Of a stretch of 64,000 nucleotides of DNA, positions 1 to 64,000 are shown in pieces. The position numbers and the translations under genes are program-made. Source of the stretch: Desulfuromonadales bacterium (GTDB lineage Bacteria; Desulfobacterota; Desulfuromonadia; Geobacterales; Pseudopelobacteraceae); NCBI GenBank assembly GCA_013349325.1, contig DUZX01000011.1, positions 1 through 64,000 of the forward strand, in the 5' to 3' direction. Under the pieces are notes generated by a model that did not search any database, was not told where the DNA came from, and saw only the letters and a program-made list of their open reading frames with translations. Numbering within the stretch: the first letter of the stretch is position 1; each line of letters opens with the position of its first letter.

Positions 1-36
1 GCTGTCGTTGCAGAGGAAGATTACGAAGAACTGTAG
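1..36 (+). CDS. C-terminal end of an upstream gene (partial)
   Basis: Frame 1 is open from the first base and ends at a TAG, giving the last eleven residues AVVAEEDYEEL of a protein whose body lies outside the window. The acidic tail is not enough to name a family. A strong bidirectional hairpin follows, which supports a real gene end here. Confidence 0.5.
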   Translation, partial: AVVAEEDYEEL

Positions 37-62
37 TTTGAACTTGAATGTAAGATTGCGTT

Positions 63-98
63 AAAAAGGCCCCGATCATATCAGATCGGGGCCTTTTT
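63..98. terminator. Bidirectional rho-independent terminator
   Basis: A perfect 15-bp stem, 63-77 with 84-98, closes a six-base loop. It has A5 on one side and T5 on the other, so it can terminate transcription in both directions. It sits between the upstream plus-strand gene and the converging ImcH-like gene. Confidence 0.9.
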
Positions 99-121
99 GC
101 CGTACTATGATGCTGTGCGGA

Positions 122-1657
122 TCAGTGCTTTTTTGCTACACCCGCGCCACCGGTTACATCAATTTCGCTGGGGCTGTGGCAGTCACTGCAATTTGTCTTG
201 GTGATTTCATCCCCGATATCCACAGGATGTACAAATTGTTTTACCTGTGTACCCGCTGGGATGTTCTCCTGAGTCTGGCTTATAACCGCGTGACAAAGAT
301 TGCAGTCTTTGGAGATGACTTTTCCAGCGGCATTCTTATGTTTGCCGTCGTGACAACGGAAGCAGCCCGGGAAGTAAAAGTGTCCGATATGCGTCGGGTA
401 GGCATGCCAGGCAACCTTCATTTTGGGGAAGTAGTTGCGGGAATAGATTTCCTGAATCTGTTCGATGGCCTGCTTGATGGAAGCAGCCTTGCTCGTTACC
501 AGGGCAGGATAATTCTTGGCATAGTAATCCTGAATGCCCTTGGCTATTGCAGCTGACGCCTCTTCTGTCGTTTTATACGGTTTCTCAACCAGTTCAACGC
601 CTACTTTCTTCAGGTATGGCAGTGATGGATCGAGCTTGTTGGCGGCAAAACGGTGATCCATCTCCTGGCTGGGCGGATTATATCCATGAGCCGGGCGGTT
701 GTGGCAGTCGATGCAATCCATAATACGTGTTTCATGTTTTGCAAGCTCTTCTTTCGATACCGGTTTTTCAGTGTTGAGGTACGTATCAAAGGTGCCGTCC
801 GCCTTCTTGACAGTAATGGAAGGAATGTTAAATCGTTTCTCGTCAGTAGCGATATACGAGACTTCCTTGCCGATGTGCCAGTGGATACCTGAGGTATTTG
901 GCGCTCCGGGTGTGCCTCCGATTTTGATCAACATCTGTACTTCGCGGCGGGTATTCTGCTCATTGGGGGCGTTATGTGAAAAAACTTTGTAACGGGCGGC
1001 GACGAATTTTTCGGGCCAGTGGCAATGTTCGCAGGTTCCTCGAGCAGAGCGGAGATTGTGAACCGGAGTCGGGATCGGCGTTGGAAATGTTCCGGTCAAT
1101 ACGGAATAGAGCTGTCTCGTACCATTGATTTTAGCTTTGACATAGTAATTCAGGCCAGAGCCGACGTGGCACTCAACGCAGCGTACTCTGGCATGAGGTG
1201 AGGCAAGCCAGGCGGTATGTTCCGGTTCCATCGGAACATGGCACACTTCACCGCAAAATGTGGTTGACTCGGTGAATTCAAAACCTTTGATCGTCGTAAC
1301 GCCAATTACGGCGAAGAATACCACGGTCACCATGGCAAAGAAGACCGTCAGGCGCAGCTTTTTAGGATCGTTGAAATCCAGACGCGGCAATGGCGGGATG
1401 TCAACATTGGGATTTTTGCGATGGGAGTTACGGACTCTCCAAGCACCAAAATAGGTCAGGACGCCGCCGAATACAATACCGCCCGGAAGCAGAAATAGTG
1501 TGATGATTTCCAGATAGGGGTTTCCGAGGCCCATAAATTCCTGCAGGGCTATAAACAGCACGATTACCAGGGCGGATATTGCCGAGAGCAGCATTCCCAG
1601 CAAACTGATAATGTTCATGTAATATTTCTCTGCGCTTACTTTTTTCACCGGTTCCAT
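122..1657 (-). CDS. imcH: ImcH-like seven-haem inner-membrane cytochrome c (NapC/NirT type)
   Basis: Seen: 511 residues with three predicted membrane helices (about 14-40, 50-72, 103-122), followed by a periplasmic part with six CXXCH motifs and one earlier CX3CH (C135-GEV-C-H140). The haem count, length and NapC/NirT-like start match ImcH, the inner-membrane quinol oxidase Geobacter needs for high-potential extracellular acceptors. The start has an AAGGAGGT ribosome site seven bases upstream. The gene is monocistronic and ends against a bidirectional terminator. Family-level assignment is firm. The ImcH name rests on architecture and remembered length, since other NapC/NirT paralogues exist in these genomes. 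Confidence 0.7.
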   Translation of the reverse strand: MEPVKKVSAEKYYMNIISLLGMLLSAISALVIVLFIALQEFMGLGNPYLEIITLFLLPGGIVFGGVLTYFGAWRVRNSHRKNPNVDIPPLPRLDFNDPKKLRLTVFFAMVTVVFFAVIGVTTIKGFEFTESTTFCGEVCHVPMEPEHTAWLASPHARVRCVECHVGSGLNYYVKAKINGTRQLYSVLTGTFPTPIPTPVHNLRSARGTCEHCHWPEKFVAARYKVFSHNAPNEQNTRREVQMLIKIGGTPGAPNTSGIHWHIGKEVSYIATDEKRFNIPSITVKKADGTFDTYLNTEKPVSKEELAKHETRIMDCIDCHNRPAHGYNPPSQEMDHRFAANKLDPSLPYLKKVGVELVEKPYKTTEEASAAIAKGIQDYYAKNYPALVTSKAASIKQAIEQIQEIYSRNYFPKMKVAWHAYPTHIGHFYFPGCFRCHDGKHKNAAGKVISKDCNLCHAVISQTQENIPAGTQVKQFVHPVDIGDEITKTNCSDCHSPSEIDVTGGAGVAKKH

Positions 1658-1867
1658 TCACTACCTCCTTGCTACAGCATTTTTATACATAAAAAATAGG
1701 CATCGACAGCAGTCTAAAGTAATCATCCAATACAAAAAACGCACTTAAATAGCATGGCACCTATCTAAATGCAACTTAAAATGATTTTTGTTTCACGACA
1801 TATTCACGTATCGATACGGTTCAATGATCCGTTTTTGGTCACGTCCGGGACTTGAAATATTCTACAG

Positions 1868-1896
1868 TTGACAAATTCAGGTGTTGTAATTATTTT
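1868..1896 (+). promoter_or_regulatory. Sigma-70-type promoter for the membrane-protein gene
   Basis: TTGACA (1868-1873), a 17-base spacer and TATTTT (1891-1896) lie about 60 bases before the start at 1959. This is in the 301-base divergent gap between the imcH-like gene and the plus-strand gene. The rest of the gap is AT-rich, with no open frame I would defend. Confidence 0.6.
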
Positions 1897-1958
1897 AAAC
1901 AACGTTTTATTTTGTGTAATGTTCCAATTGATGTGCAAATAAACAGGGAGGTACGTAG

Positions 1959-3779
1959 ATGGTAGCGTCAGAACAGACTACAGAAGAGCGGGAGCAGGAG
2001 CTGACAGCTCGTCTGAAGCTTATGGAACAGCAGTTGGAACGTCTGACTGCCCGTCTTGGTGATGAAAACTCACCCGCTGGAACCGCCGGTAACGTGACTG
2101 CACCTGTCGCTCCGCAGAATGAAATCGAATATCCTGCTGAGGACATCGCTGATGTTTCGGAGGAGGTTCTGAACTGGGCAACTCGCACTGCTCTTTTACC
2201 GCGGCTTGCGACGCTCTGTTTTTTAATGGTTGTGGCCCTCATTTTCAGGACAGTTACTGATAGCGGTGTCATCAGTAAACTGGTTGGGTCTGTATTAGGC
2301 ATGAGTTACGCGAGTATCCTGATAGTCGTGAGCTGGTACTATTTCAGCAAGCAAAGCCTTCTTGCCCCTGTCTTTGCCGCATGTGGTGCTATCCTGATGT
2401 CAAGCATTGTTGTAGAAACGCATACTCACTTCAAGTCACTGCCGTTGATACCGGCGTATGCAACTCTGGTCGCGACCGGTATTGTCATGGCGATCATCAG
2501 CCGTCGATTCGATGCCTTTACCCCAATTTCAGTAGGAACACTTGCGATGTGTTTCGCAGGTGCAGCGATTGATTACCCGCACCCCATCTTCCCGTACCTG
2601 TCTCTGGTGCTTTTTGCTGCCAACGTGCTTGCCTATTTTGCCGCACAGATGAAACGTTGTGGCTGGCTGCGCTGGACGGTTTTAATCGTGAGCATGTTTA
2701 TGCTGCAGCTCTGGGGTTTCCGACTCGGGAATGTGCTGCGGCGCGGTGAAATGCCCACTCCGGATCTCGCGTATTCGTGGTTTTTGCCGGTTGTGGCGGT
2801 CTTCGCTGCAACCTATTTTGTCTTTGCCTTATTCGGTATTCTCTTCAGAAAAGCTGATCACATATCCCGATTTGATGCGTCTCTACCGACGATCAGTGCA
2901 CTCTGGGCTTTTTCAACGGCATATTATGTCGTAAACGCTGCAGGGGGCGGTACAGGTGTTTTGGGGATAGCGGGAACATTTATTGCCGTCGGGTTACTTG
3001 TCCTCAGTTTTTGGCTGGCACAGCGTTCACGTGAGGGATCCCCCGGAGCCGGCACTTTTTTCTTTGCCAGTGGTGTTATGCTGGCGTTGGCGCTGCCAGC
3101 CGCAACCGGTAAAGCGATATTTTCGCTACCGTTCATCTCCATGGTGGCAATCTTTATGGCGGTTGTATCCCGTTCCTGGGGGAGCGGGACGGTCAGGTTT
3201 GCAACCTATCTGTTCCATATTTACTGTAGCATCGCTATTGCAGTCCTGCTTAAGGGGAGTGACCCTGCCGCCCTGGATGCGGTCAATATTCTGCCGGCCG
3301 GCCTGCTTGCCGTAATCATACTGTATCAATATCAGTGGTGTCGCTGGTGGCCGCCAACGGCGGAATATTCTTTCTTTGAGCGCTTTGATGCGCATGACCG
3401 TAGTTCCGTACTGTTGCTGCTGGGTGGTCTTTTAAGCGGATTTTTTATGGTGCGCTGTACAATCTATCAGACCCTGCAGCTGATTCCAGGCTCCACCTCA
3501 CCGGATGTCTTCCGCTGCTCGCAATCGGTACTGATCAATATTGCCGCGATTGTCCTTGTTGTACTGGCGTACCTGCGCAAGGATAAAACACTCAGAAACG
3601 TTGCAATATTTGTTATGATTATTGGCGGCGTCAAGGTTTTTGCTTATGATTTGCTTGGTACGCATGGCTTGCCGCTTGTATTCAGCGTATTTTCATTTGG
3701 TATGGCTGCTGCTGCCGAATCGGTTGCACTTGGTAAATGGCCAAAGAAAGCGGTCGAACAGGTTGTTGCTGCTGAATAA
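1959..3779 (+). CDS. Polytopic membrane protein of unknown function (DUF2339-like)
   Basis: 606 residues. A charged N-terminal stretch (about 1-35) looks like a short coiled coil, then an acidic linker leads to roughly a dozen hydrophobic helices filling residues 75-600. A GGGAGG ribosome site precedes the ATG. The pattern of a coiled-coil head followed by many helices is seen in the DUF2339 family, but this copy is shorter than many members and I see no catalytic motif. It stands alone between a promoter and a terminator hairpin. Function unknown; a membrane location is the only secure statement. Confidence 0.75.
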   Translation: MVASEQTTEEREQELTARLKLMEQQLERLTARLGDENSPAGTAGNVTAPVAPQNEIEYPAEDIADVSEEVLNWATRTALLPRLATLCFLMVVALIFRTVTDSGVISKLVGSVLGMSYASILIVVSWYYFSKQSLLAPVFAACGAILMSSIVVETHTHFKSLPLIPAYATLVATGIVMAIISRRFDAFTPISVGTLAMCFAGAAIDYPHPIFPYLSLVLFAANVLAYFAAQMKRCGWLRWTVLIVSMFMLQLWGFRLGNVLRRGEMPTPDLAYSWFLPVVAVFAATYFVFALFGILFRKADHISRFDASLPTISALWAFSTAYYVVNAAGGGTGVLGIAGTFIAVGLLVLSFWLAQRSREGSPGAGTFFFASGVMLALALPAATGKAIFSLPFISMVAIFMAVVSRSWGSGTVRFATYLFHIYCSIAIAVLLKGSDPAALDAVNILPAGLLAVIILYQYQWCRWWPPTAEYSFFERFDAHDRSSVLLLLGGLLSGFFMVRCTIYQTLQLIPGSTSPDVFRCSQSVLINIAAIVLVVLAYLRKDKTLRNVAIFVMIIGGVKVFAYDLLGTHGLPLVFSVFSFGMAAAAESVALGKWPKKAVEQVVAAE

Positions 3780-3812
3780 TGAGCACTGGTTTCAGAAACT
3801 GTACTATAAAAC

Positions 3813-3840
3813 GGGGATGCCACTTATTCATGGCATCCCC
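3813..3840. terminator. Terminator hairpin between converging genes
   Basis: A perfect 10-bp stem, GGGGATGCCA (3813-3822) with TGGCATCCCC (3831-3840), is flanked by an A-run before and GCTTTATATT after. It lies between the end of the membrane protein gene and the converging CbcL-like gene and may serve both. Confidence 0.75.
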
Positions 3841-3896
3841 GCTTTATATTCAGCTGACTACGTATGTTTCGGTTTTCGTTTTACACGCGCTGCCTG

Positions 3897-5744
3897 TCAG
3901 TGTCCTCCACCGGACAAAAATGCAAGAATCATCAGTACCATCAGTGCCAGTCCGATTAACACTGCCGAGAATCCGAAACCCTTGAAGAGGAAGTCACGCA
4001 GAACGCCGCTGGTTGTCTTGCAGGCAAATTGCTCGGTGATACCGAGCTCCTCGTAACGCTTCCACTGGTCTCCACGTTCCTCGAGCATCTCTTCCTTGCC
4101 GATCTGCCCATTGAAAATTACAAAGTCCATAGGGAACTTTTCAGGACGGCAGTGTGTGTTGAAGAAGTGCACCGAGAAGATGAACCCGGTTGCCAGAAGT
4201 GCTTCATCTGAATGTACGATAGTGGCTACATTGAATGCCCAGCCAGGCAGGAACATCCCGAATAGCTCCGGAAACCAGAGCATCAGCCCGGAGCCACCGA
4301 TGGCAAACATACCCCAGAAGACGGCAACAAAGTCAAATTTCTCCCAATATGTCCAACGCTCAAATGTCGGTTTTGGACCTTTAAAGAAGAACCATTTGAC
4401 CATGCCGATGACGTCTCTGATGTCTCGCAGGTTAAAGCAGAGCGAATCCGGGCCGAACAAGCGCTGGATAGGGTTGCCCGGGATATCTTTTCTAATAAAC
4501 AGGAAGTGGAAGCTCATTATCAGGGCGGAGCTGAAGTACACGAAGGTGATACCGGCACAAATCCTGTGAATAAAGGCAGCTACAGGTGCCCCACCGTAGA
4601 ACTGCATCATGAAGGTTGCCCACTGCTGATCGCTGAACTTGAGCGGTAAGCCGGTCAGAGACAGACCCAGGAAGCTGGTGATGACAAGAACATGCAGGAA
4701 GATATGCAGGCCGTTAAAGCGACGATACTGCTTGTGAGCATCCGGGATAGCGAGATGATGCGTACCGGCCATCAGTTTGGCGGCCTTTTCCCGATTTTCA
4801 ATGAATCCCCGGAACATCCAGAGCAGCGAATGAACCCAGAACACTGCGAAGGTTGAAACCAGCAAGCCGGTCATCGCGATAAACGTGTAATACAGGATCG
4901 GGTATTTTTCACGGTCAGTCATCTCACCATGGGCATAAAACTTTGCAAAGAGCGGTGTCGCCTTGGGGTGACAGGTTGCACACTGTTTAACCATATTGGT
5001 CGGGTTAATGCTGGATTGCGGATCTGATTTCGGTAAAACCGAGTGGGCGGTATGGCAATCGGCACAACCGGCTACTTTTTCGGGAAAGCCGAGACGATAA
5101 TTCTTCTCGTGGTAGCTCTCCATATACGACTTGACCGCGACGTTGGTGACTTTATTCTTAGACATCAATGCCTGGTCACTGTGGCACTTCATGCAGACTT
5201 TCGTATGAAATTCGCGCCCTTTGTGGTCCGTTGCACCGCCCAGTTTCTGGATGGCATGCAGATTATGGCAGTCATGGCAGGCAGCTGAATCCATATTGCC
5301 GGCAGCGACAGCTTTGCCATGGACAGATTTCCGATAGACAGATTCCTTGTCATGGCACTGAACACATTTGGCAACAGCAATGCGTTTGTCGTTTTTCCAG
5401 TAGGTATGAGTATGGATATCAGTATGGCACTGGGCGCACATGACTCCTTTTTCTGCGTGAACACTGGCGTAATGTTCTGAAGTGGCTTTTTTATGGCAGC
5501 GCTCGCACTGTACCTTTTGAACTAAAATTTCCTTTTTCATATGCTTGAGCAGGTCGGTTATATCGATATGGCAGCTGGTACAGGCATTTTTGCCATGTAC
5601 CGACTTGGCAAAAGCCTGCACGGATATCTTGTCACCGTGGCAACCGAGACAGGTGGCCGGATCGATGGCCATACCCTGTTCAGCGCGTACAGAAACTGAT
5701 GTTAGCATCAACAGAAACAACACCAAGGCGAAACGACTATTCAT
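3897..5744 (-). CDS. cbcL: CbcL-like quinol oxidase: nonahaem cytochrome c fused to b-type cytochrome
   Basis: Seen: a signal peptide (about 1-20), nine CXXCH motifs in the first ~300 residues, then a membrane b-type cytochrome domain with several helices and His residues (Ni/Fe-hydrogenase cytochrome b / HydB-like). Nine c-haems plus this b domain is the architecture of Geobacter CbcL, which oxidises menaquinol when the external acceptor has low potential. An in-frame extension reaches 5894, but the GGAGG site lies before the ATG at 5744 and the signal peptide starts there, so I place the start at 5744 (615 residues). It is last in a run of minus-strand periplasmic cytochromes, its likely electron acceptors. 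Confidence 0.75.
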   Translation of the reverse strand: MNSRFALVLFLLMLTSVSVRAEQGMAIDPATCLGCHGDKISVQAFAKSVHGKNACTSCHIDITDLLKHMKKEILVQKVQCERCHKKATSEHYASVHAEKGVMCAQCHTDIHTHTYWKNDKRIAVAKCVQCHDKESVYRKSVHGKAVAAGNMDSAACHDCHNLHAIQKLGGATDHKGREFHTKVCMKCHSDQALMSKNKVTNVAVKSYMESYHEKNYRLGFPEKVAGCADCHTAHSVLPKSDPQSSINPTNMVKQCATCHPKATPLFAKFYAHGEMTDREKYPILYYTFIAMTGLLVSTFAVFWVHSLLWMFRGFIENREKAAKLMAGTHHLAIPDAHKQYRRFNGLHIFLHVLVITSFLGLSLTGLPLKFSDQQWATFMMQFYGGAPVAAFIHRICAGITFVYFSSALIMSFHFLFIRKDIPGNPIQRLFGPDSLCFNLRDIRDVIGMVKWFFFKGPKPTFERWTYWEKFDFVAVFWGMFAIGGSGLMLWFPELFGMFLPGWAFNVATIVHSDEALLATGFIFSVHFFNTHCRPEKFPMDFVIFNGQIGKEEMLEERGDQWKRYEELGITEQFACKTTSGVLRDFLFKGFGFSAVLIGLALMVLMILAFLSGGGH

Positions 5745-5964
5745 TTTTTCCTCCAAACTCTTTTTTCTGGAAACTCCAGTATGTGTGTCATCTGCTTTTC
5801 CAAGCAGAGCGGGTTCAATAGTACCAGCTAAATGAAAAGGCACAACAGTATGAATAAAAAAAGGCGACAAACCAAGTCTGCCGCCTATTGTCATCAGAAG
5901 CTGTCTGTGCTCGTCATGCTAATAAACCCTTTTGCGTCAATGTCTTAATTAGTTGAGATCACTG

Positions 5965-6231
5965 CTATTTGGTATGGCAGCCTTTACAGTTCGTCGGCCC
6001 CTTCTTCATATCGGTGTGGCACTCTTTACATTTTTTGTGAGCGAAATCCTTGCCAAAACCCTCGATTTTTCCACCGTCAGCTTTTTCATGGCATTTTTTG
6101 CAGTCTTTTAATGCTTCGGCATGCGCCTTGTGTTTGAAAGAAACACCTTTTTTCATTTCGATTACGTCAGCAGCAAAAGCTGAACCTGCAAAAACGCTGA
6201 TAGCCAACAGTGAAACAAGTATCTTCTTCAT
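5965..6231 (-). CDS. PpcA-family triheme cytochrome c7
   Basis: 88 residues: a signal peptide ending at AFA, then a mature domain of about 70 residues with three CXXCH sites, Lys-rich throughout. The motif around KIEGFGK and the spacing match the PpcA-E family, soluble periplasmic carriers that take electrons from ImcH/CbcL-type proteins to outer-membrane conduits in Geobacter. A GTG six bases upstream is possible, but GGGAG sits seven bases before the ATG at 6231. Which ppc paralogue it is cannot be said. The 205-base gap upstream (6232-6436) shows no gene. Confidence 0.9.
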   Translation of the reverse strand: MKKILVSLLAISVFAGSAFAADVIEMKKGVSFKHKAHAEALKDCKKCHEKADGGKIEGFGKDFAHKKCKECHTDMKKGPTNCKGCHTK

Positions 6232-6436
6232 AGACACACTCCCTTTTTGTAGTTTTCTACATGCGGATAGCCCGCAAGCAGTCTGATTTCAGAATCGTTA
6301 CAAAGCAAAACACACACAGCTATGTTCAGGGTTAGCGGCGTCAAAGATGAATCCCTGACTACCTTAATCTGATAGTACAGCCGAACGACAGACATTACAT
6401 TAAATTTAAATAATAAAAACAGCTACTTAAAATTCA

Positions 6437-6745
6437 TCAGGCATAATTTTGTGGCGGGACGATAATCGGCATAACGACTTCAGGCAACATTTTATATTGC
6501 TCCGGAGTAACCGTCGTTACAACAAGGGGTGCGTAGAGGGCACCGAAAGCGAAGGAAGTGATGAGGTAGGCTCCACAACAGACGGACGTATCACAGCTGT
6601 CGGTCTGGTGTGATTGTGAGTGGTGTCCCGTGTCAGAGGTATCCGCGCTGTCCGGTATGCCGAGGCATGATGCGCACGGGTGTGCGAAGCATGCCATCGG
6701 CACAAGTAGATACATAACCAGAAGTATGATGCAAATACATCTCAT
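6437..6745 (-). CDS. Small secreted Cys/His-rich protein, unknown
   Basis: 102 residues. A hydrophobic N-terminus (about 5-22) is followed by CASC, a His/Asp/Ser-rich stretch (HHSQSHQTDSC) and CC, then a second hydrophobic segment and a Pro-rich end. The start at 6745 lies nine bases beyond the stop of the dodecahaem cytochrome gene with an AAGG site, so the two are probably co-transcribed. The clustered Cys and His suggest metal binding. It is not a c-haem protein (no CXXCH) and I do not recognise a family. Confidence 0.6.
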   Translation of the reverse strand: MRCICIILLVMYLLVPMACFAHPCASCLGIPDSADTSDTGHHSQSHQTDSCDTSVCCGAYLITSFAFGALYAPLVVTTVTPEQYKMLPEVVMPIIVPPQNYA

Positions 6746-6753
6746 GATTAACC

Positions 6754-7776
6754 TTACATTTTGTGGCACTTACCGCATTCATCCTGCACAGGGAAAGCGT
6801 CTTTGCCCTTGTTATGACATGCGCCGCAAGATTTGCCGGATTCCATCTCGGCCATGGTTGCTTTCAGAGCACCAGCTTTAAAGGGGAATATTTTGGTATG
6901 GCAATCAGCACATTTGTAACTCTGGAGGTGAAAGTCGTGGCTGAAGGTGGCCAGACCGCCATCAGTCTTGAATGTAATGACACCCGGTTTGTATCCTTTA
7001 TGGCATGTGGCACAATCGCCTGCCGATGAGAACGCGTCTTTACCGTTATGGCAGGCGCCGCACGATTTACCTTTTGACATGCTATCCATCGTCACTTTTC
7101 CAACTACTGCACTATACGGGAATATTTTTGTGTGACATGCGTCACATTTATATGCCTGCAGGTGAAATGAGTGACTGAAAGTTACCGAAGGTACCGTTTT
7201 AAGCGCAAAGTTGATATCCTTCGGTTTTAAACCTTTGTGGCAACGGTCACAGTTGCCGGCTACCGTAAAGGCGCGCTTGCCGTTGTGGCAGGAGCCACAT
7301 GTCTTCCCTTTTTCCATCTGTGCCATGGTTACACCCTTCTCCTTGGTGATAACCTTGCCGCTGTGACACGACCGGCATGCTCCCCCAGTTTTGGCGAGAT
7401 GCTGTGAGTGGCTGAAGACGACAGCCCCAACTGATTTGACCGGGTAGGTAACATTTTGAGGGCTGCCCTTGTGGCAACGGATGCACTCTTTTTCGCTTTT
7501 CACACTAAAGGCATTTACACCGCTGTGGCAGGCGCCGCACGAACGGGTTTTTTCCATCTCAGCCATGGTGTAGTGACGCCGATCGCTGAGATTAAAGATG
7601 GCGTTGTGACAGATCTTACATTTGTTGTTGTATTTTTTCAGATGCAGTTCATGACTGAAAACGACGGGGCCGGCATTTTTAAAGCTGAAGGTGACATCTT
7701 TGTACTCAGCCGCTCCAACCGAGAACACTGTGAGCAAAACGAGAGCAATGGCTGAAAACAATATGCATTTTCGCAT
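6754..7776 (-). CDS. Dodecahaem periplasmic cytochrome c built of four triheme c7-like units
   Basis: 340 residues with a signal peptide (about 1-22) and twelve CXXCH motifs. The protein is four repeats of about 80 residues, each with FSHxxHL, a CXXCH, a T/M-rich linker (xTMAEMEKGKSCGACH) and a third CXXCH. This matches the 'nanowire' dodecahaem cytochromes of G. sulfurreducens (GSU1996 and GSU0592 type), which are four chained c7 domains. It probably works as a periplasmic electron wire or capacitor. AAGGAG precedes the ATG. It lies between a one-domain relative (8045-8359) and the small Cys/His gene. Confidence 0.88.
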   Translation of the reverse strand: MRKCILFSAIALVLLTVFSVGAAEYKDVTFSFKNAGPVVFSHELHLKKYNNKCKICHNAIFNLSDRRHYTMAEMEKTRSCGACHSGVNAFSVKSEKECIRCHKGSPQNVTYPVKSVGAVVFSHSQHLAKTGGACRSCHSGKVITKEKGVTMAQMEKGKTCGSCHNGKRAFTVAGNCDRCHKGLKPKDINFALKTVPSVTFSHSFHLQAYKCDACHTKIFPYSAVVGKVTMDSMSKGKSCGACHNGKDAFSSAGDCATCHKGYKPGVITFKTDGGLATFSHDFHLQSYKCADCHTKIFPFKAGALKATMAEMESGKSCGACHNKGKDAFPVQDECGKCHKM

Positions 7777-8044
7777 GGGGCAAACTCCTTGAGGTTAATT
7801 CATTTGGTAGTCTTCCGTATCGCAAGCGGACACAATAGAAGACTGTCCATAAGTGTGTCAATTAAAAATGAAAAACGTACGATAAATTTGGGCGTATTAC
7901 CAGATCAGTGAGCGAGGAAATCGAGGGGTTTTATGGAAAAAACGAGTTGAGTAGCTACGCGAATAATTGAGAGGAATTACCCGCGTAAACAATCAGATTG
8001 CAGGTTTGTACATGTATTGTGTGGGATTACATCGAAAATATGAA

Positions 8045-8359
8045 TTATTTCTGCTTCGCATGACAAATATCGCAATTATCCTTGGATGCGAATGCTTTTT
8101 TGCCGTTATGACACGTACCGCAAAACTTTCCGGCGTGGATGTCATCCATTTTCATGACAGTGGAGCCCTTTTTCATCTTGAAAATCTTCGAATGGCAATC
8201 AAGGCATTTAACCCCGGCATCAAAATGGTTCTTGCCGCTGAAGGTCACTTTGCCCATGGGAGTATCCCACGTGACCGTTTTACCGGGCTGAATTGCAGAT
8301 GCGGAATTCGCCAACAAAACAGAAATAAGTAATGTGATTATTGTAAAACAAGGTTTCAT
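8045..8359 (-). CDS. Single-domain triheme cytochrome c7-like protein
   Basis: 104 residues: a signal peptide (about 1-20, ending SASA), then one triheme unit with CLDCH, CGTCH and CDICH. The unit resembles one repeat of the neighbouring dodecahaem protein (F-SGKNHFD, VMKMDDIHAGKFCGTCHNG), so the larger protein may have grown from such a domain. GGAGG lies six bases before the ATG at 8359; an in-frame extension to 8455 lacks a ribosome site. The 268-base gap between this gene and the dodecahaem gene shows no further gene. Confidence 0.85.
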   Translation of the reverse strand: MKPCFTIITLLISVLLANSASAIQPGKTVTWDTPMGKVTFSGKNHFDAGVKCLDCHSKIFKMKKGSTVMKMDDIHAGKFCGTCHNGKKAFASKDNCDICHAKQK

Positions 8360-8448
8360 GAAAAACCTCCGTTTGAGAATTTTAAAGACGATATACTCGT
8401 TGTTAGTAAATTGCAATTGCAAAGGTGACCGTTGAGCAAATGTTTTTG

Positions 8449-8477
8449 TTGACAAATGAGATGCTGTTTACTAGTAA
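8449..8477 (+). promoter_or_regulatory. Promoter of the tandem cytochrome/Fe-S/NrfD operon
   Basis: TTGACA (8449-8454), 17 bases, TAGTAA (8472-8477) lie about 60 bases before the first gene of the operon at 8539. The site is in the divergent gap shared with the triheme gene. Confidence 0.5.
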
Positions 8478-8538
8478 TACGCTAGCTCACTGCCGTGTGA
8501 TAGGCACTATCCCCTAGTGAAAAACTTTTGAGGCTGTT

Positions 8539-9150
8539 ATGAAGAAACAAAGTTTTAGCAATCAGTGGCTGGTATTTGCCATTGTGGTCTCAGCGCTGCT
8601 TCTGTCAGCTACTCAGGGTCACGCTGTCAGAGTAAAGGAATTCGACCGATCCGGGAAGCTTGTAGTCTCCGATAAGACGGCTGCAGAGCAGCAACCGGTT
8701 TATGACATTAAAAACAAGGCTGCTGATAAAACATTTCCCGTCCCGCGGCCCCCCTTTTCAGATGGTATCTTTCCCTGTTCGCAATGCCACATATACATGA
8801 AGCCAAATCCGCAGCGACGGACACTGACCGAATATCATACCGAGATTGTGTTGCATCATGCAGAAGGGCAGCGTTGGTGCACTGACTGCCATAATTTGCT
8901 CAATCGTGACAAGTTGAGACTGGTTTCCGGAGAGTTAATCGATTTTACCGAGTCATACCGCTTGTGCGGTCAGTGCCATGGCGACAAATTCCGGGACTGG
9001 AAAGTTGGAATCCACGGCAAACGAACCGGATTCTGGAACGGGGAAAAACAGTACCTGCTGTGCGTACACTGTCATAATCCGCACGACCCTAAGTTTAAAG
9101 CGCTCAAGCCGCTACCTCCGCCGGTACGTCCCGGCGCCGCGCGCCACTGA
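8539..9150 (+). CDS. Tetrahaem cytochrome c, first subunit of a Cbc-type membrane complex
   Basis: 203 residues with a signal peptide/anchor (about 1-29) and four CXXCH motifs (CSQCH, CTDCH, CGQCH, CVHCH). The C-terminus is Pro-rich. Followed by a four-cluster ferredoxin-like protein and an NrfD-like quinol protein, it resembles the cytochrome subunit of the cbc menaquinol oxidoreductase clusters of Geobacter, which pass electrons between the quinone pool and periplasmic cytochromes. The direction of electron flow is not evident. First gene of a six-gene operon with its own promoter. Confidence 0.82.
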   Translation: MKKQSFSNQWLVFAIVVSALLLSATQGHAVRVKEFDRSGKLVVSDKTAAEQQPVYDIKNKAADKTFPVPRPPFSDGIFPCSQCHIYMKPNPQRRTLTEYHTEIVLHHAEGQRWCTDCHNLLNRDKLRLVSGELIDFTESYRLCGQCHGDKFRDWKVGIHGKRTGFWNGEKQYLLCVHCHNPHDPKFKALKPLPPPVRPGAARH

Positions 9151-9186
9151 TCCAGACTCTTACCTATAAATCAGGGAGCTGATTTT

Positions 9187-10110
9187 ATGTCAGAAATAAC
9201 AAAAGTTGATTATATTCAGCACAGATCACGCCGCAAGTTCTTGAAAGGGCTGGCAGCCGGTGTTGGTCTGATTGCTCTGCCGAGTAAAGATGCGGCGGCT
9301 GCGGTCTGGGATGAGTTTTTTCAGAGGCATTTCCGCGAGCTATCCCGGGACGAGCTTAAAGGCGTTATTGCGAGACTGGAGAAAGATTACAGTAAAAAAT
9401 TTGCGAAACAGGTCACCGTTAAAACGACACCGCCGATTGAAGGCGTGCTCTATGGCTACGGGCTCGATCTCTCCCGCTGTATCGGCTGTCGGCGTTGTGT
9501 GTATGCCTGCGTCAAAGAGAACAATCAGTCCCGTGATCCACAGATCCACTGGATCCGAGTCCTACAGTTGGATAAGGAAAAAGGGGTCGATCTGTCGCAT
9601 GCAGAGCATTACTATAATCCCGATAAGGTACCAGAAAAAGGGCACTTCTACATGCCGGTTCAGTGCCAGCAGTGCGAAAAACCCCCCTGTACAAAAGTAT
9701 GTCCGGTTCAGGCCACCTGGAAGGAGAATGACGGCATCGTTGTGGTTGATTACAACTGGTGTATCGGTTGCCGGTATTGCATGGCGGCCTGTCCGTATGG
9801 TGCCCGTCATTTTAATTGGGGCAAGCCGAATCTCCCGGCAGCAGAGATGAACCCGGTCACCCACTATCTTGGAAACCGTCCCCGCCCCAAAGGCGTTGTA
9901 GAAAAATGTACCTTCTGCATCCAGCGTACGCGTGAGCAGCCCGGGCGCTATCCGGCCTGCGAAGAAATATGCCCGGTTGGTGCCCGTAAGTTTGGCAACC
10001 TTCTTGACCCTAACAGTGAAATCCGCTACCTGATCGAGAATAAACGCGTGTTTAAGCTGAAAGACGATCTTAACACGCAGCCCAAGTTCTTCTATTTCTA
10101 CGCGACATGA
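9187..10110 (+). CDS. NrfC/DmsB-type protein with four [4Fe-4S] clusters, Tat-exported
   Basis: 307 residues. A twin-arginine signal (SRRKFLKGLA, about residue 14-23) is followed by four Cys clusters: CIGCRRCVYAC, CQQCEKPPCTKVCP, CIGCRYCMAACP and a CTFC...CEEICP pair. This is the standard electron-transfer subunit of NrfD-containing complexes. AGGGAG lies before the ATG. It bridges the tetrahaem cytochrome (upstream) and the NrfD-like protein (downstream). A second, shorter copy of this gene type is at 11989. Confidence 0.9.
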   Translation: MSEITKVDYIQHRSRRKFLKGLAAGVGLIALPSKDAAAAVWDEFFQRHFRELSRDELKGVIARLEKDYSKKFAKQVTVKTTPPIEGVLYGYGLDLSRCIGCRRCVYACVKENNQSRDPQIHWIRVLQLDKEKGVDLSHAEHYYNPDKVPEKGHFYMPVQCQQCEKPPCTKVCPVQATWKENDGIVVVDYNWCIGCRYCMAACPYGARHFNWGKPNLPAAEMNPVTHYLGNRPRPKGVVEKCTFCIQRTREQPGRYPACEEICPVGARKFGNLLDPNSEIRYLIENKRVFKLKDDLNTQPKFFYFYAT

Positions 10111-10147
10111 TGGCCAGGCATACCGCTATCATCTGCAGGGAGAAACA

Positions 10148-11455
10148 ATGAAAAACATATGGAATTTTTTTGCAGGCACACTTCTGCTGATATCCAAGGG
10201 CAGCAAGGCATATTACTGCTGGGTTTTGTTGCTACTGGTTCTTATGGCTATCGGTGCCAGCGCATTTCTGAGGCAGTTCGATCAAGGTCTTATTGTCACC
10301 AACATGCAGGATCAGGTCTCCTGGGGTTTCTATATCTCAAACTTCACCTTTATGGTCGGTGTGGCTGCTGCGGCTGTTCTGCTGGTTATACCGGCCTATG
10401 TCTACGAGTGGGGGCCGATCAAGGAATTTGCTGTTCTCGGTGAGTTGTTAGCGGTTTCTGCTATCGTAATGTGTATGCTCTTTGTCACGGTCGATATCGG
10501 GCATCCTGAGCGTTTCTGGCATCTGATTCCCAAGCTTGGACGGCTCAATTTTCCACAGTCACTTCTGGCCTGGGACGTTGTTGTTCTTAATACCTATCTG
10601 GCGTTAAACCTGACGATCTCAATATATATTCTGTATAACCTGTACTACAAGCGCGAGCCTAACCACAATTTCTATACTCCGCTGGTGCTCTTGTCGATTC
10701 CGTCCGCAATCTCAATCCACACCGTTACGGCGTTTCTTTATAACGGACTCGGTGCACGTCCCTTCTGGAACTCCTCGATCCTGGTACCTCGATTTCTCGC
10801 TTCGGCATTTTGTTCCGGGCCGGCGTTCATGCTGTTGATTTTTCTGCTGGTGCGCAAATACACCAAATTCAAGATCAAGGACGAAGCGATCCAGAAAGTT
10901 GCGGAAATCATGGCCTATGCCATGTTTATCAATCTGCTTCTGTTAGGAGCGGAAATCTTCAAGGAATATTATACCGATTCGATTCACCTGAACTCATTCC
11001 AGTATCTTTTCCAGGGATTACATGGCCATTCTGCTCTGGTCCCCTACATTTGGACGGCGATGGCTTTTAACGTGACCGCTTTTTTCCTCTTTTTAGTTCC
11101 ATCGACCCGGAAAAATACCATTACGCTGGTAATCGGATGTGTTCTGGTGTTTGTCGGGGTTTATATTGAAAAGGGTATGGGGCTTGTCATTCCAGGTTTT
11201 ATCCCCGACACGCTGCATGAAATCTATGAATATTCCCCCAGTAACACTGAGCTCATGCTTGCCATGGGTATCTGGGCTACCGGCCTGTTTGTTTACACGA
11301 TGCTGTTGCGCGTTGCTATTCCGATTCTGAATGGTGATTTCCACGTTGCGGACGATGGTGTCAGTTCCTATATCGGTGACGATCTGTTCATTGTCCGTCA
11401 GGACGATGCTGAAGGGGAAACTGTGGTGGCAGAGCCGGTGCCTGCTCGAGAATAA
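10148..11455 (+). CDS. NrfD/PsrC-like integral membrane quinol-interacting subunit
   Basis: 435 residues with about ten predicted membrane helices and a short acidic cytoplasmic-looking tail. The family (NrfD/PsrC/HybB) holds the quinone site of many oxidoreductases and carries no cofactor. Order and spacing with the Fe-S subunit upstream support one complex in the inner membrane. It is paralogous in role to the protein at 12765, though the two look well diverged. Confidence 0.88.
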   Translation: MKNIWNFFAGTLLLISKGSKAYYCWVLLLLVLMAIGASAFLRQFDQGLIVTNMQDQVSWGFYISNFTFMVGVAAAAVLLVIPAYVYEWGPIKEFAVLGELLAVSAIVMCMLFVTVDIGHPERFWHLIPKLGRLNFPQSLLAWDVVVLNTYLALNLTISIYILYNLYYKREPNHNFYTPLVLLSIPSAISIHTVTAFLYNGLGARPFWNSSILVPRFLASAFCSGPAFMLLIFLLVRKYTKFKIKDEAIQKVAEIMAYAMFINLLLLGAEIFKEYYTDSIHLNSFQYLFQGLHGHSALVPYIWTAMAFNVTAFFLFLVPSTRKNTITLVIGCVLVFVGVYIEKGMGLVIPGFIPDTLHEIYEYSPSNTELMLAMGIWATGLFVYTMLLRVAIPILNGDFHVADDGVSSYIGDDLFIVRQDDAEGETVVAEPVPARE

Positions 11456-11497
11456 GCATCTATTTCAACGCCATATCTGTGGCACAAGGGAGAGAGA

Positions 11498-11989
11498 GTG
11501 AAAAGTCATGTCTGGCGGCCTCTATATGTGGTCATAGTTCTCATCGTAGCAATGCTTGTATTTCGCTTTTTCTATGTTCCCAATGATTTCGGCTCCGGGA
11601 GCAGAGGTTTCATGTACTCGTACCATCGCAAGTCCAACGAAGCCGAATGGGCCAATCAGCCGGCTAAGTACGGGACGACCGGTCGGGAAAAACTGCATGA
11701 ATTTTGTGCCGAGTGCCATGGCGATGTCGTGAAAATTCGTACCGAAAAACTTCACGGCACCATTCCCTGTGAGAATTGTCACGGTCCGGTACTCAATCAT
11801 CCTGAAAAACCAGAAAAGTTGGATGTTGACCGCAGTCGTGAGCTCTGTCTGCGCTGTCATACCAATCTGCCCTATACGACCAGTGAACGAAAACGTATTC
11901 CTGGCATAGACCCCAAAACACACAATACGGGAGCAGTGTGCGTCAGTTGCCATAACCCGCACAATCCGAGTCTGGAGGGAATGAAATAA
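11498..11989 (+). CDS. Membrane-anchored tetrahaem cytochrome c, second module
   Basis: 163 residues, GTG start with an AAGGGAGA site. One N-terminal membrane helix (about 8-26) is followed by four CXXCH motifs (CAECH, CENCH, CLRCH, CVSCH). The end CVSCHNPHNP parallels CVHCHNPHDP at the end of the first-module cytochrome, so the two are probably related. It overlaps the next gene by one base (TAATG), which points to coupled translation with the Fe-S subunit. Confidence 0.85.
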   Translation: MKSHVWRPLYVVIVLIVAMLVFRFFYVPNDFGSGSRGFMYSYHRKSNEAEWANQPAKYGTTGREKLHEFCAECHGDVVKIRTEKLHGTIPCENCHGPVLNHPEKPEKLDVDRSRELCLRCHTNLPYTTSERKRIPGIDPKTHNTGAVCVSCHNPHNPSLEGMK

Positions 11990-12762
11990 TGGAACGACGA
12001 GACTTTCTTAAAAAGTGCATCATGGTTATTGCAGGCGCCTCGGTTCCCCTTTCGGCTCTGACCTTGGTTGATCCTAAAAAAGTACTGGCAGCCAACCCCA
12101 GTATTCAATGGGCTTTTCTGGTCGATACCACCAAGTGTGTCGGGTGCGGTTTCTGTGTCAAAGCCTGTAAGACGGAAAACGATATTCCCCTGAATGCCAA
12201 TGTTACCAGGACCTGGGTAGAACGGTACGTCTACACCAAGGATGACCGCCGCTATGTTGACAGCCCAAAAGGCGCACTTGACGGTTATACCGATGCCCGT
12301 ATTGATCTCGGAAAGGGAGAATTTAAAGAGATCGACAAAGATAACGTCGGCAAAGCCTTCTTTGTTCCCAAACTCTGCAATCACTGCGCATCTCCAGCCT
12401 GTACCCAGGTCTGCCCGGTTGGCGCGACCTATAAGGCTGATAACGGCGTTGTGTTGGTCGACCGCAAATGGTGCATCGGCTGCGGCTACTGCATCATGGC
12501 CTGCCCGTATGCGGCCCGGTTTTTCCATCCGGTTCTCAAGGTTGCTGACAAGTGCACCTTCTGCTACCACCGGCTTAGCAAGGGTCTCGATTCGGCCTGC
12601 GTCAATGCCTGCCCCTTCGGTGCCCGCAAGATGGGTAATATTCACGATAAAAACGATCCCATCACCCAGATCATCATGAATGAACGTGTCGGTGTTTTGA
12701 AGGATGAATTTGGAACCAAGCCCCAGGCCTTCTACATCGGCCTTGCCCAGGAGGTGCGTTAA
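11989..12762 (+). CDS. NrfC-type four-cluster Fe-S protein, second module
   Basis: 257 residues. A twin-arginine-like signal (ERRDFLKKC) leads into four [4Fe-4S] Cys sets: CVGCGFCVKAC, CNHCASPACTQVCP, CIGCGYCIMACP, and CTFC with CVNACP. It is shorter than the copy at 9187 by about 50 residues, mostly in the N-terminal and inter-cluster parts. It is translationally coupled to the cytochrome before it, and the NrfD gene starts two bases after its stop. Confidence 0.9.
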   Translation: MERRDFLKKCIMVIAGASVPLSALTLVDPKKVLAANPSIQWAFLVDTTKCVGCGFCVKACKTENDIPLNANVTRTWVERYVYTKDDRRYVDSPKGALDGYTDARIDLGKGEFKEIDKDNVGKAFFVPKLCNHCASPACTQVCPVGATYKADNGVVLVDRKWCIGCGYCIMACPYAARFFHPVLKVADKCTFCYHRLSKGLDSACVNACPFGARKMGNIHDKNDPITQIIMNERVGVLKDEFGTKPQAFYIGLAQEVR

Positions 12763-12764
12763 CC

Positions 12765-14063
12765 ATGGTCGGACAAATCGCACAACATGCAATGGAAGTT
12801 CACGGAGAAGCCTGGACAATCAAAGAGCTTTTCACGCTGCCGAATGAAGAAATCTACTGGTCTATTCAGATCGTCATGTACCCATTTATGACCGGTCTTG
12901 TTGCAGGAGCTTTCGTTCTTTCTTCGCTCTACCACGTTTTCGGAATTGAGAAGCTTAAGGAAATTGCCCGGTTTTCGCTGGTATTTTCGTTTGCCCTGCT
13001 ACCGGTGGCCATGATGCCGTTGCTGCTGCATCTGCAACAGCCGTTTCGCGGTATACACGTCATGATGACGCCGCATTTTACCTCTGCAATTGCCGCCTTT
13101 GGTTTCGTATTCAGCACATACGGCTGTATCGTCGCAACCGAGCTCTGGTTGGTGTACCGTAAATATTTTGTCCAAACAGCGTTGGAGTTAAAAGCCATGA
13201 AAAATCGTGGCACAATAGACAATTTACGCTGCCTGTTATTTGCGGCGCTTACGCTTGGGGCCTGGGATATCAGTGACGAGGCGGTGGAAAAAGATCATAA
13301 GGCCTGCAAGATTATGGCTGGCATCGGTATTCCGGTCGCCTGTTTTCTGCACGGGTATGCCGGTTTCATCTTCGGGTCAGTCAAGGCTAATGCTCTCTGG
13401 ATGACCCCGCTTATGCCGGTAATCTTTATCTGTTCGGCTGTCGTCTCCGGTGTTGCCCTCTGTATTCTCTGCTATGTTGTTGTTCAGGAAATTCGCAAAT
13501 TCATGGCGCGGCGTAAAATAGCCCGTTGGGCAAAAGATGTTAATGCACCTACGGTTGACCAGCTTGAAGGGGCTAAGCACGAGGAGGTCATGATCGCATC
13601 CAATTATCTGATGTACTTTATGATCGCCGCACTGACCCTTGAAATACTGGACTTGATTTTCCGTGGCTATACCCAGGTCAAATCCTGGGACATTCTGCGA
13701 GAGGTTATTATGGAACGCGATTTTACCAAGATATTCGTCATGCAGTACGGTCTTGGAAATATTCTTCCGTTCCTGATCATGGTTCTGCCGGGACGTACGG
13801 TACGCCGGACGACCATCGCCACAATCTTGGTTCTCTTCGGCGTGTTCATGATGCGTTACAATGTTGTCATTGGCGGGCAGGCCTTTTCGCTCAGTTTTGC
13901 CGGCTTTATGGATTATGAACTGCCGATCATTCCGCACAACATCGAGACATACAAGGAGGGCCTTTTAGGCGCTCTTACGGTTGCCGCGACACCTTTTGTA
14001 CTCTTTTACTTTATTAACAAAGTCATGCCGGCTTTCCTGAAAGAGGAGGAACCAACGCACTGA
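12765..14063 (+). CDS. NrfD/PsrC-like integral membrane subunit, second module
   Basis: 432 residues with about ten hydrophobic helices. AGGAGG sits just before the ATG inside the preceding gene. It completes the second cytochrome/Fe-S/NrfD set. A charged cytoplasmic-type loop around residues 245-275 (RRKIARWAKDVNAPTVDQLEG) separates two helix bundles. The operon ends after this gene in a strong terminator. Confidence 0.88.
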   Translation: MVGQIAQHAMEVHGEAWTIKELFTLPNEEIYWSIQIVMYPFMTGLVAGAFVLSSLYHVFGIEKLKEIARFSLVFSFALLPVAMMPLLLHLQQPFRGIHVMMTPHFTSAIAAFGFVFSTYGCIVATELWLVYRKYFVQTALELKAMKNRGTIDNLRCLLFAALTLGAWDISDEAVEKDHKACKIMAGIGIPVACFLHGYAGFIFGSVKANALWMTPLMPVIFICSAVVSGVALCILCYVVVQEIRKFMARRKIARWAKDVNAPTVDQLEGAKHEEVMIASNYLMYFMIAALTLEILDLIFRGYTQVKSWDILREVIMERDFTKIFVMQYGLGNILPFLIMVLPGRTVRRTTIATILVLFGVFMMRYNVVIGGQAFSLSFAGFMDYELPIIPHNIETYKEGLLGALTVAATPFVLFYFINKVMPAFLKEEEPTH

Positions 14064-14133
14064 CACCCGCTTCCTCGCCATACAAGCCGCACACGATCCA
14101 AAACCTGGAAAAACCGGAATTTACGCATTAAAT

Positions 14134-14176
14134 ACAGGGCGCCAGATCAAATCTGGTGCCCTGTGCTGTTTTTTGA
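14134..14176 (+). terminator. Terminator of the tandem cytochrome operon
   Basis: A 14-bp stem (14134-14147 with 14151-14164, one G-T pair) with a three-base loop is followed by GCTG and six T residues. It lies 70 bases after the last NrfD-like gene. Confidence 0.9.
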
Positions 14177-14266
14177 GATTTGACATTACTACGTCACTCT
14201 GCTAGCCTCTCAAAATTTTAGCGCCCATTTCAACTTATGTACAGCCAAACTGAGGAGTCCCGTTTC

Positions 14267-15340
14267 ATGCGTAAAAAACTGTTTATACCTGGCCCGGTTG
14301 AAGTTCATTCTGACATTCTTGCCGCCATGGCGCTGCCGATGATCGGTCATCGCATGAAAGAATATGCAGAACTTCACGGACGAGTTACCACCGGATTAAA
14401 GAAGCTGATGATCACGGATGACAAGGTTTTTTTGGCGACTTCAAGTGCCTTTGGTGTCATGGAAGGCGCTGTCCGCAATCTTGTCGGCGGTCGTTGTGCT
14501 AATTTTTGTAACGGCGCATTTTCAGACAAGTGGCACGATGTCACCAAACGGTGCGGAAAACAGGCCGATGCCATTCGCTTTGACTGGGGTACGCCGGTAA
14601 CTCCCGAGGCGGTCGATCAGGCGCTCTCCAGTGGGAAATATGACAGCATGACCATGATTCACAATGAAACATCCACCGGGGTTATGTCACCTTTGGCCGA
14701 TATAGCCGAGGTCATGAAAAAATATCCTGATGTCATGTTCATCGTCGACACGGTCTCATCTATGAGTGCCGTGAAGATCCCGGTCGCCGAATTGGGTATT
14801 GATTGCTGTATTTTCGGCGTTCAAAAAGCGATTGCACTGCCGCCCGGCCTGGCTGTTTTCAGTGCCAGCGAAAAAGCACTTCAGCGCGCAGCCGGTATTG
14901 AGGATCGCGGTTACTATTTCGATTTCCTGGAGTTTGCAGCCAATGATGCCAAGAACAACACCCCTTCGACCCCCTGTATCTCCTTGATCTATGCGCTTGA
15001 TTGTCAATTGCAGCGCATGTTTGCCGAGGGGTTGGAGCAGCGCTGGACACGTCATCACGAATTGGCCGAATATGTGCGAGGATGGCTGGTAGTGCACGGT
15101 TTTGAAACATTCCCGGCCGCTGCGTATCTTTCTCAGACGTTAACCTGCAGCCGCAATAGTCGCGGCATCGACCTGGCCGACCTTAAAAAACGGCTTGCTG
15201 AAGCAGGTTTTGCCTTTGATGACGGGTATGGCAAGATTAAGGGAACAACCTTCCGGATAGCACACATGGGTGATATGAGCCGTGCTGATCTGGATGAACT
15301 TTTTACCGCTATGGTTACAATCGTGCCACAACTGGCATAG
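14267..15340 (+). CDS. Class V aminotransferase (serine-pyruvate/alanine-glyoxylate type)
   Basis: 357 residues. The N-terminus FIPGPVEVHSDIL, the PLP-binding VDTVSSMS segment and the GVQKAIALPPG segment carrying the Schiff-base Lys identify the fold-type I class V aminotransferases, usually annotated serine-pyruvate or alanine-glyoxylate aminotransferase. The true substrate cannot be read from sequence. I start at the ATG 14267, which has GAGGAG nine bases upstream, rather than the in-frame ATG at 14237, which has none. It is followed closely by a small zinc-ribbon gene that may be co-transcribed. Confidence 0.88.
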   Translation: MRKKLFIPGPVEVHSDILAAMALPMIGHRMKEYAELHGRVTTGLKKLMITDDKVFLATSSAFGVMEGAVRNLVGGRCANFCNGAFSDKWHDVTKRCGKQADAIRFDWGTPVTPEAVDQALSSGKYDSMTMIHNETSTGVMSPLADIAEVMKKYPDVMFIVDTVSSMSAVKIPVAELGIDCCIFGVQKAIALPPGLAVFSASEKALQRAAGIEDRGYYFDFLEFAANDAKNNTPSTPCISLIYALDCQLQRMFAEGLEQRWTRHHELAEYVRGWLVVHGFETFPAAAYLSQTLTCSRNSRGIDLADLKKRLAEAGFAFDDGYGKIKGTTFRIAHMGDMSRADLDELFTAMVTIVPQLA

Positions 15341-15372
15341 AAAAACGCAGGATAATACGTGGAGGAAGTAGT

Positions 15373-15549
15373 ATGAAATGCCCGAATTGCGGCAACAGGA
15401 CTGAAATTGATATTGATATGCACTCGGACGGTTTTACGAACGATCAGTCACCGGTTAAAGAGTGTGGGGCGTGCGGACTTTTATGGCGTGTAAAGATTGA
15501 GGCGGGGGAAACGGTTGTCGATATCATTAGGCAGCCCGAAAAGAAATAA
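15373..15549 (+). CDS. Small zinc-ribbon protein (58 aa), unknown
   Basis: 58 residues beginning MKCPNCGNRTEIDIDMHSDG, with a second Cys pair CGACG about 30 residues on. The two CXXC pairs form a typical zinc ribbon (or rubredoxin-like knuckle). A GGAGG site lies eight bases upstream of the ATG, and the gene follows the aminotransferase by 32 bases. Such small ribbons are often nucleic-acid or protein-binding; no specific role can be assigned. Confidence 0.75.
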   Translation: MKCPNCGNRTEIDIDMHSDGFTNDQSPVKECGACGLLWRVKIEAGETVVDIIRQPEKK

Positions 15550-15561
15550 CGGTGTACAAGA

Positions 15562-15594
15562 AGCGGGGCCGATCAGATGATCAGCCCCCGCATG
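15562..15594. terminator. Hairpin between converging small genes
   Basis: An imperfect stem with GCGGGG on the left and CCCCCGC on the right encloses the self-complementary TGATCA pair. It lies between the zinc-ribbon gene and the converging rubredoxin gene. T-runs are weak on both sides, so efficiency is uncertain. Confidence 0.5.
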
Positions 15595-15596
15595 CT

Positions 15597-15755
15597 TTAT
15601 TCCTGTTCAAAAACATCCTTGCCTGCTCCGCAGAGCGGGCAACTCCAGTCATCCGGCAAAGATTCAAACGGTGTGCCGGGGGCGATTCCGTGATCAGGGT
15701 CACCAAGTGCAGGGTCATACACGTACTGACAGATGGTACAGATCCAGCGTTCCAT
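15597..15755 (-). CDS. Rubredoxin
   Basis: 52 residues, [15 protein letters not shown] at the start and [12 protein letters not shown] near the end: the two CXXC(x) iron ligand pairs of a one-iron rubredoxin, with the usual length. GGAGAAATTT lies before the ATG. It is paired with a ferredoxin gene 20 bases upstream on the same strand, so the two small electron carriers are probably one transcript. Likely role: electron transfer in oxidative-stress or other redox reactions. Confidence 0.93.
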
Positions 15756-15775
15756 AAATTTCTCCTTGTATGGTG

Positions 15776-15961
15776 TTATTTCCAGATTATAGTCTGGACG
15801 GGGCAGCCGTCGATTGCTCTCTGAATCTCTTCCTCACGTGCTCCGGCAGGGTCAAAACATTCAGCCTTGCCAGCACTGTTAAACCTGAATACAGCCGGAC
15901 AGGACGAAACGCACAGGCCGCAGCTGATGCAATTTTCTGTTTCGACAAACGGTATCCTCAT
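15776..15961 (-). CDS. Monocluster [4Fe-4S] ferredoxin
   Basis: 61 residues. [12 protein letters not shown] supplies three ligands and CPV near the C-terminus the fourth, the pattern of single-cluster ferredoxins. The middle has [10 protein letters not shown], as in Desulfovibrio and thermophile ferredoxins. AGGAGGT lies eight bases before the ATG. It is the first gene of the ferredoxin-rubredoxin pair. Confidence 0.92.
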
Positions 15962-16096
15962 GCTGTATACCTCCTGCTAGTTATTGCGAACCGCCGGTGC
16001 ACTTTAGCATGTTCACGACGTATGTCAACTATCCTCTTCCTCTTGCAGGGAGAGAAAATTTTCTATCCCGCTGGTCGGGATATCAGTGAGACCACC

Positions 16097-16723
16097 ATGA
16101 TATTTGACTCAATTCCCGTAGGCCCCTTGTCGGTTAATTGCTATATCGTCGGTTGTGAAGCGACACATGCCGGTATCATTATCGATCCGGGCGGTGATGT
16201 TGATCTGATCTCCAAGCGGGTACAAAAGCACGGTCTCACGATTGGTACGATCATTAATACCCATGGTCACTTTGATCATGTCGGCGGTAACCGCCAGCTG
16301 TTGGCCGCAAGCGGCGGGGCCCGGCTCCTGATTCATCATGCGGATGCGGCGATGCTGGCAATGGTGGCGCATGTTGCGACTATGTACGGTATGAACGGTG
16401 AAAATTCTCCTTCGGCAGATGATTATCTGACCGACGGTATGCTGATCACCTGTGGTGACCTTCAGCTGAAGGTGCTGCATACACCCGGCCATACGCAGGG
16501 GGGCTGTTGTCTCTACTTTGAAGACCAGCTTAAAGTTATTACCGGAGACACGCTCTTTGCGGATTCTATCGGGCGAACCGATTTGCCGGGTGGTTCGCAT
16601 GATCGGCTGTTGGAATCAATTCGCAGTAAACTCTTCACATTGCCTGATAACGTGATCGCGTATCCCGGACATGGTCCGAGTACGACAATCGGCCATGAGA
16701 AGCGGTGTAATCCTTATTTTTAG
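16097..16723 (+). CDS. Metallo-beta-lactamase-fold hydrolase (glyoxalase II-like)
   Basis: 208 residues. THGHFDHVGG supplies the zinc-binding HxHxDH motif, with further metal ligands in HTPGHT, GDTLF and PGHGP. The family includes hydroxyacylglutathione hydrolases and related thioesterases/sulfur dioxygenases; this short form without the C-terminal domain is usually annotated as an MBL-fold hydrolase. I begin at ATG 16097, where homology to the family starts; the longer in-frame extension overlaps the ferredoxin gene on the other strand. Next to coaBC on the same strand. Confidence 0.85.
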   Translation: MIFDSIPVGPLSVNCYIVGCEATHAGIIIDPGGDVDLISKRVQKHGLTIGTIINTHGHFDHVGGNRQLLAASGGARLLIHHADAAMLAMVAHVATMYGMNGENSPSADDYLTDGMLITCGDLQLKVLHTPGHTQGGCCLYFEDQLKVITGDTLFADSIGRTDLPGGSHDRLLESIRSKLFTLPDNVIAYPGHGPSTTIGHEKRCNPYF

Positions 16724-16733
16724 AGGTGCAGGC

Positions 16734-17939
16734 ATGCTTACGGGAAAGCAGATAGTTCTGGGAGTCAGTGGTGGTATCGCCGCCTATAAGGCAATCGAAT
16801 TGTTGCGCCTGCTTACCAAAGCCGGTGCCGATGTGCATGTCATCATGACGCGCTCCGCCCAGGAGTTTGTTGCCCCGCTCACCTTTCAAACGTTGTCAGC
16901 GCATCCGGTTCATACCGAGCTTTTCAGCCTGATTGCTGAACGGGAAATCGGTCATATCTCACTGGCTGACCGGGCCGACCTGTTCATCATCGCCCCGGCT
17001 ACCGCCAATATCATCGGGAAAATAGCGGTCGGCATCGCTGATGATATGCTGACGACGACCGTCATGGCAACCAAGGCACCGGTTCTAATCGCTCCTGCCA
17101 TGAACGTTAACATGTACACCAATCCGATCTATCAGGAAAACGAGCAGCGACTTCGTCGATTCGGCTACCAGTTTGTTGCTCCGGTCTGCGGCACTCTGGC
17201 TTGCGGCTGGGAAGGGCAGGGCAAGCTTGCCGACCCTGCGATATTCGAGGCGGCCCTTTCGGCGCTGACACCCAAGGACCTGGCCGGAAAAAAGGTAATG
17301 GTAACTGCCGGCCCGACCCGAGAAGAGCTGGACCCGGTGCGCTACATCAGCAATCACTCCTCTGGCAAGATGGGGTACGCACTGGCGCTGGCTGCTGCCC
17401 GGCGAGGTGCCCAGGTACTGCTGATCAGCGGCCCGACAGCTCTGACAGTCCCCGCTGGAGTTGAGTATCTGCCGGTAGAAAGTGCGCTCCATATGCAAGC
17501 AGCAGTTATGGCCAGAATAGGTGAATGCCAGGTTGTCATTAAAGCCGCTGCTGTGGCGGATTATCGCCCTTGTGAACGTATCGCAACAAAAATAAAGAAG
17601 GGCAGTCAACCGGTTACAATCGAACTGGTTAAAAACCCGGATATCCTGGCAGTTTTAGGCGCTCTTCAAGATCGTCCGCTTCTGATCGGCTTTGCAGCTG
17701 AAACCAATAATGTTGCAGAGTACGCCACCCGGAAACTGAAAGAAAAGAATCTGGATATGATCGTTGCCAACGACGTCAGCCAGAGTGACGCCGGTTTTAA
17801 TGTTGATACCAACCGGGCGCTGCTGATTTTCAGGGATGGACGCCGCATTGAATCCGGGCTTGTAACCAAGATGCAACTGGCCGGGGTAATTCTTGATCAG
17901 ATCGCAGGAGAGCTGGCCGCCGGTCCGCAGGTGGAGTGA
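16734..17939 (+). CDS. coaBC: Bifunctional phosphopantothenoylcysteine decarboxylase / phosphopantothenate-cysteine ligase
   Basis: 401 residues, the usual length for CoaBC. The N-terminal flavoprotein domain has GVSGGIAAYKAIELLR and the PAMNVNMY segment of the decarboxylase. The C-terminal ligase domain begins near residue 185 with VTAGPTREELDPVRYISN and has the SSGKMG and AAVADY motifs. It makes 4'-phosphopantetheine from phosphopantothenate and cysteine for coenzyme A. AGAGG precedes the ATG at 16734; an in-frame upstream extension overlaps the hydrolase gene and is not needed. Confidence 0.96.
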   Translation: MLTGKQIVLGVSGGIAAYKAIELLRLLTKAGADVHVIMTRSAQEFVAPLTFQTLSAHPVHTELFSLIAEREIGHISLADRADLFIIAPATANIIGKIAVGIADDMLTTTVMATKAPVLIAPAMNVNMYTNPIYQENEQRLRRFGYQFVAPVCGTLACGWEGQGKLADPAIFEAALSALTPKDLAGKKVMVTAGPTREELDPVRYISNHSSGKMGYALALAAARRGAQVLLISGPTALTVPAGVEYLPVESALHMQAAVMARIGECQVVIKAAAVADYRPCERIATKIKKGSQPVTIELVKNPDILAVLGALQDRPLLIGFAAETNNVAEYATRKLKEKNLDMIVANDVSQSDAGFNVDTNRALLIFRDGRRIESGLVTKMQLAGVILDQIAGELAAGPQVE

Positions 17940-18019
17940 GCCGTATCTGTTTTGTCTTGACTTGACTGTTTGAACGTACTAGGTTTTCCCCTGCCTATCA
18001 CCTTCTGGAGGTATTTTCC

Positions 18020-18691
18020 GTGGCCATAATAGCCGGCGCCGGTATCGTCGTAAAACTTGTACTGCTGCTTCTGCTGACATTTTCTGTTGTCTCATGGGCG
18101 ATCATTCTGTTCAAATTCTTCCAGGTGCAGCGTGCCAAGAGCGAGTCGGAACGCTTTATGGATTTCTTCTGGAAATCAAAGCGCTTTGACGCGATTGCGG
18201 CACAGGTCGATCGCTTCACCAATTCTCCCCTGACGGTGTTGTTTAATGAGGGGTATGGCGAGTTGAAAAAAGTTGTCGATGCTGACAACACGAGTGAGGG
18301 GAGCGGCTTCAGCACCGACCTGGGGGGCGTTGAAAACGTTTCCCGAGCGTTACGGAGGGCTACCAACTCCGAGATCACGCGTCTGGAAAAATACCTCACG
18401 TTTCTTGCTACCACCGGATCCACCTCGCCATTTATCGGGCTTTTCGGTACCGTGTGGGGCATCATGACCGCTTTTGAGGGGATCGGCAAAACCGGTTCCG
18501 CCTCACTGGCTGTCGTAGCTCCCGGCATTGCCGAAGCGTTGATTGCGACTGCTATTGGGCTTGTTGCCGCCATTCCGGCTGTCATGGCCTATAACCACTT
18601 TCAGCATAAGATTCGTGTCCTGATCAACGAGATGGATAGTTTCTCCACGGAATTTCTCAATATCGTTCAGCGTAATATTGCGGGGAAGTAA
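18020..18691 (+). CDS. tolQ: TolQ/ExbB-type proton channel protein
   Basis: 223 residues, GTG start after a GGAGG site. Three membrane helices (about 8-30, 130-150, 170-195) and the MotA/TolQ/ExbB signature (FIGLFGTVWGIMTAF, GIAEALIATAIGLVAAIPAVMAYN). With TolR it couples the proton gradient to the envelope Tol-Pal machine. First of a tight five-gene operon tolQ-tolR-tolA/tonB-tolB-pal. Confidence 0.93.
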   Translation: MAIIAGAGIVVKLVLLLLLTFSVVSWAIILFKFFQVQRAKSESERFMDFFWKSKRFDAIAAQVDRFTNSPLTVLFNEGYGELKKVVDADNTSEGSGFSTDLGGVENVSRALRRATNSEITRLEKYLTFLATTGSTSPFIGLFGTVWGIMTAFEGIGKTGSASLAVVAPGIAEALIATAIGLVAAIPAVMAYNHFQHKIRVLINEMDSFSTEFLNIVQRNIAGK

Positions 18692-18694
18692 ATC

Positions 18695-19108
18695 ATGGCT
18701 ATGGGTGGACAGAACAATAACCGTAGCGTCATGGCCGAAATCAACGTCACGCCGTTGGTCGATGTCATGCTGGTTCTGCTGGTAATCTTTATGGTCACCG
18801 CTCCTATGATGCAGCAGGGCGTTCAGGTTAACCTGCCGAAAGCCGATACCAAGGCGATGACCCCGGCTGAAGAGTCGGTCGTCGTTTCTGTTGATAAAGA
18901 GGGCAAGCTTTTTATCAACAAGGATCAGGTTGCGGCCAGTGATCTTCGTAACCGCCTGACGGCCATGTTTGCCGGGCGCACAAAAAAAGAGGTTTTCCTG
19001 AAAGCTGACGCTGGAGTGCCGTACGGTGAGGTAGTGCGCACCATGGCAGATATCAAAGGGGCCGGCATAGAACGCCTCGGCATGGTAACGGAACCGTCAG
19101 CACGCTAA
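18695..19108 (+). CDS. tolR: TolR/ExbD biopolymer transport protein
   Basis: 137 residues: one N-terminal helix carrying the conserved Asp in INVTPLVDVMLVLLVIFMV, then a periplasmic domain ending in DIKGAGIERLGMVTEP. Starts three bases after tolQ stops and overlaps the next gene by one base. Functions as the stator partner of TolQ. Confidence 0.94.
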   Translation: MAMGGQNNNRSVMAEINVTPLVDVMLVLLVIFMVTAPMMQQGVQVNLPKADTKAMTPAEESVVVSVDKEGKLFINKDQVAASDLRNRLTAMFAGRTKKEVFLKADAGVPYGEVVRTMADIKGAGIERLGMVTEPSAR

Positions 19109-19887
19109 TGTCGAGCCATTCCGTCGCACGCGGCACCGGCCTGAGTGTCAGTTTCATTGCATCCGCCATTATTCATCTGGCGGTTTTTTTGTTAGTGGCC
19201 TGGTATGGCAAGCTGTTTCCAATGGATAGTCCCGTGCAGGAAACCTACTACGTAGACGTGGTAAATTTGCCGGTGGCTTCACCCCAGGAGGGGACCGCAT
19301 TACAATCGGGCAGCCAGACCGAGCAAGCTGCCGTTCTGCCGCCACCACCGCCAGCTCCCAGTCCCATGCCCCTGCCCCTGCCCCTGCCGAAAGCCGCCAT
19401 ACCTGCCAAAAAGCCCGCCTCCAAAACCAGTACTGACTCTGTTGGTAACGATTCCACACTTGCAGAACGTATGGCACAGCTGCAGCGGAATCAGGAGGCT
19501 CGCCAGGAAGAAGCCGTACTGGATCGCCTGCGTGCAAAAGTAAAGAGTGCCGGCATCGGGCGTGTCGGCATGCCGAATGCTCATGGCAGCCAGGCTGGCA
19601 GCGACTACACCGCCTACCTCCAGTCGCGTCTCAAAGATGCCTTTCGTGAAACGATCAGTTTTTCCAGTAAAAACCCGGAAATGATCGTCCGCCTTTTCAT
19701 TGATAGTGACGGCAAACTGATGCGTCGCGTTACGGAAAGAAGCAGCGGTGACAAGGCCTTCGAGCTGTCTGTGCAGCGGGCAATTGACATAGCCAGTGAG
19801 AAATTCCCGGCTCCGCCTGATAAAAGAACATTTGAAAGTATTTTTGTTTTCAAACCACAGGGGATATCCCAAACTCGCAGCAAATGA
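19108..19887 (+). CDS. TolA/TonB-family energy transducer
   Basis: 259 residues. One N-terminal helix (about 13-33) is followed by a Pro-rich, then Lys/Gln-rich spacer (about 60-150) and a TonB/TolA C-terminal domain (about 165-255; YLQSRLKDAFRE...). Located in the tolA position between tolR and tolB, it most likely does the TolA job of linking TolQR to TolB/Pal, though its C-terminal domain would often be annotated as TonB. It is much shorter than E. coli TolA. Confidence 0.88.
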   Translation: MSSHSVARGTGLSVSFIASAIIHLAVFLLVAWYGKLFPMDSPVQETYYVDVVNLPVASPQEGTALQSGSQTEQAAVLPPPPPAPSPMPLPLPLPKAAIPAKKPASKTSTDSVGNDSTLAERMAQLQRNQEARQEEAVLDRLRAKVKSAGIGRVGMPNAHGSQAGSDYTAYLQSRLKDAFRETISFSSKNPEMIVRLFIDSDGKLMRRVTERSSGDKAFELSVQRAIDIASEKFPAPPDKRTFESIFVFKPQGISQTRSK

Positions 19888-19895
19888 GGATTTCT

Positions 19896-21176
19896 ATGCG
19901 TTTTTTTCTCTTCCTTGCCATAATTCTGGCGTTTCCGGCCGTTTCCGGTGCCGAATCCAGGTTTGTTGAGGTCACTGCTCCCGGTAATCGGCAGCTCAAG
20001 ATGGCGGTTGCACCCCCCCGAGCCGTTGATACCGCTCCTGATGTGCGTATCAGTCGACAAATCTCTGATGTTCTCGTATTTGATGTCACCTTGTCCGGCA
20101 TTGCTGTTGCTGAAAACCGCGAGTTGCAGCCGCTTGCGGCCGGGACGGTTATGGCTGATTCCGATTTTATCGCGTGGCAGACCGGCGGCATCGATCTGCT
20201 GGTCCGCAGCGGGTACACCGTCAACGGAGATCAGCTGACAATCGAGTTTAGGCTCTTTGACGTAGCCAGTCGAAAAATGGTAACGGCCAAGCGCTATCTC
20301 GGTACTTCCAAAGATCTGCGCCGCTTTGCGCATTCCTTTGCGGATGAGATTCTGCGCGCTTTCACAGGTGAAAAAGGGTGTTTCACCACCAGAATCGCCT
20401 ACGTCACGACCAAAACCGGAAATAAGGAGATCTGGATCATGGATTGGGATGGTAACAATCCCTTGCCGTTGACCAGAAACGGCTCTATTAATCTCAATCC
20501 TGACTTTTCGCCGGATGGCCGGGAAATACTTTTTACCTCCTATAAACGCGGTAACCCGGACCTCTACAAGCGGGCACTGTCCAGCCCGGTAGAAATACCG
20601 CTTTCACGGCGCTCAGGCCTCAATATCACCGGAAACTGGTCGCCGGACGGTACTAAAATTGCCTTGGCACTCAGTAAAGATGGCGATGCCGAGATCTATA
20701 CGATTGCCCGCGATGGTAGCAAGCCGGTGCGGCTGACAATCAATCCTGCACTCGATCTCTATCCGAGCTGGTCGCCGGATGGCAAGCAGATCGCGTTTCT
20801 ATCGGATCGTCTGGGAAAACCACAGATATTTGTGATGGCGTCTGATGGTGGCGGTGTCAGGCGACTGACGACTTCAGGCGCCTATAATGTCAATCCGCGC
20901 TGGTCGCCAAAAGGTGACAAGATCGCGTACGCACGTATGCAGGGGGGCAGTTTCCAGATATTTGTGATTTCACCGGATGGTGGCGGCGATACTCAGCTGA
21001 CCAGTGAAGGGAGTAACGAGAATCCCGCCTGGTCGCCGGATGGGCGCTTTATCACGTTCAGTTCAAAGCGAAGTTCCGGTGATGGAATCTACGTTATGCG
21101 CTGCGACGGTACTGCTCAAATCAGAGTTGCGCAGGGTAAAGGTTCTTTTTTCCAGCCGATCTGGTCGCCGCGCTGA
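19896..21176 (+). CDS. tolB: TolB periplasmic beta-propeller protein
   Basis: 426 residues from the ATG at 19896: a signal peptide (MRFFLFLAIILAFPAVSGA), an N-terminal alpha/beta domain to about 155, then a six-bladed propeller with repeated WSPDG motifs. An upstream in-frame ATG at 19884 overlaps the previous stop, but GAGG six bases before 19896 and the neat signal peptide favour the later start. TolB docks to Pal and colicin/TolA partners in the periplasm. Confidence 0.94.
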   Translation: MRFFLFLAIILAFPAVSGAESRFVEVTAPGNRQLKMAVAPPRAVDTAPDVRISRQISDVLVFDVTLSGIAVAENRELQPLAAGTVMADSDFIAWQTGGIDLLVRSGYTVNGDQLTIEFRLFDVASRKMVTAKRYLGTSKDLRRFAHSFADEILRAFTGEKGCFTTRIAYVTTKTGNKEIWIMDWDGNNPLPLTRNGSINLNPDFSPDGREILFTSYKRGNPDLYKRALSSPVEIPLSRRSGLNITGNWSPDGTKIALALSKDGDAEIYTIARDGSKPVRLTINPALDLYPSWSPDGKQIAFLSDRLGKPQIFVMASDGGGVRRLTTSGAYNVNPRWSPKGDKIAYARMQGGSFQIFVISPDGGGDTQLTSEGSNENPAWSPDGRFITFSSKRSSGDGIYVMRCDGTAQIRVAQGKGSFFQPIWSPR

Positions 21177-21308
21177 TAGAGGCTGTATTGTAGCGCTGCA
21201 ATATTTATTTATAATTAGTAGTTGCAATAACAGCTTGTTAGGTGTAGGCTCCGCAACGTTAAAATTTTCAGGGCAAAATGCCTCATTTTATTGAAGAAGG
21301 AGAATGGT

Positions 21309-21887
21309 ATGAAAAAAAACATGATTTTATTATTGGCCGGTGTCAGTCTGTTTGCGCTACTGTCCGGTGGTTGTGCTAACAAGGAAGTTGTCAAGGGGGA
21401 AGAATCCGTTGTTCCTACCCAGTCCCAGCCGTTAAAGCAGGCAGTGGCACAGCCGGCTGCAGCTCCTGTTCAGCAGTCGCATCCGACTTCGCAGCCTGCT
21501 GTCGTCGCAGCACAACCGGCTCAGCAGCAGTCCACTCCGGTAATAACCGGAAAAACCAGTTTTGAGACGGTCTATTTTGATTTTGACAAAGCGGATCTAC
21601 GTCAGGATGCTCGCTCAGCACTCTCCAAGAATTCCGAAGCTATCAAAGCTTTGGCTGGAGCTAAAGTACAGATTGAAGGGCACTGCGATGAGCGCGGCTC
21701 GGCTGAATACAACCTTGCCTTGGGTGAGCGCCGTGCCAAATCAGCACTACAGTATCTGACAACAACAGGTGTAAAAGGCGACCAGCTCTCTATCATCAGC
21801 TATGGTAAAGAGAAACCTGCCGTTCAGGGTAATGATGAATCCGCTTGGGCCAAGAATCGTCGCGCAGAGTTTGTTGTTGTAAAATAG
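21309..21887 (+). CDS. pal: Peptidoglycan-associated lipoprotein Pal
   Basis: 192 residues: lipoprotein signal with lipobox LSGGC (about 22-26), a Gln/Pro/Ala linker, then an OmpA-like domain (about 85-190) with EGHCDERGSAEYNLALGERRA, the peptidoglycan-binding signature. AAGGAG lies before the ATG at 21309. An in-frame TTG at 21291 is not needed. A terminator follows, so this ends the tol-pal operon; the usual YbgF/CpoB gene is absent here. Confidence 0.95.
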   Translation: MKKNMILLLAGVSLFALLSGGCANKEVVKGEESVVPTQSQPLKQAVAQPAAAPVQQSHPTSQPAVVAAQPAQQQSTPVITGKTSFETVYFDFDKADLRQDARSALSKNSEAIKALAGAKVQIEGHCDERGSAEYNLALGERRAKSALQYLTTTGVKGDQLSIISYGKEKPAVQGNDESAWAKNRRAEFVVVK

Positions 21888-21912
21888 GCCGTAACCGTTT
21901 TATTAACTTTAG

Positions 21913-21956
21913 ACCATATAGAAACACTCTTGACTGGTGTTTCTATATGGTTTTTT
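21913..21956 (+). terminator. Terminator after pal
   Basis: A perfect 15-bp stem (21913-21927 with 21937-21951) around a nine-base loop, followed by TTTTT. Confidence 0.92.
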
Positions 21957-21984
21957 GTTGCATGAAACAGCACAGGAGATGTTC

Positions 21985-22416
21985 ATGTTCTGGTCCAGAA
22001 AAGCACAGTCATTGCAGGTTCCAACTGAGCTGAGTGAACGCTGTCAACACGAGGCTGAGGCGCTCTACCGTTCCGGTTCGCATCATTGCGCCGAAGCGGT
22101 TGTGGAGGCCATTCGTAAAAACTTTGCACCTGACGTTCCGGAAGCAGTTGTCGAAACAGTTTCCGGCTTCGGAGGCGGCTCCGGTACCGGCTGTATCTGC
22201 GGTGCGGTCTCCGGCGGTACGGTTGCGTTGGGCCTGGTGTTGCGGGACAAAAAGGCCGCAACCCACCTGACCAAGGAGCTGCATATCTGGTTCAAGGAGA
22301 AGTACGGAGTGACCTGTTGCAAAACTATTCGAACGACGCATAAGGGGGCTTGCCCCAAGCTGACAGGTGAGGTCGCGGGGAAAATTGCCGAAATGCTTAA
22401 CAGTAAATCCTCTTAA
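21985..22416 (+). CDS. C_GCAxxG_C_C family redox protein
   Basis: 143 residues from the ATG at 21985, which has AGGAG six bases upstream. The segment FGGGSGTGCICGAVSGGTVALG carries the GxGC-x-CGA pattern that names the family, and CC plus a later Cys complete its Cys set. Members are small proteins of anaerobes, thought to bind a metal or act in redox chemistry, but no reaction is established. It lies between the pal terminator and the promoter of the DksA-like gene. Confidence 0.8.
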   Translation: MFWSRKAQSLQVPTELSERCQHEAEALYRSGSHHCAEAVVEAIRKNFAPDVPEAVVETVSGFGGGSGTGCICGAVSGGTVALGLVLRDKKAATHLTKELHIWFKEKYGVTCCKTIRTTHKGACPKLTGEVAGKIAEMLNSKSS

Positions 22417-22440
22417 ATCTACCCTGTTTTGAGAGCGTGC

Positions 22441-22469
22441 TTGACATTGCGTTCTTTTTTTGTGATAGT
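22441..22469 (+). promoter_or_regulatory. Promoter of the DksA-like gene
   Basis: TTGACA (22441-22446), 17 bases, GATAGT (22464-22469), 56 bases before the ATG at 22525. Confidence 0.6.
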
Positions 22470-22524
22470 TTGCCGCCATTTTTCAGGTAAAGCGACTCTA
22501 CTCAATGTGCGGAGATGAAACAAT

Positions 22525-23247
22525 ATGGCAATAAAATCGACATCGCAGCAGGCATCGGCCCCGAAATCCTCAAAAACATTGTCAGAAACTACTGCTTCAG
22601 ATTCTGGTAAACCTCGTAAAGCTTCGGAGGCACCTCTGAAAACCGAATCGACCTCTACGGTAAAAAGCAGGAAAGCGGCGCTCACGCCTGTCGCACATTC
22701 GGATCAACCTGCCGAAATTGAAACGATACAATCCACTACGCCTGGTTCCGTTGAATCTGTGCAGGCTGTCGCTGCTGCTGCGTCACCGGCAGAGCTCAAG
22801 GAGGCAGTTCCCGGTTCTCCCAAGGACAAAAAATGGCTTGAGATCAGGCTCATCCTCGAAAAAATCAAAGAGGATACGCTGACTGAAATTAGAAAAGCGG
22901 TCAAAAAAGGGACCGAGGCGGTTGCCGCCATTGAACCGGGCGGAGATATCTATGACCAGGCCTCATCTGAACGCGACAGGGAATTGGGATTGCTGCTGGG
23001 GGATCGAGAACGCGAAAAAATTCACAGCATCGACGAAGCTCTGCTGCGTATTGATGACGGTGATTATGGCATTTGCGAAGAGTGCGACGAGGAAATACCG
23101 CTTGGCAGGCTCAAAGCGATGCCGTTTGCGCGTCACTGTGTAAAATGCAAAACTGACATCGAGAGACTTCAGGCGCAAACCAAGCGGGTTGAAGAGGAAC
23201 GTGCCTATCGCGAAATTCCTATGGGGGGCGAAGAAGAGGAAGGGTAA
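22525..23247 (+). CDS. DksA/TraR-family zinc-finger protein with a long disordered N-terminus
   Basis: 240 residues. The last ~130 form a DksA-type unit: a coiled coil (about 110-175), DDGDYGICEECDEEIPLGRLKAMP, and the second Cys pair CVKC of the C4 zinc finger. DksA proteins enter the RNA polymerase secondary channel and work with ppGpp. The acidic coiled-coil tip is not exactly the E. coli DxxDxA. The first ~100 residues are Ser/Thr/Ala/Lys-rich and low-complexity, an extension not found in the compact E. coli protein. Confidence 0.85.
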   Translation: MAIKSTSQQASAPKSSKTLSETTASDSGKPRKASEAPLKTESTSTVKSRKAALTPVAHSDQPAEIETIQSTTPGSVESVQAVAAAASPAELKEAVPGSPKDKKWLEIRLILEKIKEDTLTEIRKAVKKGTEAVAAIEPGGDIYDQASSERDRELGLLLGDREREKIHSIDEALLRIDDGDYGICEECDEEIPLGRLKAMPFARHCVKCKTDIERLQAQTKRVEEERAYREIPMGGEEEEG

Positions 23248-23252
23248 CTCGG

Positions 23253-24395
23253 TTAAGGCTTCTTCCTTCCGGATAGAGTCGTCAGAATCTTCAGCAATAG
23301 GCCGCGTCTGACGGCCATGGCGTCATGCGGACAGAGCTCTCGGCAGCACCAGCAGCGAATACAACGCGCCTTGTCAATAGACAGCGCGTTGTTTTGTATC
23401 GTAATGGCGGCCGGCGGACATGCGTTACGGCATACGCCGCATAACACGCATTTTTTTGTGTCGGCAGCCGGAAATGCAAGCAGATTCTGTTTCATCACTT
23501 TTTTGAGAAATCCCGGGAGGCCGAACTGTACATCCAGGCCGCCTGGTAGTCGGAAGCGTGCCCCGACAAGCGTATCAAGCGCCGGTCCATATATCGTGAT
23601 GTCTTCCAGCCGTGAACCTGGCAGCTGCATGCGTTCGGCTTCTCGTTCAAGCGGCAGCAGATCCGCATCCAGGCCAGCCAGTCTGGCCGCCACAACATCA
23701 ACGGCAACCGGATTGACCCCCGCTATCAAAATCCCCCGTTGTACAGGGTCCCCGCTACCTGGTCCATTTCCCTCCATAGCGACTATCGCGTCGACAATAT
23801 TAAGGGCCGGCTTTTTTAAGAGATAAATCTCCAGCAGCAGCCTGGCGAACAGCTCCTGTGATGTCCCCGCTTTAAGATGCCAGGCGGCTTTCTGGGTTCC
23901 AACAACCGCGCCAAACAGATTTTTCACGGCACAGGTCATAGTCATCATCTCGTGAGTCTTTAATTTGGGCAGATTTATTATTTTGTCGGCATCCAGATAA
24001 GCGCGAGCGAGCTGGATCCGGTGGAACATTCCTGTAGAAGGGAATTCAACGCTGTCGGTGAATTCTACCAGAGCAGTGCCGCTCGCCGCTGCAGCAGCGG
24101 CAATTCCGCTTTTTTGCGCAACCCTCCGAAAACCGCCAATACCGGGGCTGTCACCAATCAGTGCAATTCCGCCAGCTTCTGTTACAAGCTCGGCAACCAC
24201 CTGAACCAACGCGGGATGGGTCGTTACGGCCTGTTCCGGGCTTTTCGCCGCCAGCAGATTTGGTTTGATCAGAACCCGCTCCCCTCGCGACACAATAGCG
24301 GCCATACCCCCCAAAGGCTTCAGTAATGTGATTATATTCTGTTTCAGGGCAACCAACTCATAGTCGGGAGTTTGCAGCAATGATACTGTTTGCAC
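23253..24395 (-). CDS. DUF362 protein with two [4Fe-4S] clusters
   Basis: 380 residues. The N-terminal ~290 have the DUF362 features VLIKPNLL, IGDSPG and KLKTHEMMTMTCAVKNLFG. The C-terminus has two ferredoxin motifs, CVLCGVCRNACPPAAI and CIRCWCCRELCPHDAM. Such proteins are common in anaerobes; their reaction is unknown. Stop lies six bases from the converging DksA-like gene. A likely role in iron-sulfur redox chemistry is inference only. Confidence 0.85.
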   Translation of the reverse strand: MQTVSLLQTPDYELVALKQNIITLLKPLGGMAAIVSRGERVLIKPNLLAAKSPEQAVTTHPALVQVVAELVTEAGGIALIGDSPGIGGFRRVAQKSGIAAAAAASGTALVEFTDSVEFPSTGMFHRIQLARAYLDADKIINLPKLKTHEMMTMTCAVKNLFGAVVGTQKAAWHLKAGTSQELFARLLLEIYLLKKPALNIVDAIVAMEGNGPGSGDPVQRGILIAGVNPVAVDVVAARLAGLDADLLPLEREAERMQLPGSRLEDITIYGPALDTLVGARFRLPGGLDVQFGLPGFLKKVMKQNLLAFPAADTKKCVLCGVCRNACPPAAITIQNNALSIDKARCIRCWCCRELCPHDAMAVRRGLLLKILTTLSGRKKP

Positions 24396-24505
24396 GCGCT
24401 CTTTCCTTGTAACGGTATTTTATTAGTAGCTCAACAGATGTAACTGATATAGTATTCATAACAATTAATCAATACCCGCACCGTATTCCGGGGGTGATGC
24501 TCGCT

Positions 24506-25753
24506 ATGTCCGGCTTGTTTGAGCAGTTTGATATTTCTCTACTGTATGTCGAAGACGAACCGACTACGCGCGAACAGTTGTCTGCAATGCTGGCGCACGT
24601 GGTACGCACTCTGTACGTAGCCCCGGACGGCAGCAGCGGGTTGGAGCTGTTTAGCGCCCATGTTCCTGACGTTGTTGTGACGGACATCCTGATGCCCGGC
24701 ATAGATGGCCTTGAGATGTCACGTCGTATCCGTATAATCGATCCTGATGCACAGATTATTGTCCTTACCGCCTACTATGAGACCGAACATCTGTTGCAAT
24801 GTATTTCAACCGGCATTACCCACTTTATTCACAAACCTGTTGATATCAGGAAACTGATGTATGAACTCAGGCTGTGCAACGACTACATCCAGATGAAGCG
24901 CTGCCTACAGAAACAGGAAGATCAGATTCGTCTGCTTTCGCAGGCGATGGAGCAGGCCCCGATTCTTTTCGTTATGACTGCTTTGGACGGAACCATCGAA
25001 TATGTCAACGAAATGTTTTGCACTGTAACCGGCTTTGATAAACAGGATGTTATCGGCCAGACACCGCGCATTCTCAGGTCTGGCTTCAATTCACCGGAAC
25101 TGTACCAGGAACTCTGGGGTACCATTAAGGCCGGAAAAGAGTGGGAAGGCGAGCTCACAAACCGGCGCAAAGATGGTCAGATCTATTGGGAATCGGTCAG
25201 AATAAGTCCGATGAGGGATTCACACGGCTGCGTCACCAAGTATCTGAAGGTTGCCCTGGATGTTACCGATCGAAAAATGTACGAAGAAAACCTGCACTAT
25301 TTAAGCACGCATGATTCTCTGACAGCTCTTTATAACCGGGTCTATTTTGACGCAGAAATGAGGCGGCTTGCCGCAAGCCGTGAATTCCCGGTCAGTATAA
25401 TCGTCGCAGACATTGATGGCCTCAAAATAGTCAATGATACCTACGGGCATGATGCGGGCGATCAGCTGATCCGGACGGTTGCCGATACCCTTATTTCTGC
25501 CTTCCGGGCTTCAGATGTTGTCTCGCGAATCGGTGGCGATGAATTTGCCGTCTTGCTGCCGGGCGCAGATCAGGGCACTGTCAAGGAGGCGGTTGATCGC
25601 ATTTCCGGCATGTTTGAGCTCCATCGCTCTCAATTGCAGGGGGGCGGTCTCTCTCTGGGCTTTGCGACGGCTGAATGCGGCGAAGCGTTGACCGCCTGCC
25701 TGAAGCAGGCTGATGAGCAGATGTATATCCAAAAATACAGCAAAAGACGTTAG
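24506..25753 (+). CDS. Response regulator with PAS and diguanylate cyclase domains
   Basis: About 415 residues. A receiver domain (first ~125; VEDEP, phospho-acceptor Asp in VVTDILMPG, Lys in HKPVD) is followed by a PAS domain (~145-265, with TGFDKQDVIGQTPRIL) and a GGDEF domain. The GGDEF motif is intact (SRIGGDEFAVL), and RASD five residues before it is the RxxD inhibitory site, so it should make c-di-GMP (or, in Geobacter Hypr-type enzymes, cGAMP) with product feedback. Earlier starts at 24494/24497 exist; the G-rich site favours 24506. No cognate kinase is adjacent. Confidence 0.88.
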   Translation: MSGLFEQFDISLLYVEDEPTTREQLSAMLAHVVRTLYVAPDGSSGLELFSAHVPDVVVTDILMPGIDGLEMSRRIRIIDPDAQIIVLTAYYETEHLLQCISTGITHFIHKPVDIRKLMYELRLCNDYIQMKRCLQKQEDQIRLLSQAMEQAPILFVMTALDGTIEYVNEMFCTVTGFDKQDVIGQTPRILRSGFNSPELYQELWGTIKAGKEWEGELTNRRKDGQIYWESVRISPMRDSHGCVTKYLKVALDVTDRKMYEENLHYLSTHDSLTALYNRVYFDAEMRRLAASREFPVSIIVADIDGLKIVNDTYGHDAGDQLIRTVADTLISAFRASDVVSRIGGDEFAVLLPGADQGTVKEAVDRISGMFELHRSQLQGGGLSLGFATAECGEALTACLKQADEQMYIQKYSKRR

Positions 25754-25838
25754 CAGGCGCAGTGAGCTGTTTTGGAGCTGTTGACAGGTCGGTATCCCCG
25801 GCTTTATCTTTTGTTTTAATGCAGAAAGCAAAAAAGTA

Positions 25839-25867
25839 TTGACACTGGTTCAATATCGTTGTATTAA
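25839..25867 (+). promoter_or_regulatory. Promoter of the tRNA-Lys pair
   Basis: TTGACA (25839-25844), 17 bases, TATTAA (25862-25867), 14 bases before the first tRNA: the close spacing expected for a stable-RNA promoter. Confidence 0.75.
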
Positions 25868-25880
25868 ATCGATTCTTCAT

Positions 25881-25956
25881 GAGCCGCTAGCTCAGTCGGT
25901 AGAGCACCTGACTTTTAATCAGGTGGTCGCCAGTTCGACCCTGGCGCGGCTCACCA
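25881..25956 (+). tRNA. tRNA-Lys (anticodon TTT)
   Basis: 76 bases including an encoded CCA. Acceptor stem GAGCCGC/GCGGCTC, D arm AGCTCAGTCGGTAGAGC, anticodon stem CCTGA/TCAGG with loop CTTTTAA, and T arm with GTTCGAC all fold. Reads AAA/AAG. Confidence 0.97.
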
Positions 25957-26006
25957 TTAATTCCGAGGGGCATGGTTATTTACCAGGTCCCCTTGTTTTT
26001 CTTTTT

Positions 26007-26082
26007 GGGCACATAGCTTAGCTGGTAGAGCAGCCGACTCTTAATCGGCAGGTCGTTGGTTCGATCCCAACTGTGCCCACCA
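26007..26082 (+). tRNA. tRNA-Lys (anticodon CTT)
   Basis: 76 bases with encoded CCA. Acceptor stem GGGCACA/TGTGCCC, D arm AGCTTAGCTGGTAGAGC, anticodon stem GCCGA/TCGGC with loop CTCTTAA, T loop GTTCGAT. Reads AAG. Same transcript as the TTT isoacceptor 50 bases upstream. Confidence 0.97.
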
Positions 26083-26089
26083 TAAATAT

Positions 26090-26121
26090 AAGGGGCTAGC
26101 CAAAAGCTAGCCCCTTTTTTA
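26090..26121 (+). terminator. Terminator of the tRNA transcript
   Basis: An 11-bp perfect stem AAGGGGCTAGC/GCTAGCCCCTT with loop CAAAA, followed by TTTT. Three near-copies of a TATGTCTTTTTT-type repeat follow. Confidence 0.92.
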
Positions 26122-26477
26122 TGTCTTTTTTATGTCTTTTTTATCGTAATGCCATGTTAAGGTTACAGAAATTACAAATTTTCCGTTTTAGGATGTATCG
26201 TTATATCCCACCAGTGTATAACCAGGTGATCGTTGCAAGCGTTGTTCAAGTTCTCCTTTTTTTCACCACAAACCTTGATGCCTTTCGCATACTGCATGTG
26301 CGCCCTGCCTTTCTGGTCGAAGTAATCCGATATTTTGAGCAACAGGCAAAAATGGTAACGGAAGGGCAATGGCCGGAATTTGAACTGACTGGGACGATTT
26401 CATCTTCAGAAAACATTTGCAGATGAGATCGTTTTGGTGCGATAACCTGACAAGATGATCACCGGAGGTACCTAATT
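26122..26477. other. Gene-free region after the tRNA genes
   Basis: 356 bases with no gene I can support. Weak overlapping frames occur on both strands (plus 26121-26426, minus 26172-26369), neither with a ribosome site or family likeness. The first ~40 bases are T-rich short repeats; only a ribosome site (GGAGGT, ~26463) for the next gene is clear. Its position beside tRNA genes would suit a decayed insertion, but no integrase or att repeat is visible. Confidence 0.5.
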
Positions 26478-27038
26478 ATGACGCAGCAGCCGGAAATACT
26501 ACATTACGCCGTTTCAGTAGTTGGCAAGGACCGCCCCGGCATCGTGGCCGGGGTCACCGAAGGGCTCTTCAACTTGGGATGCAACATCGCCGATTCCAGC
26601 TGCACCATGCTGGCCGGTGAATTTGCCATGATTCTGATCGTTTCTCTCAAAAGTCCGTTCAGCAAAACACGGCTGATCGACGAGTTGAAGCCGGTCTGCG
26701 CAAAGATGGGCATGACGCTGGGGGTGCGCACTCTGCATCAGGATGAGGTGGCCCGCCAGGAATCGGACGGAGAAATCTGTATGATCTCGGTCTATGGCGC
26801 CGACCAACCGGGTATTGTCTACCGTGTGACCCGTGAACTGGCGGCCTGCAACGTTAATATTACCGATCTGAACACAAAGCTGATCGGTACGCCTGAAGAG
26901 CCGGTCTATGTCATGATGCTGGAAGTAGCCCTGCCGGAGGGGCAGAACGCTGAAGGGGTCGAACAACTGCTGGCAGATTTGAAAAGCGAGCTGAAAGTGG
27001 AGATCGGTGTACGTGTCGTAACACCGGTGGCGTTCTAA
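26478..27038 (+). CDS. Tandem ACT-domain protein, GcvR-like
   Basis: 186 residues with two ACT domains (about 9-85 and 97-180), each starting with a DRPGI/DQPGI ligand-site motif (VVGKDRPGIVAGVT; VYGADQPGIVYRVT). This is the layout of GcvR, the accessory regulator of glycine cleavage, and of other regulatory ACT proteins. No GcvA or gcv genes are in the window, so the amino acid sensed is unknown. GGAGGT precedes the ATG. It is first of a probable operon with def and the AMMECR1 gene. Confidence 0.82.
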   Translation: MTQQPEILHYAVSVVGKDRPGIVAGVTEGLFNLGCNIADSSCTMLAGEFAMILIVSLKSPFSKTRLIDELKPVCAKMGMTLGVRTLHQDEVARQESDGEICMISVYGADQPGIVYRVTRELAACNVNITDLNTKLIGTPEEPVYVMMLEVALPEGQNAEGVEQLLADLKSELKVEIGVRVVTPVAF

Positions 27039-27040
27039 TC

Positions 27041-27544
27041 ATGCCGGTTCAACCGATTTTACGTTATCCGCACCCGGTCTTGAAAAAGTTGTGTCACGAG
27101 GTCAAGCAGATCGATACAAGCATCCATGATCTGGTTCATGATCTGGTGGATACCATGCACGAAGGACCCGGTTCTGTCGGCGTGGCGGCCTCCCAGATCG
27201 GCGTAACACTCCGGGTCTGCGTTGTTGATGTCTCCAAGAATCGTCACGGCAAGGAGAATAACCATGGCCTGCTCTGCATGATCAACCCGGAGATCACCTC
27301 CCGCAGCGGTGTTGCAACCATGCGCGAAGGGTGTATGAGCGTTCCGGATTATACCGGCGATGTTGAGCGTGCAACCGAGATCAGTCTGCAGTTCTGCGAG
27401 CCGGATGGTACCAAGCGGGAAATCATCGCCAGCGGTTTCGAGGCGGTTGCCATTCAGCATGAGATGGATCATCTGGATGGCATTCTCTTTCTGGATAGGG
27501 TTACCAGCATCAAGACCGGACTATTCCGCCGCAAAAATTACTGA
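27041..27544 (+). CDS. def: Peptide deformylase
   Basis: 167 residues with all three family motifs: GVAASQIG, EGCMSVP (metal Cys), and QHEMDHLDG (HExxH metal site). Removes the formyl group from nascent proteins. Two bases separate it from the ACT gene upstream. The location away from fmt is unusual relative to many genomes but not diagnostic. Confidence 0.95.
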   Translation: MPVQPILRYPHPVLKKLCHEVKQIDTSIHDLVHDLVDTMHEGPGSVGVAASQIGVTLRVCVVDVSKNRHGKENNHGLLCMINPEITSRSGVATMREGCMSVPDYTGDVERATEISLQFCEPDGTKREIIASGFEAVAIQHEMDHLDGILFLDRVTSIKTGLFRRKNY

Positions 27545-27555
27545 GGAGGTGATCC

Positions 27556-28104
27556 ATGCCAGAGCTCTTAACCCGTCAGGAGCAGACTGAACTACTGAAG
27601 ATTGCCCGCGATACGATTGTCTCGTATGTTACCAGTGGCCACGTGCCGGTTATCGAATGCAGCCTGCATGGCCTTCACCAGCATGCCGGCTGCTTTGTTA
27701 CCATCAAGCAGAAAGGTGCCTTGCGGGGATGTATCGGTAACTTCATGTCAGATCAACCGCTGTGCCAGCTGGTACAGGAGCTGGCGGTCTCGGCGGCAAC
27801 GCGCGATTCGCGTTTTTATCCGATGAAAACGGCTGACCTGGATGATTTTAAGATCGACATTTCTGTCCTGTCGCCGCTGGTGAAGGCAGCATCAGTTGAG
27901 CAGATCCAGGTTGGTATCCATGGCATCTATATCATTCGAGGGAATTATCGCGGCGTGCTGCTACCGCAGGTCGCTACGGAATATGGCTGGAACCGCGAAC
28001 AATTTCTGCGTCAAACCTGCATCAAAGCCGGACTGCCGGAAAACGTCTGGCAGGGGGAGTGCGATATCTATATTTTCTCGGCCCTGGTTTTCGGGGAAGA
28101 GTAA
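27556..28104 (+). CDS. AMMECR1-domain protein (AmmeMemoRadiSam system protein A)
   Basis: 182 residues. KGALRGCIGNF is the AMMECR1 signature; SAATRDSRFYP and the C-terminal QGECDIYIF also fit. In bacteria it usually travels with a MEMO1-like protein and a radical SAM protein, neither of which is adjacent here. GGAGG lies seven bases before the ATG. Function unresolved. Confidence 0.85.
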   Translation: MPELLTRQEQTELLKIARDTIVSYVTSGHVPVIECSLHGLHQHAGCFVTIKQKGALRGCIGNFMSDQPLCQLVQELAVSAATRDSRFYPMKTADLDDFKIDISVLSPLVKAASVEQIQVGIHGIYIIRGNYRGVLLPQVATEYGWNREQFLRQTCIKAGLPENVWQGECDIYIFSALVFGEE

Positions 28105-28122
28105 GCGCCGCCCGTCCGAGGA

Positions 28123-28584
28123 TCAGCAGGATCGATATTCCTTGGCTGTCATCGAATCAATTTTGACAGAAAAGACTATCACCCTGTCGACCGAAGCATC
28201 GGTAAAAGCGTATTCTCCCGTACTATACTGGTTCATGACAATGGCGAGCGCCATGCGTTTTTCAGCGACATCTTCAATGAAGCGCGGCAAGCCGTAACCG
28301 ATAACGGTCTGATACTGCCAGTCCCAACTGCATGGATTTTCGTGCCTGACAACGCCGTGTTCACGCGTGATCTCAAAACAGACACGACCGCCACGTCTGA
28401 GAATATCAATCATCCGCCCCTCAGACGCCCCATGAAAATAGAGCGTGCCGTCCCGATATCCATAATTGAGCGGAACAACATACGGCTCACCGTCATCAAC
28501 CATTGCCAGTCGGCACACTGTCCCGCCCAGCAGAAGATTCTCCCGCAGATAAACATCTGTAATTTCCCTATCTGATCTTCTCAT
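28123..28584 (-). CDS. Pyridoxamine 5'-phosphate oxidase-family flavoprotein (NimA-like)
   Basis: 153 residues. MRRSDREITD, CRLAMVDDGEPYVVPLNYGY and LYFHGASEGRMIDILRRG are typical of the split-barrel flavin/haem-binding family that includes NimA nitroimidazole-resistance proteins. AAAGGAG lies just before the ATG at 28584, later than the longest frame. The substrate is unknown. Its stop is 19 bases from the converging AMMECR1 gene. Upstream, 28585-28833 has no gene I can support. Confidence 0.85.
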   Translation of the reverse strand: MRRSDREITDVYLRENLLLGGTVCRLAMVDDGEPYVVPLNYGYRDGTLYFHGASEGRMIDILRRGGRVCFEITREHGVVRHENPCSWDWQYQTVIGYGLPRFIEDVAEKRMALAIVMNQYSTGEYAFTDASVDRVIVFSVKIDSMTAKEYRSC

Positions 28585-28833
28585 TGCACTCCTTTCCTGT
28601 AACCCGTTTATGACCATCAGTCGACGACTTGCAATAATCGCACATTTTTACATGAATTTAACCTGGAATTTTAACGATTTCCGGACTATAGTGCTGCTCC
28701 GGCGCGGCGGTATCCGGGCAGTGCCCACCGGTGAGAAGACCCGGTAATGCCGCTTTAAGCTGTTTTTGTCGAATGATGACTGACCACCGCGTTGCGTGAA
28801 TCACACGTCTGATCCTGCTGGAGAATGAGAAAT

Positions 28834-30726
28834 ATGGCACTTATATCACTTCGCGACATAACCCTGGCCTTTGGTGGTCCAGCACTGTTTAACGGCATCA
28901 ACCTGCAGATTGAGCCGGGTGACCGGCTCTGCCTGATGGGGCGCAACGGCAGCGGTAAATCGACGCTGCTGAAACTGATCAGCGGTGATATACCTCCGGA
29001 GAGTGGAGATGTTCAACGCCAGCAGGGGCTCAAGGTGGCTGCTCTTACCCAGGATGTGCCGCAGGATCTGACCGGGAACGTCTTTGACGTCGTTGCCTCC
29101 GGCATGGGGTCGGCTGCCGCCGTTCTGGCTGAGTACCATCATGTGAGTCACCAGCTGACGCATGACTGCAGCGACAAGCTGCTGGCAAAACTGGAAAATC
29201 TGCAGAAAGAGCTGGAGGAGAATGACGGCTGGAACCTGCATCAAGAGGTTGAGCGGGTGCTGAGCCGCCTGGAACTGGATGCCGAGGAGGAGTTCACGGC
29301 TCTTTCAGGCGGAACCAAGCGCCGCGTGCTGCTGGCCCGCGCCCTGATATCGAACCCGGATATCCTGATTCTGGATGAACCGACCAATCATCTCGATATC
29401 GATACCATCCTCTGGCTGGAAGAATTTCTGGCAAAAAACGTCCGGACCGTGCTGTTCGTGACCCATGACCGCGCCTTTGCCCGACGGCTGGCCAACCGCG
29501 TAGCCGAACTTGATCGTGGGCGGATCTATGCGTTTTCGTGCGGCTATGACGAATTTGTGGAACGGCGCGAGGCGTTGCTGGAGGCTGAAATCACCCGCCA
29601 GGCGCTGTTTGACAAGAAGCTGGCCCAGGAAGAGGTCTGGGTACGACAGGGGATCAAAGCCCGGCGGACACGTAATGAAGGGCGTGTCCGGGCGCTGAAA
29701 AAACTGCGTGAGGAATCACGTCAGCGGCGCGAACGGCAGGGTACTGTCAAAATCCAGGTGCAGGTGGCTGATCGCTCCGGGGCGCTGGTGGCTGAAGTGA
29801 ATGGTGTCAGTTTTGGGTATGCCGACAAAACGATCGTGAAAAACTTCTCCACCATGATCATGCGTGGCGACCGGATCGGCATTATCGGTCCGAACGGTTC
29901 CGGCAAGACGACCTTGCTGCGACTGCTGCTGGGTGAGCTGGAACCGCAGCAGGGTCAGCTCAAACCCGGTACCCGCCGCGAGGTAATCTATTTCGATCAG
30001 CTGCGCGAGCAACTGGATCTTGACAAGAGCGTTCAGGAAAATGTCGGCGAGGGGAACGACACCCTGATCATCAACGGGCAATCGCGCCATATCATCGGCT
30101 ATCTGCAGGATTTTCTCTTCTCACCGGAACGGGCACGTTCTCCTGTCAGCATCCTCTCAGGTGGCGAGCGTAACCGTCTGCTGCTGGCAAAACTCTTCAC
30201 CAAACCATCCAACATACTGGTTATGGATGAGCCGACCAACGATCTGGATGCCGAGACACTGGAACTGCTGGAAGATCTGCTGATGGAATACCCCGGCACA
30301 CTGCTGCTGGTCAGTCATGATCGTGAGTTTATCAACAATGTCGTTTCAAGTACGCTGGTGCTAGGGGGAGACGGCTCAGTACGGGAGTTTGTGGGCGGTT
30401 ATGACGACTGGCTCAGTCAGGCGGCGCTGGAGTCTGCCGCCGTTGCTCCTGCCCTTCAAAAACCGGCACCGGAAAAGGGGAAACCTCAGAAAGAAAAAAC
30501 CCGCAAGCTCTCATTCAAGGATGAACGTGAACTGGAGGCGTTGCCGGAGCTGATCGCTGCACGCGAAAAGGAGCAGGAACAGCTGCACAGCCGCCTGGCA
30601 GATCCTGATTTTTACAAAAGCGCCGGTGCAGAGGTCGTTGCGGTTAATGCCCGCCTGGTTGAATTGGAGCAGCAGTTGGAAGCGGCCTTTTTGCGCTGGG
30701 ATGAACTGGAGAGTCTGAAGGGATAA
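28834..30726 (+). CDS. uup: ABC-F family ATPase (Uup-like)
   Basis: 630 residues, soluble, with two ABC modules. The first has GRNGSGKSTLLKL, LSGGTKRRVLLARAL and ILDEPTNHLD; the second has GPNGSGKTTLLRLL, LSGGERNRLLLAKL and VMDEPTNDLD. A Lys/Arg-rich linker joins them, and a charged coiled-coil tail (about 545-628) is the Uup C-terminal domain, which binds nucleic acid in E. coli Uup. No membrane segments, so it is not a transporter. The ATG at 28834 has GGAG ten bases upstream. Confidence 0.9.
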   Translation: MALISLRDITLAFGGPALFNGINLQIEPGDRLCLMGRNGSGKSTLLKLISGDIPPESGDVQRQQGLKVAALTQDVPQDLTGNVFDVVASGMGSAAAVLAEYHHVSHQLTHDCSDKLLAKLENLQKELEENDGWNLHQEVERVLSRLELDAEEEFTALSGGTKRRVLLARALISNPDILILDEPTNHLDIDTILWLEEFLAKNVRTVLFVTHDRAFARRLANRVAELDRGRIYAFSCGYDEFVERREALLEAEITRQALFDKKLAQEEVWVRQGIKARRTRNEGRVRALKKLREESRQRRERQGTVKIQVQVADRSGALVAEVNGVSFGYADKTIVKNFSTMIMRGDRIGIIGPNGSGKTTLLRLLLGELEPQQGQLKPGTRREVIYFDQLREQLDLDKSVQENVGEGNDTLIINGQSRHIIGYLQDFLFSPERARSPVSILSGGERNRLLLAKLFTKPSNILVMDEPTNDLDAETLELLEDLLMEYPGTLLLVSHDREFINNVVSSTLVLGGDGSVREFVGGYDDWLSQAALESAAVAPALQKPAPEKGKPQKEKTRKLSFKDERELEALPELIAAREKEQEQLHSRLADPDFYKSAGAEVVAVNARLVELEQQLEAAFLRWDELESLKG

Positions 30727-30741
30727 GCTGTCGGCAGAAGA

Positions 30742-31485
30742 TCACGGTTTTTTTGCCGGCATCCCCAGCGACTTGTACAGTTCCGATTTTTCGAAGCGAT
30801 CAAAAAACGGGGGCAGGAGTTTGAAGCGGCGTTCCACCATCTCGATCTCATTCTGGTCCCTCATTTTTTTGAGTACGCGTGTCACGGTCTCACGGGTGAT
30901 GTGGACGCGATCGGCAATGCTCTGGTGTGAAAAACTCGCATTGATGATAACCCCGCTGGCGTCACGAATGCCAAGCGTCTTGCTGTAGTGCGCCAGCGTA
31001 GCCCGGATCTTTGATTCGGCGTCGTTGTTGCCGATAATCGAGTGAAACAGCCAGCTTTCCCGCAATCGTCCGCAAAGCGTCTCAATAACCCGCAGCAGCG
31101 CCCCTCTGTCAGTCAGAAAAAAATCATCAAATACCGCTTTTGAAATCATGAGTATTTTGCACGGTTCGCTGGCGATAACCGTCGCAGAATCAGTCTGCCC
31201 GTCAAGCATCCCCATGTCACCGAAACAGTTGCCCGTGTGACGGAGCGCCATAACCCGCTCCTGGCCGTCAACACTTATTTTGACGACTTTGACCTGCCCC
31301 TTCAGAACCACGTACATCTGCGTGTTCTTTTCCTCAGCCATAATTATAATTTCATCTTTGTTATAGCTGTACACGCTTGAGCGCTCCAGCAGCACGGATA
31401 ACTCCTGATCGCTGAATTTTGAAAAAAGCGGAATCTGCTTCAGGATGGAGTGTGTCAGCACTTGATTAAATGTTCTTCGAATCAT
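30742..31485 (-). CDS. Crp/Fnr-family transcription regulator
   Basis: 247 residues. A cyclic-nucleotide-binding-type beta roll (about 18-130; FGDMGMLDG, ATVIASEPC) is followed by a dimer helix and a winged helix with HQSIADRVHITRETVTRVLKKM as the recognition element. It lacks the N-terminal Cys set of oxygen-sensing FNR, so the signal is not an Fe-S cluster of that type. An AT-rich divergent region with a riboswitch-controlled gene lies upstream; control of that gene by this protein is possible but not shown. Confidence 0.9.
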   Translation of the reverse strand: MIRRTFNQVLTHSILKQIPLFSKFSDQELSVLLERSSVYSYNKDEIIIMAEEKNTQMYVVLKGQVKVVKISVDGQERVMALRHTGNCFGDMGMLDGQTDSATVIASEPCKILMISKAVFDDFFLTDRGALLRVIETLCGRLRESWLFHSIIGNNDAESKIRATLAHYSKTLGIRDASGVIINASFSHQSIADRVHITRETVTRVLKKMRDQNEIEMVERRFKLLPPFFDRFEKSELYKSLGMPAKKP

Positions 31486-31670
31486 CGTTTCGTACCCTTT
31501 ATTCGATATTTTGTGACATATATCACAAAATATCGGAAACAGGTATGTAATAAGTTAATCACACCGCATCTGATATAACGTTTTTATATAAATTTGATCT
31601 TTAAAAAATGAATAAGAACAAAACTCTAGTAAATCAAAGGGGGGTGATCTTAACACAATTGCAACAAAAA

Positions 31671-31698
31671 TTTAACGTATATTTAACAAAGGTATACT
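31671..31698 (+). promoter_or_regulatory. Promoter ahead of the riboswitch
   Basis: TTTAAC (31671-31676), 16 bases, TATACT (31693-31698), about 30 bases before the aptamer. The -10 is strong, the -35 weak. The rest of the divergent gap 31486-31670 is AT-rich and gene-free. Confidence 0.5.
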
Positions 31699-31727
31699 GA
31701 ATGAATAAGTTTAAAGAAACCGCTCGT

Positions 31728-31804
31728 GGCAGACGAGAATACTAAACCATTCGCGAGGGTGGGACGGAAAGCCCATTGGGTCTCACGGAGACAGCCGGGT
31801 CGCC
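31728..31804 (+). promoter_or_regulatory. GEMM-I riboswitch, cGAMP-type (GEMM-Ib) variant
   Basis: Seen: the conserved ACTAAACC ... GGTGGGACGGAAAGCC ... GGGTCTC..GAGACAGCCGGGTCGCCG core of the GEMM-I class, with P1 formed by GGC(A)GAC (31728-31734) and GTCGCC (31799-31804). Known: in Vc2 the ligand-contacting position 20 is G for c-di-GMP, and A in Geobacter switches that sense 3',3'-cGAMP. Aligned here, that position is A31741. Downstream, GTGAT...ATCAC around a GCCTGC/GCAGGC hairpin (31815-31849) may be the expression platform; it has no T-run. Controls the RCC1-repeat gene at 31872. Confidence 0.88.
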
Positions 31805-31871
31805 GAAATGTCGCGTGATAACCGGCCTGCTAAAGCAGGCGATAATCACAGCTACGAAAGGAGCATTAACC

Positions 31872-33011
31872 ATGGAAACAAAATATAATCATTTATTCTC
31901 ATTCAGTCTGGTTGCACTCTTCCTGGCATTACCTGCTGCTGCACTGGCGGCAACCCCGTGGTATTCACATGGCACATCACATACTCTGTCAATGACGGAA
32001 GACGGACACGTCTGGTCATTAGGGAGTAACGACTACGGTCAACTGGGCAACGGTACGGTTGGAGGAGAAGCACTGGAACCGAAACAGATCAACGGGCTTA
32101 CGGATGTAGTTGCCGTACGCGCGGGCGGCAATCACTCGGTCGCACTGAAAAAAGATGGCACCGTCTGGACATGGGGCGCCAATGGCTCGGGGCAGCTCGG
32201 AGACAATACGACACGAATTTCATCATCTCCGTATCAAGTAGCAGGCATCAGCGATGTTAAAGCGATAGCTACCGGCAGCAGTCATATTGTTGCGCTGAAA
32301 AATGATGGTACCGTTTGGACCTGGGGCGGAAACGGCTCCGGCCAGATCGGCAACGGCAGCTTTCTGAATTGTAAAACCCCTGTGCAGGTTTCCGGCCTGC
32401 AGAATGTCATCTCAGTTACCGCTGGTGCATTCACGACTGCCGCTTTGAAAAAAGATGGCAGCTTGTGGGCATGGGGTTTTAACGGTCGCGGTCAGCTCGG
32501 AAATGGCAGCAACGAACGCAGCGCCATCCCGCTGCAGGTTCCGGGATTAAATGGTGTCCACGCCGTAGCTGCCGGAGATTGGCACGTAGTAGCTCTCAAA
32601 CATGACGGCACCGTATGGGCCTGGGGCAGCAACCATGACAGCCAGCTTGGCACAGAACAGCTTTCGCACAGCTTTTCTCCCGAACAGGTTCAGGGTGTCA
32701 GCAACATCACCGACATAACCGCTTCTGTTGGACATACGGTTGCTATCGCCAAGAACGACACCGTCTGGGCCTGGGGCGATGCCGGAACCGGCCAGTGGGG
32801 GAACGGAACTTCCGTTGATGGCAGCGTTACCCCGGTTCAGGTTTCAAGCATGAACGGCCCGGTTATCGTTGCTGCGGTTGTTAATCCGGATTCCGTTTTA
32901 CGGGATCATGATTCTCACGACGGCTCATCCATTGTGGCAGATGCCGGATCAAACGGCGGTAAAGTCTCGCACGCCAGATGGTCTGAGGCGTTTATGACCG
33001 CTGCCCGTTAA
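31872..33011 (+). CDS. Secreted RCC1-repeat beta-propeller protein
   Basis: 379 residues. A signal peptide (about 1-28, ending ALAA) is followed by six to seven RCC1 repeats of about 50 residues, each with VALKKDGTVWTWGANGSGQLGD-like cores. These fold as a seven-bladed propeller. The ATG at 31872 has AAAGGAG upstream; a longer frame would run through the riboswitch and is rejected. The last ~45 residues (His/Asp/Ser) depart from the repeat. Role unknown; under cGAMP-type control, a link with surface growth or extracellular electron transfer is a fair guess only. Confidence 0.85.
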   Translation: METKYNHLFSFSLVALFLALPAAALAATPWYSHGTSHTLSMTEDGHVWSLGSNDYGQLGNGTVGGEALEPKQINGLTDVVAVRAGGNHSVALKKDGTVWTWGANGSGQLGDNTTRISSSPYQVAGISDVKAIATGSSHIVALKNDGTVWTWGGNGSGQIGNGSFLNCKTPVQVSGLQNVISVTAGAFTTAALKKDGSLWAWGFNGRGQLGNGSNERSAIPLQVPGLNGVHAVAAGDWHVVALKHDGTVWAWGSNHDSQLGTEQLSHSFSPEQVQGVSNITDITASVGHTVAIAKNDTVWAWGDAGTGQWGNGTSVDGSVTPVQVSSMNGPVIVAAVVNPDSVLRDHDSHDGSSIVADAGSNGGKVSHARWSEAFMTAAR

Positions 33012-33050
33012 TCAACGATCGCGGCAGCTGCCGCTGAAAGCTTCAAAACC

Positions 33051-33090
33051 AGAAACGCCCTGCCGGTAGAGACCGAAGCAGGGCGTTTCT
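33051..33090. terminator. Hairpin after the RCC1-repeat gene
   Basis: A perfect 13-bp stem AGAAACGCCCTGC/GCAGGGCGTTTCT around a 14-base loop, 40 bases after the stop. No long T-run, so a terminator or transcript-end stabiliser. Confidence 0.65.
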
Positions 33091-33128
33091 GCGATAGCCG
33101 TTCATCCTAAAAACGGCAGTTCATGAAC

Positions 33129-33252
33129 CACAGAGCAACTGAGAAACAGAGAAATCAGGCAGTTACATCAACAACTGACATAACTAAAAAAGTGAGTGAC
33201 TTTTTCTCGTTTTATTCTGAAATTTTCTTTGTTTTTGCTCAGTTGCTCTGTG
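33129..33252. repeat. Intergenic inverted-repeat element
   Basis: A perfect 15-bp inverted repeat, CACAGAGCAACTGAG (33129-33143) and its complement (33238-33252), with the imperfect arms extending inward (AAACAGAGAAA against AAACAAAGAAA). The ~94-base centre is AT-rich and has no credible gene. Looks like a non-autonomous intergenic repeat; no target-site duplication is obvious. Confidence 0.65.
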
Positions 33253-33286
33253 TTTCAAATGCTTTTTCTAGGTTTATTCAAGTTGA

Positions 33287-34267
33287 TTATTCAAATCTCG
33301 CCACCAATTCCTGTGACACCGCCACAATACCGATCCCGGTCGGGCAGACCGCATCGCAGCGACCGCAGAGATAACAGCTGATCTCACCCCAGCGTTCCGG
33401 ATCGGCAGCCAGTTTGTGATGAATGCGCCGTCTGCTGCGCAGCGCCTCGCTTCCCATCGGATTATGGCCGCTGGCTTCGCGCATGAACCCGGCTAACTGG
33501 CATGAATCCCACATACGGCTCCGTTCCACGACGTTACGGTAGCGCCAATCCTGAACACCAAAGCAGGTGCAGGTGGGACAAACCAGATTACAGCCGGTAC
33601 AGGCGATGCATCGATCTCCGATCTCCTCCCAGAAAGAGTCCGGCACCCGGTTGGCACGCAGCAGCTCTGACGCCCGCCGGATGATGGCATCGCCTTCATC
33701 GATATGGAACAGTGATTCCGTACGGATTCGCTGTAGAGCACCGCTTCCGGTGCTGTCAGCTATGCTATCGGCAATACTGCCGCCGCTTTCGCTGTAGGGC
33801 ACAACCAGCCAGCAGCTGCCGTCCCAGACAAGTTCAAGGTCGCAGTTTCCTGCCGCCAGCGGCAGCAGAGAACCACCCGCCCCGCAATACCCGGAAACAG
33901 CAACTATCACGGCATTTTCTCGCTGACGAAAATAGAGATCGTCGCGCCAGCCACCGGCGAAGAAACGGTCGATAAACCGGAGGCAATCGAGGTCGCAACG
34001 CGTCAATCCGACCACCAGCAATGGGCGGGCAGGAAGCGGGGTATCCGGAACCTCACCGTCACGGGCAGTGAAAACGACCTCCTGCTGCGGAAAAAAAACT
34101 GCCGTCGGTTTGCTGTCCAGAGCGCCCCCCTGAAGAGCGATCGGTCCATCTTCAAGCGTGCCGATGCTGCGGGTGCCATCTGGCAGCATGACCGGCAGCC
34201 GCAGCTCGAAACTGGTCGCCAGTGCCGCAAAGAAATCCGCAATCCGCTCAGCAGAGAGAAACTTCAT
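33287..34267 (-). CDS. Two-cluster Fe-S subunit (HydB/AsrA-like) of a formate dehydrogenase-type complex
   Basis: 326 residues. The C-terminal half has two [4Fe-4S] motifs, CIACTGCNLVCPTCTC and CYLCGRCDAVCPTGI. The N-terminal part is like the beta subunit of sulfhydrogenases and the A subunit of anaerobic sulfite reductase. It overlaps the catalytic-subunit gene by four bases (ATGA), so it is last in a three-gene operon. It should carry electrons between the molybdopterin subunit and the flavin subunit. Confidence 0.82.
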   Translation of the reverse strand: MKFLSAERIADFFAALATSFELRLPVMLPDGTRSIGTLEDGPIALQGGALDSKPTAVFFPQQEVVFTARDGEVPDTPLPARPLLVVGLTRCDLDCLRFIDRFFAGGWRDDLYFRQRENAVIVAVSGYCGAGGSLLPLAAGNCDLELVWDGSCWLVVPYSESGGSIADSIADSTGSGALQRIRTESLFHIDEGDAIIRRASELLRANRVPDSFWEEIGDRCIACTGCNLVCPTCTCFGVQDWRYRNVVERSRMWDSCQLAGFMREASGHNPMGSEALRSRRRIHHKLAADPERWGEISCYLCGRCDAVCPTGIGIVAVSQELVARFE

Positions 34268-36300
34268 ACGATTCTCCTGATCCGCACCGCACAGACCTTG
34301 AATTCCGGGATGGAGGATTCCGGATCGAGGACATTGTTGGTAAGCGCATTAGCGGCACCTTCGGCAAAATGAAACGGAATAAACACCACTCCCGGTATCA
34401 CCATACCGGTCACCCTCACGGCAACCCTGATTTCACCGCGCCGACTGGCCACCAACACGATGTCATTTTCTCGTACGCCGAGCCGCCCGGCGTCTTCCGG
34501 GTTAATTTCAATGAAGGCACTGCGTTCTTCGCGGTCCAGCAGATGGCTCCGCCTGGTCATGGTTCCGGTATGCCAGTGGAAATAGGTTCGGCCGGTGGTC
34601 AGCACAAAGGGGTAATCGTCATCGGCTGTTTCGTGTGGTGGGCGGTAGTCTGCCGGACTGAAACGCCCCGGGCCGCGCGTGCAGTGGTCAACATGCAAAA
34701 CCGGCGTGCCGGGATGTTTGGCGTCAGGACAGGGCCATTGCAGACCATGCTGATCGAGCCGCTCAAATGAAATGCCGCCGTAGCTGGAGGTGAGTGCAGC
34801 GATCTCTTCCATCACCTGGGCCGGACCGGAGTAGCGCATGCCGCCGTATCCGGCCCGTTCGGCCAGAGCGCAGATAATTTCCCAGTCCGCCAATGCTTCT
34901 CCGGGCGGCTCAAGCGCCTTGCGCAGTCGCTGCACGCGACGCTCAGTGTTGGTAAAAGTGCCCTCTTTCTCGGCGTAACAGGCGGCTGGCAACACCACAT
35001 CGGCCAAGACGGCCGTTTCAGTGAGAAAAATATCCTGCACCACCAGCAGCTCCAGATTCTGCAGGGCTTGCCGGGCATGCGCCTGATCGGGATCCGAGAG
35101 GAGCGGGTTCTCGCCCATGATAAACATACCCTGCAGCTCTCCTGCGGCTGCGGCGTCCATGGCATGCGTCAGCGCTAAACCGGGGCTGCCCGGCAGATCT
35201 GCGACGCCCCAGGCCCGGGCGAATTTTTGGCGCATACCGGGATCGGCCACCGGCTGATAGCAGCTGAAAACATCCGGCAAGGCACCCATGTCGCAGCCCC
35301 CCTGGACGTTGTTCTGCCCCCGCAACGGATTGACCCCGGCGCCGGGTCGTCCCAGGTTTCCGGTCAAAAGCGCAAGCGCTGCACAGCAACGGACATTGTC
35401 GACACCGTGACTATGTTGGGTGATGCCCATCGAGAAGACGATCATGGCATTTTTTGCCTCGGCAAACAGCCTGGCAGCGACAACGATCTCCCCGGCCTCC
35501 AGTCCGGTAATCGCCGCCGCCCGTTCCGGTGTCCACTCACGCAGGTTTTCGGCAAAAGCGGCGTAGTTTTCGGTGCGGTTTTCGATGAAGGGACGATTCA
35601 TGCGACCTTCGGTAATAATAACGTGCATCATCGCATTCAACAGAGCCACATCGCTGCCATTCTTGTGACGCAGATGCAGATCGGCATGCCGGGCCAGGCG
35701 GATGCGGCGGTTATCGGCGACGATCAGTTTCGTTCCGCTTCGCACGGCATTCAGGATGCGGGTTCCGATCAGGGGGTGTTGTTCGGTAGTGTTGGAGCCG
35801 ATGACAAATATCAGGTCGGCCTGGTCGAAGCAGGCGATCGAATTGGTCATCGCCCCGGAACCGAGCGTTTCAGCCAGTCCGAAGACGGTCGAGGAGTGGC
35901 ACAGGCGGGCACAATGGTCTATGTTGTTGGTAAAGAACACCCCCCGCGCCAGCTTCATCAACAGATAATTTTCCTCGTTGGTGGCCTTGGCCGATGAGCA
36001 GAACATTACGGAGTCATGGCCATAACGCTGCTGAATCGACTGCAGTCGTTCAACAACAAGGCCCAGAGCCTCATTCCAGGAGGCAGGCATCAACTCGCCA
36101 TTGCGGCGGATCAGAGGAGTGGTAAGGCGATCAGGATGCTGAACAAACGCAAAGGCGTTCCACCCTTTGACACACAGGCCGCCACGGCTGACCGGATGCG
36201 TGACGCTCGGCTCGACCCCGATCAGACGCCCTCCGTCGCTGACCAGATAGAGCGCACAGCCGGTGCCGCAATAGGGGCAGACAGTCAGGGTCTTTTTCAC
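34264..36300 (-). CDS. Molybdopterin oxidoreductase, formate dehydrogenase alpha-type (Cys form)
   Basis: 678 residues. An N-terminal [4Fe-4S] motif (C8, C11, C15, C43) and the molybdopterin domains typical of formate dehydrogenases follow, with the active-site segment RLCHSS, Cys134-His135, in place of selenocysteine-His. Later motifs (GENPLLSDPDQAH, TNTERRVQ, TGRTYFHWHTGTMTRR) fit FdhA. No Tat signal, so cytoplasmic. It is coupled by four-base overlaps to a flavin/[2Fe-2S] subunit before it and an Fe-S subunit after it, suggesting an NAD(P)-linked, soluble formate dehydrogenase. Other substrates cannot be excluded. Confidence 0.87.
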   Translation of the reverse strand: MKKTLTVCPYCGTGCALYLVSDGGRLIGVEPSVTHPVSRGGLCVKGWNAFAFVQHPDRLTTPLIRRNGELMPASWNEALGLVVERLQSIQQRYGHDSVMFCSSAKATNEENYLLMKLARGVFFTNNIDHCARLCHSSTVFGLAETLGSGAMTNSIACFDQADLIFVIGSNTTEQHPLIGTRILNAVRSGTKLIVADNRRIRLARHADLHLRHKNGSDVALLNAMMHVIITEGRMNRPFIENRTENYAAFAENLREWTPERAAAITGLEAGEIVVAARLFAEAKNAMIVFSMGITQHSHGVDNVRCCAALALLTGNLGRPGAGVNPLRGQNNVQGGCDMGALPDVFSCYQPVADPGMRQKFARAWGVADLPGSPGLALTHAMDAAAAGELQGMFIMGENPLLSDPDQAHARQALQNLELLVVQDIFLTETAVLADVVLPAACYAEKEGTFTNTERRVQRLRKALEPPGEALADWEIICALAERAGYGGMRYSGPAQVMEEIAALTSSYGGISFERLDQHGLQWPCPDAKHPGTPVLHVDHCTRGPGRFSPADYRPPHETADDDYPFVLTTGRTYFHWHTGTMTRRSHLLDREERSAFIEINPEDAGRLGVRENDIVLVASRRGEIRVAVRVTGMVIPGVVFIPFHFAEGAANALTNNVLDPESSIPEFKVCAVRIRRIV

Positions 36301-37166
36301 AACGCACCTCGCAGATGCTCTATCTCATGCAGCCAGAAGACCGGACCATCCTGGCAACAGGAGAGATGTTCGATGCTGCAGTGACCGCACTTGCCGACCC
36401 CGCAACGCATTTGCCGTTCCAGCGAGACGACGATCTGCACTGATGTCAGCCCCTTTTTCTTCAATTCGGCAATCACAAAGCGATACATGACCGGTGGTCC
36501 GACGATCACAGCCACGGTCTGTGCGCAATCAATCGTAAGCGGTGGTATAAGGGACGTTATCTGTCCGACGTTACCACCATAGCAGCCACCCGCCTGCGCA
36601 CGATCGACAGTGCGACTGCAGGCGAAGTGAGCTGAGGTTTCCCAGGCATTCAGATCCTGCTTAAACAGCGTATCTTCGATACTTTTAGCGCCGTAGAGGA
36701 TGGTGACCCTGCCAAACTCAGCGCGGCGGTCTTCGCAATACTGGATCAACGACCGCATCGGTGCCAGGCCACAACCGCCGGATATCAGCAACAGATCGCG
36801 TCCACGCAATCTGTCGAGTTCAAACGATCGGCCATAGGGGCCGCGAATGCCGATCGTATCTCCTGCTACGCGCTGGTGCAGCGCCCCGGTCAGGCTGCCG
36901 GCACGACGCACACCCAGCTCAAAATAATCGCTCCGTGTCGGTGATGACGCAATTGAAATCGGCGCTTCCCCCCACCCGAGCAGAGATACCTGTACGAACT
37001 GACCGGGCAGGTGACCGAGAGCTTTACCCTCCGGCACCTGCAGCCGAAACAGCTTCTCGTTGGGGGTCAGATCGCTGACAGATACTATAATGCACTCGAA
37101 GGGCACATACAGCGGCCTGCCAGCAGAGAGTTTGCCCATCGCAGCACTATTTAGTACATCGTGCAT
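36297..37166 (-). CDS. FAD/NAD(P)-binding subunit with [2Fe-2S] (HydG/AsrB-like)
   Basis: 289 residues. A ferredoxin-reductase FAD domain (about 15-110; GQFVQVSL, PISIASSP), a NAD-binding domain (LLISGGCGLAPMRSL, YGAK) and a C-terminal Cys set CGVGKCGHC...C for a [2Fe-2S] cluster. Resembles the gamma subunit of sulfhydrogenase and dihydroorotate dehydrogenase electron-transfer subunits. First gene of the three-gene operon; GAGG lies six bases before the ATG. Confidence 0.85.
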   Translation of the reverse strand: MHDVLNSAAMGKLSAGRPLYVPFECIIVSVSDLTPNEKLFRLQVPEGKALGHLPGQFVQVSLLGWGEAPISIASSPTRSDYFELGVRRAGSLTGALHQRVAGDTIGIRGPYGRSFELDRLRGRDLLLISGGCGLAPMRSLIQYCEDRRAEFGRVTILYGAKSIEDTLFKQDLNAWETSAHFACSRTVDRAQAGGCYGGNVGQITSLIPPLTIDCAQTVAVIVGPPVMYRFVIAELKKKGLTSVQIVVSLERQMRCGVGKCGHCSIEHLSCCQDGPVFWLHEIEHLRGAL

Positions 37167-37306
37167 AGGCCCTCTTGATAAATCTGGGCTGAAAATATGC
37201 GGTATTTAACAACAAACCACGAAGAAAAACAATGTTAATGAGGAGTCGACCCGGTTGATGCTTTGTGACCGTTGAAGCGGGAGGCAGATCCACAGAATTT
37301 GGGAGA

Positions 37307-37939
37307 TTAATCGGGATGGGCAGCCGAGTTTAGCCGTGATGGGTGGCTGATCTGGCGCGGAATCTCCATTGCAAGCAGAGTGTCGCGCTCCTTGATCGTA
37401 ATCAAGCCAATAACGGCGAGTTCCTTGATATCGACGGGGCGGGCGGATTGAACCGAATACGCGAAATCCTCAGCAGCGTAGTCAGTTGGCCGACCGTAGG
37501 CACGGCGCACCATAACCTGCACGGGACTCGGATTCCGCGCCAGGTGATCTTCCCATTGTTCACGCTGGCCCGGTGTCATAGAAGAGAACCAGATATGGTG
37601 GGCGAATTCGTGAGCGATCAGTTCGCGCAAACCAGCAATCGTATACTCGTTGTAGAGGTTACGGTAGATCAGTTTCGTGTCTTTACGGTAGGCGCCCAGA
37701 TGGTGCTTGACTTCGACCGGCATAAGCACCTCCTGAAATGAAGTGCCGGTTCCACGCAAGGTTTGTCGGTCCGGGTCGTAGCGGTCATACAGTATCACCA
37801 ACAGCACATCTGATCGGGACAGTTTCTGCACTTCATTGCTATAATCCCAGCTGACCGGAACATAGACTGCGGCACAGCCACTCAGCAGGAGTGACAGCGA
37901 CAGAATAGTGCAATTTATGTGGAAAATTGACCTGAGCAT
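37307..37939 (-). CDS. Lipoprotein with HEXXH zincin-like motif
   Basis: About 210 residues. A hydrophobic leader ends in lipobox LLSGC (about 18-22), so it is probably a membrane lipoprotein. The motif RELIAHEFAHHIWF contains HEFAH, the HExxH zinc site of metallopeptidases. A following Glu (AAEDFAY) could be the third ligand. No named family recognised. An earlier in-frame ATG at 37981 is possible, but the leader fits the later start. The 140 bases between it and the flavin subunit gene hold nothing clear. Confidence 0.65.
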   Translation of the reverse strand: MLRSIFHINCTILSLSLLLSGCAAVYVPVSWDYSNEVQKLSRSDVLLVILYDRYDPDRQTLRGTGTSFQEVLMPVEVKHHLGAYRKDTKLIYRNLYNEYTIAGLRELIAHEFAHHIWFSSMTPGQREQWEDHLARNPSPVQVMVRRAYGRPTDYAAEDFAYSVQSARPVDIKELAVIGLITIKERDTLLAMEIPRQISHPSRLNSAAHPD

Positions 37940-38083
37940 TTCGGCTATATACCCTATTCGGAGACAAAGCGGCTTGCACATTAAAAAAAGGGGGGTACCT
38001 TAACGAGCGGTATTAGTCGTGCAGTCATCCGTTTAAAGTCCTTTAACAGCGACGCCGCTGGTGGAATTCAGGATCCTCACACA

Positions 38084-38158
38084 TGAACCACCGTGTACGG
38101 AACAGTACGCACGGTGGTGTGGGAGGACGGCAGAAGTAATTCCTCCTCCTGCCCGATC
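38084..38158 (+). mobile_element. Group II intron 3' remnant (domains V-VI)
   Basis: Seen: a stem ACCACCGTG-TAC / GTA-CG-CACGGTGGT (38087-38118) with a two-base CG bulge and a GGAA-type loop, which is the shape of domain V, then GTGTGGGAGGACGG...CCTCCTGCCCGATC, matching the 3' end of bacterial group II introns. No reverse transcriptase gene lies upstream on this strand: the bases before it are shared with the opposite-strand lipoprotein gene. So only the 3' end is left. Confidence 0.6.
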
Positions 38159-38180
38159 CGGCCTTAATCCCCTTATCCTG

Positions 38181-38660
38181 TCAGTTGATATCGGAATGTT
38201 CATCAGCCTCCAGGTCACATTCAGATAACTCCGACTCTTCAAAATCCGGCTTCACTAACTTCGGTTTGCCGGCTTCAAGCAGATCGCGCTGCATGTTCAG
38301 CAGCTTTCTGGCACAGCGGATATGTTCCTGCAGTACACCAATCTCGTAAAACGGGCGCTTGTTGTTGTCGTTCTGATCGTCTGCCAAAATCTTTTCGTAC
38401 ATTCCGATAGCCTGCTCAAGCAGTTTGCAGAGGTTCGACTGTCGGTCTGCGGTCAGGTACACCAAGCCGGTCTGCCAGTGTGACAGCGTCTGTTCCGGAA
38501 CCGCCAGCTGTCTGGCGATGAACCAGGCCGGTGCGTTCAGCCGTTCCAGGCCGGCCAGAACCGGCGGCATTGTCAGCACTCTGAGCTCGTCAACAAGCTC
38601 ATTCAGATCCCGCAGGCTCATGACAACTTTCAGCCCATCGACCTCATTGATATATCTCAT
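38181..38660 (-). CDS. Small putative HTH protein, unknown
   Basis: 159 residues from the ATG at 38660 (AAAGGA upstream). Residues ~40-75 (APAWFIARQLAVPEQTLSHWQTG) look like a helix-turn-helix; the rest is helical and charged with an acidic tail. No family recognised. It lies head-to-head with the sensor kinase gene (201-base shared upstream region, AT-rich) and might be a local regulator; that is inference. Confidence 0.6.
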   Translation of the reverse strand: MRYINEVDGLKVVMSLRDLNELVDELRVLTMPPVLAGLERLNAPAWFIARQLAVPEQTLSHWQTGLVYLTADRQSNLCKLLEQAIGMYEKILADDQNDNNKRPFYEIGVLQEHIRCARKLLNMQRDLLEAGKPKLVKPDFEESELSECDLEADEHSDIN

Positions 38661-38861
38661 GCGTTTATCCTTTGGGCACGTTTTATAGCGCAATCTGGTA
38701 AAATTAAAAGTTAAAATATAAAAAATCAATAATATCAGCGTGCTGCACCGAAAGTCCTGCCGCTCCGTGCAGTGCCATGTTTACCTTTGACTTTAGTGCC
38801 GTTTGTGATAGACAACCAGCAAACAAATTGTGTCTTTCGGGTTTCTCCGTAAGGATTCTGC

Positions 38862-40538
38862 ATGCAGCTCACAGAAAAAAATCACACCAACCATCAATCC
38901 CACAACAATTTTATCTGGCTGTGTGTTATCGTAGGTACTGTTTTCATCGGTGCTCTGTTGCTGGTGCGCTGTGTTACGGATTACCGGCGAGAGGTGCGCC
39001 TGCTCGAAGAGCGTCTTATGGCGCAGGCACGGGTTGTTGATGAGAACCTTACGGCTAATTTGTATTCTATTAACCTCATGCTGGAAAACATTGCTCAGGA
39101 ACTTGGTACCAGCGATGGCACTAACCGTTCCGCAAGCCTCGCACAGTACCTTGAAATTCAAAGTAATTCACTCCCCGGAATTCGCACACTTCTCGTTACT
39201 GATCAAAATGGCCGTTGCCTGAATTCAAGTCGTAAAGAAATTGTCGGGCAGGACTTTAGTAAACGGAGCTATTTTACTGTTCCCCGTGATTCCGCTGATA
39301 AGAGCCTTACGTTCATGTCTTCACCGTTCAGGTCGATTCTGGGATTAGTTGTTATCAGTATTTCAAAACCAGTTATCGGAAAACAGGGGCAATTCAAAGG
39401 TGTTATTGTGGCGTCACTCTCCCCGGAATATTTTCAGACGCTGCTCAAGTCGACCATCTACGCCCCTGACAACCGGATTGCTCTCATACACTCTGACGGT
39501 ACGATTTTTACCGCCATACCAGACGGCACCGGTTCCGTTGTCGGTCAGAATATGCTGAAACCGGGTACTCAGTACTTTCGGCACATCCTGAGCGGCAGGC
39601 CAACGTCTCTTCAGAGCGGTCGCAGTGCTACGACCGGGGATAGCCGTGTCTTTGCCTATATCAACAACACCCCGAAAGATCTGCGCTTCAACAAAAGACT
39701 GGTGGTCGCTGCCAGCCGTAATCTGGATGCCGCTCTGCTGCGCTGGAAGATCGAGGCCGCCATACAGCTGGTGCTGTATCTTATTATTGCGACTGTGGTC
39801 CTGATTATCACACGAAAGATGTGTCAGGCGCTGGAAGCAACAACCGCATCCAATGCAACCATGAGCAGGTTGATGAAAATTGTGGCGCACGAGTTTCGCA
39901 CGCCACTCAGTCTGCTGATCGGCAGTACTGATATCCTGGACCGCTATTGGGATCGCCTGACCCCTGATAAGCGGACTGAACAGAATGAGTTTATCCGCAG
40001 TGCCGCACGACAAATATCAACGCTGGTACATTCGGTGATCTCTTTTAATGAGCTTGGAACGGTCAGGGTCGTTGAGCTTGCACTGATTACGGATATCAAG
40101 GCGCTTTGTCGCTCGTATGCGGCAGAAATTGAAGCCGTGTGGGGTACCGGCCAGCAGTTTGCAGTTTCGGGAGAGGCTGGCGGCGATCCGTTTCTTTTGG
40201 ATGAAACCTTATTTCGGCGGATTCTGGAAAATATTCTGACGAATGCGTTCCGTTATACCCCCTCTAACGGTTCTGTGTCACTGAATGTCAGCCGGGAGCA
40301 GAACAGACTGTATCTGGTGGTTGCCGACACCGGAATCGGTATTCCCGAAAAGGACCAGCAGCAGATTTTTAATCCCTTCTATCGCTGCGAGAACGTCGAA
40401 GGGCGGCGCGGCCTTGGTCTTGGCCTTTCAATCGTCAGCGATGCAGTGGAACAGTTGGGGGGAAGCATCTCTATGTCGAGCAGAATCGGTGAGGGGACAA
40501 CGGTGAGTGTGACAATACCGGTCTCTTACCCGCAATAA
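38862..40538 (+). CDS. Membrane sensor histidine kinase with extracytoplasmic sensor (dCache-like)
   Basis: 558 residues. Helix one (about 19-38), an extracytoplasmic PDC/Cache-type sensor (about 40-290; RTLLVTDQNGRCLNSSRKEIVGQDFSKRSYF style), helix two (about 297-317), HisKA with VAHEFRTPLS (phospho-acceptor His) and an HATPase domain with the N box (ENILTNAFRYTP), DTGIGIP and GLGLGLSIV. It is followed 30 bases later by a response regulator, its likely partner. The pair sits directly before the magnetosome genes, so a regulatory link is plausible but unproven. Confidence 0.9.
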   Translation: MQLTEKNHTNHQSHNNFIWLCVIVGTVFIGALLLVRCVTDYRREVRLLEERLMAQARVVDENLTANLYSINLMLENIAQELGTSDGTNRSASLAQYLEIQSNSLPGIRTLLVTDQNGRCLNSSRKEIVGQDFSKRSYFTVPRDSADKSLTFMSSPFRSILGLVVISISKPVIGKQGQFKGVIVASLSPEYFQTLLKSTIYAPDNRIALIHSDGTIFTAIPDGTGSVVGQNMLKPGTQYFRHILSGRPTSLQSGRSATTGDSRVFAYINNTPKDLRFNKRLVVAASRNLDAALLRWKIEAAIQLVLYLIIATVVLIITRKMCQALEATTASNATMSRLMKIVAHEFRTPLSLLIGSTDILDRYWDRLTPDKRTEQNEFIRSAARQISTLVHSVISFNELGTVRVVELALITDIKALCRSYAAEIEAVWGTGQQFAVSGEAGGDPFLLDETLFRRILENILTNAFRYTPSNGSVSLNVSREQNRLYLVVADTGIGIPEKDQQQIFNPFYRCENVEGRRGLGLGLSIVSDAVEQLGGSISMSSRIGEGTTVSVTIPVSYPQ

Positions 40539-40568
40539 ATTGAGCGTAAGGAGGAGAGGAGCGACTGC

Positions 40569-41219
40569 ATGTATACCATACTGATAATTGAAGATGACGT
40601 TGCCTGCAAAACCATGATGGAAACCATTCTGCAGATGGAAGGTTTTTGCGTCACTAGCGCCACTGATGGTCAGGCCGGACTGGCGATGCTGGCTGAGTAT
40701 CGCCCGGATTTGATTCTGTGTGACATCATGATGCCGACCATGGATGGTCACTCTGTGTTAGCGAGACTGAGAGCTGATACGTCCTGTGCAGACATTCCCT
40801 TTATTTTTGTGACTGCCATGGGGGACCGCAACGACGTACGTCGGGGGATGTCGGCGGGTGCTGACGATTATCTGTCCAAGCCATTTTCAGCTGAAGAGCT
40901 CTTGGCCGCTGTTACGGGGCGGTTGAGCCGACGGGAGTCGTTTCGCAACCAGAGCAGTAAACCGGCACTGTTGGAGGAATTTGCTTTTCTCAGCCACCAG
41001 ACAACCGTGCGGGAGCGCGAGGTCCTCAATCTTGTCGGGCGTGGAGCTACATCCAAAGAAATAGCTGAGCAGCTCGGGATTACCATCAGAACGGTTCATG
41101 CGCACCGAACAAATCTGATGAATAAGCTCGGCGCAGCCAACGCTGCGCTTCTGGCGCGCTGGGCCGTCATAGCGGAGCAGATGCGGGACCGCGACAGTGG
41201 CGATGCTCGCAACCCATAA
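40569..41219 (+). CDS. Response regulator with LuxR-type HTH
   Basis: 216 residues. The receiver domain (about 1-120) has acidic pair EDD, phospho-acceptor Asp in LILCDIMMP and Lys in SKPFS; the C-terminus has the LuxR/FixJ motif TVREREVLNLVGRGATSKEIAEQLGITIRTVHAHRTNLMNKL. GGAGG precedes the ATG. Likely the partner of the kinase just upstream and a transcription activator. Confidence 0.92.
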   Translation: MYTILIIEDDVACKTMMETILQMEGFCVTSATDGQAGLAMLAEYRPDLILCDIMMPTMDGHSVLARLRADTSCADIPFIFVTAMGDRNDVRRGMSAGADDYLSKPFSAEELLAAVTGRLSRRESFRNQSSKPALLEEFAFLSHQTTVREREVLNLVGRGATSKEIAEQLGITIRTVHAHRTNLMNKLGAANAALLARWAVIAEQMRDRDSGDARNP

Positions 41220-41363
41220 CGACAACGGAGGCGATTCCCTGCAAAAAGCGTAAAAACGTGCGTAAATTGGTATTTCCTACAATAGACAGCAGGCACATTC
41301 ATCTCTATGGTAGTAAAATTTTTTCCTGTTTTTTATGCACACATACAGAAAGGAGTAGTAAAC

Positions 41364-41723
41364 ATGGGGTTTGATCTTCGTTACAATCTACAGAACATCG
41401 GCACTCTTTTTGCCATTGCAGTGCAAAAAACGGCTGATTCGGCCAAGGCGTGCTCAAAAGGTGTTTTCCTGACCTATGACATCACATTGTTGAAGTCCAA
41501 AAAGCAGAAACTTTCGTGTGAAATCGGCGCGCGGGTTGCTGTGCTGATGCAAGAGGGAAAGATCAATTTAGCCCATGATGCTGCCTTGTCGGAGCTTATT
41601 GCGCAGCTTGAAGCGGTAGAACAGGATCTGGCTCTTCATGAGAGTCAAAGAAGCAGCTTGATAGATTCGCTCAAAGTAAATAAACAGGGCGCAAATGTCC
41701 AGCCAATAGCCAATAGCCAATAG
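41364..41723 (+). CDS. Small conserved protein, paralogue of 44428-44790
   Basis: 119 residues from ATG 41364 (GAAAGGAG upstream). It starts GFDLRYNLQNIGTLF and has QKTADSAKACSKGVFLTYDI and a Lys-rich helix, then a coiled-coil-like stretch. It matches the protein at 44428 over most of its length at roughly half the positions, so the two are a duplicated family flanking the VWA-mamK-mamL genes. No domain recognised; no membrane segment. The last codons lie in a heptamer repeat. First gene of the magnetosome region by position. Confidence 0.72.
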   Translation: MGFDLRYNLQNIGTLFAIAVQKTADSAKACSKGVFLTYDITLLKSKKQKLSCEIGARVAVLMQEGKINLAHDAALSELIAQLEAVEQDLALHESQRSSLIDSLKVNKQGANVQPIANSQ

Positions 41724-41735
41724 CCAATAGCCAAT
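41701..41735. repeat. Five tandem copies of AGCCAAT
   Basis: Five perfect 7-base repeats span the stop codon (TAG 41721-41723) of the small gene. Since 7 is not a multiple of three, loss or gain of one copy would shift the reading frame and change the last residues. Confidence 0.95.
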
Positions 41736-41852
41736 GGATCAAACAATGCTTGATAACACGTGCACGTTCTGATAGTATTCGCGAACTTTTACGTATACAA
41801 ATAATGCCATGTCTCAGATAGGTAGGTATGTGGTTGGTGGAGCAGACGTAGT

Positions 41853-42650
41853 ATGGAATCAATTCAAGCCAAGAAAGCCAGATTATTCAAGGAGATGGGT
41901 GAGCGGGAACAGCACCTGAAAAGCGGTCGCCTGTACGTTGATTCATCTCTGGATGTTGTTTTTGCCATAGACACCACCGGCAGCATGGAGCCGTACATTC
42001 ATGAGGTCCGCGATAATATTCTCAAGGTCATGGAAGATGTCTTTGAGTTTTCGCAAGGCATCCGGACGGGTGTTATCGCCTATAAAGATCATGGCGACGA
42101 GGGTGAAAACGAGTTCTATCTGACCAGAATTCTGCCGCTCACGTTTGATAAAAAAGAGGTCGTCGAATTTTTAAGGTCCCCTGATCTGCATATCGGTGTC
42201 GGGGGAGACGGAGCCGAAGCGGTTGAATGTGCTCTTTACGATGCTGTTAATCTGAACTGGAGCTCGGCAAAGACCCCCAAAGCGGTCGTTCTGGTGGGCG
42301 ACAAGCCGGCGCATGGCGTCATCGACAGTTTCAGGGCCTGTCCGCGTATGAAAGATTATCGCACGGAAGTCGAAGCCATCAAAACCAAAGGCATCAAAAT
42401 TTACCCGATCCTCTGCAACGACATGCACGAAACGGAATCCAGTTTCCGCTGGATGGCCAGCGAAACTGATGGAACCTTTATTTATCTCAATGAGATCTCC
42501 AGTCTGAGTGATATTTTGACCGGAATTTGTCTGAAAGAGACCGGAAAACTGCTTGAATACAAGGCCAAGCTGCTTGAATACGGCGACAAGGCCCGCCTGG
42601 AAAACATACTCATGCTCACTGCTCATGGACACGCTGAACACACCACATAA
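41853..42650 (+). CDS. von Willebrand factor A-domain protein
   Basis: 265 residues, no signal peptide or helix. VVFAIDTTGSMEPYIHEV supplies the MIDAS DxTxS metal site; further VWA features are GVIAYKDHGDE and the later GGDGAEAVECAL segment. It probably binds a metal-dependent partner protein in the cytoplasm. The C-terminus (from ~225) is a charged helix with a duplicated LLEYKAKLLEYGDKA. It lies inside the run between the two paralogous small genes and ahead of mamK. Not a known core magnetosome gene to my knowledge. Confidence 0.82.
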   Translation: MESIQAKKARLFKEMGEREQHLKSGRLYVDSSLDVVFAIDTTGSMEPYIHEVRDNILKVMEDVFEFSQGIRTGVIAYKDHGDEGENEFYLTRILPLTFDKKEVVEFLRSPDLHIGVGGDGAEAVECALYDAVNLNWSSAKTPKAVVLVGDKPAHGVIDSFRACPRMKDYRTEVEAIKTKGIKIYPILCNDMHETESSFRWMASETDGTFIYLNEISSLSDILTGICLKETGKLLEYKAKLLEYGDKARLENILMLTAHGHAEHTT

Positions 42651-42664
42651 CGGAGGATACCACC

Positions 42665-42925
42665 ATGGAAACGGCCAGCACTAAATTAACGGGAAGTACG
42701 GTACTCAAAGACAGTTGCGCATGCTCAACCGAAGAAAACATTCACACAGCCTGTTCGATTTTTGGCAGCACCGTTGCCGGTCTCGGTGTCGGAGTTGTCT
42801 CCGGAATCAGTCTGGTCGTTCTGGCTGCTGCTGCCGAGGTTGCTGTCCCGGCTATCCTGGTACTGAAAGCATTTGGCTTGACCGGTGGAGCCTTCGGATT
42901 CCTGAAGGGCATCAAGAAAGACTAA
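42665..42925 (+). CDS. Small Gly/Ala-rich membrane protein, unknown
   Basis: 86 residues. A Cys-containing head (DSCACSTEENIHTAC) leads to two Gly-zipper-like hydrophobic stretches (about 34-58 and 62-80) and a basic end, KGIKKD. AACGGAGGA precedes the ATG. The size and hydrophobic Gly-rich pattern resemble small magnetosome membrane proteins, but no specific family match is seen. Confidence 0.65.
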   Translation: METASTKLTGSTVLKDSCACSTEENIHTACSIFGSTVAGLGVGVVSGISLVVLAAAAEVAVPAILVLKAFGLTGGAFGFLKGIKKD

Positions 42926-42992
42926 GCGGTAACGCAAACCGTAATTGATTTAATTTATATAATAGAAACAGCATCTATACATGGAGGCGACT

Positions 42993-44069
42993 GTGGGAGA
43001 TACAAGGATTTTAAACATCGGAGTGGATTTTGGTACATCAGTGAGCGTGATTGCCTGTGATAACGGCGTACGGGCCTGTGTGCCCAGTTATGTCGGATTT
43101 CCGAAAGACATGATTGCCCGTAAACTGCTCGGCAAAGAGGTTCTTTTTGGTGACGAAGCCATTAAACACCGTCTCTCCTGCAACATCTTCAGGCCGCTTG
43201 AGCTGGGCGTCCTCAAGCACTCTGATCAGGCGCAGGAAAATCCGGGCGGCTATAAACAGACCGTTGATGTGGCCAAAAAACTGCTCGAACATCTGATCGA
43301 CATCGCGACACAGGGACGCCCGGAAGACTACGTGATTCGTGCCGTTATCGGTGCACCGGCTCTGGCAAGTGAAAACAATAAACAGGCGCTGTTGGATATT
43401 GCCGAAGGCATCGTTGATTTCGCTCAGGTGGCTTCCGAACCGTTTACCGTGGCATACGGCCTCAATCTGCTCAGTAACGGACTCGTCATCGATATCGGAG
43501 CAGGGACGGTTGACCTCTGCCGTCTGCAGGGCGTTTTCCCGACCAGAGATGACCAGATCACAACCTATAAAGCCGGCGATTATATCGACAACGTCTTTTT
43601 TGACCTGATCGAAGCCAAATATCCGGATGCCAATTACACACTGAACATGCTGAAACAGTTCAAGGATGAGCATGGCATCATTTCCAGCAACGCCGAGAAA
43701 CTCTATCTGACGCTGCCGATCCAGGGCAAACCGACGGCTCTTGATGTAACTGACGAAATCCGCCAGGCCTGCCGGACAATCGTTCCTGAAATTGCGGAAG
43801 GGATCAAGTACCTCGTTTCGACCTACGACCCGGAATTCCAGGCTGTGCTGAAGGAAAATATCATCCTGGCCGGCGGCGGCAGCCAGATCGTCGGACTAAG
43901 TGAAGAGCTTGAAAAATATATGCAGGAGACTCTGGGTTACGGCAGTGTCAAGCGCATCACCGATCCGGTCTACGCCGGTGCAAACGGTGCTCTGCTGTAT
44001 TGCAAGGATCTGCCTGACGAAGAGTTGACCGCTTTGAAGAATGTTACCCACAAGAATCTGCAGCACTAA
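42993..44069 (+). CDS. mamK: MamK-like actin homologue
   Basis: 358 residues from GTG 42993; the ATG four codons earlier has no ribosome site, while GGAGG lies five bases before the GTG. Actin/Hsp70 ATPase motifs are in order: phosphate-1 GVDFGTSVSV, connect, phosphate-2 VIDIGAGTVDLCRL, adenosine LAGGGSQI. Size and context with mamL, mamP, mamM, mamB, mamA identify MamK, whose filaments align magnetosomes. MamK-like proteins of other function (Mad28 of deltaproteobacteria) are possible. It begins the dense mam run. Confidence 0.85.
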   Translation: MGDTRILNIGVDFGTSVSVIACDNGVRACVPSYVGFPKDMIARKLLGKEVLFGDEAIKHRLSCNIFRPLELGVLKHSDQAQENPGGYKQTVDVAKKLLEHLIDIATQGRPEDYVIRAVIGAPALASENNKQALLDIAEGIVDFAQVASEPFTVAYGLNLLSNGLVIDIGAGTVDLCRLQGVFPTRDDQITTYKAGDYIDNVFFDLIEAKYPDANYTLNMLKQFKDEHGIISSNAEKLYLTLPIQGKPTALDVTDEIRQACRTIVPEIAEGIKYLVSTYDPEFQAVLKENIILAGGGSQIVGLSEELEKYMQETLGYGSVKRITDPVYAGANGALLYCKDLPDEELTALKNVTHKNLQH

Positions 44070-44087
44070 AGGCTGGGTGATACCCGC

Positions 44088-44327
44088 ATGCGAATCAAAG
44101 TGTTGTTTTTTAGCATAGTTATTGTGTTGTTTTTTTCGGTTCTGTTTCTGGATCAGAACAGTGAGCCGGTGCCGGTCAAGATTATTCTTGGGGAGCCACG
44201 ACCGATCGGGCTGAGTACCGTTATCCTGAGCAGTATGCTGCTGGGGGCCGTACTGTCGGCTGTCGCCATGCTTGGATTTAACGCGATACGCAAACCAAAG
44301 AAAAATCTGCAGATCAGCGAACAGTAA
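44088..44327 (+). CDS. mamL: MamL-like small membrane protein (LapA/DUF1049 type)
   Basis: 79 residues, two membrane helices (about 4-22 and 43-64) joined by FLDQNSEPVPVKIILGEP, a LapA-like pattern, and a basic tail RKPKKN. MamL is a LapA-like protein of 70-80 residues needed early for magnetosome membrane invagination; its basic tail is thought to contact the membrane. It follows mamK by 18 bases, so position and size fit. Confidence 0.78.
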   Translation: MRIKVLFFSIVIVLFFSVLFLDQNSEPVPVKIILGEPRPIGLSTVILSSMLLGAVLSAVAMLGFNAIRKPKKNLQISEQ

Positions 44328-44383
44328 TTTAAATACACTAGTGCCACTCTCTGTATGGGCTTTCTAAAGGCGGGAAGATCCAT

Positions 44384-44397
44384 GGGGGGTGGGGGGG
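44384..44397. repeat. G-tract GGGGGGTGGGGGGG
   Basis: A run of six then seven Gs with one T lies between mamL and the next small gene, about 30 bases before the latter. Such tracts are slippage-prone. It is intergenic, so it would affect spacing or expression, not a frame. Confidence 0.9.
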
Positions 44398-44427
44398 TAC
44401 ACAACTAGAACAAGGAGGAATGAAGCG

Positions 44428-44790
44428 ATGAGTTTCGATCTCAGGTACAACCTCAAACATATTGGGGACATCTTTATCGGTGCAGTGCAAAAGACAGCCG
44501 ACTCTGCCATGCAGTGTTCAAGGGGTGTCTTTTTGACGTATGACATCAAACAGTTGCAGTGTAAAAAACAGCGGGTCTCCCGCGAAATCGGCGAGCGGGT
44601 CTCGTCGCTTGTAAATGAAGGCAATACCGATATTTCCCGCGATGCGGTTCTGGCGGAACTGATCGCTAAACTTAACGGTATTGAAAAAGAAATAGCTGAC
44701 CATGAAGCAGAACGATCTACGATGGTAAATCCTTTCAAAACGAAAAAACCGGCGTGCGAATGCACCACCACCTGCGAAGAAAAGGAGTGA
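44428..44790 (+). CDS. Small conserved protein, paralogue of 41364-41723
   Basis: 120 residues starting SFDLRYNLKHIGDIF, with QKTADSAMQCSRGVFLTYDI and a following charged helix. Clear paralogue of the protein at 41364. Ends in a Cys-rich tail, CECTTTCEEKE, not present in the other copy. AAGGAGG lies before the ATG. Function unknown; both copies lie in the same cluster as mam genes, which suggests a cluster-specific role. Confidence 0.75.
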   Translation: MSFDLRYNLKHIGDIFIGAVQKTADSAMQCSRGVFLTYDIKQLQCKKQRVSREIGERVSSLVNEGNTDISRDAVLAELIAKLNGIEKEIADHEAERSTMVNPFKTKKPACECTTTCEEKE

Positions 44791-44795
44791 ATTTT

Positions 44796-44963
44796 ATGAG
44801 CAAAATTTTAATCGGCGTTTTCTCGGGTATTTTTATCGGCGCAGTTATCTACGAACTCGTTAACAGAACAAATCCTGATCTGATCAAAAAAGTTGAAGAT
44901 ATGGCCAGCAATAAGATTGATGCACTGTGCGGAGTTGTAAGCGAGAGTCATGAAGCAGCTTAG
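44796..44963 (+). CDS. Small single-helix membrane protein (55 aa)
   Basis: 55 residues from ATG 44796 (AAAAGGAG upstream). One N-terminal helix (about 3-21, LIGVFSGIFIGAVIYEL) and a charged tail. It follows the paralogue gene by five bases and overlaps the start of mamP by 14 bases, so it is part of the operon. Not recognised; comparable in size to small Mam/Mad membrane proteins. Confidence 0.65.
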   Translation: MSKILIGVFSGIFIGAVIYELVNRTNPDLIKKVEDMASNKIDALCGVVSESHEAA

Positions 44964-45933
44964 ATTTGTCACCAACCCCATATTCCTGTTGATGATGATT
45001 TCCTCCTTCGTCTACGTCTATTTCTTTTATCTGGCCGATGGACCGGCCCGCAAAAAGGAAGCGGCGGAAGCCGAGATGGAAATGGCCCGTCCGGTGCCTC
45101 CTGCCACTAATCCCAACGCTGCAGCCCCTGTTGCCGGGATTATCATGAAAGAGGAAAACCCGTTTAATATGGGTAACGAGCCGGGACAGATGAACGTTCT
45201 GAACGGTAATCAGTTCTTTAATCAGCAGAATCGCCAGGACCCGATGGCGCTCCAGGAAGAGAACCCCTTTGCACCGCGTGCCAGAAAAGTGCGTCCTAGT
45301 CAGCAGGTAGATCCGAACGCTCAGCCGGTCCAGTTTCAGTACCCCAACGGCTACTTTCCGCAAGGTGTGGTTCCCGTGGCTGGCGGAGCTTTGGGTAAAA
45401 CCTGGATTGAAGCCCACTGGATCGGATTGGAAGCCGGGCCGCTGGTGCCTGCCGTTGCAAAGGCCAACAATATCCCGCCCGATGTGAACGGGGTGTTTGT
45501 TGATGAGGTTACGCTGATCGCTGCCGACTCAGGACTTCTGGCAGGCGATGTGATTACGGAAGTAAATGGCGTGCACGTTAATGATCTGCGCTCATTCAAG
45601 TATGCAACCAATCTGGTGGCACAGGCAACCCAGACTCATGTGACGGTCTATCGGCGTGGCGGTTACAAAAATATCACCGTCAGCAGCCCGGATGCATTCG
45701 GTGTCGCCCAGGTTGAGGGGGCGCCGATGATTCTTGCTACTGACAGGGCGCCGCACGGCTATTACGGCCCCTGTGACAGCTGCCATACGATCGCACCCGG
45801 CCGCGCAAATCTTAACCAGATGGCCAAAGATCTGGGCGACATACTCGCCAAATCAGCGCCAAATATCAGAAAAGGGACACCTGCTCCGCACGGAAACAGA
45901 GGTGCATGCTCTAAATGTCACGTTCTACTTTGA
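44950..45933 (+). CDS. mamP: MamP-like PDZ protein with two magnetochrome motifs
   Basis: 327 residues. One N-terminal membrane helix (about 9-28), a Pro/Gln/Asn-rich linker, a PDZ domain (about 165-245, GVFVDEVTLIAADSGLLAGDVITEVNG), then two CXXCH (C275-H279 and C320-H324) in the PHGYYGPCDSCH/PHGNRGACSKCH form that defines magnetochrome domains. This is the MamP layout; MamP oxidises Fe(II) and balances Fe(II)/Fe(III) for magnetite. It lacks a protease domain, so it is not MamE. Overlaps mamM by 19 bases. Confidence 0.85.
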   Translation: MKQLRFVTNPIFLLMMISSFVYVYFFYLADGPARKKEAAEAEMEMARPVPPATNPNAAAPVAGIIMKEENPFNMGNEPGQMNVLNGNQFFNQQNRQDPMALQEENPFAPRARKVRPSQQVDPNAQPVQFQYPNGYFPQGVVPVAGGALGKTWIEAHWIGLEAGPLVPAVAKANNIPPDVNGVFVDEVTLIAADSGLLAGDVITEVNGVHVNDLRSFKYATNLVAQATQTHVTVYRRGGYKNITVSSPDAFGVAQVEGAPMILATDRAPHGYYGPCDSCHTIAPGRANLNQMAKDLGDILAKSAPNIRKGTPAPHGNRGACSKCHVLL

Positions 45934-46838
45934 AGCAGGGTTGCGGCAACGACATACAGGAATGTGTCGCGTGTGAAAAAAAGGCCGGCTGGAACGCTGT
46001 CTATGCGAACCTGGCGCTGGCACTTTTCAAGGCTTTTATCGGCTACGTCAGCGGCAGTAAGGCTATTTTGGGCGATGCACTTTTCTCGTTCAAAGACTTT
46101 ATTGCTTCCGTCGTCGTCGTTATCGGGATCAAGGTATCCGGCAAACCTGCCGATGACCAGCATCCCTATGGCCATGGAAAAATAGAGTTCGTTGCCCTGT
46201 TTTTGATAAGCATCGGCTTGCTCGTCACAACCGTGTTTCTGTTCGTACATTCCGTTAAGGGGATCTGGCTCTGTTTTAACGGTGCCGGCGGCAGTGCTCC
46301 CAAGCTGATCGCTTTTTGGGCTGCACTGATCTCGGTTGTGGCTAACTACAAGCTCTCTGAATATCTGCTCTGCGTCGGCGACAAGTTAAAAAGCCCTTCC
46401 ATGCTGGCCAATGCGCGTCATAACCATTCGGATGCCGTGTCATCGATTATGGTAGCCGTAGCTGTTCTTGGTGCTCATTTCGGCGGTATGGTGTTTCTTG
46501 ACCCCCTGGTAGCTCTGATTGAAGCGGTTTGTCTGTTCGGTATGAGTATCGATATGTTTAAAGACTCGCTGAAAGGGTTGTTTGATTATGCGGTACATCC
46601 GGAAGCCGTAGACCGGATTGAATCCGTGGCGCGTCTGGTGCCGGGTGTCCGCAAAGTATCAAAAGTTATTGCCCGACAATTGGGGCATGGCGTCTGGGTC
46701 GATATGACGATCAAGGTTGATCCGGCCTTGAGTCACCAGGAAGGTTACATCATCGGGCAGCATGTCCGCGAAAGTATTCAGGCTGCGCTGGGCGAAAACA
46801 CGACCGTCAATGTCATTGTAGAACCGTATCTGCCATGA
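45915..46838 (+). CDS. mamM: MamM-like cation diffusion facilitator
   Basis: 307 residues. Starts with a CxxC-bearing ECVACEKKAGW head, then six helices with FSFKDFIAS and HPYGHGKIEF (metal/proton site) and a soluble C-terminal domain (about 215-305). MamM and MamB are the CDF iron transporters of magnetosomes; the HPYGHGKVEF-type sequence and the ALFSFKDF segment match MamM more than MamB. Overlaps mamP at its start and the next gene at its stop, all coupled. Confidence 0.85.
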   Translation: MSRSTLKQGCGNDIQECVACEKKAGWNAVYANLALALFKAFIGYVSGSKAILGDALFSFKDFIASVVVVIGIKVSGKPADDQHPYGHGKIEFVALFLISIGLLVTTVFLFVHSVKGIWLCFNGAGGSAPKLIAFWAALISVVANYKLSEYLLCVGDKLKSPSMLANARHNHSDAVSSIMVAVAVLGAHFGGMVFLDPLVALIEAVCLFGMSIDMFKDSLKGLFDYAVHPEAVDRIESVARLVPGVRKVSKVIARQLGHGVWVDMTIKVDPALSHQEGYIIGQHVRESIQAALGENTTVNVIVEPYLP

Positions 46839-47512
46839 AAGAAAACGGCTGGCTGTCAAAACTGCTTATGTTGACCGGCAAATCATTGCCCACGATTCAG
46901 GCTGAAGTTCGAGAGCTGCAGCGGGAGTACGATCTGGCACATGGCGGTAAAGCACGGCGCTACGTTTCCTACGGTGTCAGCAGCAAGCTGATCAGCAGGG
47001 CTGCCATGAAAACCGGAGCGTTCGGTGGCCTGGTCAGCGTTCCGGCAACTATTCCGGGCGTCGGTTTTTTAGGCACGTTGCTGGCCGGTGTTACGGCCGA
47101 TCTGGTCTATCTGGTCAGAACGCAGATTGAGTTGTGTTATGCAATTTCAATTGCCTACGATGTACAGATGGATGAGGAGGAGCTAAAGGCGGTGGCTCTG
47201 GCCTTGCTCGGCTTTTCCGGTAGCGCCGAGGCGGCCAAGGGGATAGCGGTCAGAACGTTGCGCGGGGTTGTGGATGAGATGTCAGCCGCCTATTTGCGAC
47301 GAGGTATCCCTGATTCGGCTCTTGACGTGTCGGCCAAACTGGCTCCCCGTTTCGCGGGTAAAGCCTACCGTTTGATCCCCTTTTTGGGTATACCGATTTC
47401 GGCCTCCTTGAATATTGCTTCAACCATGATGGTCGGTAATCAGGCCAGAAAATATTTCAGTACCTGGGAAGAATCCCCGGATAGTCTGGGTGAGCTGGAT
47501 GCTACAACGTAA
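46835..47512 (+). CDS. EcsC-like protein in the magnetosome operon
   Basis: 225 residues, starting with a four-base overlap (ATGA) with mamM. The region from about 40 to 150 (GAFGGLVSVPATIPGVGFLGTLLAGVTADLVYLVRTQIELCYAISIAYD) is like EcsC-family membrane-associated proteins: hydrophobic and Gly-rich with an acidic middle. No role is known for such a protein in magnetosomes. Might be a deltaproteobacterial 'mad'-type gene; not verifiable here. Confidence 0.7.
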   Translation: MKENGWLSKLLMLTGKSLPTIQAEVRELQREYDLAHGGKARRYVSYGVSSKLISRAAMKTGAFGGLVSVPATIPGVGFLGTLLAGVTADLVYLVRTQIELCYAISIAYDVQMDEEELKAVALALLGFSGSAEAAKGIAVRTLRGVVDEMSAAYLRRGIPDSALDVSAKLAPRFAGKAYRLIPFLGIPISASLNIASTMMVGNQARKYFSTWEESPDSLGELDATT

Positions 47513-48056
47513 CCGTTATGTCGTTTTGCTGGTTGCCATTTTAGTGGTTGTTTATCTTTTTGCCCGGCACGCCAACAATGTTTTTGTTGAAGAACAGCAT
47601 CTGCTCTATATGGCCTCCGGTCTGCTGGAGCTTGAGATGAAACGAAGAACCGACCTGCTCTCCCGGACGCGCGATGCGGTCAACCAGTACAGCAACCTGG
47701 AGGGTAAAATTCAGACGCACATTGTAGAACTGAATGCGCTGAACTCACCACCGGGCAACAACAGCGTACGGCTTGAAAAGAGCAACCAGCTGTTTGAGCT
47801 GCTCAGTGAAATCGACAATGTCAAAGAGCGCTATCCGAAGCTGAAAAGTAAGGATCCCTACATTGTTTTAATGGAAGATATCCAGGAGTCGGGTGGTCGA
47901 ATTATTAACGCCCGTATGGCCTATAATAAGAAAGTCAACGAGTTTAACACGCTGTTAACGATATTTCCGTACAAGCTGGCTGCCCGCCCGCTCGGTTTTC
48001 ATCCCCATCCCTTTCAGGAAGGCGCCGGGGAAAAATATTTAAGAAACAGCAAATAA
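47499..48056 (+). CDS. LemA-like membrane protein, second MamQ-like copy
   Basis: 185 residues from ATG 47499 (GGTGAG upstream; a GTG at 47490 is also possible). One N-terminal helix (about 7-24), then a LemA-type helical bundle: LELEMKRRTDLLSRTRDAVNQYSNLEGK and IINARMAYNKKVNEFNTLLTIFP. MamQ is LemA-like. A second, longer MamQ homologue with the usual N-terminal extension is at 52380, so this may be a duplicate with divided function. It overlaps the EcsC-like gene. Confidence 0.72.
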   Translation: MLQRNRYVVLLVAILVVVYLFARHANNVFVEEQHLLYMASGLLELEMKRRTDLLSRTRDAVNQYSNLEGKIQTHIVELNALNSPPGNNSVRLEKSNQLFELLSEIDNVKERYPKLKSKDPYIVLMEDIQESGGRIINARMAYNKKVNEFNTLLTIFPYKLAARPLGFHPHPFQEGAGEKYLRNSK

Positions 48057-48073
48057 ACGCTAGATAAGGTTCT

Positions 48074-48946
48074 ATGAAGTATCCTGAGTGCATACAATGT
48101 GGCCAAACCTCTCCTAAATGGAGTTTCTTCGGAAATACGCTGGCGGCGATTTTCAAGGTTGCTGTCGGAACACTGACAGGCAGCAAGGGTCTTGTTGCTG
48201 ATGGTGTCCATTCCGCCGCCGATGCCATGTCATCACTGTTTATCGTCATCGCTCTTAAGGTGGCTGACCGGCCGCACGACGACAAGCATCCCTATGGATA
48301 CGGCAAAATCGAATATATCAGCACCCTGTGCGCCAGTTCGTTTCTGTTTGTCGGGGCCGGCTCCATTTTTTTCGATGCCATCAAGACCTTCAAACAGGGC
48401 GCCCATGAAATGCCGGGTGACGCCGCCCTGCTGGCAACCATCATCTCGCTCTGCTTCAGCTATCTGATGTACATATCCAATCAATGCGCCGGCACCCAGC
48501 TCTCAAGTCCCGCCATGCTGGCTGATGCCAATGAAAGCAGGGCCGACAGTATTACCTCGGTTGCCGTTCTGCTCGGTCTGATCGGCGCCAAACTGGGCTA
48601 TCCCAATGCCGATACGGTCGCTGCGGTTATCGTATCACTGTTTATCTTCAATATGAGTATCGAGATGTTCCTGCAGGGGATCAACGGTCTGATCGACATG
48701 TCGGTTGACCCGGACATGCTGGAAGAAGTTGTAGCTGTCAGTCTCAGCGTCGAGGGTGTCGCCGGTGTCCGCTCGATAAAAACGCGGCAAATGGGGCAGA
48801 AAAACTGGATTGATATCGAAATTGCCGTTTCACGGCAGATATCCGTGCTTGAAGTTCATACCATTGCGGAACTGGTACGTGAATCCGTCATGAAAGAAGT
48901 ACATGGTATTAGTGGCATATCAGTTGCCACGTACCCGATTGACTAA
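48074..48946 (+). CDS. mamB: MamB-like cation diffusion facilitator
   Basis: 290 residues. The start MKYPECIQCGQTSPKWSFF with a CxxC matches the MamB N-terminus (KFENCRDC in Magnetospirillum). Six helices carry ADGVHSAADAMSS and HPYGYGKIEYIS metal/proton motifs. The C-terminal cytoplasmic domain is about 210-290. MamB is required for magnetosome vesicle formation and iron import; it acts with MamM. AAGGTTCT before the ATG is a weak-to-moderate ribosome site. Confidence 0.88.
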   Translation: MKYPECIQCGQTSPKWSFFGNTLAAIFKVAVGTLTGSKGLVADGVHSAADAMSSLFIVIALKVADRPHDDKHPYGYGKIEYISTLCASSFLFVGAGSIFFDAIKTFKQGAHEMPGDAALLATIISLCFSYLMYISNQCAGTQLSSPAMLADANESRADSITSVAVLLGLIGAKLGYPNADTVAAVIVSLFIFNMSIEMFLQGINGLIDMSVDPDMLEEVVAVSLSVEGVAGVRSIKTRQMGQKNWIDIEIAVSRQISVLEVHTIAELVRESVMKEVHGISGISVATYPID

Positions 48947-48966
48947 CGGGCAGGGGGCCAGATTTA

Positions 48967-49365
48967 GTGAGTGAAAATGAAGGCATCAGTAATTTTTTCG
49001 GCATAATCTGCCTGCTGCTGTTTGTATTTGCAAATGCATATTATCCGGCTCGCTTGATTGCCAACCAATATCGACCCTGGCCGAAGGATATTGCGATATT
49101 TTTTAAAAAATATCTCGATCTTCATATGTCGGTCAACATAGTTGCCTTTATCGCCATGACAATTCATGCGCACTTTTCTGACGATCGCAACATCTTCCTG
49201 ATGGCGAGCCTGCTGGTTACTGTCTGGCTGACATTCGCCGGTATTCTGATGCGGTCAAAGAAATTTTCGAGCGATACCAAAAAACAGATGCGACTGATCC
49301 ATACGCAGCAGACGGTGTTTCTTGTCTGGCTGGCGCTGCTGATTTTAGGTCATGTCGTAGAATAG
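48967..49365 (+). CDS. Four-helix His-rich membrane protein, possible b-type cytochrome
   Basis: 132 residues, GTG start. Four hydrophobic helices (about 9-29, 50-68, 75-95, 114-130). His53 and His67 (13 residues between), with His69, His112 and His129, lie at helix ends in spacing like bis-His haem b ligands, so it may carry haem. No CXXCH. Not recognised as a known magnetosome protein; it lies between mamB and mamA. The haem idea is inference. Confidence 0.6.
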   Translation: MSENEGISNFFGIICLLLFVFANAYYPARLIANQYRPWPKDIAIFFKKYLDLHMSVNIVAFIAMTIHAHFSDDRNIFLMASLLVTVWLTFAGILMRSKKFSSDTKKQMRLIHTQQTVFLVWLALLILGHVVE

Positions 49366-49399
49366 TCACAAAATAATCAGGTATGAACGTGGAGGTTAC

Positions 49400-50044
49400 A
49401 TGGCAGTAAAAGTCGATACGAGCGAGATTCAGTTTTTCTTTAAGGCAGCAGCCATTCATGCCAAAAGGTTGGTCAATAAATCCATAGACTCCTATAACAG
49501 CCTGCTGCAGATTGACGCCGAGAGTGCCAAAGAGATTCATAACGAACTCGGTGATTCTCTGGAAGCAAAAGGCAACTATGACGGGGCCATCAAAGCCTAT
49601 AAAAAGATTCTGCTGGCTGACCCCAACAACGTCGCGACACTGTTCAAGCTGGGCAAGATCTACGTCCGCCTGGGGCAGAACGCTGATGCAATTGAGACAC
49701 TTAAAAAAGTTACCATTCTGGACAGTACGATTCCGGAAGCCTATTATCTGCTCGGCTCGGTCTATTTTTCTGATGATGCCAATAATGAAGCCTGGGAAGC
49801 ATTAAATAACGCCATTACCCTGAACCCCGGCTATGCCGATGCCTATTACAAACTCGGCTTGATTGCAGATGCACGTCACGACCATGATAACGCCATTAAA
49901 GCGTACCTGAAGACGATTGACTTAAAGCCGGATTTTATCAAAGCGTACCAAAGCCTCGGTTTTGTCTATGAAGCCAAAGGTAATCGTGATGAAGCGGTTA
50001 AATATTTTAAGAAATCACTGGAAATAGAGCAAAAGAAAAGTTGA
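49400..50044 (+). CDS. mamA: MamA TPR protein
   Basis: 214 residues. Five to six tetratricopeptide repeats (each ~34 residues, e.g. ELGDSLEAKGNYDGAIKAYKKILLADP, KLGKIYVRLGQNADAIETLKKV) fill residues 45-210. MamA coats the magnetosome surface and assembles through its TPRs; its length is close to the usual 217. GGAGGT precedes the ATG. Generic TPR proteins are common, so the name depends on context between mamB and mamI. Confidence 0.82.
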   Translation: MAVKVDTSEIQFFFKAAAIHAKRLVNKSIDSYNSLLQIDAESAKEIHNELGDSLEAKGNYDGAIKAYKKILLADPNNVATLFKLGKIYVRLGQNADAIETLKKVTILDSTIPEAYYLLGSVYFSDDANNEAWEALNNAITLNPGYADAYYKLGLIADARHDHDNAIKAYLKTIDLKPDFIKAYQSLGFVYEAKGNRDEAVKYFKKSLEIEQKKS

Positions 50045-50090
50045 TGTATTTTATGACGTTACATACCATAAACGGTAAACAGGAGAAGAT

Positions 50091-50324
50091 ATGCTAAGTA
50101 TTGTATTTGGTCTGATTGCGATGAGTCTCGGGTTCTGGGGTCTGGTCAGGTATTGGTGGTATATGGTTGATGTCCTGATTGCAATTCTGCCGTTGCTGTT
50201 GATTGTCAGCGGTGCCATTGCCCTTTTGGCAGGCATCAGGAACACCGGCATGCGCACCTCGTTTAAACTGAAAAAAGGTGCTGTTGCAGAAGAAGAACCC
50301 GCTACTCGAAAAAAAGACGAATAG
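50091..50324 (+). CDS. mamI: MamI small membrane protein
   Basis: 77 residues, two helices (about 4-22 and 28-48) with MLSIVFGLIAMSLGFWGLVRYWW near the start and a basic, then acidic tail. MamI (about 70 residues, similar FG-L-ALGLWG and W-rich start) is one of the four proteins needed to form the magnetosome membrane with MamL, MamQ and MamB. Ten bases before mamE. CAGGAGA precedes the ATG. Confidence 0.82.
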   Translation: MLSIVFGLIAMSLGFWGLVRYWWYMVDVLIAILPLLLIVSGAIALLAGIRNTGMRTSFKLKKGAVAEEEPATRKKDE

Positions 50325-50333
50325 GAGCAACTG

Positions 50334-52373
50334 ATGGGATCAGAGAAAATTGCTGACAGCACCGAGAGTACTCTTCAGCAGCCTGAACATACGTGCTCCC
50401 GGAACTATAAACCGTGGATCTGGACACTGGTGGTCATGGCGATCCTCACCATTGTGTGGGCACTGTACGAAGGATCACAGCAGGAAGGGTATGTAAATAA
50501 CTTCCTTACCAAAGGTCAAACTGCCAAGAATCTGGGTGCGCCAGCCCTTACACAGGTTGCCGGTGTCCAACAGGCTCCCGGTGCGGTTGGAGATGTCCAG
50601 ACCTCCTATCATGGCATTATCGACATGGTCAGGCCTGCGGTTATCAGTATCGATGCGGCCATGCGTAATCAGCCGACGGCAGCTAACCAGGGCGCCATTG
50701 AGCCGCTCCCCACAGACGTGGCTTTCACCAAGATCGGATCCGGCGTCATTATTGATCAGCGCGGTTACGTGCTCAGCAGTTACCACGTCATTGCCGGGGC
50801 TGAGTCTTTAAAAGCAACGGTCTACGGTCCGGGAGGAGCTAAAGAGTATCCTCTCAAATTGGTAAAAGCTGATTTACGCACCGATATGGCCTTGCTGCGC
50901 ATTCAGGGTGGCGGATCCTTTCCGTATGCTGCTCTGGGCAACTCCGACGCTTCCAGAACAGGTGATATGGTCCTTACGATAGGCAGTCCATTCGGATTTG
51001 AACAGTCGGTTACCTCCGGCATGATCAGCAGCCGCAACCGGACGCTGCAAGTCGGTGATACCGTCTATGAAAATCTGATTCAGACCGATTCACCCATCAA
51101 TCGTGGCAGCAGCGGTGGCCCGATGCTGAACGTGCAGGGTGAAGTTATTGGTATTAACACCGCCATATTTGCTCCGACCGGTGTCTTTAACGGCATCGGC
51201 TTCGCCATTCCGATCAACCGTGCGGCCGACCTGGTGGGCGGAGTCATTGACTTCAACAACATGGCTCCCGGTGCAGGCGCCGGCCAGTTGGTAGCCTGGA
51301 CAAACCAGGGTCGTCAGGTTGGTAACGCCTACCGTCTTCCTGGCGGACAGATGATTACACCACCGCACCCGCTGCGCGGTAAATGCCTGGACTGCCATCC
51401 TCAGTTGTTTGAACAGCAGGCGCAGGCCGCTCCGGTCAACGCGGATCTGTTCCCGCAGCAGGGACAGGCTACACCGGTTAACGTCGATCCGTTCCTTCAG
51501 CAGGGTAGAGGCATGCAGGTTAACGTTGATCCGTTTCTGCAACAGCAGGGTCAGGGCATGCCGGTTAATGTTGATCCGTTTTTGCAACAGCAGGGAAGAG
51601 GCATGGCTGCCAACGCTGATCCGCTGCTACAGCAGCAGAACGGCCTGCACATCGGAGCCGGTGCAGGAAAAAGCAAAGGTCTCTTCGGTCGCTTCAATGG
51701 CGGACCGTTAACCGGTAGCGGTGGTCAGTTGACAGCCGCCGGGCAGCAGGGTTCGTACATTGAACCGCTCATGGGAGTCGGCCTGGTTGACGTCAATGAA
51801 ACAATCAGCCAGCAGGCCAAGATGGTGCATCCTGAAGGGGTACTGGTAACCGGAGTCCTGCCGGGTGGACCGGCCGATACCGCCGGCATCCAGCGTGGCG
51901 ATATCCTTGTCCGGATTGCCGGGCGTAAAATACTGAACATTGCCAGCCTCAACAAGCTGCTGTCTTCACAAAATATCGGCCGCAAATTTGAGCTTATCTA
52001 TCTGCGTAACGGATCCCGTCAGGCAGCCAGAATTAAAACCGGCATCAAGAATCAGGCAGCAGTGCAGCAACCTCGTCAAGCTGGTCAGATGCAAGAGCAG
52101 GGGGCCTATCAGTGGCCGTTGGGCGCCAGTGTATCACCGCTTGGTCCGAGAAATATGATGTTCACCAAAACCGGTGTCTGCGTTCAGAACAGCGGCGGAA
52201 TCCTGGCCGCCAACGGTCTCAGAAACGGAGATATCATCAAGGCGATCAACGGAAAACAGGTTGAAGATCTGGAAACATTTATCAAACAGTCGAAAAAGGT
52301 TAATAGCAAGAAGGGGTTTATGCTGGACGTTATCCGTTCCGGTAATTCCATCTTCCTGACAGTAAAAGGGTAA
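50334..52373 (+). CDS. mamE: MamE-like HtrA protease with magnetochrome and two PDZ domains
   Basis: 679 residues. One membrane helix (about 29-45), a trypsin-like domain with an intact triad His151 (SSYHVIAG), Asp184 (RTDMALL) and Ser260 (RGSSGGP), one CXXCH at 351-355 (PHPLRGKCLDCH, magnetochrome), five tandem repeats of about 15 residues (361-436), then two PDZ domains (about 480-585 and 600-679). MamE processes magnetosome proteins and controls crystal growth. AMB-1 MamE has two magnetochromes; here I see one. Triad complete, so active protease likely. Confidence 0.88.
   Translation: MGSEKIADSTESTLQQPEHTCSRNYKPWIWTLVVMAILTIVWALYEGSQQEGYVNNFLTKGQTAKNLGAPALTQVAGVQQAPGAVGDVQTSYHGIIDMVRPAVISIDAAMRNQPTAANQGAIEPLPTDVAFTKIGSGVIIDQRGYVLSSYHVIAGAESLKATVYGPGGAKEYPLKLVKADLRTDMALLRIQGGGSFPYAALGNSDASRTGDMVLTIGSPFGFEQSVTSGMISSRNRTLQVGDTVYENLIQTDSPINRGSSGGPMLNVQGEVIGINTAIFAPTGVFNGIGFAIPINRAADLVGGVIDFNNMAPGAGAGQLVAWTNQGRQVGNAYRLPGGQMITPPHPLRGKCLDCHPQLFEQQAQAAPVNADLFPQQGQATPVNVDPFLQQGRGMQVNVDPFLQQQGQGMPVNVDPFLQQQGRGMAANADPLLQQQNGLHIGAGAGKSKGLFGRFNGGPLTGSGGQLTAAGQQGSYIEPLMGVGLVDVNETISQQAKMVHPEGVLVTGVLPGGPADTAGIQRGDILVRIAGRKILNIASLNKLLSSQNIGRKFELIYLRNGSRQAARIKTGIKNQAAVQQPRQAGQMQEQGAYQWPLGASVSPLGPRNMMFTKTGVCVQNSGGILAANGLRNGDIIKAINGKQVEDLETFIKQSKKVNSKKGFMLDVIRSGNSIFLTVKG
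51414..51641 (+). repeat. Tandem coding repeat in mamE (PVNVDPFLQQQ units)
   Basis: Five consecutive units of ~45 bases code for variants of GQGMPVNVDPFLQQQ directly after the CXXCH. Units 2-4 are most alike. Likely unstable in copy number and a flexible spacer between the magnetochrome and the PDZ pair. Confidence 0.85.
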
Positions 52374-52379
52374 GCGCCA

Positions 52380-53078
52380 TTGAAAGAGATTATTGAAAAG
52401 CTGTATGCGCAGGAACTGAATCTGATTACGGCCAAACCGGTTATGGTGCGGGCTAAAAAGCCTACTCTGGCCAAGCGATTCAAGATCAAGGTCTGGGAAA
52501 AACAGAATATAGCTGCCAGAATTGCGATGGTCTCCTTCGCTCTGCTGATCTTTACCGGCTGCATTTACTACTATAATCTCTTTACCACCGAATCTTATAT
52601 GGTTCGGCTGGAGGCGGCGCAGATCGAGGCCGAACTCCAGCGACGTAATGATCTGATTCCAAATCTGGTCAAGGCGGTCGTAGACTACATGGCTTATGAG
52701 GGCAAGGTGTTCGTGCATGCTGCCGATGTGCGTAGTGCGCTCGGTTCGCTGAAAGATATGTCGACTGACGGCACCTCGCTGCCGGTTGACGTCAAATCGA
52801 TTGCCAGTTTCAAGTCAGCGATTTCTAAATTTCAAGCGGTAGCGGAGAATTATCCCGATCTCAAATCATCGATAACCTATCAAAATCTGATGAACGAGCT
52901 GGCCAATACTGAAACCCGGCTTGCTGTAGCGCGTGCCAAGTATAATTCAGCGGCAAATCTTTACAACACAAGCCTGGAGCTGGTACCGGGGTACTTTTTT
53001 GGTCTCGGTCTCGGTTTCAGGCATGCGGAAACATTCATAGCCGATAAAGCCGTTAAAGTGCCAAAAGATGTGAAATGA
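52380..53078 (+). CDS. mamQ: MamQ LemA-like membrane protein
   Basis: 232 residues, TTG start six bases after mamE. An N-terminal cytoplasmic segment (IIEKLYAQELNLITAKP) of the type found in MamQ precedes a helix (about 53-72), then a LemA bundle: AEAELQRRNDLIPNLVKAVVDYMAYE is close to the LQRRRTLIPNIV segment of MamQ. MamQ is essential for magnetosome membrane formation. The gene overlaps the next by four bases. A second LemA-like gene lies at 47499. Confidence 0.83.
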   Translation: MKEIIEKLYAQELNLITAKPVMVRAKKPTLAKRFKIKVWEKQNIAARIAMVSFALLIFTGCIYYYNLFTTESYMVRLEAAQIEAELQRRNDLIPNLVKAVVDYMAYEGKVFVHAADVRSALGSLKDMSTDGTSLPVDVKSIASFKSAISKFQAVAENYPDLKSSITYQNLMNELANTETRLAVARAKYNSAANLYNTSLELVPGYFFGLGLGFRHAETFIADKAVKVPKDVK

Positions 53079-54178
53079 GCCAGATACGTAAGTACCTGCT
53101 GTTTGTAGGTGTCCTGATAGCTGTCCTGTACGCAACAGCAAACTTTAACCTGTCTGATATCGTCAGCTTACAATCGTCTAAAAGCGTATCCGGCCAAAAA
53201 TCGTTTCACAAACCCTACGTTTCTAAAAAGCCGACCAATACGCTGACCGGCTTTGAAAGTACGCCGGCTACAGATTATAGCCCGTCACACAACCTGACTG
53301 CAGCGGCTGGAGATAATCAGATCTCGGTTTGGCAGCTGCCTGAAGCTGCAGCACTGCAGGAAATTGACGCTGGTGCGGATTTTCAGGCGCAGAGTCTTCG
53401 ATTCATCCCTGGTTCTTCGCTGCTGGTAGCGGGTGGCGTCAAGAGTGATGCAAGCGGGGCGATCTGGTTTTTTGATGCCGTGACCGGTGAAGCGCGACTG
53501 CAGCTTGATGAACCGGAACCGATTCAAAGCCTGGACCCGCATCCGGGAGGGCGCTTTCTGATGGCCACCGCCGATAGCTATCTCAAAATTATTGATATGA
53601 AGGACGGCAATACCGTCACGGTGCTTCAGAAGAACAGCCCGGCAGCTCGCGGATATTATTACGGTAACGGGCAGTACCTTTTACAATCTGACACACTGTC
53701 ACTGTTTGATCTGAGCAAACGCAGTCTTGTTGGTACTCTCGACTCTGTTGCGCCGCTGCTCTTCAAAAAAGGTCTGGACGGAACGACCTTTGCCTGGCTC
53801 ACCGCCGAAGGGATTGCGGTCATAACGGCTGCACAGAAGGTGAAGCGTTTTTTCCCGCTTGATACAAAGGGCATCACGGCCTTTGATATTGAAAAGGAGG
53901 GGAGCTGGGGTCTGTTTCTGCTGGATACGCAGAAGCTGGCTGTTATCAATCTCTCAACCGGCAAAGCCGTAAAAACGATAGCCCTGAACGCATCGGCAAT
54001 CGATGTTACGATCAGTCCGGACGGCTCGAGCGCCTATGTTGCCTACTCAACCGGTACGGTGGATGTTTACGACATCGGCCAGCAGAACAAGATCAGGAAA
54101 ATGAAGCAGCAGCTGAAAAACCTGTTTGGGGCAACTGTCGATAAACTTGGCCAGTACGTAAAGCCGCTCCCGAAATAA
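53075..54178 (+). CDS. Membrane-anchored WD40/YncE-like beta-propeller
   Basis: 367 residues, ATGA overlap with mamQ. One helix (about 7-24), a Ser/Lys-rich linker, then a repeated-blade region (about 65-340) with phrases such as SPDGSSAYVAYSTGTVDVYDI typical of YncE/WD40 propellers. Likely periplasmic or lumenal. I know no core magnetosome counterpart. Coupling with mamQ and the next genes places it in the operon. Confidence 0.75.
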   Translation: MSQIRKYLLFVGVLIAVLYATANFNLSDIVSLQSSKSVSGQKSFHKPYVSKKPTNTLTGFESTPATDYSPSHNLTAAAGDNQISVWQLPEAAALQEIDAGADFQAQSLRFIPGSSLLVAGGVKSDASGAIWFFDAVTGEARLQLDEPEPIQSLDPHPGGRFLMATADSYLKIIDMKDGNTVTVLQKNSPAARGYYYGNGQYLLQSDTLSLFDLSKRSLVGTLDSVAPLLFKKGLDGTTFAWLTAEGIAVITAAQKVKRFFPLDTKGITAFDIEKEGSWGLFLLDTQKLAVINLSTGKAVKTIALNASAIDVTISPDGSSAYVAYSTGTVDVYDIGQQNKIRKMKQQLKNLFGATVDKLGQYVKPLPK

Positions 54179-54187
54179 CTGGAAGAT

Positions 54188-55069
54188 ATGCTCTACAGGT
54201 TACTTACATCAGATGTACCTGATATTCTCGCCTACGCATCGGCTTTTGTTACGGCTCTCTGGTTGTTCGTAGATCATCAATATGCTGCGGTTCTGCCTCG
54301 CTTTATCGCAGTATGGTCACCGGATAATGGAATTATATTTTCTGTTTTTACCGGCACCATCCTGATCTGCAAATATATCTGTCTGGAAGGGAATGAGCAG
54401 GCGGTACATCAGCTGAGTGAGGAAACAAGTCGTCAGGAAGGAATTATAAAAGCCCACGAACTGACCGCTGTGGCGCTTAACAAAAAAGCGGCGGTTCGGG
54501 ATTCTGAAATCAGCACCTTGCAAAGTAGAATTGCTGAAATGGACGCACACTCACCCACAGCAGAGCTGAGCGAACTTCGCAAAAAAATACGTGCCACCGA
54601 AGATGATACCAAAGCGGCACTGACGGTACTGGTTAAAAACCTCCAGTCACGGCTTCATTTTCTAAAAGATGTTCATGACCCGCAGCTGCTCTTCGCCTGT
54701 GATGTGCTGCGTCAGGAGCTGGAACTGGTCGAAAATGAACTCAAGCGCGGAGATCGCTCGTATTACGAGCTCTGTCTTAAAATCGTCGATATTGACGATA
54801 ACCTTGCAGAGCTGAAAGATATCGATTTAGCGGCCAGTTTTGACCAGAGTCCCAAGCAGCACGGCGTTGCCGAAACCTGGCTGAATTTCATCAAACTTAA
54901 TGACAGTAACGATCCGGCAGCCATTGAACGGGCCTTCAAATTTTTCAAGTTTGCGTTTCATCCGGACCGCTTTACGTCGGAGTCGTTAAAAGTGGAAGCA
55001 AGCAGGTACTTCCAGCACAGTATCAACGCGCATAACACCATCAAGCGAAAGGATCAGGCAGCTCCATGA
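54188..55069 (+). CDS. Membrane coiled-coil protein with a J-domain-like HPD end
   Basis: 293 residues. Two hydrophobic segments (about 10-28 and 43-62), a long coiled coil (about 65-230, heptad Leu/Glu/Lys) and a C-terminal helical piece WLNFIKLNDSNDPAAIERAFKFFKFAFHPDRF. The HPD with surrounding helices resembles a J domain, which would stimulate an Hsp70. Overlaps the next gene by four bases. The Hsp70-like fold of MamK makes a contact with it an attractive guess, nothing more. Confidence 0.65.
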   Translation: MLYRLLTSDVPDILAYASAFVTALWLFVDHQYAAVLPRFIAVWSPDNGIIFSVFTGTILICKYICLEGNEQAVHQLSEETSRQEGIIKAHELTAVALNKKAAVRDSEISTLQSRIAEMDAHSPTAELSELRKKIRATEDDTKAALTVLVKNLQSRLHFLKDVHDPQLLFACDVLRQELELVENELKRGDRSYYELCLKIVDIDDNLAELKDIDLAASFDQSPKQHGVAETWLNFIKLNDSNDPAAIERAFKFFKFAFHPDRFTSESLKVEASRYFQHSINAHNTIKRKDQAAP

Positions 55070-55968
55070 ATAAATACCTCCTCACGCTGCTGATACTGCT
55101 GGTCGTCACGGGAAACGCTCTTGCGGGCCCGGTTGTCATTGACGGACATGCCGTTGTGACCGATCTGCCGGAAGCCTTGCTGCTGGTAATCTTCGGCTGC
55201 GCTGTCGGCCTGATCGGAACTTTAATCGGTGCCGGTGGCGGATTTATCCATGTTCCCATGCTGATGATTTTTTTCGGTTTTTCACCGCAGTTGGCCATTG
55301 GAACTTCAATAACGGCCGTGTTCATGAATGCGCTGTCAGGCACTTTTTCATACGTGACACATAAACGGATCGATTACGAAATCGGTCTCAAGTTTGCCAC
55401 CGCTGCGGTGCCGGGCGTCCTAGTCGGTGCCGTAATTGCCCAGCATTTCACGTTTACCAGCTTTTCGATCATCTTCAGCATCACGCTGGTACTTCTGTCG
55501 ATCCACCTTTTTTCGGAGAAAGATATTTCAATCGTACGGACCAAAGCGCTCGAACTGCCCAAGGAGCGACTGCTGATGGATGCCGAAGGAGAGATGCACG
55601 CCTATGCCCCCGACATGGCCATCGGACTGGCGGGTAGTTTTTTTACCGGTATCTTTTCGGGACTGTTCGGTATCGGTGGCGGCATCATTCATGTACCGCT
55701 GATGTACTCGGTGCTCGGCATGCCGGTCCATATTGCGACGGCAACATCGCATTTCATTCTTGCGATAACCAGCTTCTTTGCCGTGATTATCTTTACCGGA
55801 ATGCACGAGATTGATCTTGATTTTGCCATATTTATCGGCGTAGGCGCCATTCTGGGGGCCTATTTCGGAGCCCGTCTGTCACGCAGAACCCGTCCACGCT
55901 TTATCAAGCGTGCTATCGCGGTCTGTCTTTTAATGCTGGCCTTGAAATTGATTACCGGTGTTATGTAA
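55066..55968 (+). CDS. TauE/SafE family membrane protein (MamO C-terminal-like)
   Basis: 300 residues, eight helices. The two GxGGGFIHVPML / GIGGGIIHVPLM half-repeats (about 60 and 200) are the TauE/SafE signature. In Magnetospirillum, MamO is a degenerate protease fused to a TauE-type domain; here the TauE part stands alone, as reported for some deltaproteobacterial clusters. It may transport an anion or act as a structural partner. ATGA overlap with the previous gene. Confidence 0.82.
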   Translation: MNKYLLTLLILLVVTGNALAGPVVIDGHAVVTDLPEALLLVIFGCAVGLIGTLIGAGGGFIHVPMLMIFFGFSPQLAIGTSITAVFMNALSGTFSYVTHKRIDYEIGLKFATAAVPGVLVGAVIAQHFTFTSFSIIFSITLVLLSIHLFSEKDISIVRTKALELPKERLLMDAEGEMHAYAPDMAIGLAGSFFTGIFSGLFGIGGGIIHVPLMYSVLGMPVHIATATSHFILAITSFFAVIIFTGMHEIDLDFAIFIGVGAILGAYFGARLSRRTRPRFIKRAIAVCLLMLALKLITGVM

Positions 55969-55996
55969 CCAATAAACCGAAACAGGGGAGGGTGTC

Positions 55997-58216
55997 ATGC
56001 AGCAGAAAATCATTTTGAACACCATATCAAAAACTATGAATTTGGGCGGATCCGCACTTGTTTCGGTATACGATGCCGGTGCCGGTATATTTAACAGCAC
56101 CATGTCGGCGCTGTCGCCGGGTGAAAAATCAAAGCTGCGCACCAGAATCAAGCTCTATGAAAAGAAAATACAGTCACTCTATGGTGAGATCGGCAGGGAA
56201 TCGTCCAAATATCCCGACCCTGCTGCTGCCCTGGAATCAAATTCTGTGAAAGCTCTGTTAGAAGCGATCAAAGAGCATACCAGTGGCATCGAGATTATGA
56301 AGCAGCGTATCATTGAACTCGAAGAAATCAAGGCAGCCAGGGTTAAGCCAAAGCCGGTAGCAAAACCGGAAGCGAAGAAGGGGCAGCACGAAAAAGTCGG
56401 CGTGGCGGCGTTTTTTATTAAGTCAATATCAAGCTCTATCGCCGGTTATCTGCCGGGTGAGCGCTCAACCCTTGAGCGTTCGATTGCTGAAAATGATAAA
56501 AAAATTCAGGCATTGTACGGTGAATTTGCCAGAGAATCCGCTAAGATGCCGGATCCGGCAGAAGCGCTCGCTTCAGAAACCGTCGCCGGAATTATATCTA
56601 AAATTAACGCGCTTAAAACAGTGAACGAAACACTGAAAGAACGTATTGTTGAATTGGCGGCTGGTAACAAAACTGTGCCGACTGCTAAAAAAGCTGCTGC
56701 TGTTGCACCGACTGAAGAGGAATGTTACGAAACTACCGCAGCGGCTGCGCCGCTCTGTGATGCGGTTGATGTCCTTGCAGCAGCCGGGGCAGAGCCGACA
56801 CCTGTAGCTGCAATTGCTGAACAGTCTGATCCTTCAACGACAGATTATACCAGGGCCAAGCCATGTACCATTCCGACCCCGAACCTTCAGCCTCCTACCA
56901 GGGGGGATATCGAAAACGTCACCCGTACGCTGCAGCCGGAACCGGTCGTTGAAGCTGTGAGTGCTGATCTGCCGCCGATAGTTGCCGAGGCTGTTGCAGT
57001 TGTTGAAGAACAGGTTGCCTCTGAAGTTGCTGATGTCATTGAAGAGCAGGTTGCAACTGATGTTGTTGCTGCCGTTGAGGAACAGGCAGCATCGTGGGGT
57101 GTCGTTGTTACTGACACAGAACCGGAAGCGGTGACTGTGGTCGTTGTCGAAGAACCGGTCGCTGCTGAAGTGAGCGCTGCAGTAGAAGAGCAGGCTGCTG
57201 CCTGGGGCGTCGTTGTTGCAGAGCCAGAAGCGGTTGCAGAAGCTGAACCGGAAGTACCTGCCGTTATTGAAGAGATTACAGCAGAGCCTGTCGTGCAGGC
57301 TGAAGAGGTGGTCGCCGCTGTCGAAGAGGTGGTGGCTGTTGTCGAAGAGGTGGCGGCTGTTGAAGAACCGCTCCCAGAGGCAGTAGCAGCCGAAGAAGAG
57401 TTGCTTGATGCTGACGTTATAGAACTAGCAGAAGAGTTGACCGAATCAGAACCGTCAGTCACTACACCGCTGCAGGAGGCCTCACCGCCTGAAGCACCTC
57501 CCGTTGTAGAAACAGTCACACCAGTTGTTGATGTTACTCTTACCTTAGAGGTTCCGCCGGCGGAGCTCGAAAAAAAAAAATTACCTTCTTTTGACCGGCC
57601 AGAACCGGAGCCGGTTGCCAGAGGATATTTTAGCGCAGCTCCGGACGAGTTCTCAAAAGTCCGGACAAGAACCACTGCAGCGCCATTTCGAGCACAACAC
57701 GAACCGACTCACGATTTCGCAGCACCGGGTTACGCGTCAACCTCAGGCTCTGCCGACGCCTCAGGGCCGGCCTTTCGTACCAGAGTTCACCAGAACGTAT
57801 TCTCCACAATCGCCGCAGTTCCGTCAGCAGCCGCTCTCCCTGCTGACGGTGCTCCGATTAAAGTTAAAGTTGCCGAAAAAGTAGCAGAGGCTCCTGTCTA
57901 CCGCCCTGCTGCAAGCGTGGACTCCTCAGAATCAGGGCCGGTATTTCGTACCAGAGCACATCAGCAGAATCCGTATCTGGAAGCGGCTGCCGCACAAGGC
58001 TTTACGCCTCCCGCTGCTCCGGTAGTCGAGACGGTTGTCAATACTTCTGAAGCAGTTGCCGAAAAAAAAGAGCCTGCAGCTAAAAAACACGCTGAAGCAT
58101 CGCCAGCACTTAATAAAACCAGTGCCGGCAAAGCTTCTGTGAAGCCGGATGCTGCAGCGGCCAAAGCAGCCGCCACCGCTGCAAGCGGCAAGAATAAACC
58201 CAGGAAGCGGAGCTGA
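55997..58216 (+). CDS. Large duplicated coiled-coil protein with acidic Val/Glu/Ala-rich region
   Basis: 739 residues. Two copies of an ~70-residue helical unit (about 38-110, SPGEKSKLRTRI...LYGEIGRESSKYPDPAAALES; about 153-225, LPGERSTLERSI...LYGEFARESAKMPDPAEAL) are followed by a low-complexity acidic stretch rich in V/E/A (about 310-520) and three copies of an FRTRxHQ motif near the C-terminus (about 560-660). The end is basic and Ala/Lys-rich. No family recognised; the acidic stretch could bind iron or mineral, as in other magnetosome acidic proteins, but this is untested. Ends by overlapping the Rieske gene by one base. Confidence 0.75.
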   Translation: MQQKIILNTISKTMNLGGSALVSVYDAGAGIFNSTMSALSPGEKSKLRTRIKLYEKKIQSLYGEIGRESSKYPDPAAALESNSVKALLEAIKEHTSGIEIMKQRIIELEEIKAARVKPKPVAKPEAKKGQHEKVGVAAFFIKSISSSIAGYLPGERSTLERSIAENDKKIQALYGEFARESAKMPDPAEALASETVAGIISKINALKTVNETLKERIVELAAGNKTVPTAKKAAAVAPTEEECYETTAAAAPLCDAVDVLAAAGAEPTPVAAIAEQSDPSTTDYTRAKPCTIPTPNLQPPTRGDIENVTRTLQPEPVVEAVSADLPPIVAEAVAVVEEQVASEVADVIEEQVATDVVAAVEEQAASWGVVVTDTEPEAVTVVVVEEPVAAEVSAAVEEQAAAWGVVVAEPEAVAEAEPEVPAVIEEITAEPVVQAEEVVAAVEEVVAVVEEVAAVEEPLPEAVAAEEELLDADVIELAEELTESEPSVTTPLQEASPPEAPPVVETVTPVVDVTLTLEVPPAELEKKKLPSFDRPEPEPVARGYFSAAPDEFSKVRTRTTAAPFRAQHEPTHDFAAPGYASTSGSADASGPAFRTRVHQNVFSTIAAVPSAAALPADGAPIKVKVAEKVAEAPVYRPAASVDSSESGPVFRTRAHQQNPYLEAAAAQGFTPPAAPVVETVVNTSEAVAEKKEPAAKKHAEASPALNKTSAGKASVKPDAAAAKAAATAASGKNKPRKRS

Positions 58217-58713
58217 TGCGAACGAAAGAGCCGATTGAGGACTACCAGGTTGAGCAAGGCCTGGACGGAACTACTGCTGAGCATGCCGGCTTCGGGAGAA
58301 GAAAGTTCATCAGCCTCTGTCTCGGTGGTGTGGGGGCGCTGGCCCTGAGCGGCTTTGCCGCCGTAGTCTATCCGCTGTTCCGCTACTATCTGGTGCCACA
58401 TTCCACCCAGTCAAGTGCCGCAACTTTCCAGATACCGCTCAATGACCTTGTGCCGGGTGAGGCCAAGTTCTTTGAGTTTAACGGCTCAGCTGCAGTTCTG
58501 CTCAAAAAACAGGATGGCAGCGTAGTTGCCCTTTCTGCCGTCTGCCCGCATCTGGGCTGTATCGTACAGTGGGAACAGAACAAACAGGATTTTCTCTGTC
58601 CCTGTCACGCCGGATATTTCACTGCTGACGGAGCCGTCATCTCCGGTCCGCCGCCTCGCCCGCTGGCCAAGCTGCCTTTCAGCGTCGCAAACAATATTGT
58701 AACGGTCGGCTAA
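58216..58713 (+). CDS. Rieske [2Fe-2S] protein
   Basis: 165 residues. A Tat-like signal/anchor (GRRKFISLCLGGVGALALSG, about 30-50) precedes a Rieske domain with CPHLGC and CPCHAG ligand motifs (Cys/His, Cys/His), the standard bc-complex form. Next gene is cytochrome b, so this is the Fe-S subunit of a quinol-cytochrome c oxidoreductase. It is fused in transcription to the acidic coiled-coil gene before it (TGATG overlap). Confidence 0.92.
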   Translation: MRTKEPIEDYQVEQGLDGTTAEHAGFGRRKFISLCLGGVGALALSGFAAVVYPLFRYYLVPHSTQSSAATFQIPLNDLVPGEAKFFEFNGSAAVLLKKQDGSVVALSAVCPHLGCIVQWEQNKQDFLCPCHAGYFTADGAVISGPPPRPLAKLPFSVANNIVTVG

Positions 58714-58758
58714 AAACCTATTTTAGTGCAGGACCGCACCACTACCAAAGGCCTACGC

Positions 58759-59862
58759 ATGATGCTTCACAAAAAGCTCTATAACTGGATCGATGACCGT
58801 CTCGGCATGCACGAGATTATCAACGAAAAGCGCAGCGGCTACCTGTTGCCGCCCAACGTTAACGCGTGGTATTCGCTCGGCAGTGTCCTTCTGGTTATCT
58901 TCGCCCTGCAGGTTACGACCGGTCTGCTGTTGATGCTCTATTACGTTCCTGATGTCGATAAGGCTTTCAGCAGCGTTGCTTTCATCATGAATGACATTCC
59001 GCTTGGCAGACTGGTACGTCTGTTTCACGCCGTCGGTTCGAGCCTTATGATCGTAGTGCTTGTCCTGCATATGCTTTCAATCCTGTTCATGGGCAGCTAC
59101 AAGAGCCCGCGTGAGATGCACTGGCTGACCGGCTTTATCCTGTTGCTTATGGCGATGGGCATCTCGCTGACCGGCTATCTGCTCCCCTGGAATCAACTTT
59201 CATTCTGGGCGACCACCGTCGCCACCGATGGCATTGGAACCATCCCCGTCGTTGGCCCGTATCTTGTCGAGCTGCTGCGCGGTGGCAAAATGGTCGGTTT
59301 CAAAACACTCGGGCGATTTTATACCCTGCACGTCGGCCTGCTGCCCGCCGGCATCACCATTCTGATCGGTGTCCACCTGTTCCTGATCCAGCGTACCGGC
59401 GTCTCGACACCACCGTTCGGACTCGAAGATACCAGCAACCCCTGGAAGGAAGAAAAATTTAAATACGAAGACCATCCGGGCGGTATCCCCTTCTTTCCTA
59501 ACTTCTTCCTGCAGGATCTGATTTCCATCTCGCTCTATCTGGCCTGTTTTCTGGCGCTGGTATTCTTTGCCCCCAATCTGTTCCTGCCGGCTACCGCCAA
59601 CCTGCCGGCCAATCCTTACGTAACGCCGGCTCACATCAAGCCGGAATGGTATTTTTTAGCCAACTATCAGACATTGAAGTTATTTCCCAGTGAAATCATC
59701 GGCCTGATCGTTCAAGTGCTGGCGATCGCCTTTGTGGCCCTGCTCCCCTTTATTGATCGCGGAGCGGAGAAACACCCGTTGAAACGGCCGTTCTTCACTA
59801 TCACCGCGCTGGGATGCATCCTGCTCTGGATCGGTATGACGGTCTGGGGATACTATTCATGA
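58759..59862 (+). CDS. Cytochrome b of a bc-type complex
   Basis: 367 residues from ATG 58759; GTG 58726 is an unlikely longer start. Eight or nine helices; His pairs HAVGSSLMIVVLVLH (13 between) and HVGLLPAGITILIGVH (14 between) bind two b haems, and 14 in the second is the cytochrome b6 spacing. PEWYFL is the quinol-oxidation motif. Full-length b (N and C halves fused). Follows the Rieske gene and overlaps the pentahaem cytochrome gene by four bases. Confidence 0.93.
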   Translation: MMLHKKLYNWIDDRLGMHEIINEKRSGYLLPPNVNAWYSLGSVLLVIFALQVTTGLLLMLYYVPDVDKAFSSVAFIMNDIPLGRLVRLFHAVGSSLMIVVLVLHMLSILFMGSYKSPREMHWLTGFILLLMAMGISLTGYLLPWNQLSFWATTVATDGIGTIPVVGPYLVELLRGGKMVGFKTLGRFYTLHVGLLPAGITILIGVHLFLIQRTGVSTPPFGLEDTSNPWKEEKFKYEDHPGGIPFFPNFFLQDLISISLYLACFLALVFFAPNLFLPATANLPANPYVTPAHIKPEWYFLANYQTLKLFPSEIIGLIVQVLAIAFVALLPFIDRGAEKHPLKRPFFTITALGCILLWIGMTVWGYYS

Positions 59863-60635
59863 GAGGCTGGACTATCAGCCTGCTGCTTGCAGTCATGATG
59901 TTGTCGCAGGTCCAGGCCGACGCTGCCGGGGTGGCGGTAGTCAACTGCATATCCTGCCATACGGTTCTCTCGGGGCGTCTGAGTACTCCGGTCAAACTCT
60001 GGAACAGCAGCATTCACGCGGAGCATGGCATCACCTGTAACGCCTGCCACGGCGGTGACCCTGCCGACAGCGCCAATGCCATGAGTCCGGCGCGCGGCTT
60101 TCGCGGCAAGCCAGCCGCACCTGCTGTCCCGGCCCTGTGTGGCGGCTGCCATATGGGTGTCCTGAAACATTATAATGAGAGCGCGCATGGCAGAGCGCTG
60201 ACAGTTGGCGGTCCTACCTGTATCACCTGCCACGGTAGTCACGGTGTGGTCAGTGCTTCAATTGAATTGATTAACCGCAAAAACTGTTCGAAATGTCACT
60301 CCTATACAAAAGCCCGCAAGATTAAAAATGCCATGCTGAAGACAGAAGGCATGCTCAAGGCGATTGATAAAAAGATAGCCGTACTCAAGGTGCAGGGGGT
60401 TGATACGGATAAGCTTGAAAAGCGCCTGTTTGCACTCCGTAATCGTTTTCATGCCATGTACCACAGCCTGGATGTCAAGCTGATCGTGCAGGAGTCAGAC
60501 CATATTCAGGCGGAGCTGAAGAAAACAAGCGGAATCGGCGGGGGCGGTACCGGACCACTGGTTGGAATGCTGGCTGTTGCATGGGCGCTTCTGGCCGCAT
60601 TGCTATTTTATCTGATCAAGAAAAATCTGGATTGA
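59859..60635 (+). CDS. Pentahaem cytochrome c, likely c-subunit of the bc-type complex
   Basis: 258 residues from ATG 59859 (overlap with cytochrome b). Signal peptide (about 1-22), five CXXCH sites (CISCH, CNACH, CGGCH, CITCH, CSKCH), a charged helical stretch and a C-terminal helix (about 233-252) that anchors it. Takes the place of cytochrome c1, so electrons from quinol would leave through a five-haem protein. It ends the operon block; a new promoter starts at its 3' end. Confidence 0.88.
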   Translation: MRGWTISLLLAVMMLSQVQADAAGVAVVNCISCHTVLSGRLSTPVKLWNSSIHAEHGITCNACHGGDPADSANAMSPARGFRGKPAAPAVPALCGGCHMGVLKHYNESAHGRALTVGGPTCITCHGSHGVVSASIELINRKNCSKCHSYTKARKIKNAMLKTEGMLKAIDKKIAVLKVQGVDTDKLEKRLFALRNRFHAMYHSLDVKLIVQESDHIQAELKKTSGIGGGGTGPLVGMLAVAWALLAALLFYLIKKNLD

Positions 60636-60660
60636 CACGTTTTCTATTACTACGTATAAA
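60632..60660 (+). promoter_or_regulatory. Near-consensus promoter for the Mms6-like gene
   Basis: TTGACA (60632-60637), exactly 17 bases, TATAAA (60655-60660). It overlaps the last bases of the pentahaem cytochrome gene and lies about 75 bases before the ATG at 60735. Another TATAAT at 60682 has no good -35. Confidence 0.75.
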
Positions 60661-60734
60661 ACGGATCTTAATTTAGTTGTTTATAATGTCTGCCATTGCA
60701 GCGGAAATGAATACATTTTTAAAGGAGTTCGATT

Positions 60735-60956
60735 ATGGCACCTGTTCAATGCCCATCTGTTGTAACTGTAGCAGGACATAGAGCCAGTCAGAGTCTTGGG
60801 TACAAGGCCGCCTGCTGTAAGACGGCCGCTGCGGGTAAAGGCCTTTGTCTCGGCATCGGCCTGGGTCTGGGACTCTGGGGACCGATTGCGCTGGTGGGCA
60901 TCGGAGTTGCCGGCGGGTATTATTATTGGAAGAAAGCAAACGAGATGTTTGATTAA
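60735..60956 (+). CDS. Gly-Leu-rich Mms6-like membrane protein
   Basis: 73 residues. After a Cys-bearing head, GKGLCLGIGLGLGLWGPIAL and GIGVAGGYYYWKK follow very closely the Mms6 core (GKGLGLGLGLGLGAWGP, then a hydrophobic stretch with GAGAVYAYMK). Mms6 is a magnetite-bound protein that controls crystal shape in Magnetospirillum. The acidic iron-binding tail of Mms6 is missing: this protein ends KKANEMFD. Read from its own strong promoter with AAGGAG before the ATG. Other GL-repeat magnetosome proteins (MamD, silk-like) are alternatives. Confidence 0.72.
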   Translation: MAPVQCPSVVTVAGHRASQSLGYKAACCKTAAAGKGLCLGIGLGLGLWGPIALVGIGVAGGYYYWKKANEMFD

Positions 60957-60982
60957 CGACAAATTATCGAGGGAGACACGAC

Positions 60983-61453
60983 ATGACGCTAGACATTATT
61001 GAAGACATGAAAGCCCAGGCAACACAGGACGTTCGGGAAGTTATTCTTGAGCTTGAGAAAAACCAGACCGGCCTCACTGAGGGTGTCGCAACAGTTATCG
61101 GTGCCGGTACCGGTGCAGCCGGTTCAATTGCTGCTCTGTCATCACTGGGTACGGTTTCAGGTTTGTCGGCTGCCGGTGTTTCTACCGGGTTGGTTGCGGC
61201 CGGTGGTTTGGTAGGCGGAGGCGTACTGGTCGGTCTTGGAGTTCTCGCTGCTCCGGTTGCCGCATTAGGAATCGTAAGTTACACGCTGGCCAAAAAGAGT
61301 AAAAAAGCCAAAACCGCCGCTGCACTTGGCCTGGCAGCCAAAAAAATCTGCGATATACAGTCACGACTGCTTGAGCATGAAGAGCATTTTGGGGAAGAGC
61401 TGGCCCACATCAAGTCAACGCTGGAAATAATTACCCGGCTGAAAACTGCGTAG
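60983..61453 (+). CDS. Gly/Ala-rich membrane protein with charged ends
   Basis: 156 residues. A charged N-terminal helix (1-32), two to three Gly/Ala-rich hydrophobic stretches (about 35-100, with GAGTGAAGS and VGGGVLVGLGVLAAPVAALG), then KKSKKAK and a C-terminal helix. The GL/GV-rich middle is of the same kind as Mms6/MamD-type proteins, but there is no clear sequence match. GAGGGAG precedes the ATG, 26 bases after the Mms6-like stop; the terminator after it closes the two-gene transcript. Confidence 0.68.
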   Translation: MTLDIIEDMKAQATQDVREVILELEKNQTGLTEGVATVIGAGTGAAGSIAALSSLGTVSGLSAAGVSTGLVAAGGLVGGGVLVGLGVLAAPVAALGIVSYTLAKKSKKAKTAAALGLAAKKICDIQSRLLEHEEHFGEELAHIKSTLEIITRLKTA

Positions 61454-61474
61454 AAAAAGCATCAGATCACGAGC

Positions 61475-61505
61475 AACCCCCGCCACGAACGTTGCGGGGG
61501 TTTTT
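61475..61505 (+). terminator. Terminator after the Gly/Ala-rich gene
   Basis: A 9-bp stem AACCCCCGC/GCGGGGGTT with a 10-base loop, followed by TTT. Marks the end of the two-gene unit and probably of the magnetosome cluster proper. Confidence 0.9.
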
Positions 61506-61543
61506 AGTCACTGCAGATCAGATTTTACGTACAGTCACCCGCC

Positions 61544-61846
61544 ATGATTACAGAAAAATTGATCAAAATAGCTTTTAACTTCAGGATGAAGAGGTACGCC
61601 CACATGCTGAAACTTGATATCAATTCGGAAGATAAAACCATTGATCTTACGGTGCTGCTGAAAGGTGAAGCGTCACCGATCGATATCCATATCGGCCACT
61701 ATGAAGTTCTGACCGACGAAGTACAGGGGATAAAAATCAGTAACATACATACATCCCGGGAGTGGATGACCGAGCTGATTCAAGCAATCGCTCCAGAACG
61801 GATCATACCTTTCCATCGCGCCAAGTTGCTTAAAATTGTCCTCTAA
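61544..61846 (+). CDS. Small conserved protein, unknown
   Basis: 100 residues, no signal or helix of membrane type; alternating charged beta-like stretches (LKLDINSEDKTIDLTVLLKGE, IDIHIGHYEVLTDE). An alternative ATG at 61604 has a better AAGAGG site and would give 80 residues. No family recognised. It converges on the DtxR gene two bases away. It lies after the terminator, so it may be outside the magnetosome unit. Confidence 0.62.
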   Translation: MITEKLIKIAFNFRMKRYAHMLKLDINSEDKTIDLTVLLKGEASPIDIHIGHYEVLTDEVQGIKISNIHTSREWMTELIQAIAPERIIPFHRAKLLKIVL

Positions 61847-61848
61847 CC

Positions 61849-62511
61849 CTATATTTTAACACCATAAATATTCGCGGCGATATCCTGCTCCAGCGCGATC
61901 TGTGTATTTTCGATCTGAATGACATAGGCGGGAAATTTCTGGCGGATCTTGATCACTTTTCCGGGTGACACCCCAAAAGATACCAGCTTGCCCATCAGGA
62001 CCGGATCCTCTTTACGGATAAAAGAGATGCGTACCTGATCACCCACCTCCATCGTATTGAGCGGATTGACAAACGACTTGACGGAGCTTTCGGAGCGCTT
62101 GCAACAGTCGCCTTCCGGGATCGGAGATCCGTGAGGACATTCACGCGGATGCCCAAGCAGAGTACAGATCGCTTCGGTCAGTCCCGGAGCCAGGGTATGC
62201 TCATATTCACAGGCAGACTCTTCGATTTCATCAAAAGGCATTCCCAGTACATCAACCAGTAAACGCTCAGCTATTCTATGTCTGCGGATAACCGGCATGG
62301 CATGCGCCTTCCCCTCTGCTGTAAGCGCAATTTCAGTCCCCCGAATTGTTACCAGGGCGTTTTTCTCCAATTCCGAGAGGATCTCGTCATCAACGATATA
62401 ATCCGTGCTCTTTTCATGCTCATCCTTCACATTTTGGAGCGTGCAGTGTCCGCGCTCCTCAAACCTCCAGATTGTTTCCAGAACTTCATCGGTAACATGT
62501 ACAATTTTCAC
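61849..62511 (-). CDS. DtxR/MntR-family metal-dependent repressor with FeoA-like domain
   Basis: 220 residues, GTG start (AAGGAG twelve bases upstream of GTG). N-terminal winged helix (about 1-65), a metal-binding/dimer domain (about 70-140, with CEYEH...HPRECPHG) and a C-terminal SH3/FeoA-like part (about 150-220, MEVGDQVRISFIRKEDPVLMGKLVSFGVSPG). Senses Fe(II) or Mn(II) and represses iron uptake. It is read after feoB on the same transcript. Confidence 0.88.
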   Translation of the reverse strand: MKIVHVTDEVLETIWRFEERGHCTLQNVKDEHEKSTDYIVDDEILSELEKNALVTIRGTEIALTAEGKAHAMPVIRRHRIAERLLVDVLGMPFDEIEESACEYEHTLAPGLTEAICTLLGHPRECPHGSPIPEGDCCKRSESSVKSFVNPLNTMEVGDQVRISFIRKEDPVLMGKLVSFGVSPGKVIKIRQKFPAYVIQIENTQIALEQDIAANIYGVKI

Positions 62512-62521
62512 GGCCTGCTCC

Positions 62522-64000
62522 TTAGAAAGTGAGATGCGCCCAGCGGATAAAATAATTAACAGCTCCGCCGGTAATGATGGCAGTAGTGGTGACTGCAGTG
62601 ATGATTGCCATAGCCCGCTGCGAACCCTGCTCTTTGATGATTAGCATGAAGTTTGTCACGCAGGGGATAAAGAGGATGGTTACAATCATGGCTACGACCA
62701 GTTGAGCATGATTCATGGTGCCGGCATCGGCCATCTTTTTCAGGATGGCGACCCCGGCTTCACCCCGGATAAAACCCATAATCAGCGATTCGGCAAACTG
62801 GGGCGGCAAGCCCAGAAAGCCACTGATCAACGGTGCAAACAGGGTCTCGATAATAGTAAGCAGACCGACTCGCTGGGCAATGAACAGGCCAAATGCACTG
62901 ATCACAAAAAGCGGCACCGCCTCCTTGAGAAACAGCACTGAACGATACGACGTTTTTACGAGAACGTTTTTAATGCTCGGGATGCGAATAGGGGGAACTT
63001 CCATGATAAAGTTGGAAGCTTCGCACGGCATCATTTTGTTGAGGATTATTCCGGTAGCGATGGTGAGCGAAAAAACAATGCCGAAGACAAACAGAAAAGC
63101 GGTAAAGGAGATCTGGGCCATGATAGCCAGGATGACACTCAGTTTGGCAGAGCAGGGGATGCCGAGCGAGAGCAGAAAAATGGCGATGAAGCGCTCACGC
63201 TTGTTGTCCAGGACCCGGGTGGATATTGTTGCCATGGTAACGCAGGAAAAGCCGAGTACCATCGGTAGAACAGCTTTGCCGTTGAGACCGACTTTTCTGA
63301 AAAGGCGATCCAGCAGAATCGAGAGGCGGGGAATATAGCCCGAATCTTCAATGCAGCCGAAGGTAAAGAAGAAAACCGTCAGAATCGGGAGCAGCAGGCC
63401 AAAGACCGGCACTACCGCCATGGTGTAAAAACCATACTCGCCAATGATCATATCCCGTACAAAACCATACGGAATTCCTGCCACCACTATTTTCAACCAC
63501 GGCGCGACAATGCCGCCAAAAAAATCATCTGACAGCAGATCGACAACGATGCCGGCAGCAAACTTACCAACGATCAGATACAGGGCGAATATGAGTGCAA
63601 GCAGTGTCAGGGTGCCTGTCACCGGCGTCAGCGTCAGGTCTCCTATTCTGTTGAGCAGTGGTGTTGACGTAACGTGGGTTGCGTAGACCGATTCAGCGTA
63701 CAGGGCTTCGGCCCAGAGACTCTCCGAGCGGGAGACCAGCAGTCCGAGATGACGGTGGAACGATTGTTGAGCGTCTAACAGTGCCTGACAGGCGACCGGG
63801 TTGTTCTCCAGCCCGCTTTTCTGCAGGGCCCACGTTGATGTGGCGTGATCACCAGCGATGGCAAAAAGAGCCAAAGCACGTTTTTCCCATACTGTACGTG
63901 GTGTGTCAGCAGAGAGCTCTGCCAGGTGTGTGACGGTAGCGGCCAGATGAGCGGGTAAACGGGATGCGAAGGTTGGCGTAACCGCCGTATGCAGTGCAGA
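62522..64000 (-). CDS. feoB: Ferrous iron transport protein FeoB (partial, C-terminal part)
   Basis: The frame is open to the window edge, so the N-terminal G-protein part is missing. The visible ~490 residues hold the membrane core: Gate motifs with GFSCVTMATISTRVLDNKRERF and GIPCSAKL, and LGFIRGEAGVAILKKM-like segments. FeoB imports Fe(II). It precedes the DtxR gene by ten bases, so iron uptake and its repressor are one unit, facing the magnetosome genes. Confidence 0.93.
   Translation of the reverse strand, partial: SALHTAVTPTFASRLPAHLAATVTHLAELSADTPRTVWEKRALALFAIAGDHATSTWALQKSGLENNPVACQALLDAQQSFHRHLGLLVSRSESLWAEALYAESVYATHVTSTPLLNRIGDLTLTPVTGTLTLLALIFALYLIVGKFAAGIVVDLLSDDFFGGIVAPWLKIVVAGIPYGFVRDMIIGEYGFYTMAVVPVFGLLLPILTVFFFTFGCIEDSGYIPRLSILLDRLFRKVGLNGKAVLPMVLGFSCVTMATISTRVLDNKRERFIAIFLLSLGIPCSAKLSVILAIMAQISFTAFLFVFGIVFSLTIATGIILNKMMPCEASNFIMEVPPIRIPSIKNVLVKTSYRSVLFLKEAVPLFVISAFGLFIAQRVGLLTIIETLFAPLISGFLGLPPQFAESLIMGFIRGEAGVAILKKMADAGTMNHAQLVVAMIVTILFIPCVTNFMLIIKEQGSQRAMAIITAVTTTAIITGGAVNYFIRWAHLTF

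Follow-up and report, generated by a model that had tools for sequence, protein, structure and literature searches.

The window, the whole stretch of 64,000 nucleotides analysed here, contains adjacent genes for a Rieske protein, a cytochrome b and a pentahaem cytochrome c (c5) in a run of magnetosome genes (Table 1). An earlier note had singled out this triad, and Pfam matches and the count of CXXCH motifs indicated that it is genuine. The surroundings are a true magnetosome gene cluster (MGC), as had been supposed: MamK and MamM scored above the NCBIfam cut-offs, and the matches to MamP, MamB, MamA, MamE and MamQ were strong, yet under cut-off. The triad sits within the mam run, between the genes for the TauE-type and acidic coiled-coil proteins and the Mms6-like gene.

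Table 1. The bc genes, their neighbours and the proposed electron-transfer partners (positions in the window)
Feature	Position	Strand	Basis
MamP, two CXXCH magnetochromes; proposed electron-transfer partner	44950..45933	+	
MamE-like HtrA/PDZ protease, one CXXCH; proposed electron-transfer partner	50334..52373	+	
TauE-type membrane protein resembling C-terminal part of MamO	55066..55968	+	
Acidic coiled-coil protein, 739 aa; upstream neighbour of Rieske	55997..58216	+	
Rieske [2Fe-2S] protein, 165 aa, N-terminal membrane anchor	58216..58713	+	Pfam, motif comparison, hydropathy
Fused cytochrome b (b6 + subunit IV type), 378 aa from GTG	58726..59862	+	Pfam/NCBIfam, alignments, tree
Pentahaem cytochrome c (c5), 258 aa, signal peptide (by eye), C-terminal membrane helix	59859..60635	+	CXXCH, hydropathy, trees, deletion
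Mms6/MamD/MamG-like crystal protein; downstream neighbour of c5	60735..60956	+	

The predicted proteins bear out the proposal of a putative quinol-oxidising bc complex with a five-haem c subunit, carrying haem-b histidines, PEWY, Rieske motifs and five CXXCH motifs. The Rieske protein matched PF00355 with 54.9 bits (cut-off 20.3) and has its cluster motifs at residues 110-115 (CPHLGC) and 128-131 (CPCH); both motifs (CxHxGC and CPCH) were present in 10 of the 10 sequences compared from MGCs and from satellite loci outside the main clusters. Cytochrome b matched PF00033 (188.5 bits) and PF00032 (68.6 bits), with the b6 and subunit IV halves in one frame. In the alignment, its haem-b ligands were H101/H115 and H202/H217 and its PEWY was at 306-309, and these residues were retained in the MGC sequences covering the sites, the exceptions being PEWF in L144 and in the L162 satellite. 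Cytochrome b may in truth start at an ATG (58759 or 58762) and not at the GTG, because most relatives align only from residue 7-16.

The c5 protein appears to be the membrane-attached c-type subunit encoded alongside Rieske and cytochrome b, with a C-terminal hydrophobic helix by hydropathy. The longest frame is 59814-60635, and translation likely starts at the ATG at 59859 rather than at 59814; this ATG overlaps the cytochrome b stop (shared ATGA), and by eye the apparent signal peptide begins there. An AlphaFold model of c5 (mean pLDDT 55, pTM 0.33) suggests only helices ahead of the membrane helix, and a sequence search of solved structures returned no useful c5 relative.

As the earlier note had read it, the TGA of the acidic coiled-coil gene ends at 58216 and shares a base with the Rieske ATG. 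Of the other seven MGCs with bc genes, five have no acidic gene separating TauE from Rieske; with or without it, the TauE-type gene was next upstream of Rieske in 8/8, and an Mms6/MamD/MamG-like gene lay downstream of c5 in 8/8. The naming of that downstream gene as Mms6-like held in part: the 73-aa product matched the MamD, MamG and Mms6 models with E-values of 2e-10 to 1e-7, but below the model cut-offs. The transcript that the earlier note saw running from the triad into the Mms6-like gene is putative. The c5 gene and the Mms6-like gene are 99 bp apart, and at the end of c5, in this gap, the window has a perfect TTGACA-N17-TATAAA. The best match in the same gap had two mismatches in L008 and three to four in the other six MGCs, and we rejected a conserved promoter ahead of the Mms6-like gene. 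A separate promoter scan, whose rule demands a final T and which omits this sequence, found promoter-like matches at chance level (10 versus 10.1 expected).

The MGC-type triad was associated with magnetosome genes across the genomes examined. It was present in 8 of 11 MGC genomes, and all three genes were kept in the same place in these eight readable main clusters; the nameable carriers are metagenome-assembled genomes. Within the family, MamK was above cut-off in 9 of 76 genomes, and seven of these nine, including that of the window, had an MGC-type cytochrome b on the same contig as mam genes (the other six being 77-81% identical to the window copy). None of the 67 family genomes without MamK had one (no match above 69% identity). 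Two MGC genomes, G004 (which has MamK) and G386, lacked the MGC-type bc genes, indicating that magnetosomes in general can do without the complex. In the remaining genome, G016, the MGC is cut by a contig end and TauE is also absent; we rejected this case as a real absence and treated it as uninformative. Conservation in MGCs combined with absence from non-magnetotactic relatives was found within this lineage, not across all MGCs.

The triad appears to have moved with the MGC into another order. The eighth carrier, G277, belongs to another order and has the MGC copy only (cytochrome b 75% identical to that of the window); a comparison with 26 further genomes from its family gave a single partial match of 35% and nothing in the other 25, so that none had a triad-type copy. 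We rejected the possibility that L008 is a misbinned contig, since a gene ~51 kb away on the same contig is of host-family type: nine of the 10 family relatives tested have it at 75-93% identity, and six of six Geobacterales gave no match. The G+C content of the G277 contig was 49.0% in the 21-kb MGC stretch versus 56.7% at its far end.

An ordinary form of the triad is common in Geobacterales and other Desulfuromonadia. Among the best 80 of 433 relatives, 77 loci had the triad without mam genes in the flanks examined. The ordinary operon (for example L010 of Oryzomonas japonica, L033 of Geomonas limicola and the window genome's own second copy, at G000:C5) has the same three genes in the same order as the MGC copy and the same haem, Rieske and Qo motifs. 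The earlier note had also stressed five haems in place of cytochrome c1; the five CXXCH motifs are there, but they are not specific to the MGC, as 78 of 79 ordinary copies have them as well. The note had reasoned that adjacent triads in non-magnetotactic relatives would mean that the cluster had simply come to lie next to a housekeeping operon. Synteny confirmed the first part; the second does not follow, because the ordinary copy is elsewhere (G000:C5), and the MGC copy is a distinct clade that follows the MGC across genomes. Given the copy at G000:C5, we also rejected the MGC genes as the sole housekeeping copy of the genome. These genomes encode another type of cytochrome b as well, with the b6 half only (e.g., G000:C54), which we take to be ExtP/GSU2932; it was ~36% identical to the window protein.

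The MGC copies differ from the ordinary operon in their separate, long-stemmed clade, in sequence and in their mam neighbours. In the cytochrome b tree, eight main-cluster and three satellite copies formed one clade (support 100/100, stem 0.51). The c5 tree placed eight main and five satellite copies in one clade (100/100), a quick c5 tree with 10 satellites gave the MGC clade an SH-aLRT of 100, and the Rieske tree (eight main and three satellite copies) gave 93. A five-residue deletion in the c5 linker ahead of the membrane helix was found in 13 of 13 MGC and satellite proteins versus 0 of 79 others, and the alignment revealed the MGC-specific cytochrome b substitutions W95R, N106S and S156N. 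We know of no redox meaning for these fixed substitutions. Left out of the trees were repeats of the same contigs (L006, L007, L003, L086-L143 and L164-L166), short own-genome loci (L001, L002, L004 and L005) and cytochrome b matches below 50% identity; no tree includes the short cytochrome b pieces (L172, L174, L183 and the smaller L171 piece), L167 was excluded from the Rieske set, and the partial c5 pieces L160, L173, L181 and L182, plus L180, entered the quick c5 tree only. Among the ordinary sequences, L163 is identical to L015, and L154 is the window genome's own copy.

The MGC copies are under purifying selection. Their dN/dS was 0.03-0.17, rough ratios as dS is near saturation in some pairs. 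With open frames, intact ligands and low dN/dS, the main-cluster copies are not pseudogenes; in the G037 cytochrome b, one TAA was counted inside the match, yet reading from its ATG gives an uninterrupted frame of 367 aa. The window cytochrome b has a Ser (WYSLG) at what is presumably the b6f haem c_i Cys site after the start of helix A. The commonest ordinary variants have the same Ser, and we rejected loss of this Cys as a magnetosome adaptation.

Most additional loci with MGC-type bc genes lie beside mam homologues outside the main clusters. Counted by hand, with one locus per contig and a mam neighbour defined as a homologue within ~2 kb, 12 of 15 extra loci adjoin mam homologues, most commonly mamE and mamQ. 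Arrangements included mamE-mamQ-c5, mamE-cytB (35 bp apart), mamE-Rieske (18 bp) and Rieske-mamP (44 bp). Six satellite c5 genes adjoin mamQ (four as mamE-mamQ), and the sequence read around them shows neither Rieske nor cytochrome b. Copies of Rieske or cytB without c5 occur beside mamE, and in G037:C28 a c5 copy is 1.7 kb from mamM-mamB. There was no mam neighbour in the stretch read at G046:C52, G037:C284 and G046:C63 (the last placed by identity alone, not by tree); in two of these the pieces are at contig ends. Several satellites are broken (a frameshifted cytB in G046:C25, a cytB missing a large internal part in G046:C96, a truncated cytB in G041:C89 and a short c5 in G045:C320), indicating that the extra copies are partly decaying. 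The direct adjoining of gene copies to mamE, mamQ or mamP in separate islands makes a link between the bc complex and MamE/MamP plausible.

Based on these comparisons, we think it somewhat probable that the triad is an MGC-dedicated paralogue of the ordinary Geobacterales triad and would serve as a conduit between menaquinone and magnetochromes, controlling the balance of Fe(II) to Fe(III). That this copy is dedicated to the MGC is well supported; we infer the electron transfer to magnetochromes, its direction and partners, the membrane location and the role in iron redox. An ordinary triad would have been captured by the MGC in the ancestor of one lineage, and since then inherited with the MGC and moved at least once. 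The complex would be in the inner membrane and probably, because magnetosome membranes derive from the inner membrane, in the magnetosome membrane as well. Electrons would pass between menaquinol and the five-haem subunit via the Rieske head, and that subunit would exchange them with the MamE and MamP magnetochromes on the lumen or periplasm side. Magnetite requires a fixed Fe(II)/Fe(III) ratio, and this exchange could set it in an anaerobe. The MamE of the window has only one CXXCH, which counts against this reading.

The direction of electron flow could be either way. We lean slightly towards flow from menaquinol to Fe(III). Reverse flow, a possible but doubtful form of the same conduit, would have Fe(II) oxidised at MamP/MamE and electrons passed through the pentahaem cytochrome and Rieske/cytochrome b to the quinone pool, which would act as the electron sink that lets an anaerobe produce Fe(III) for magnetite. 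The gene evidence is the same for both, and reverse bc complexes are known in acidophilic iron oxidisers; however, reverse flow would be uphill from most Fe(II) species and require proton-motive force, and we found no sequence mark of direction.

The triad might instead supply energy, with protons from an MGC-dedicated Q-cycle on the lumen side driving H+-coupled CDF-type iron carriers (MamM and MamB). Because the Qo-site and haem residues are intact, proton translocation would be expected, the cluster also codes for MamM and MamB, and one satellite c5 is near mamM-mamB. We regard this as unlikely: satellite neighbours are mostly mamE and mamQ, the several satellites that keep c5 without Rieske/cytochrome b would be unable to pump protons, and by general chemistry an acid lumen would oppose magnetite precipitation. 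The six satellite c5 genes beside mamQ favour another reading, in which the pentahaem protein alone would be the magnetosome part, an electron store or shuttle beside MamE, and Rieske and cytochrome b a dispensable reductase retained by the main cluster. This seems a shade less likely still, given that all three genes are in the eight readable main clusters and that Rieske or cytB copies without c5 are found beside mamE.

We give little credence, though some, to two-way flow between the menaquinone pool and magnetite, in which the crystal would be a rechargeable electron store as well as a compass. If so, the magnetosome would be wired to the respiratory chain, an intracellular battery drawn on when external electron acceptors or donors become scarce. 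Chance insertion of a housekeeping bc duplicate with no magnetosome role is very improbable: triads are common in relatives without mam genes, some satellites are decaying and two MGCs lack the triad, but the MGC copy holds the same position in eight MGCs, seems to have travelled with the MGC to a lineage otherwise without it, forms its own clade with diagnostic substitutions, a deletion and purifying selection, and was repeatedly placed beside mamE, mamQ or mamP in other islands.

A conduit dedicated to the MGC would exemplify a respiratory complex that was duplicated and then given over to a bacterial organelle. As a private copy of a respiratory complex inside organelle genes, it is a candidate missing link from respiration to the iron chemistry behind magnetite. 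The earlier note knew of no such module in described clusters, and we likewise found no paper naming a bc complex in an MGC among open-licence PMC main texts. A 2014 account named magnetochromes as the sole magnetosome-associated redox proteins, their electron-transfer partners being unknown at the time (PMC3971196). A quinone-linked complex that travels with magnetosome genes is a testable candidate for that partner.

The MGC triad shares with bc1 and b6f complexes the four-His cytochrome b, PEWY and the Rieske cluster motifs, and many solved bc1 and b6f chains matched it in the sequence search of structures. It differs in that cytochrome b is fused, whereas that of b6f is split into b6 and subunit IV, and in having a pentahaem c subunit in place of the monohaem c1 or f. 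By description only, it resembles the GSU2930-2937 bc cluster of Geobacter, which combines Rieske and cytochrome b with multihaem c (2-, 10-, 12- and 5-haem cytochromes) and was suggested to be the quinol oxidation site of Geobacter (PMC2825233). MamE, MamP, MamT and MamX are magnetosome c-type haem proteins thought to handle iron redox (PMC3971196); they are single-helix haem proteins, whereas the MGC complex would be a quinone-linked, three-subunit membrane complex.

The bc genes lie inside the magnetosome run, as the earlier note had proposed. The window (contig C11, from a genome of 3.58 Mb) has mam genes over 42.9-61 kb, and these enclose the triad of Rieske, cytochrome b and five-haem cytochrome c (c5) genes. 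Profile matches identify MamK, MamP, MamM, MamB, MamA, MamE and MamQ in this magnetosome gene cluster (MGC), and the same run encodes a TauE-type protein similar to the C-terminal region of MamO, together with an Mms6/MamD/MamG-like protein. The tight junction in front of the triad was also borne out: the acidic coiled-coil and Rieske genes have one base in common. The Rieske gene is 12 bases from the listed cytochrome b start, and cytochrome b and c5 overlap by four bases.

The triad itself is ordinary in the group. We scanned one genome per species (84,980 species, which is also our coverage of MGCs beyond the phylum) for cytochrome b and took the best 80 loci of 433 relatives. Three (L006, L007 and L008) were MGCs in which the triad follows the TauE gene. 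The remaining 77 had no mam homologue in their flanks (up to 10 kb per side, shorter at contig ends); c5 was beside cytochrome b in all 77 and Rieske in 76, the exception (L083) beginning at a contig end, and the triad is therefore ordinary. A housekeeping passenger, the alternative weighed in the earlier note, thus has adjacency in mam-free relatives on its side, but the MGC copies are distinct from the window genome's ordinary copy (contig C5), whose cytochrome b is 62% identical to that of the window.

The MGC copies form clades of their own. In the cytochrome b tree (n=90; bootstrap not fully settled), eight main-cluster and three satellite rows (mamE-linked G043:C111, G046:C25 and a contig-end fragment of G037) grouped in a single clade (100/100, stem 0.51) that branches from within the ordinary Geobacterales copies, with the window genome's ordinary copy placed elsewhere. 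The pentahaem tree (n=92) united eight main and five satellite rows (100/100, stem 0.67), a quick tree with all 10 satellite rows kept the clade (SH-aLRT 100), and eight main and three satellite Rieske proteins grouped together (SH-aLRT 93). Fixed differences from ordinary cytochrome b include W95R, N106S and S156N, and the c5 linker before the C-terminal helix has 30 residues in 13/13 MGC and satellite proteins versus 35 in 79/79 ordinary ones. The MGC rows that span these positions retain the five CXXCH, the four haem-b histidines and the two Rieske motifs, the Qo motif is PEWY (PEWF in L144 and L162), and dN/dS is 0.03-0.17. Judged by sequence, the MGC copies differ from the housekeeping triad and are a separate paralogue, very probably not a passenger.

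MGC-type cytochrome b followed MamK. MamK was above cut-off in 9 of 76 family genomes, seven of which (the window genome and six others, at 77-81% identity) had MGC-type cytochrome b, always on a contig with mam genes; none of the 67 MamK-less genomes had a cytochrome b more than 69% identical to the window's. In G016, the contig breaks within the MGC and TauE is also missing. The MGC of G004 (another genus) lacks bc genes, with no cytochrome b or c5 match genome-wide, and that of G386 (another class of the phylum) lacks them with no c5 match genome-wide. G044 has a second mam cluster (L156: MamK, MamA, MamP, MamM, MamB, MamE), and no bc genes were found on that 11.7-kb contig.

Of the seven family genomes with bc genes, six had further copies outside the main triad. 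A mam neighbour was present at 12 of 15 extra loci; none was seen within the stretch read at G046:C52, G046:C63 (contig end) or G037:C284 (c5 and cytochrome b pieces at opposite contig ends). For 14 of the 15, a tree put one or more of the genes in the MGC clade; G046:C63 was assigned by identity. Six of the islands, from five genomes of the genus, pair mamQ with c5 apart from the main triad, and four of these have mamE ahead of the pair; the table also gives their coordinates under L numbers. Several satellites are decaying, so what they document is repeated joint mobilisation with mamE and nearby genes, not a large number of functional complexes.

Locations of the triad and of additional MGC-type copies (G, genome; C, contig; L, locus compared; cytB, cytochrome b)
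Feature	Location	Remark
Rieske protein	58216-58713	inside mam run
Fused cytochrome b	58726-59862	inside mam run; start uncertain
c5, five CXXCH	59859-60635	inside mam run
mamE-mamQ-c5	G041:C8, G043:C12, G044:C192	
mamE-mamQ-c5	G045:C320	c5 short
mamQ-c5	G046:C5	17 kb from main triad
mamQ-c5	G046:C23	
mamE-cytB	G043:C111	35 bp apart
mamE-cytB fragment, then Rieske-mamP	G041:C89	
mamA-Rieske-cytB	G046:C25	cytB broken
mamE-Rieske	G046:C96	18 bp apart; plus cytB remnant
c5, mamM-mamB	G037:C28	1.7 kb apart
c5 fragment, mamE	G037:C465	1.8 kb apart
Satellite mamQ-c5 islands	L158 8253-9789, L159 9559-10981, L157 7727-9199	
Satellite mamQ-c5 islands	L155 6125-7583, L161 826-2206, L160 9278-10319	

The bc genes appear to have moved together with the MGC. 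G277 (L008; MAG_22309_dsfv_022, assigned to Desulfobulbales in PMC7449369) carries them only in its MGC; of the 26 further family members searched, 25 gave no match and the last a partial one (35%). The contig belongs to the host: of 10 family relatives tested, nine have a 75-93% identical counterpart of a gene lying ~51 kb from the bc genes, whereas 6/6 Geobacterales genomes gave no match to it. G+C is 49.0% in the 21-kb MGC stretch versus 56.7% at the contig's far end, and Rep_3 plasmid initiator and CHC2-primase-like genes adjoin the MGC (L184 9712-14649). These genes and a volactin/MamK-like actin (L184 2595-3791) may represent a mobile element carrying the MGC. The class names of MAG_13126_9_058 and MAG_22309_dsfv_022 are apparently swapped in the text of PMC9376291 relative to PMC7449369.

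Other genes in and around the MGC were also recorded. A 293-aa protein (54188-55069) matched nothing in Pfam or NCBIfam and by eye has a C-terminal HPD motif, J-domain-like; its gene adjoins a WD40 protein gene in all 10 MGCs with that stretch readable. In three genomes the MGC is flanked by genes for FeoB and a DtxR-FeoA-like regulator (window 61849-63874, minus strand; L147 14242-16868; L151 7031-9644), likely for iron supply and control. A Cache-domain sensor kinase and response regulator lie directly upstream (38862-41219), and a c-di-GMP-I riboswitch (RF01051, 31731-31807) overlaps the start listed for a 411-aa ORF to which no NCBIfam model matched.

From what is known of Rieske/cytochrome b complexes, this one is predicted to oxidise menaquinol, one electron passing via the Rieske protein to the c subunit. 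Because they neighbour the bc copies, the magnetochrome proteins MamE and MamP (one and two CXXCH in the window) are the partners to which the data point. We propose that the complex carries electrons between quinones of the pool and the iron of the magnetosome; we infer this step, the membrane holding the complex and the electron direction. We consider an MGC-dedicated paralogue working in this way fairly probable. Reverse flow, a sub-case of that reading, is the somewhat less favoured direction and overall rather unlikely. The parts of PMC3971196 (2014) available describe magnetochrome proteins as the sole magnetosome-associated redox proteins, with electron-transfer partners unknown.

Cytochrome bc complexes and MGCs are both already known, and no MGC-dedicated bc paralogue was found in open-licence full texts. 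The MGC of Pelobacteraceae bacterium MAG_13126_9_058 (genus UBA8499, metagenome-assembled) is published in PMC7449369, as its available portions state, and the main text lacks the word cytochrome. No such complex appears in the available sections of PMC4287615, PMC9376291 and PMC13200544, or in PMC9840458, where a term search gave no hits. Geobacter's other bc cluster, GSU2930-2937, which we compare by description alone from part of PMC2825233, has several multihaem cytochromes.
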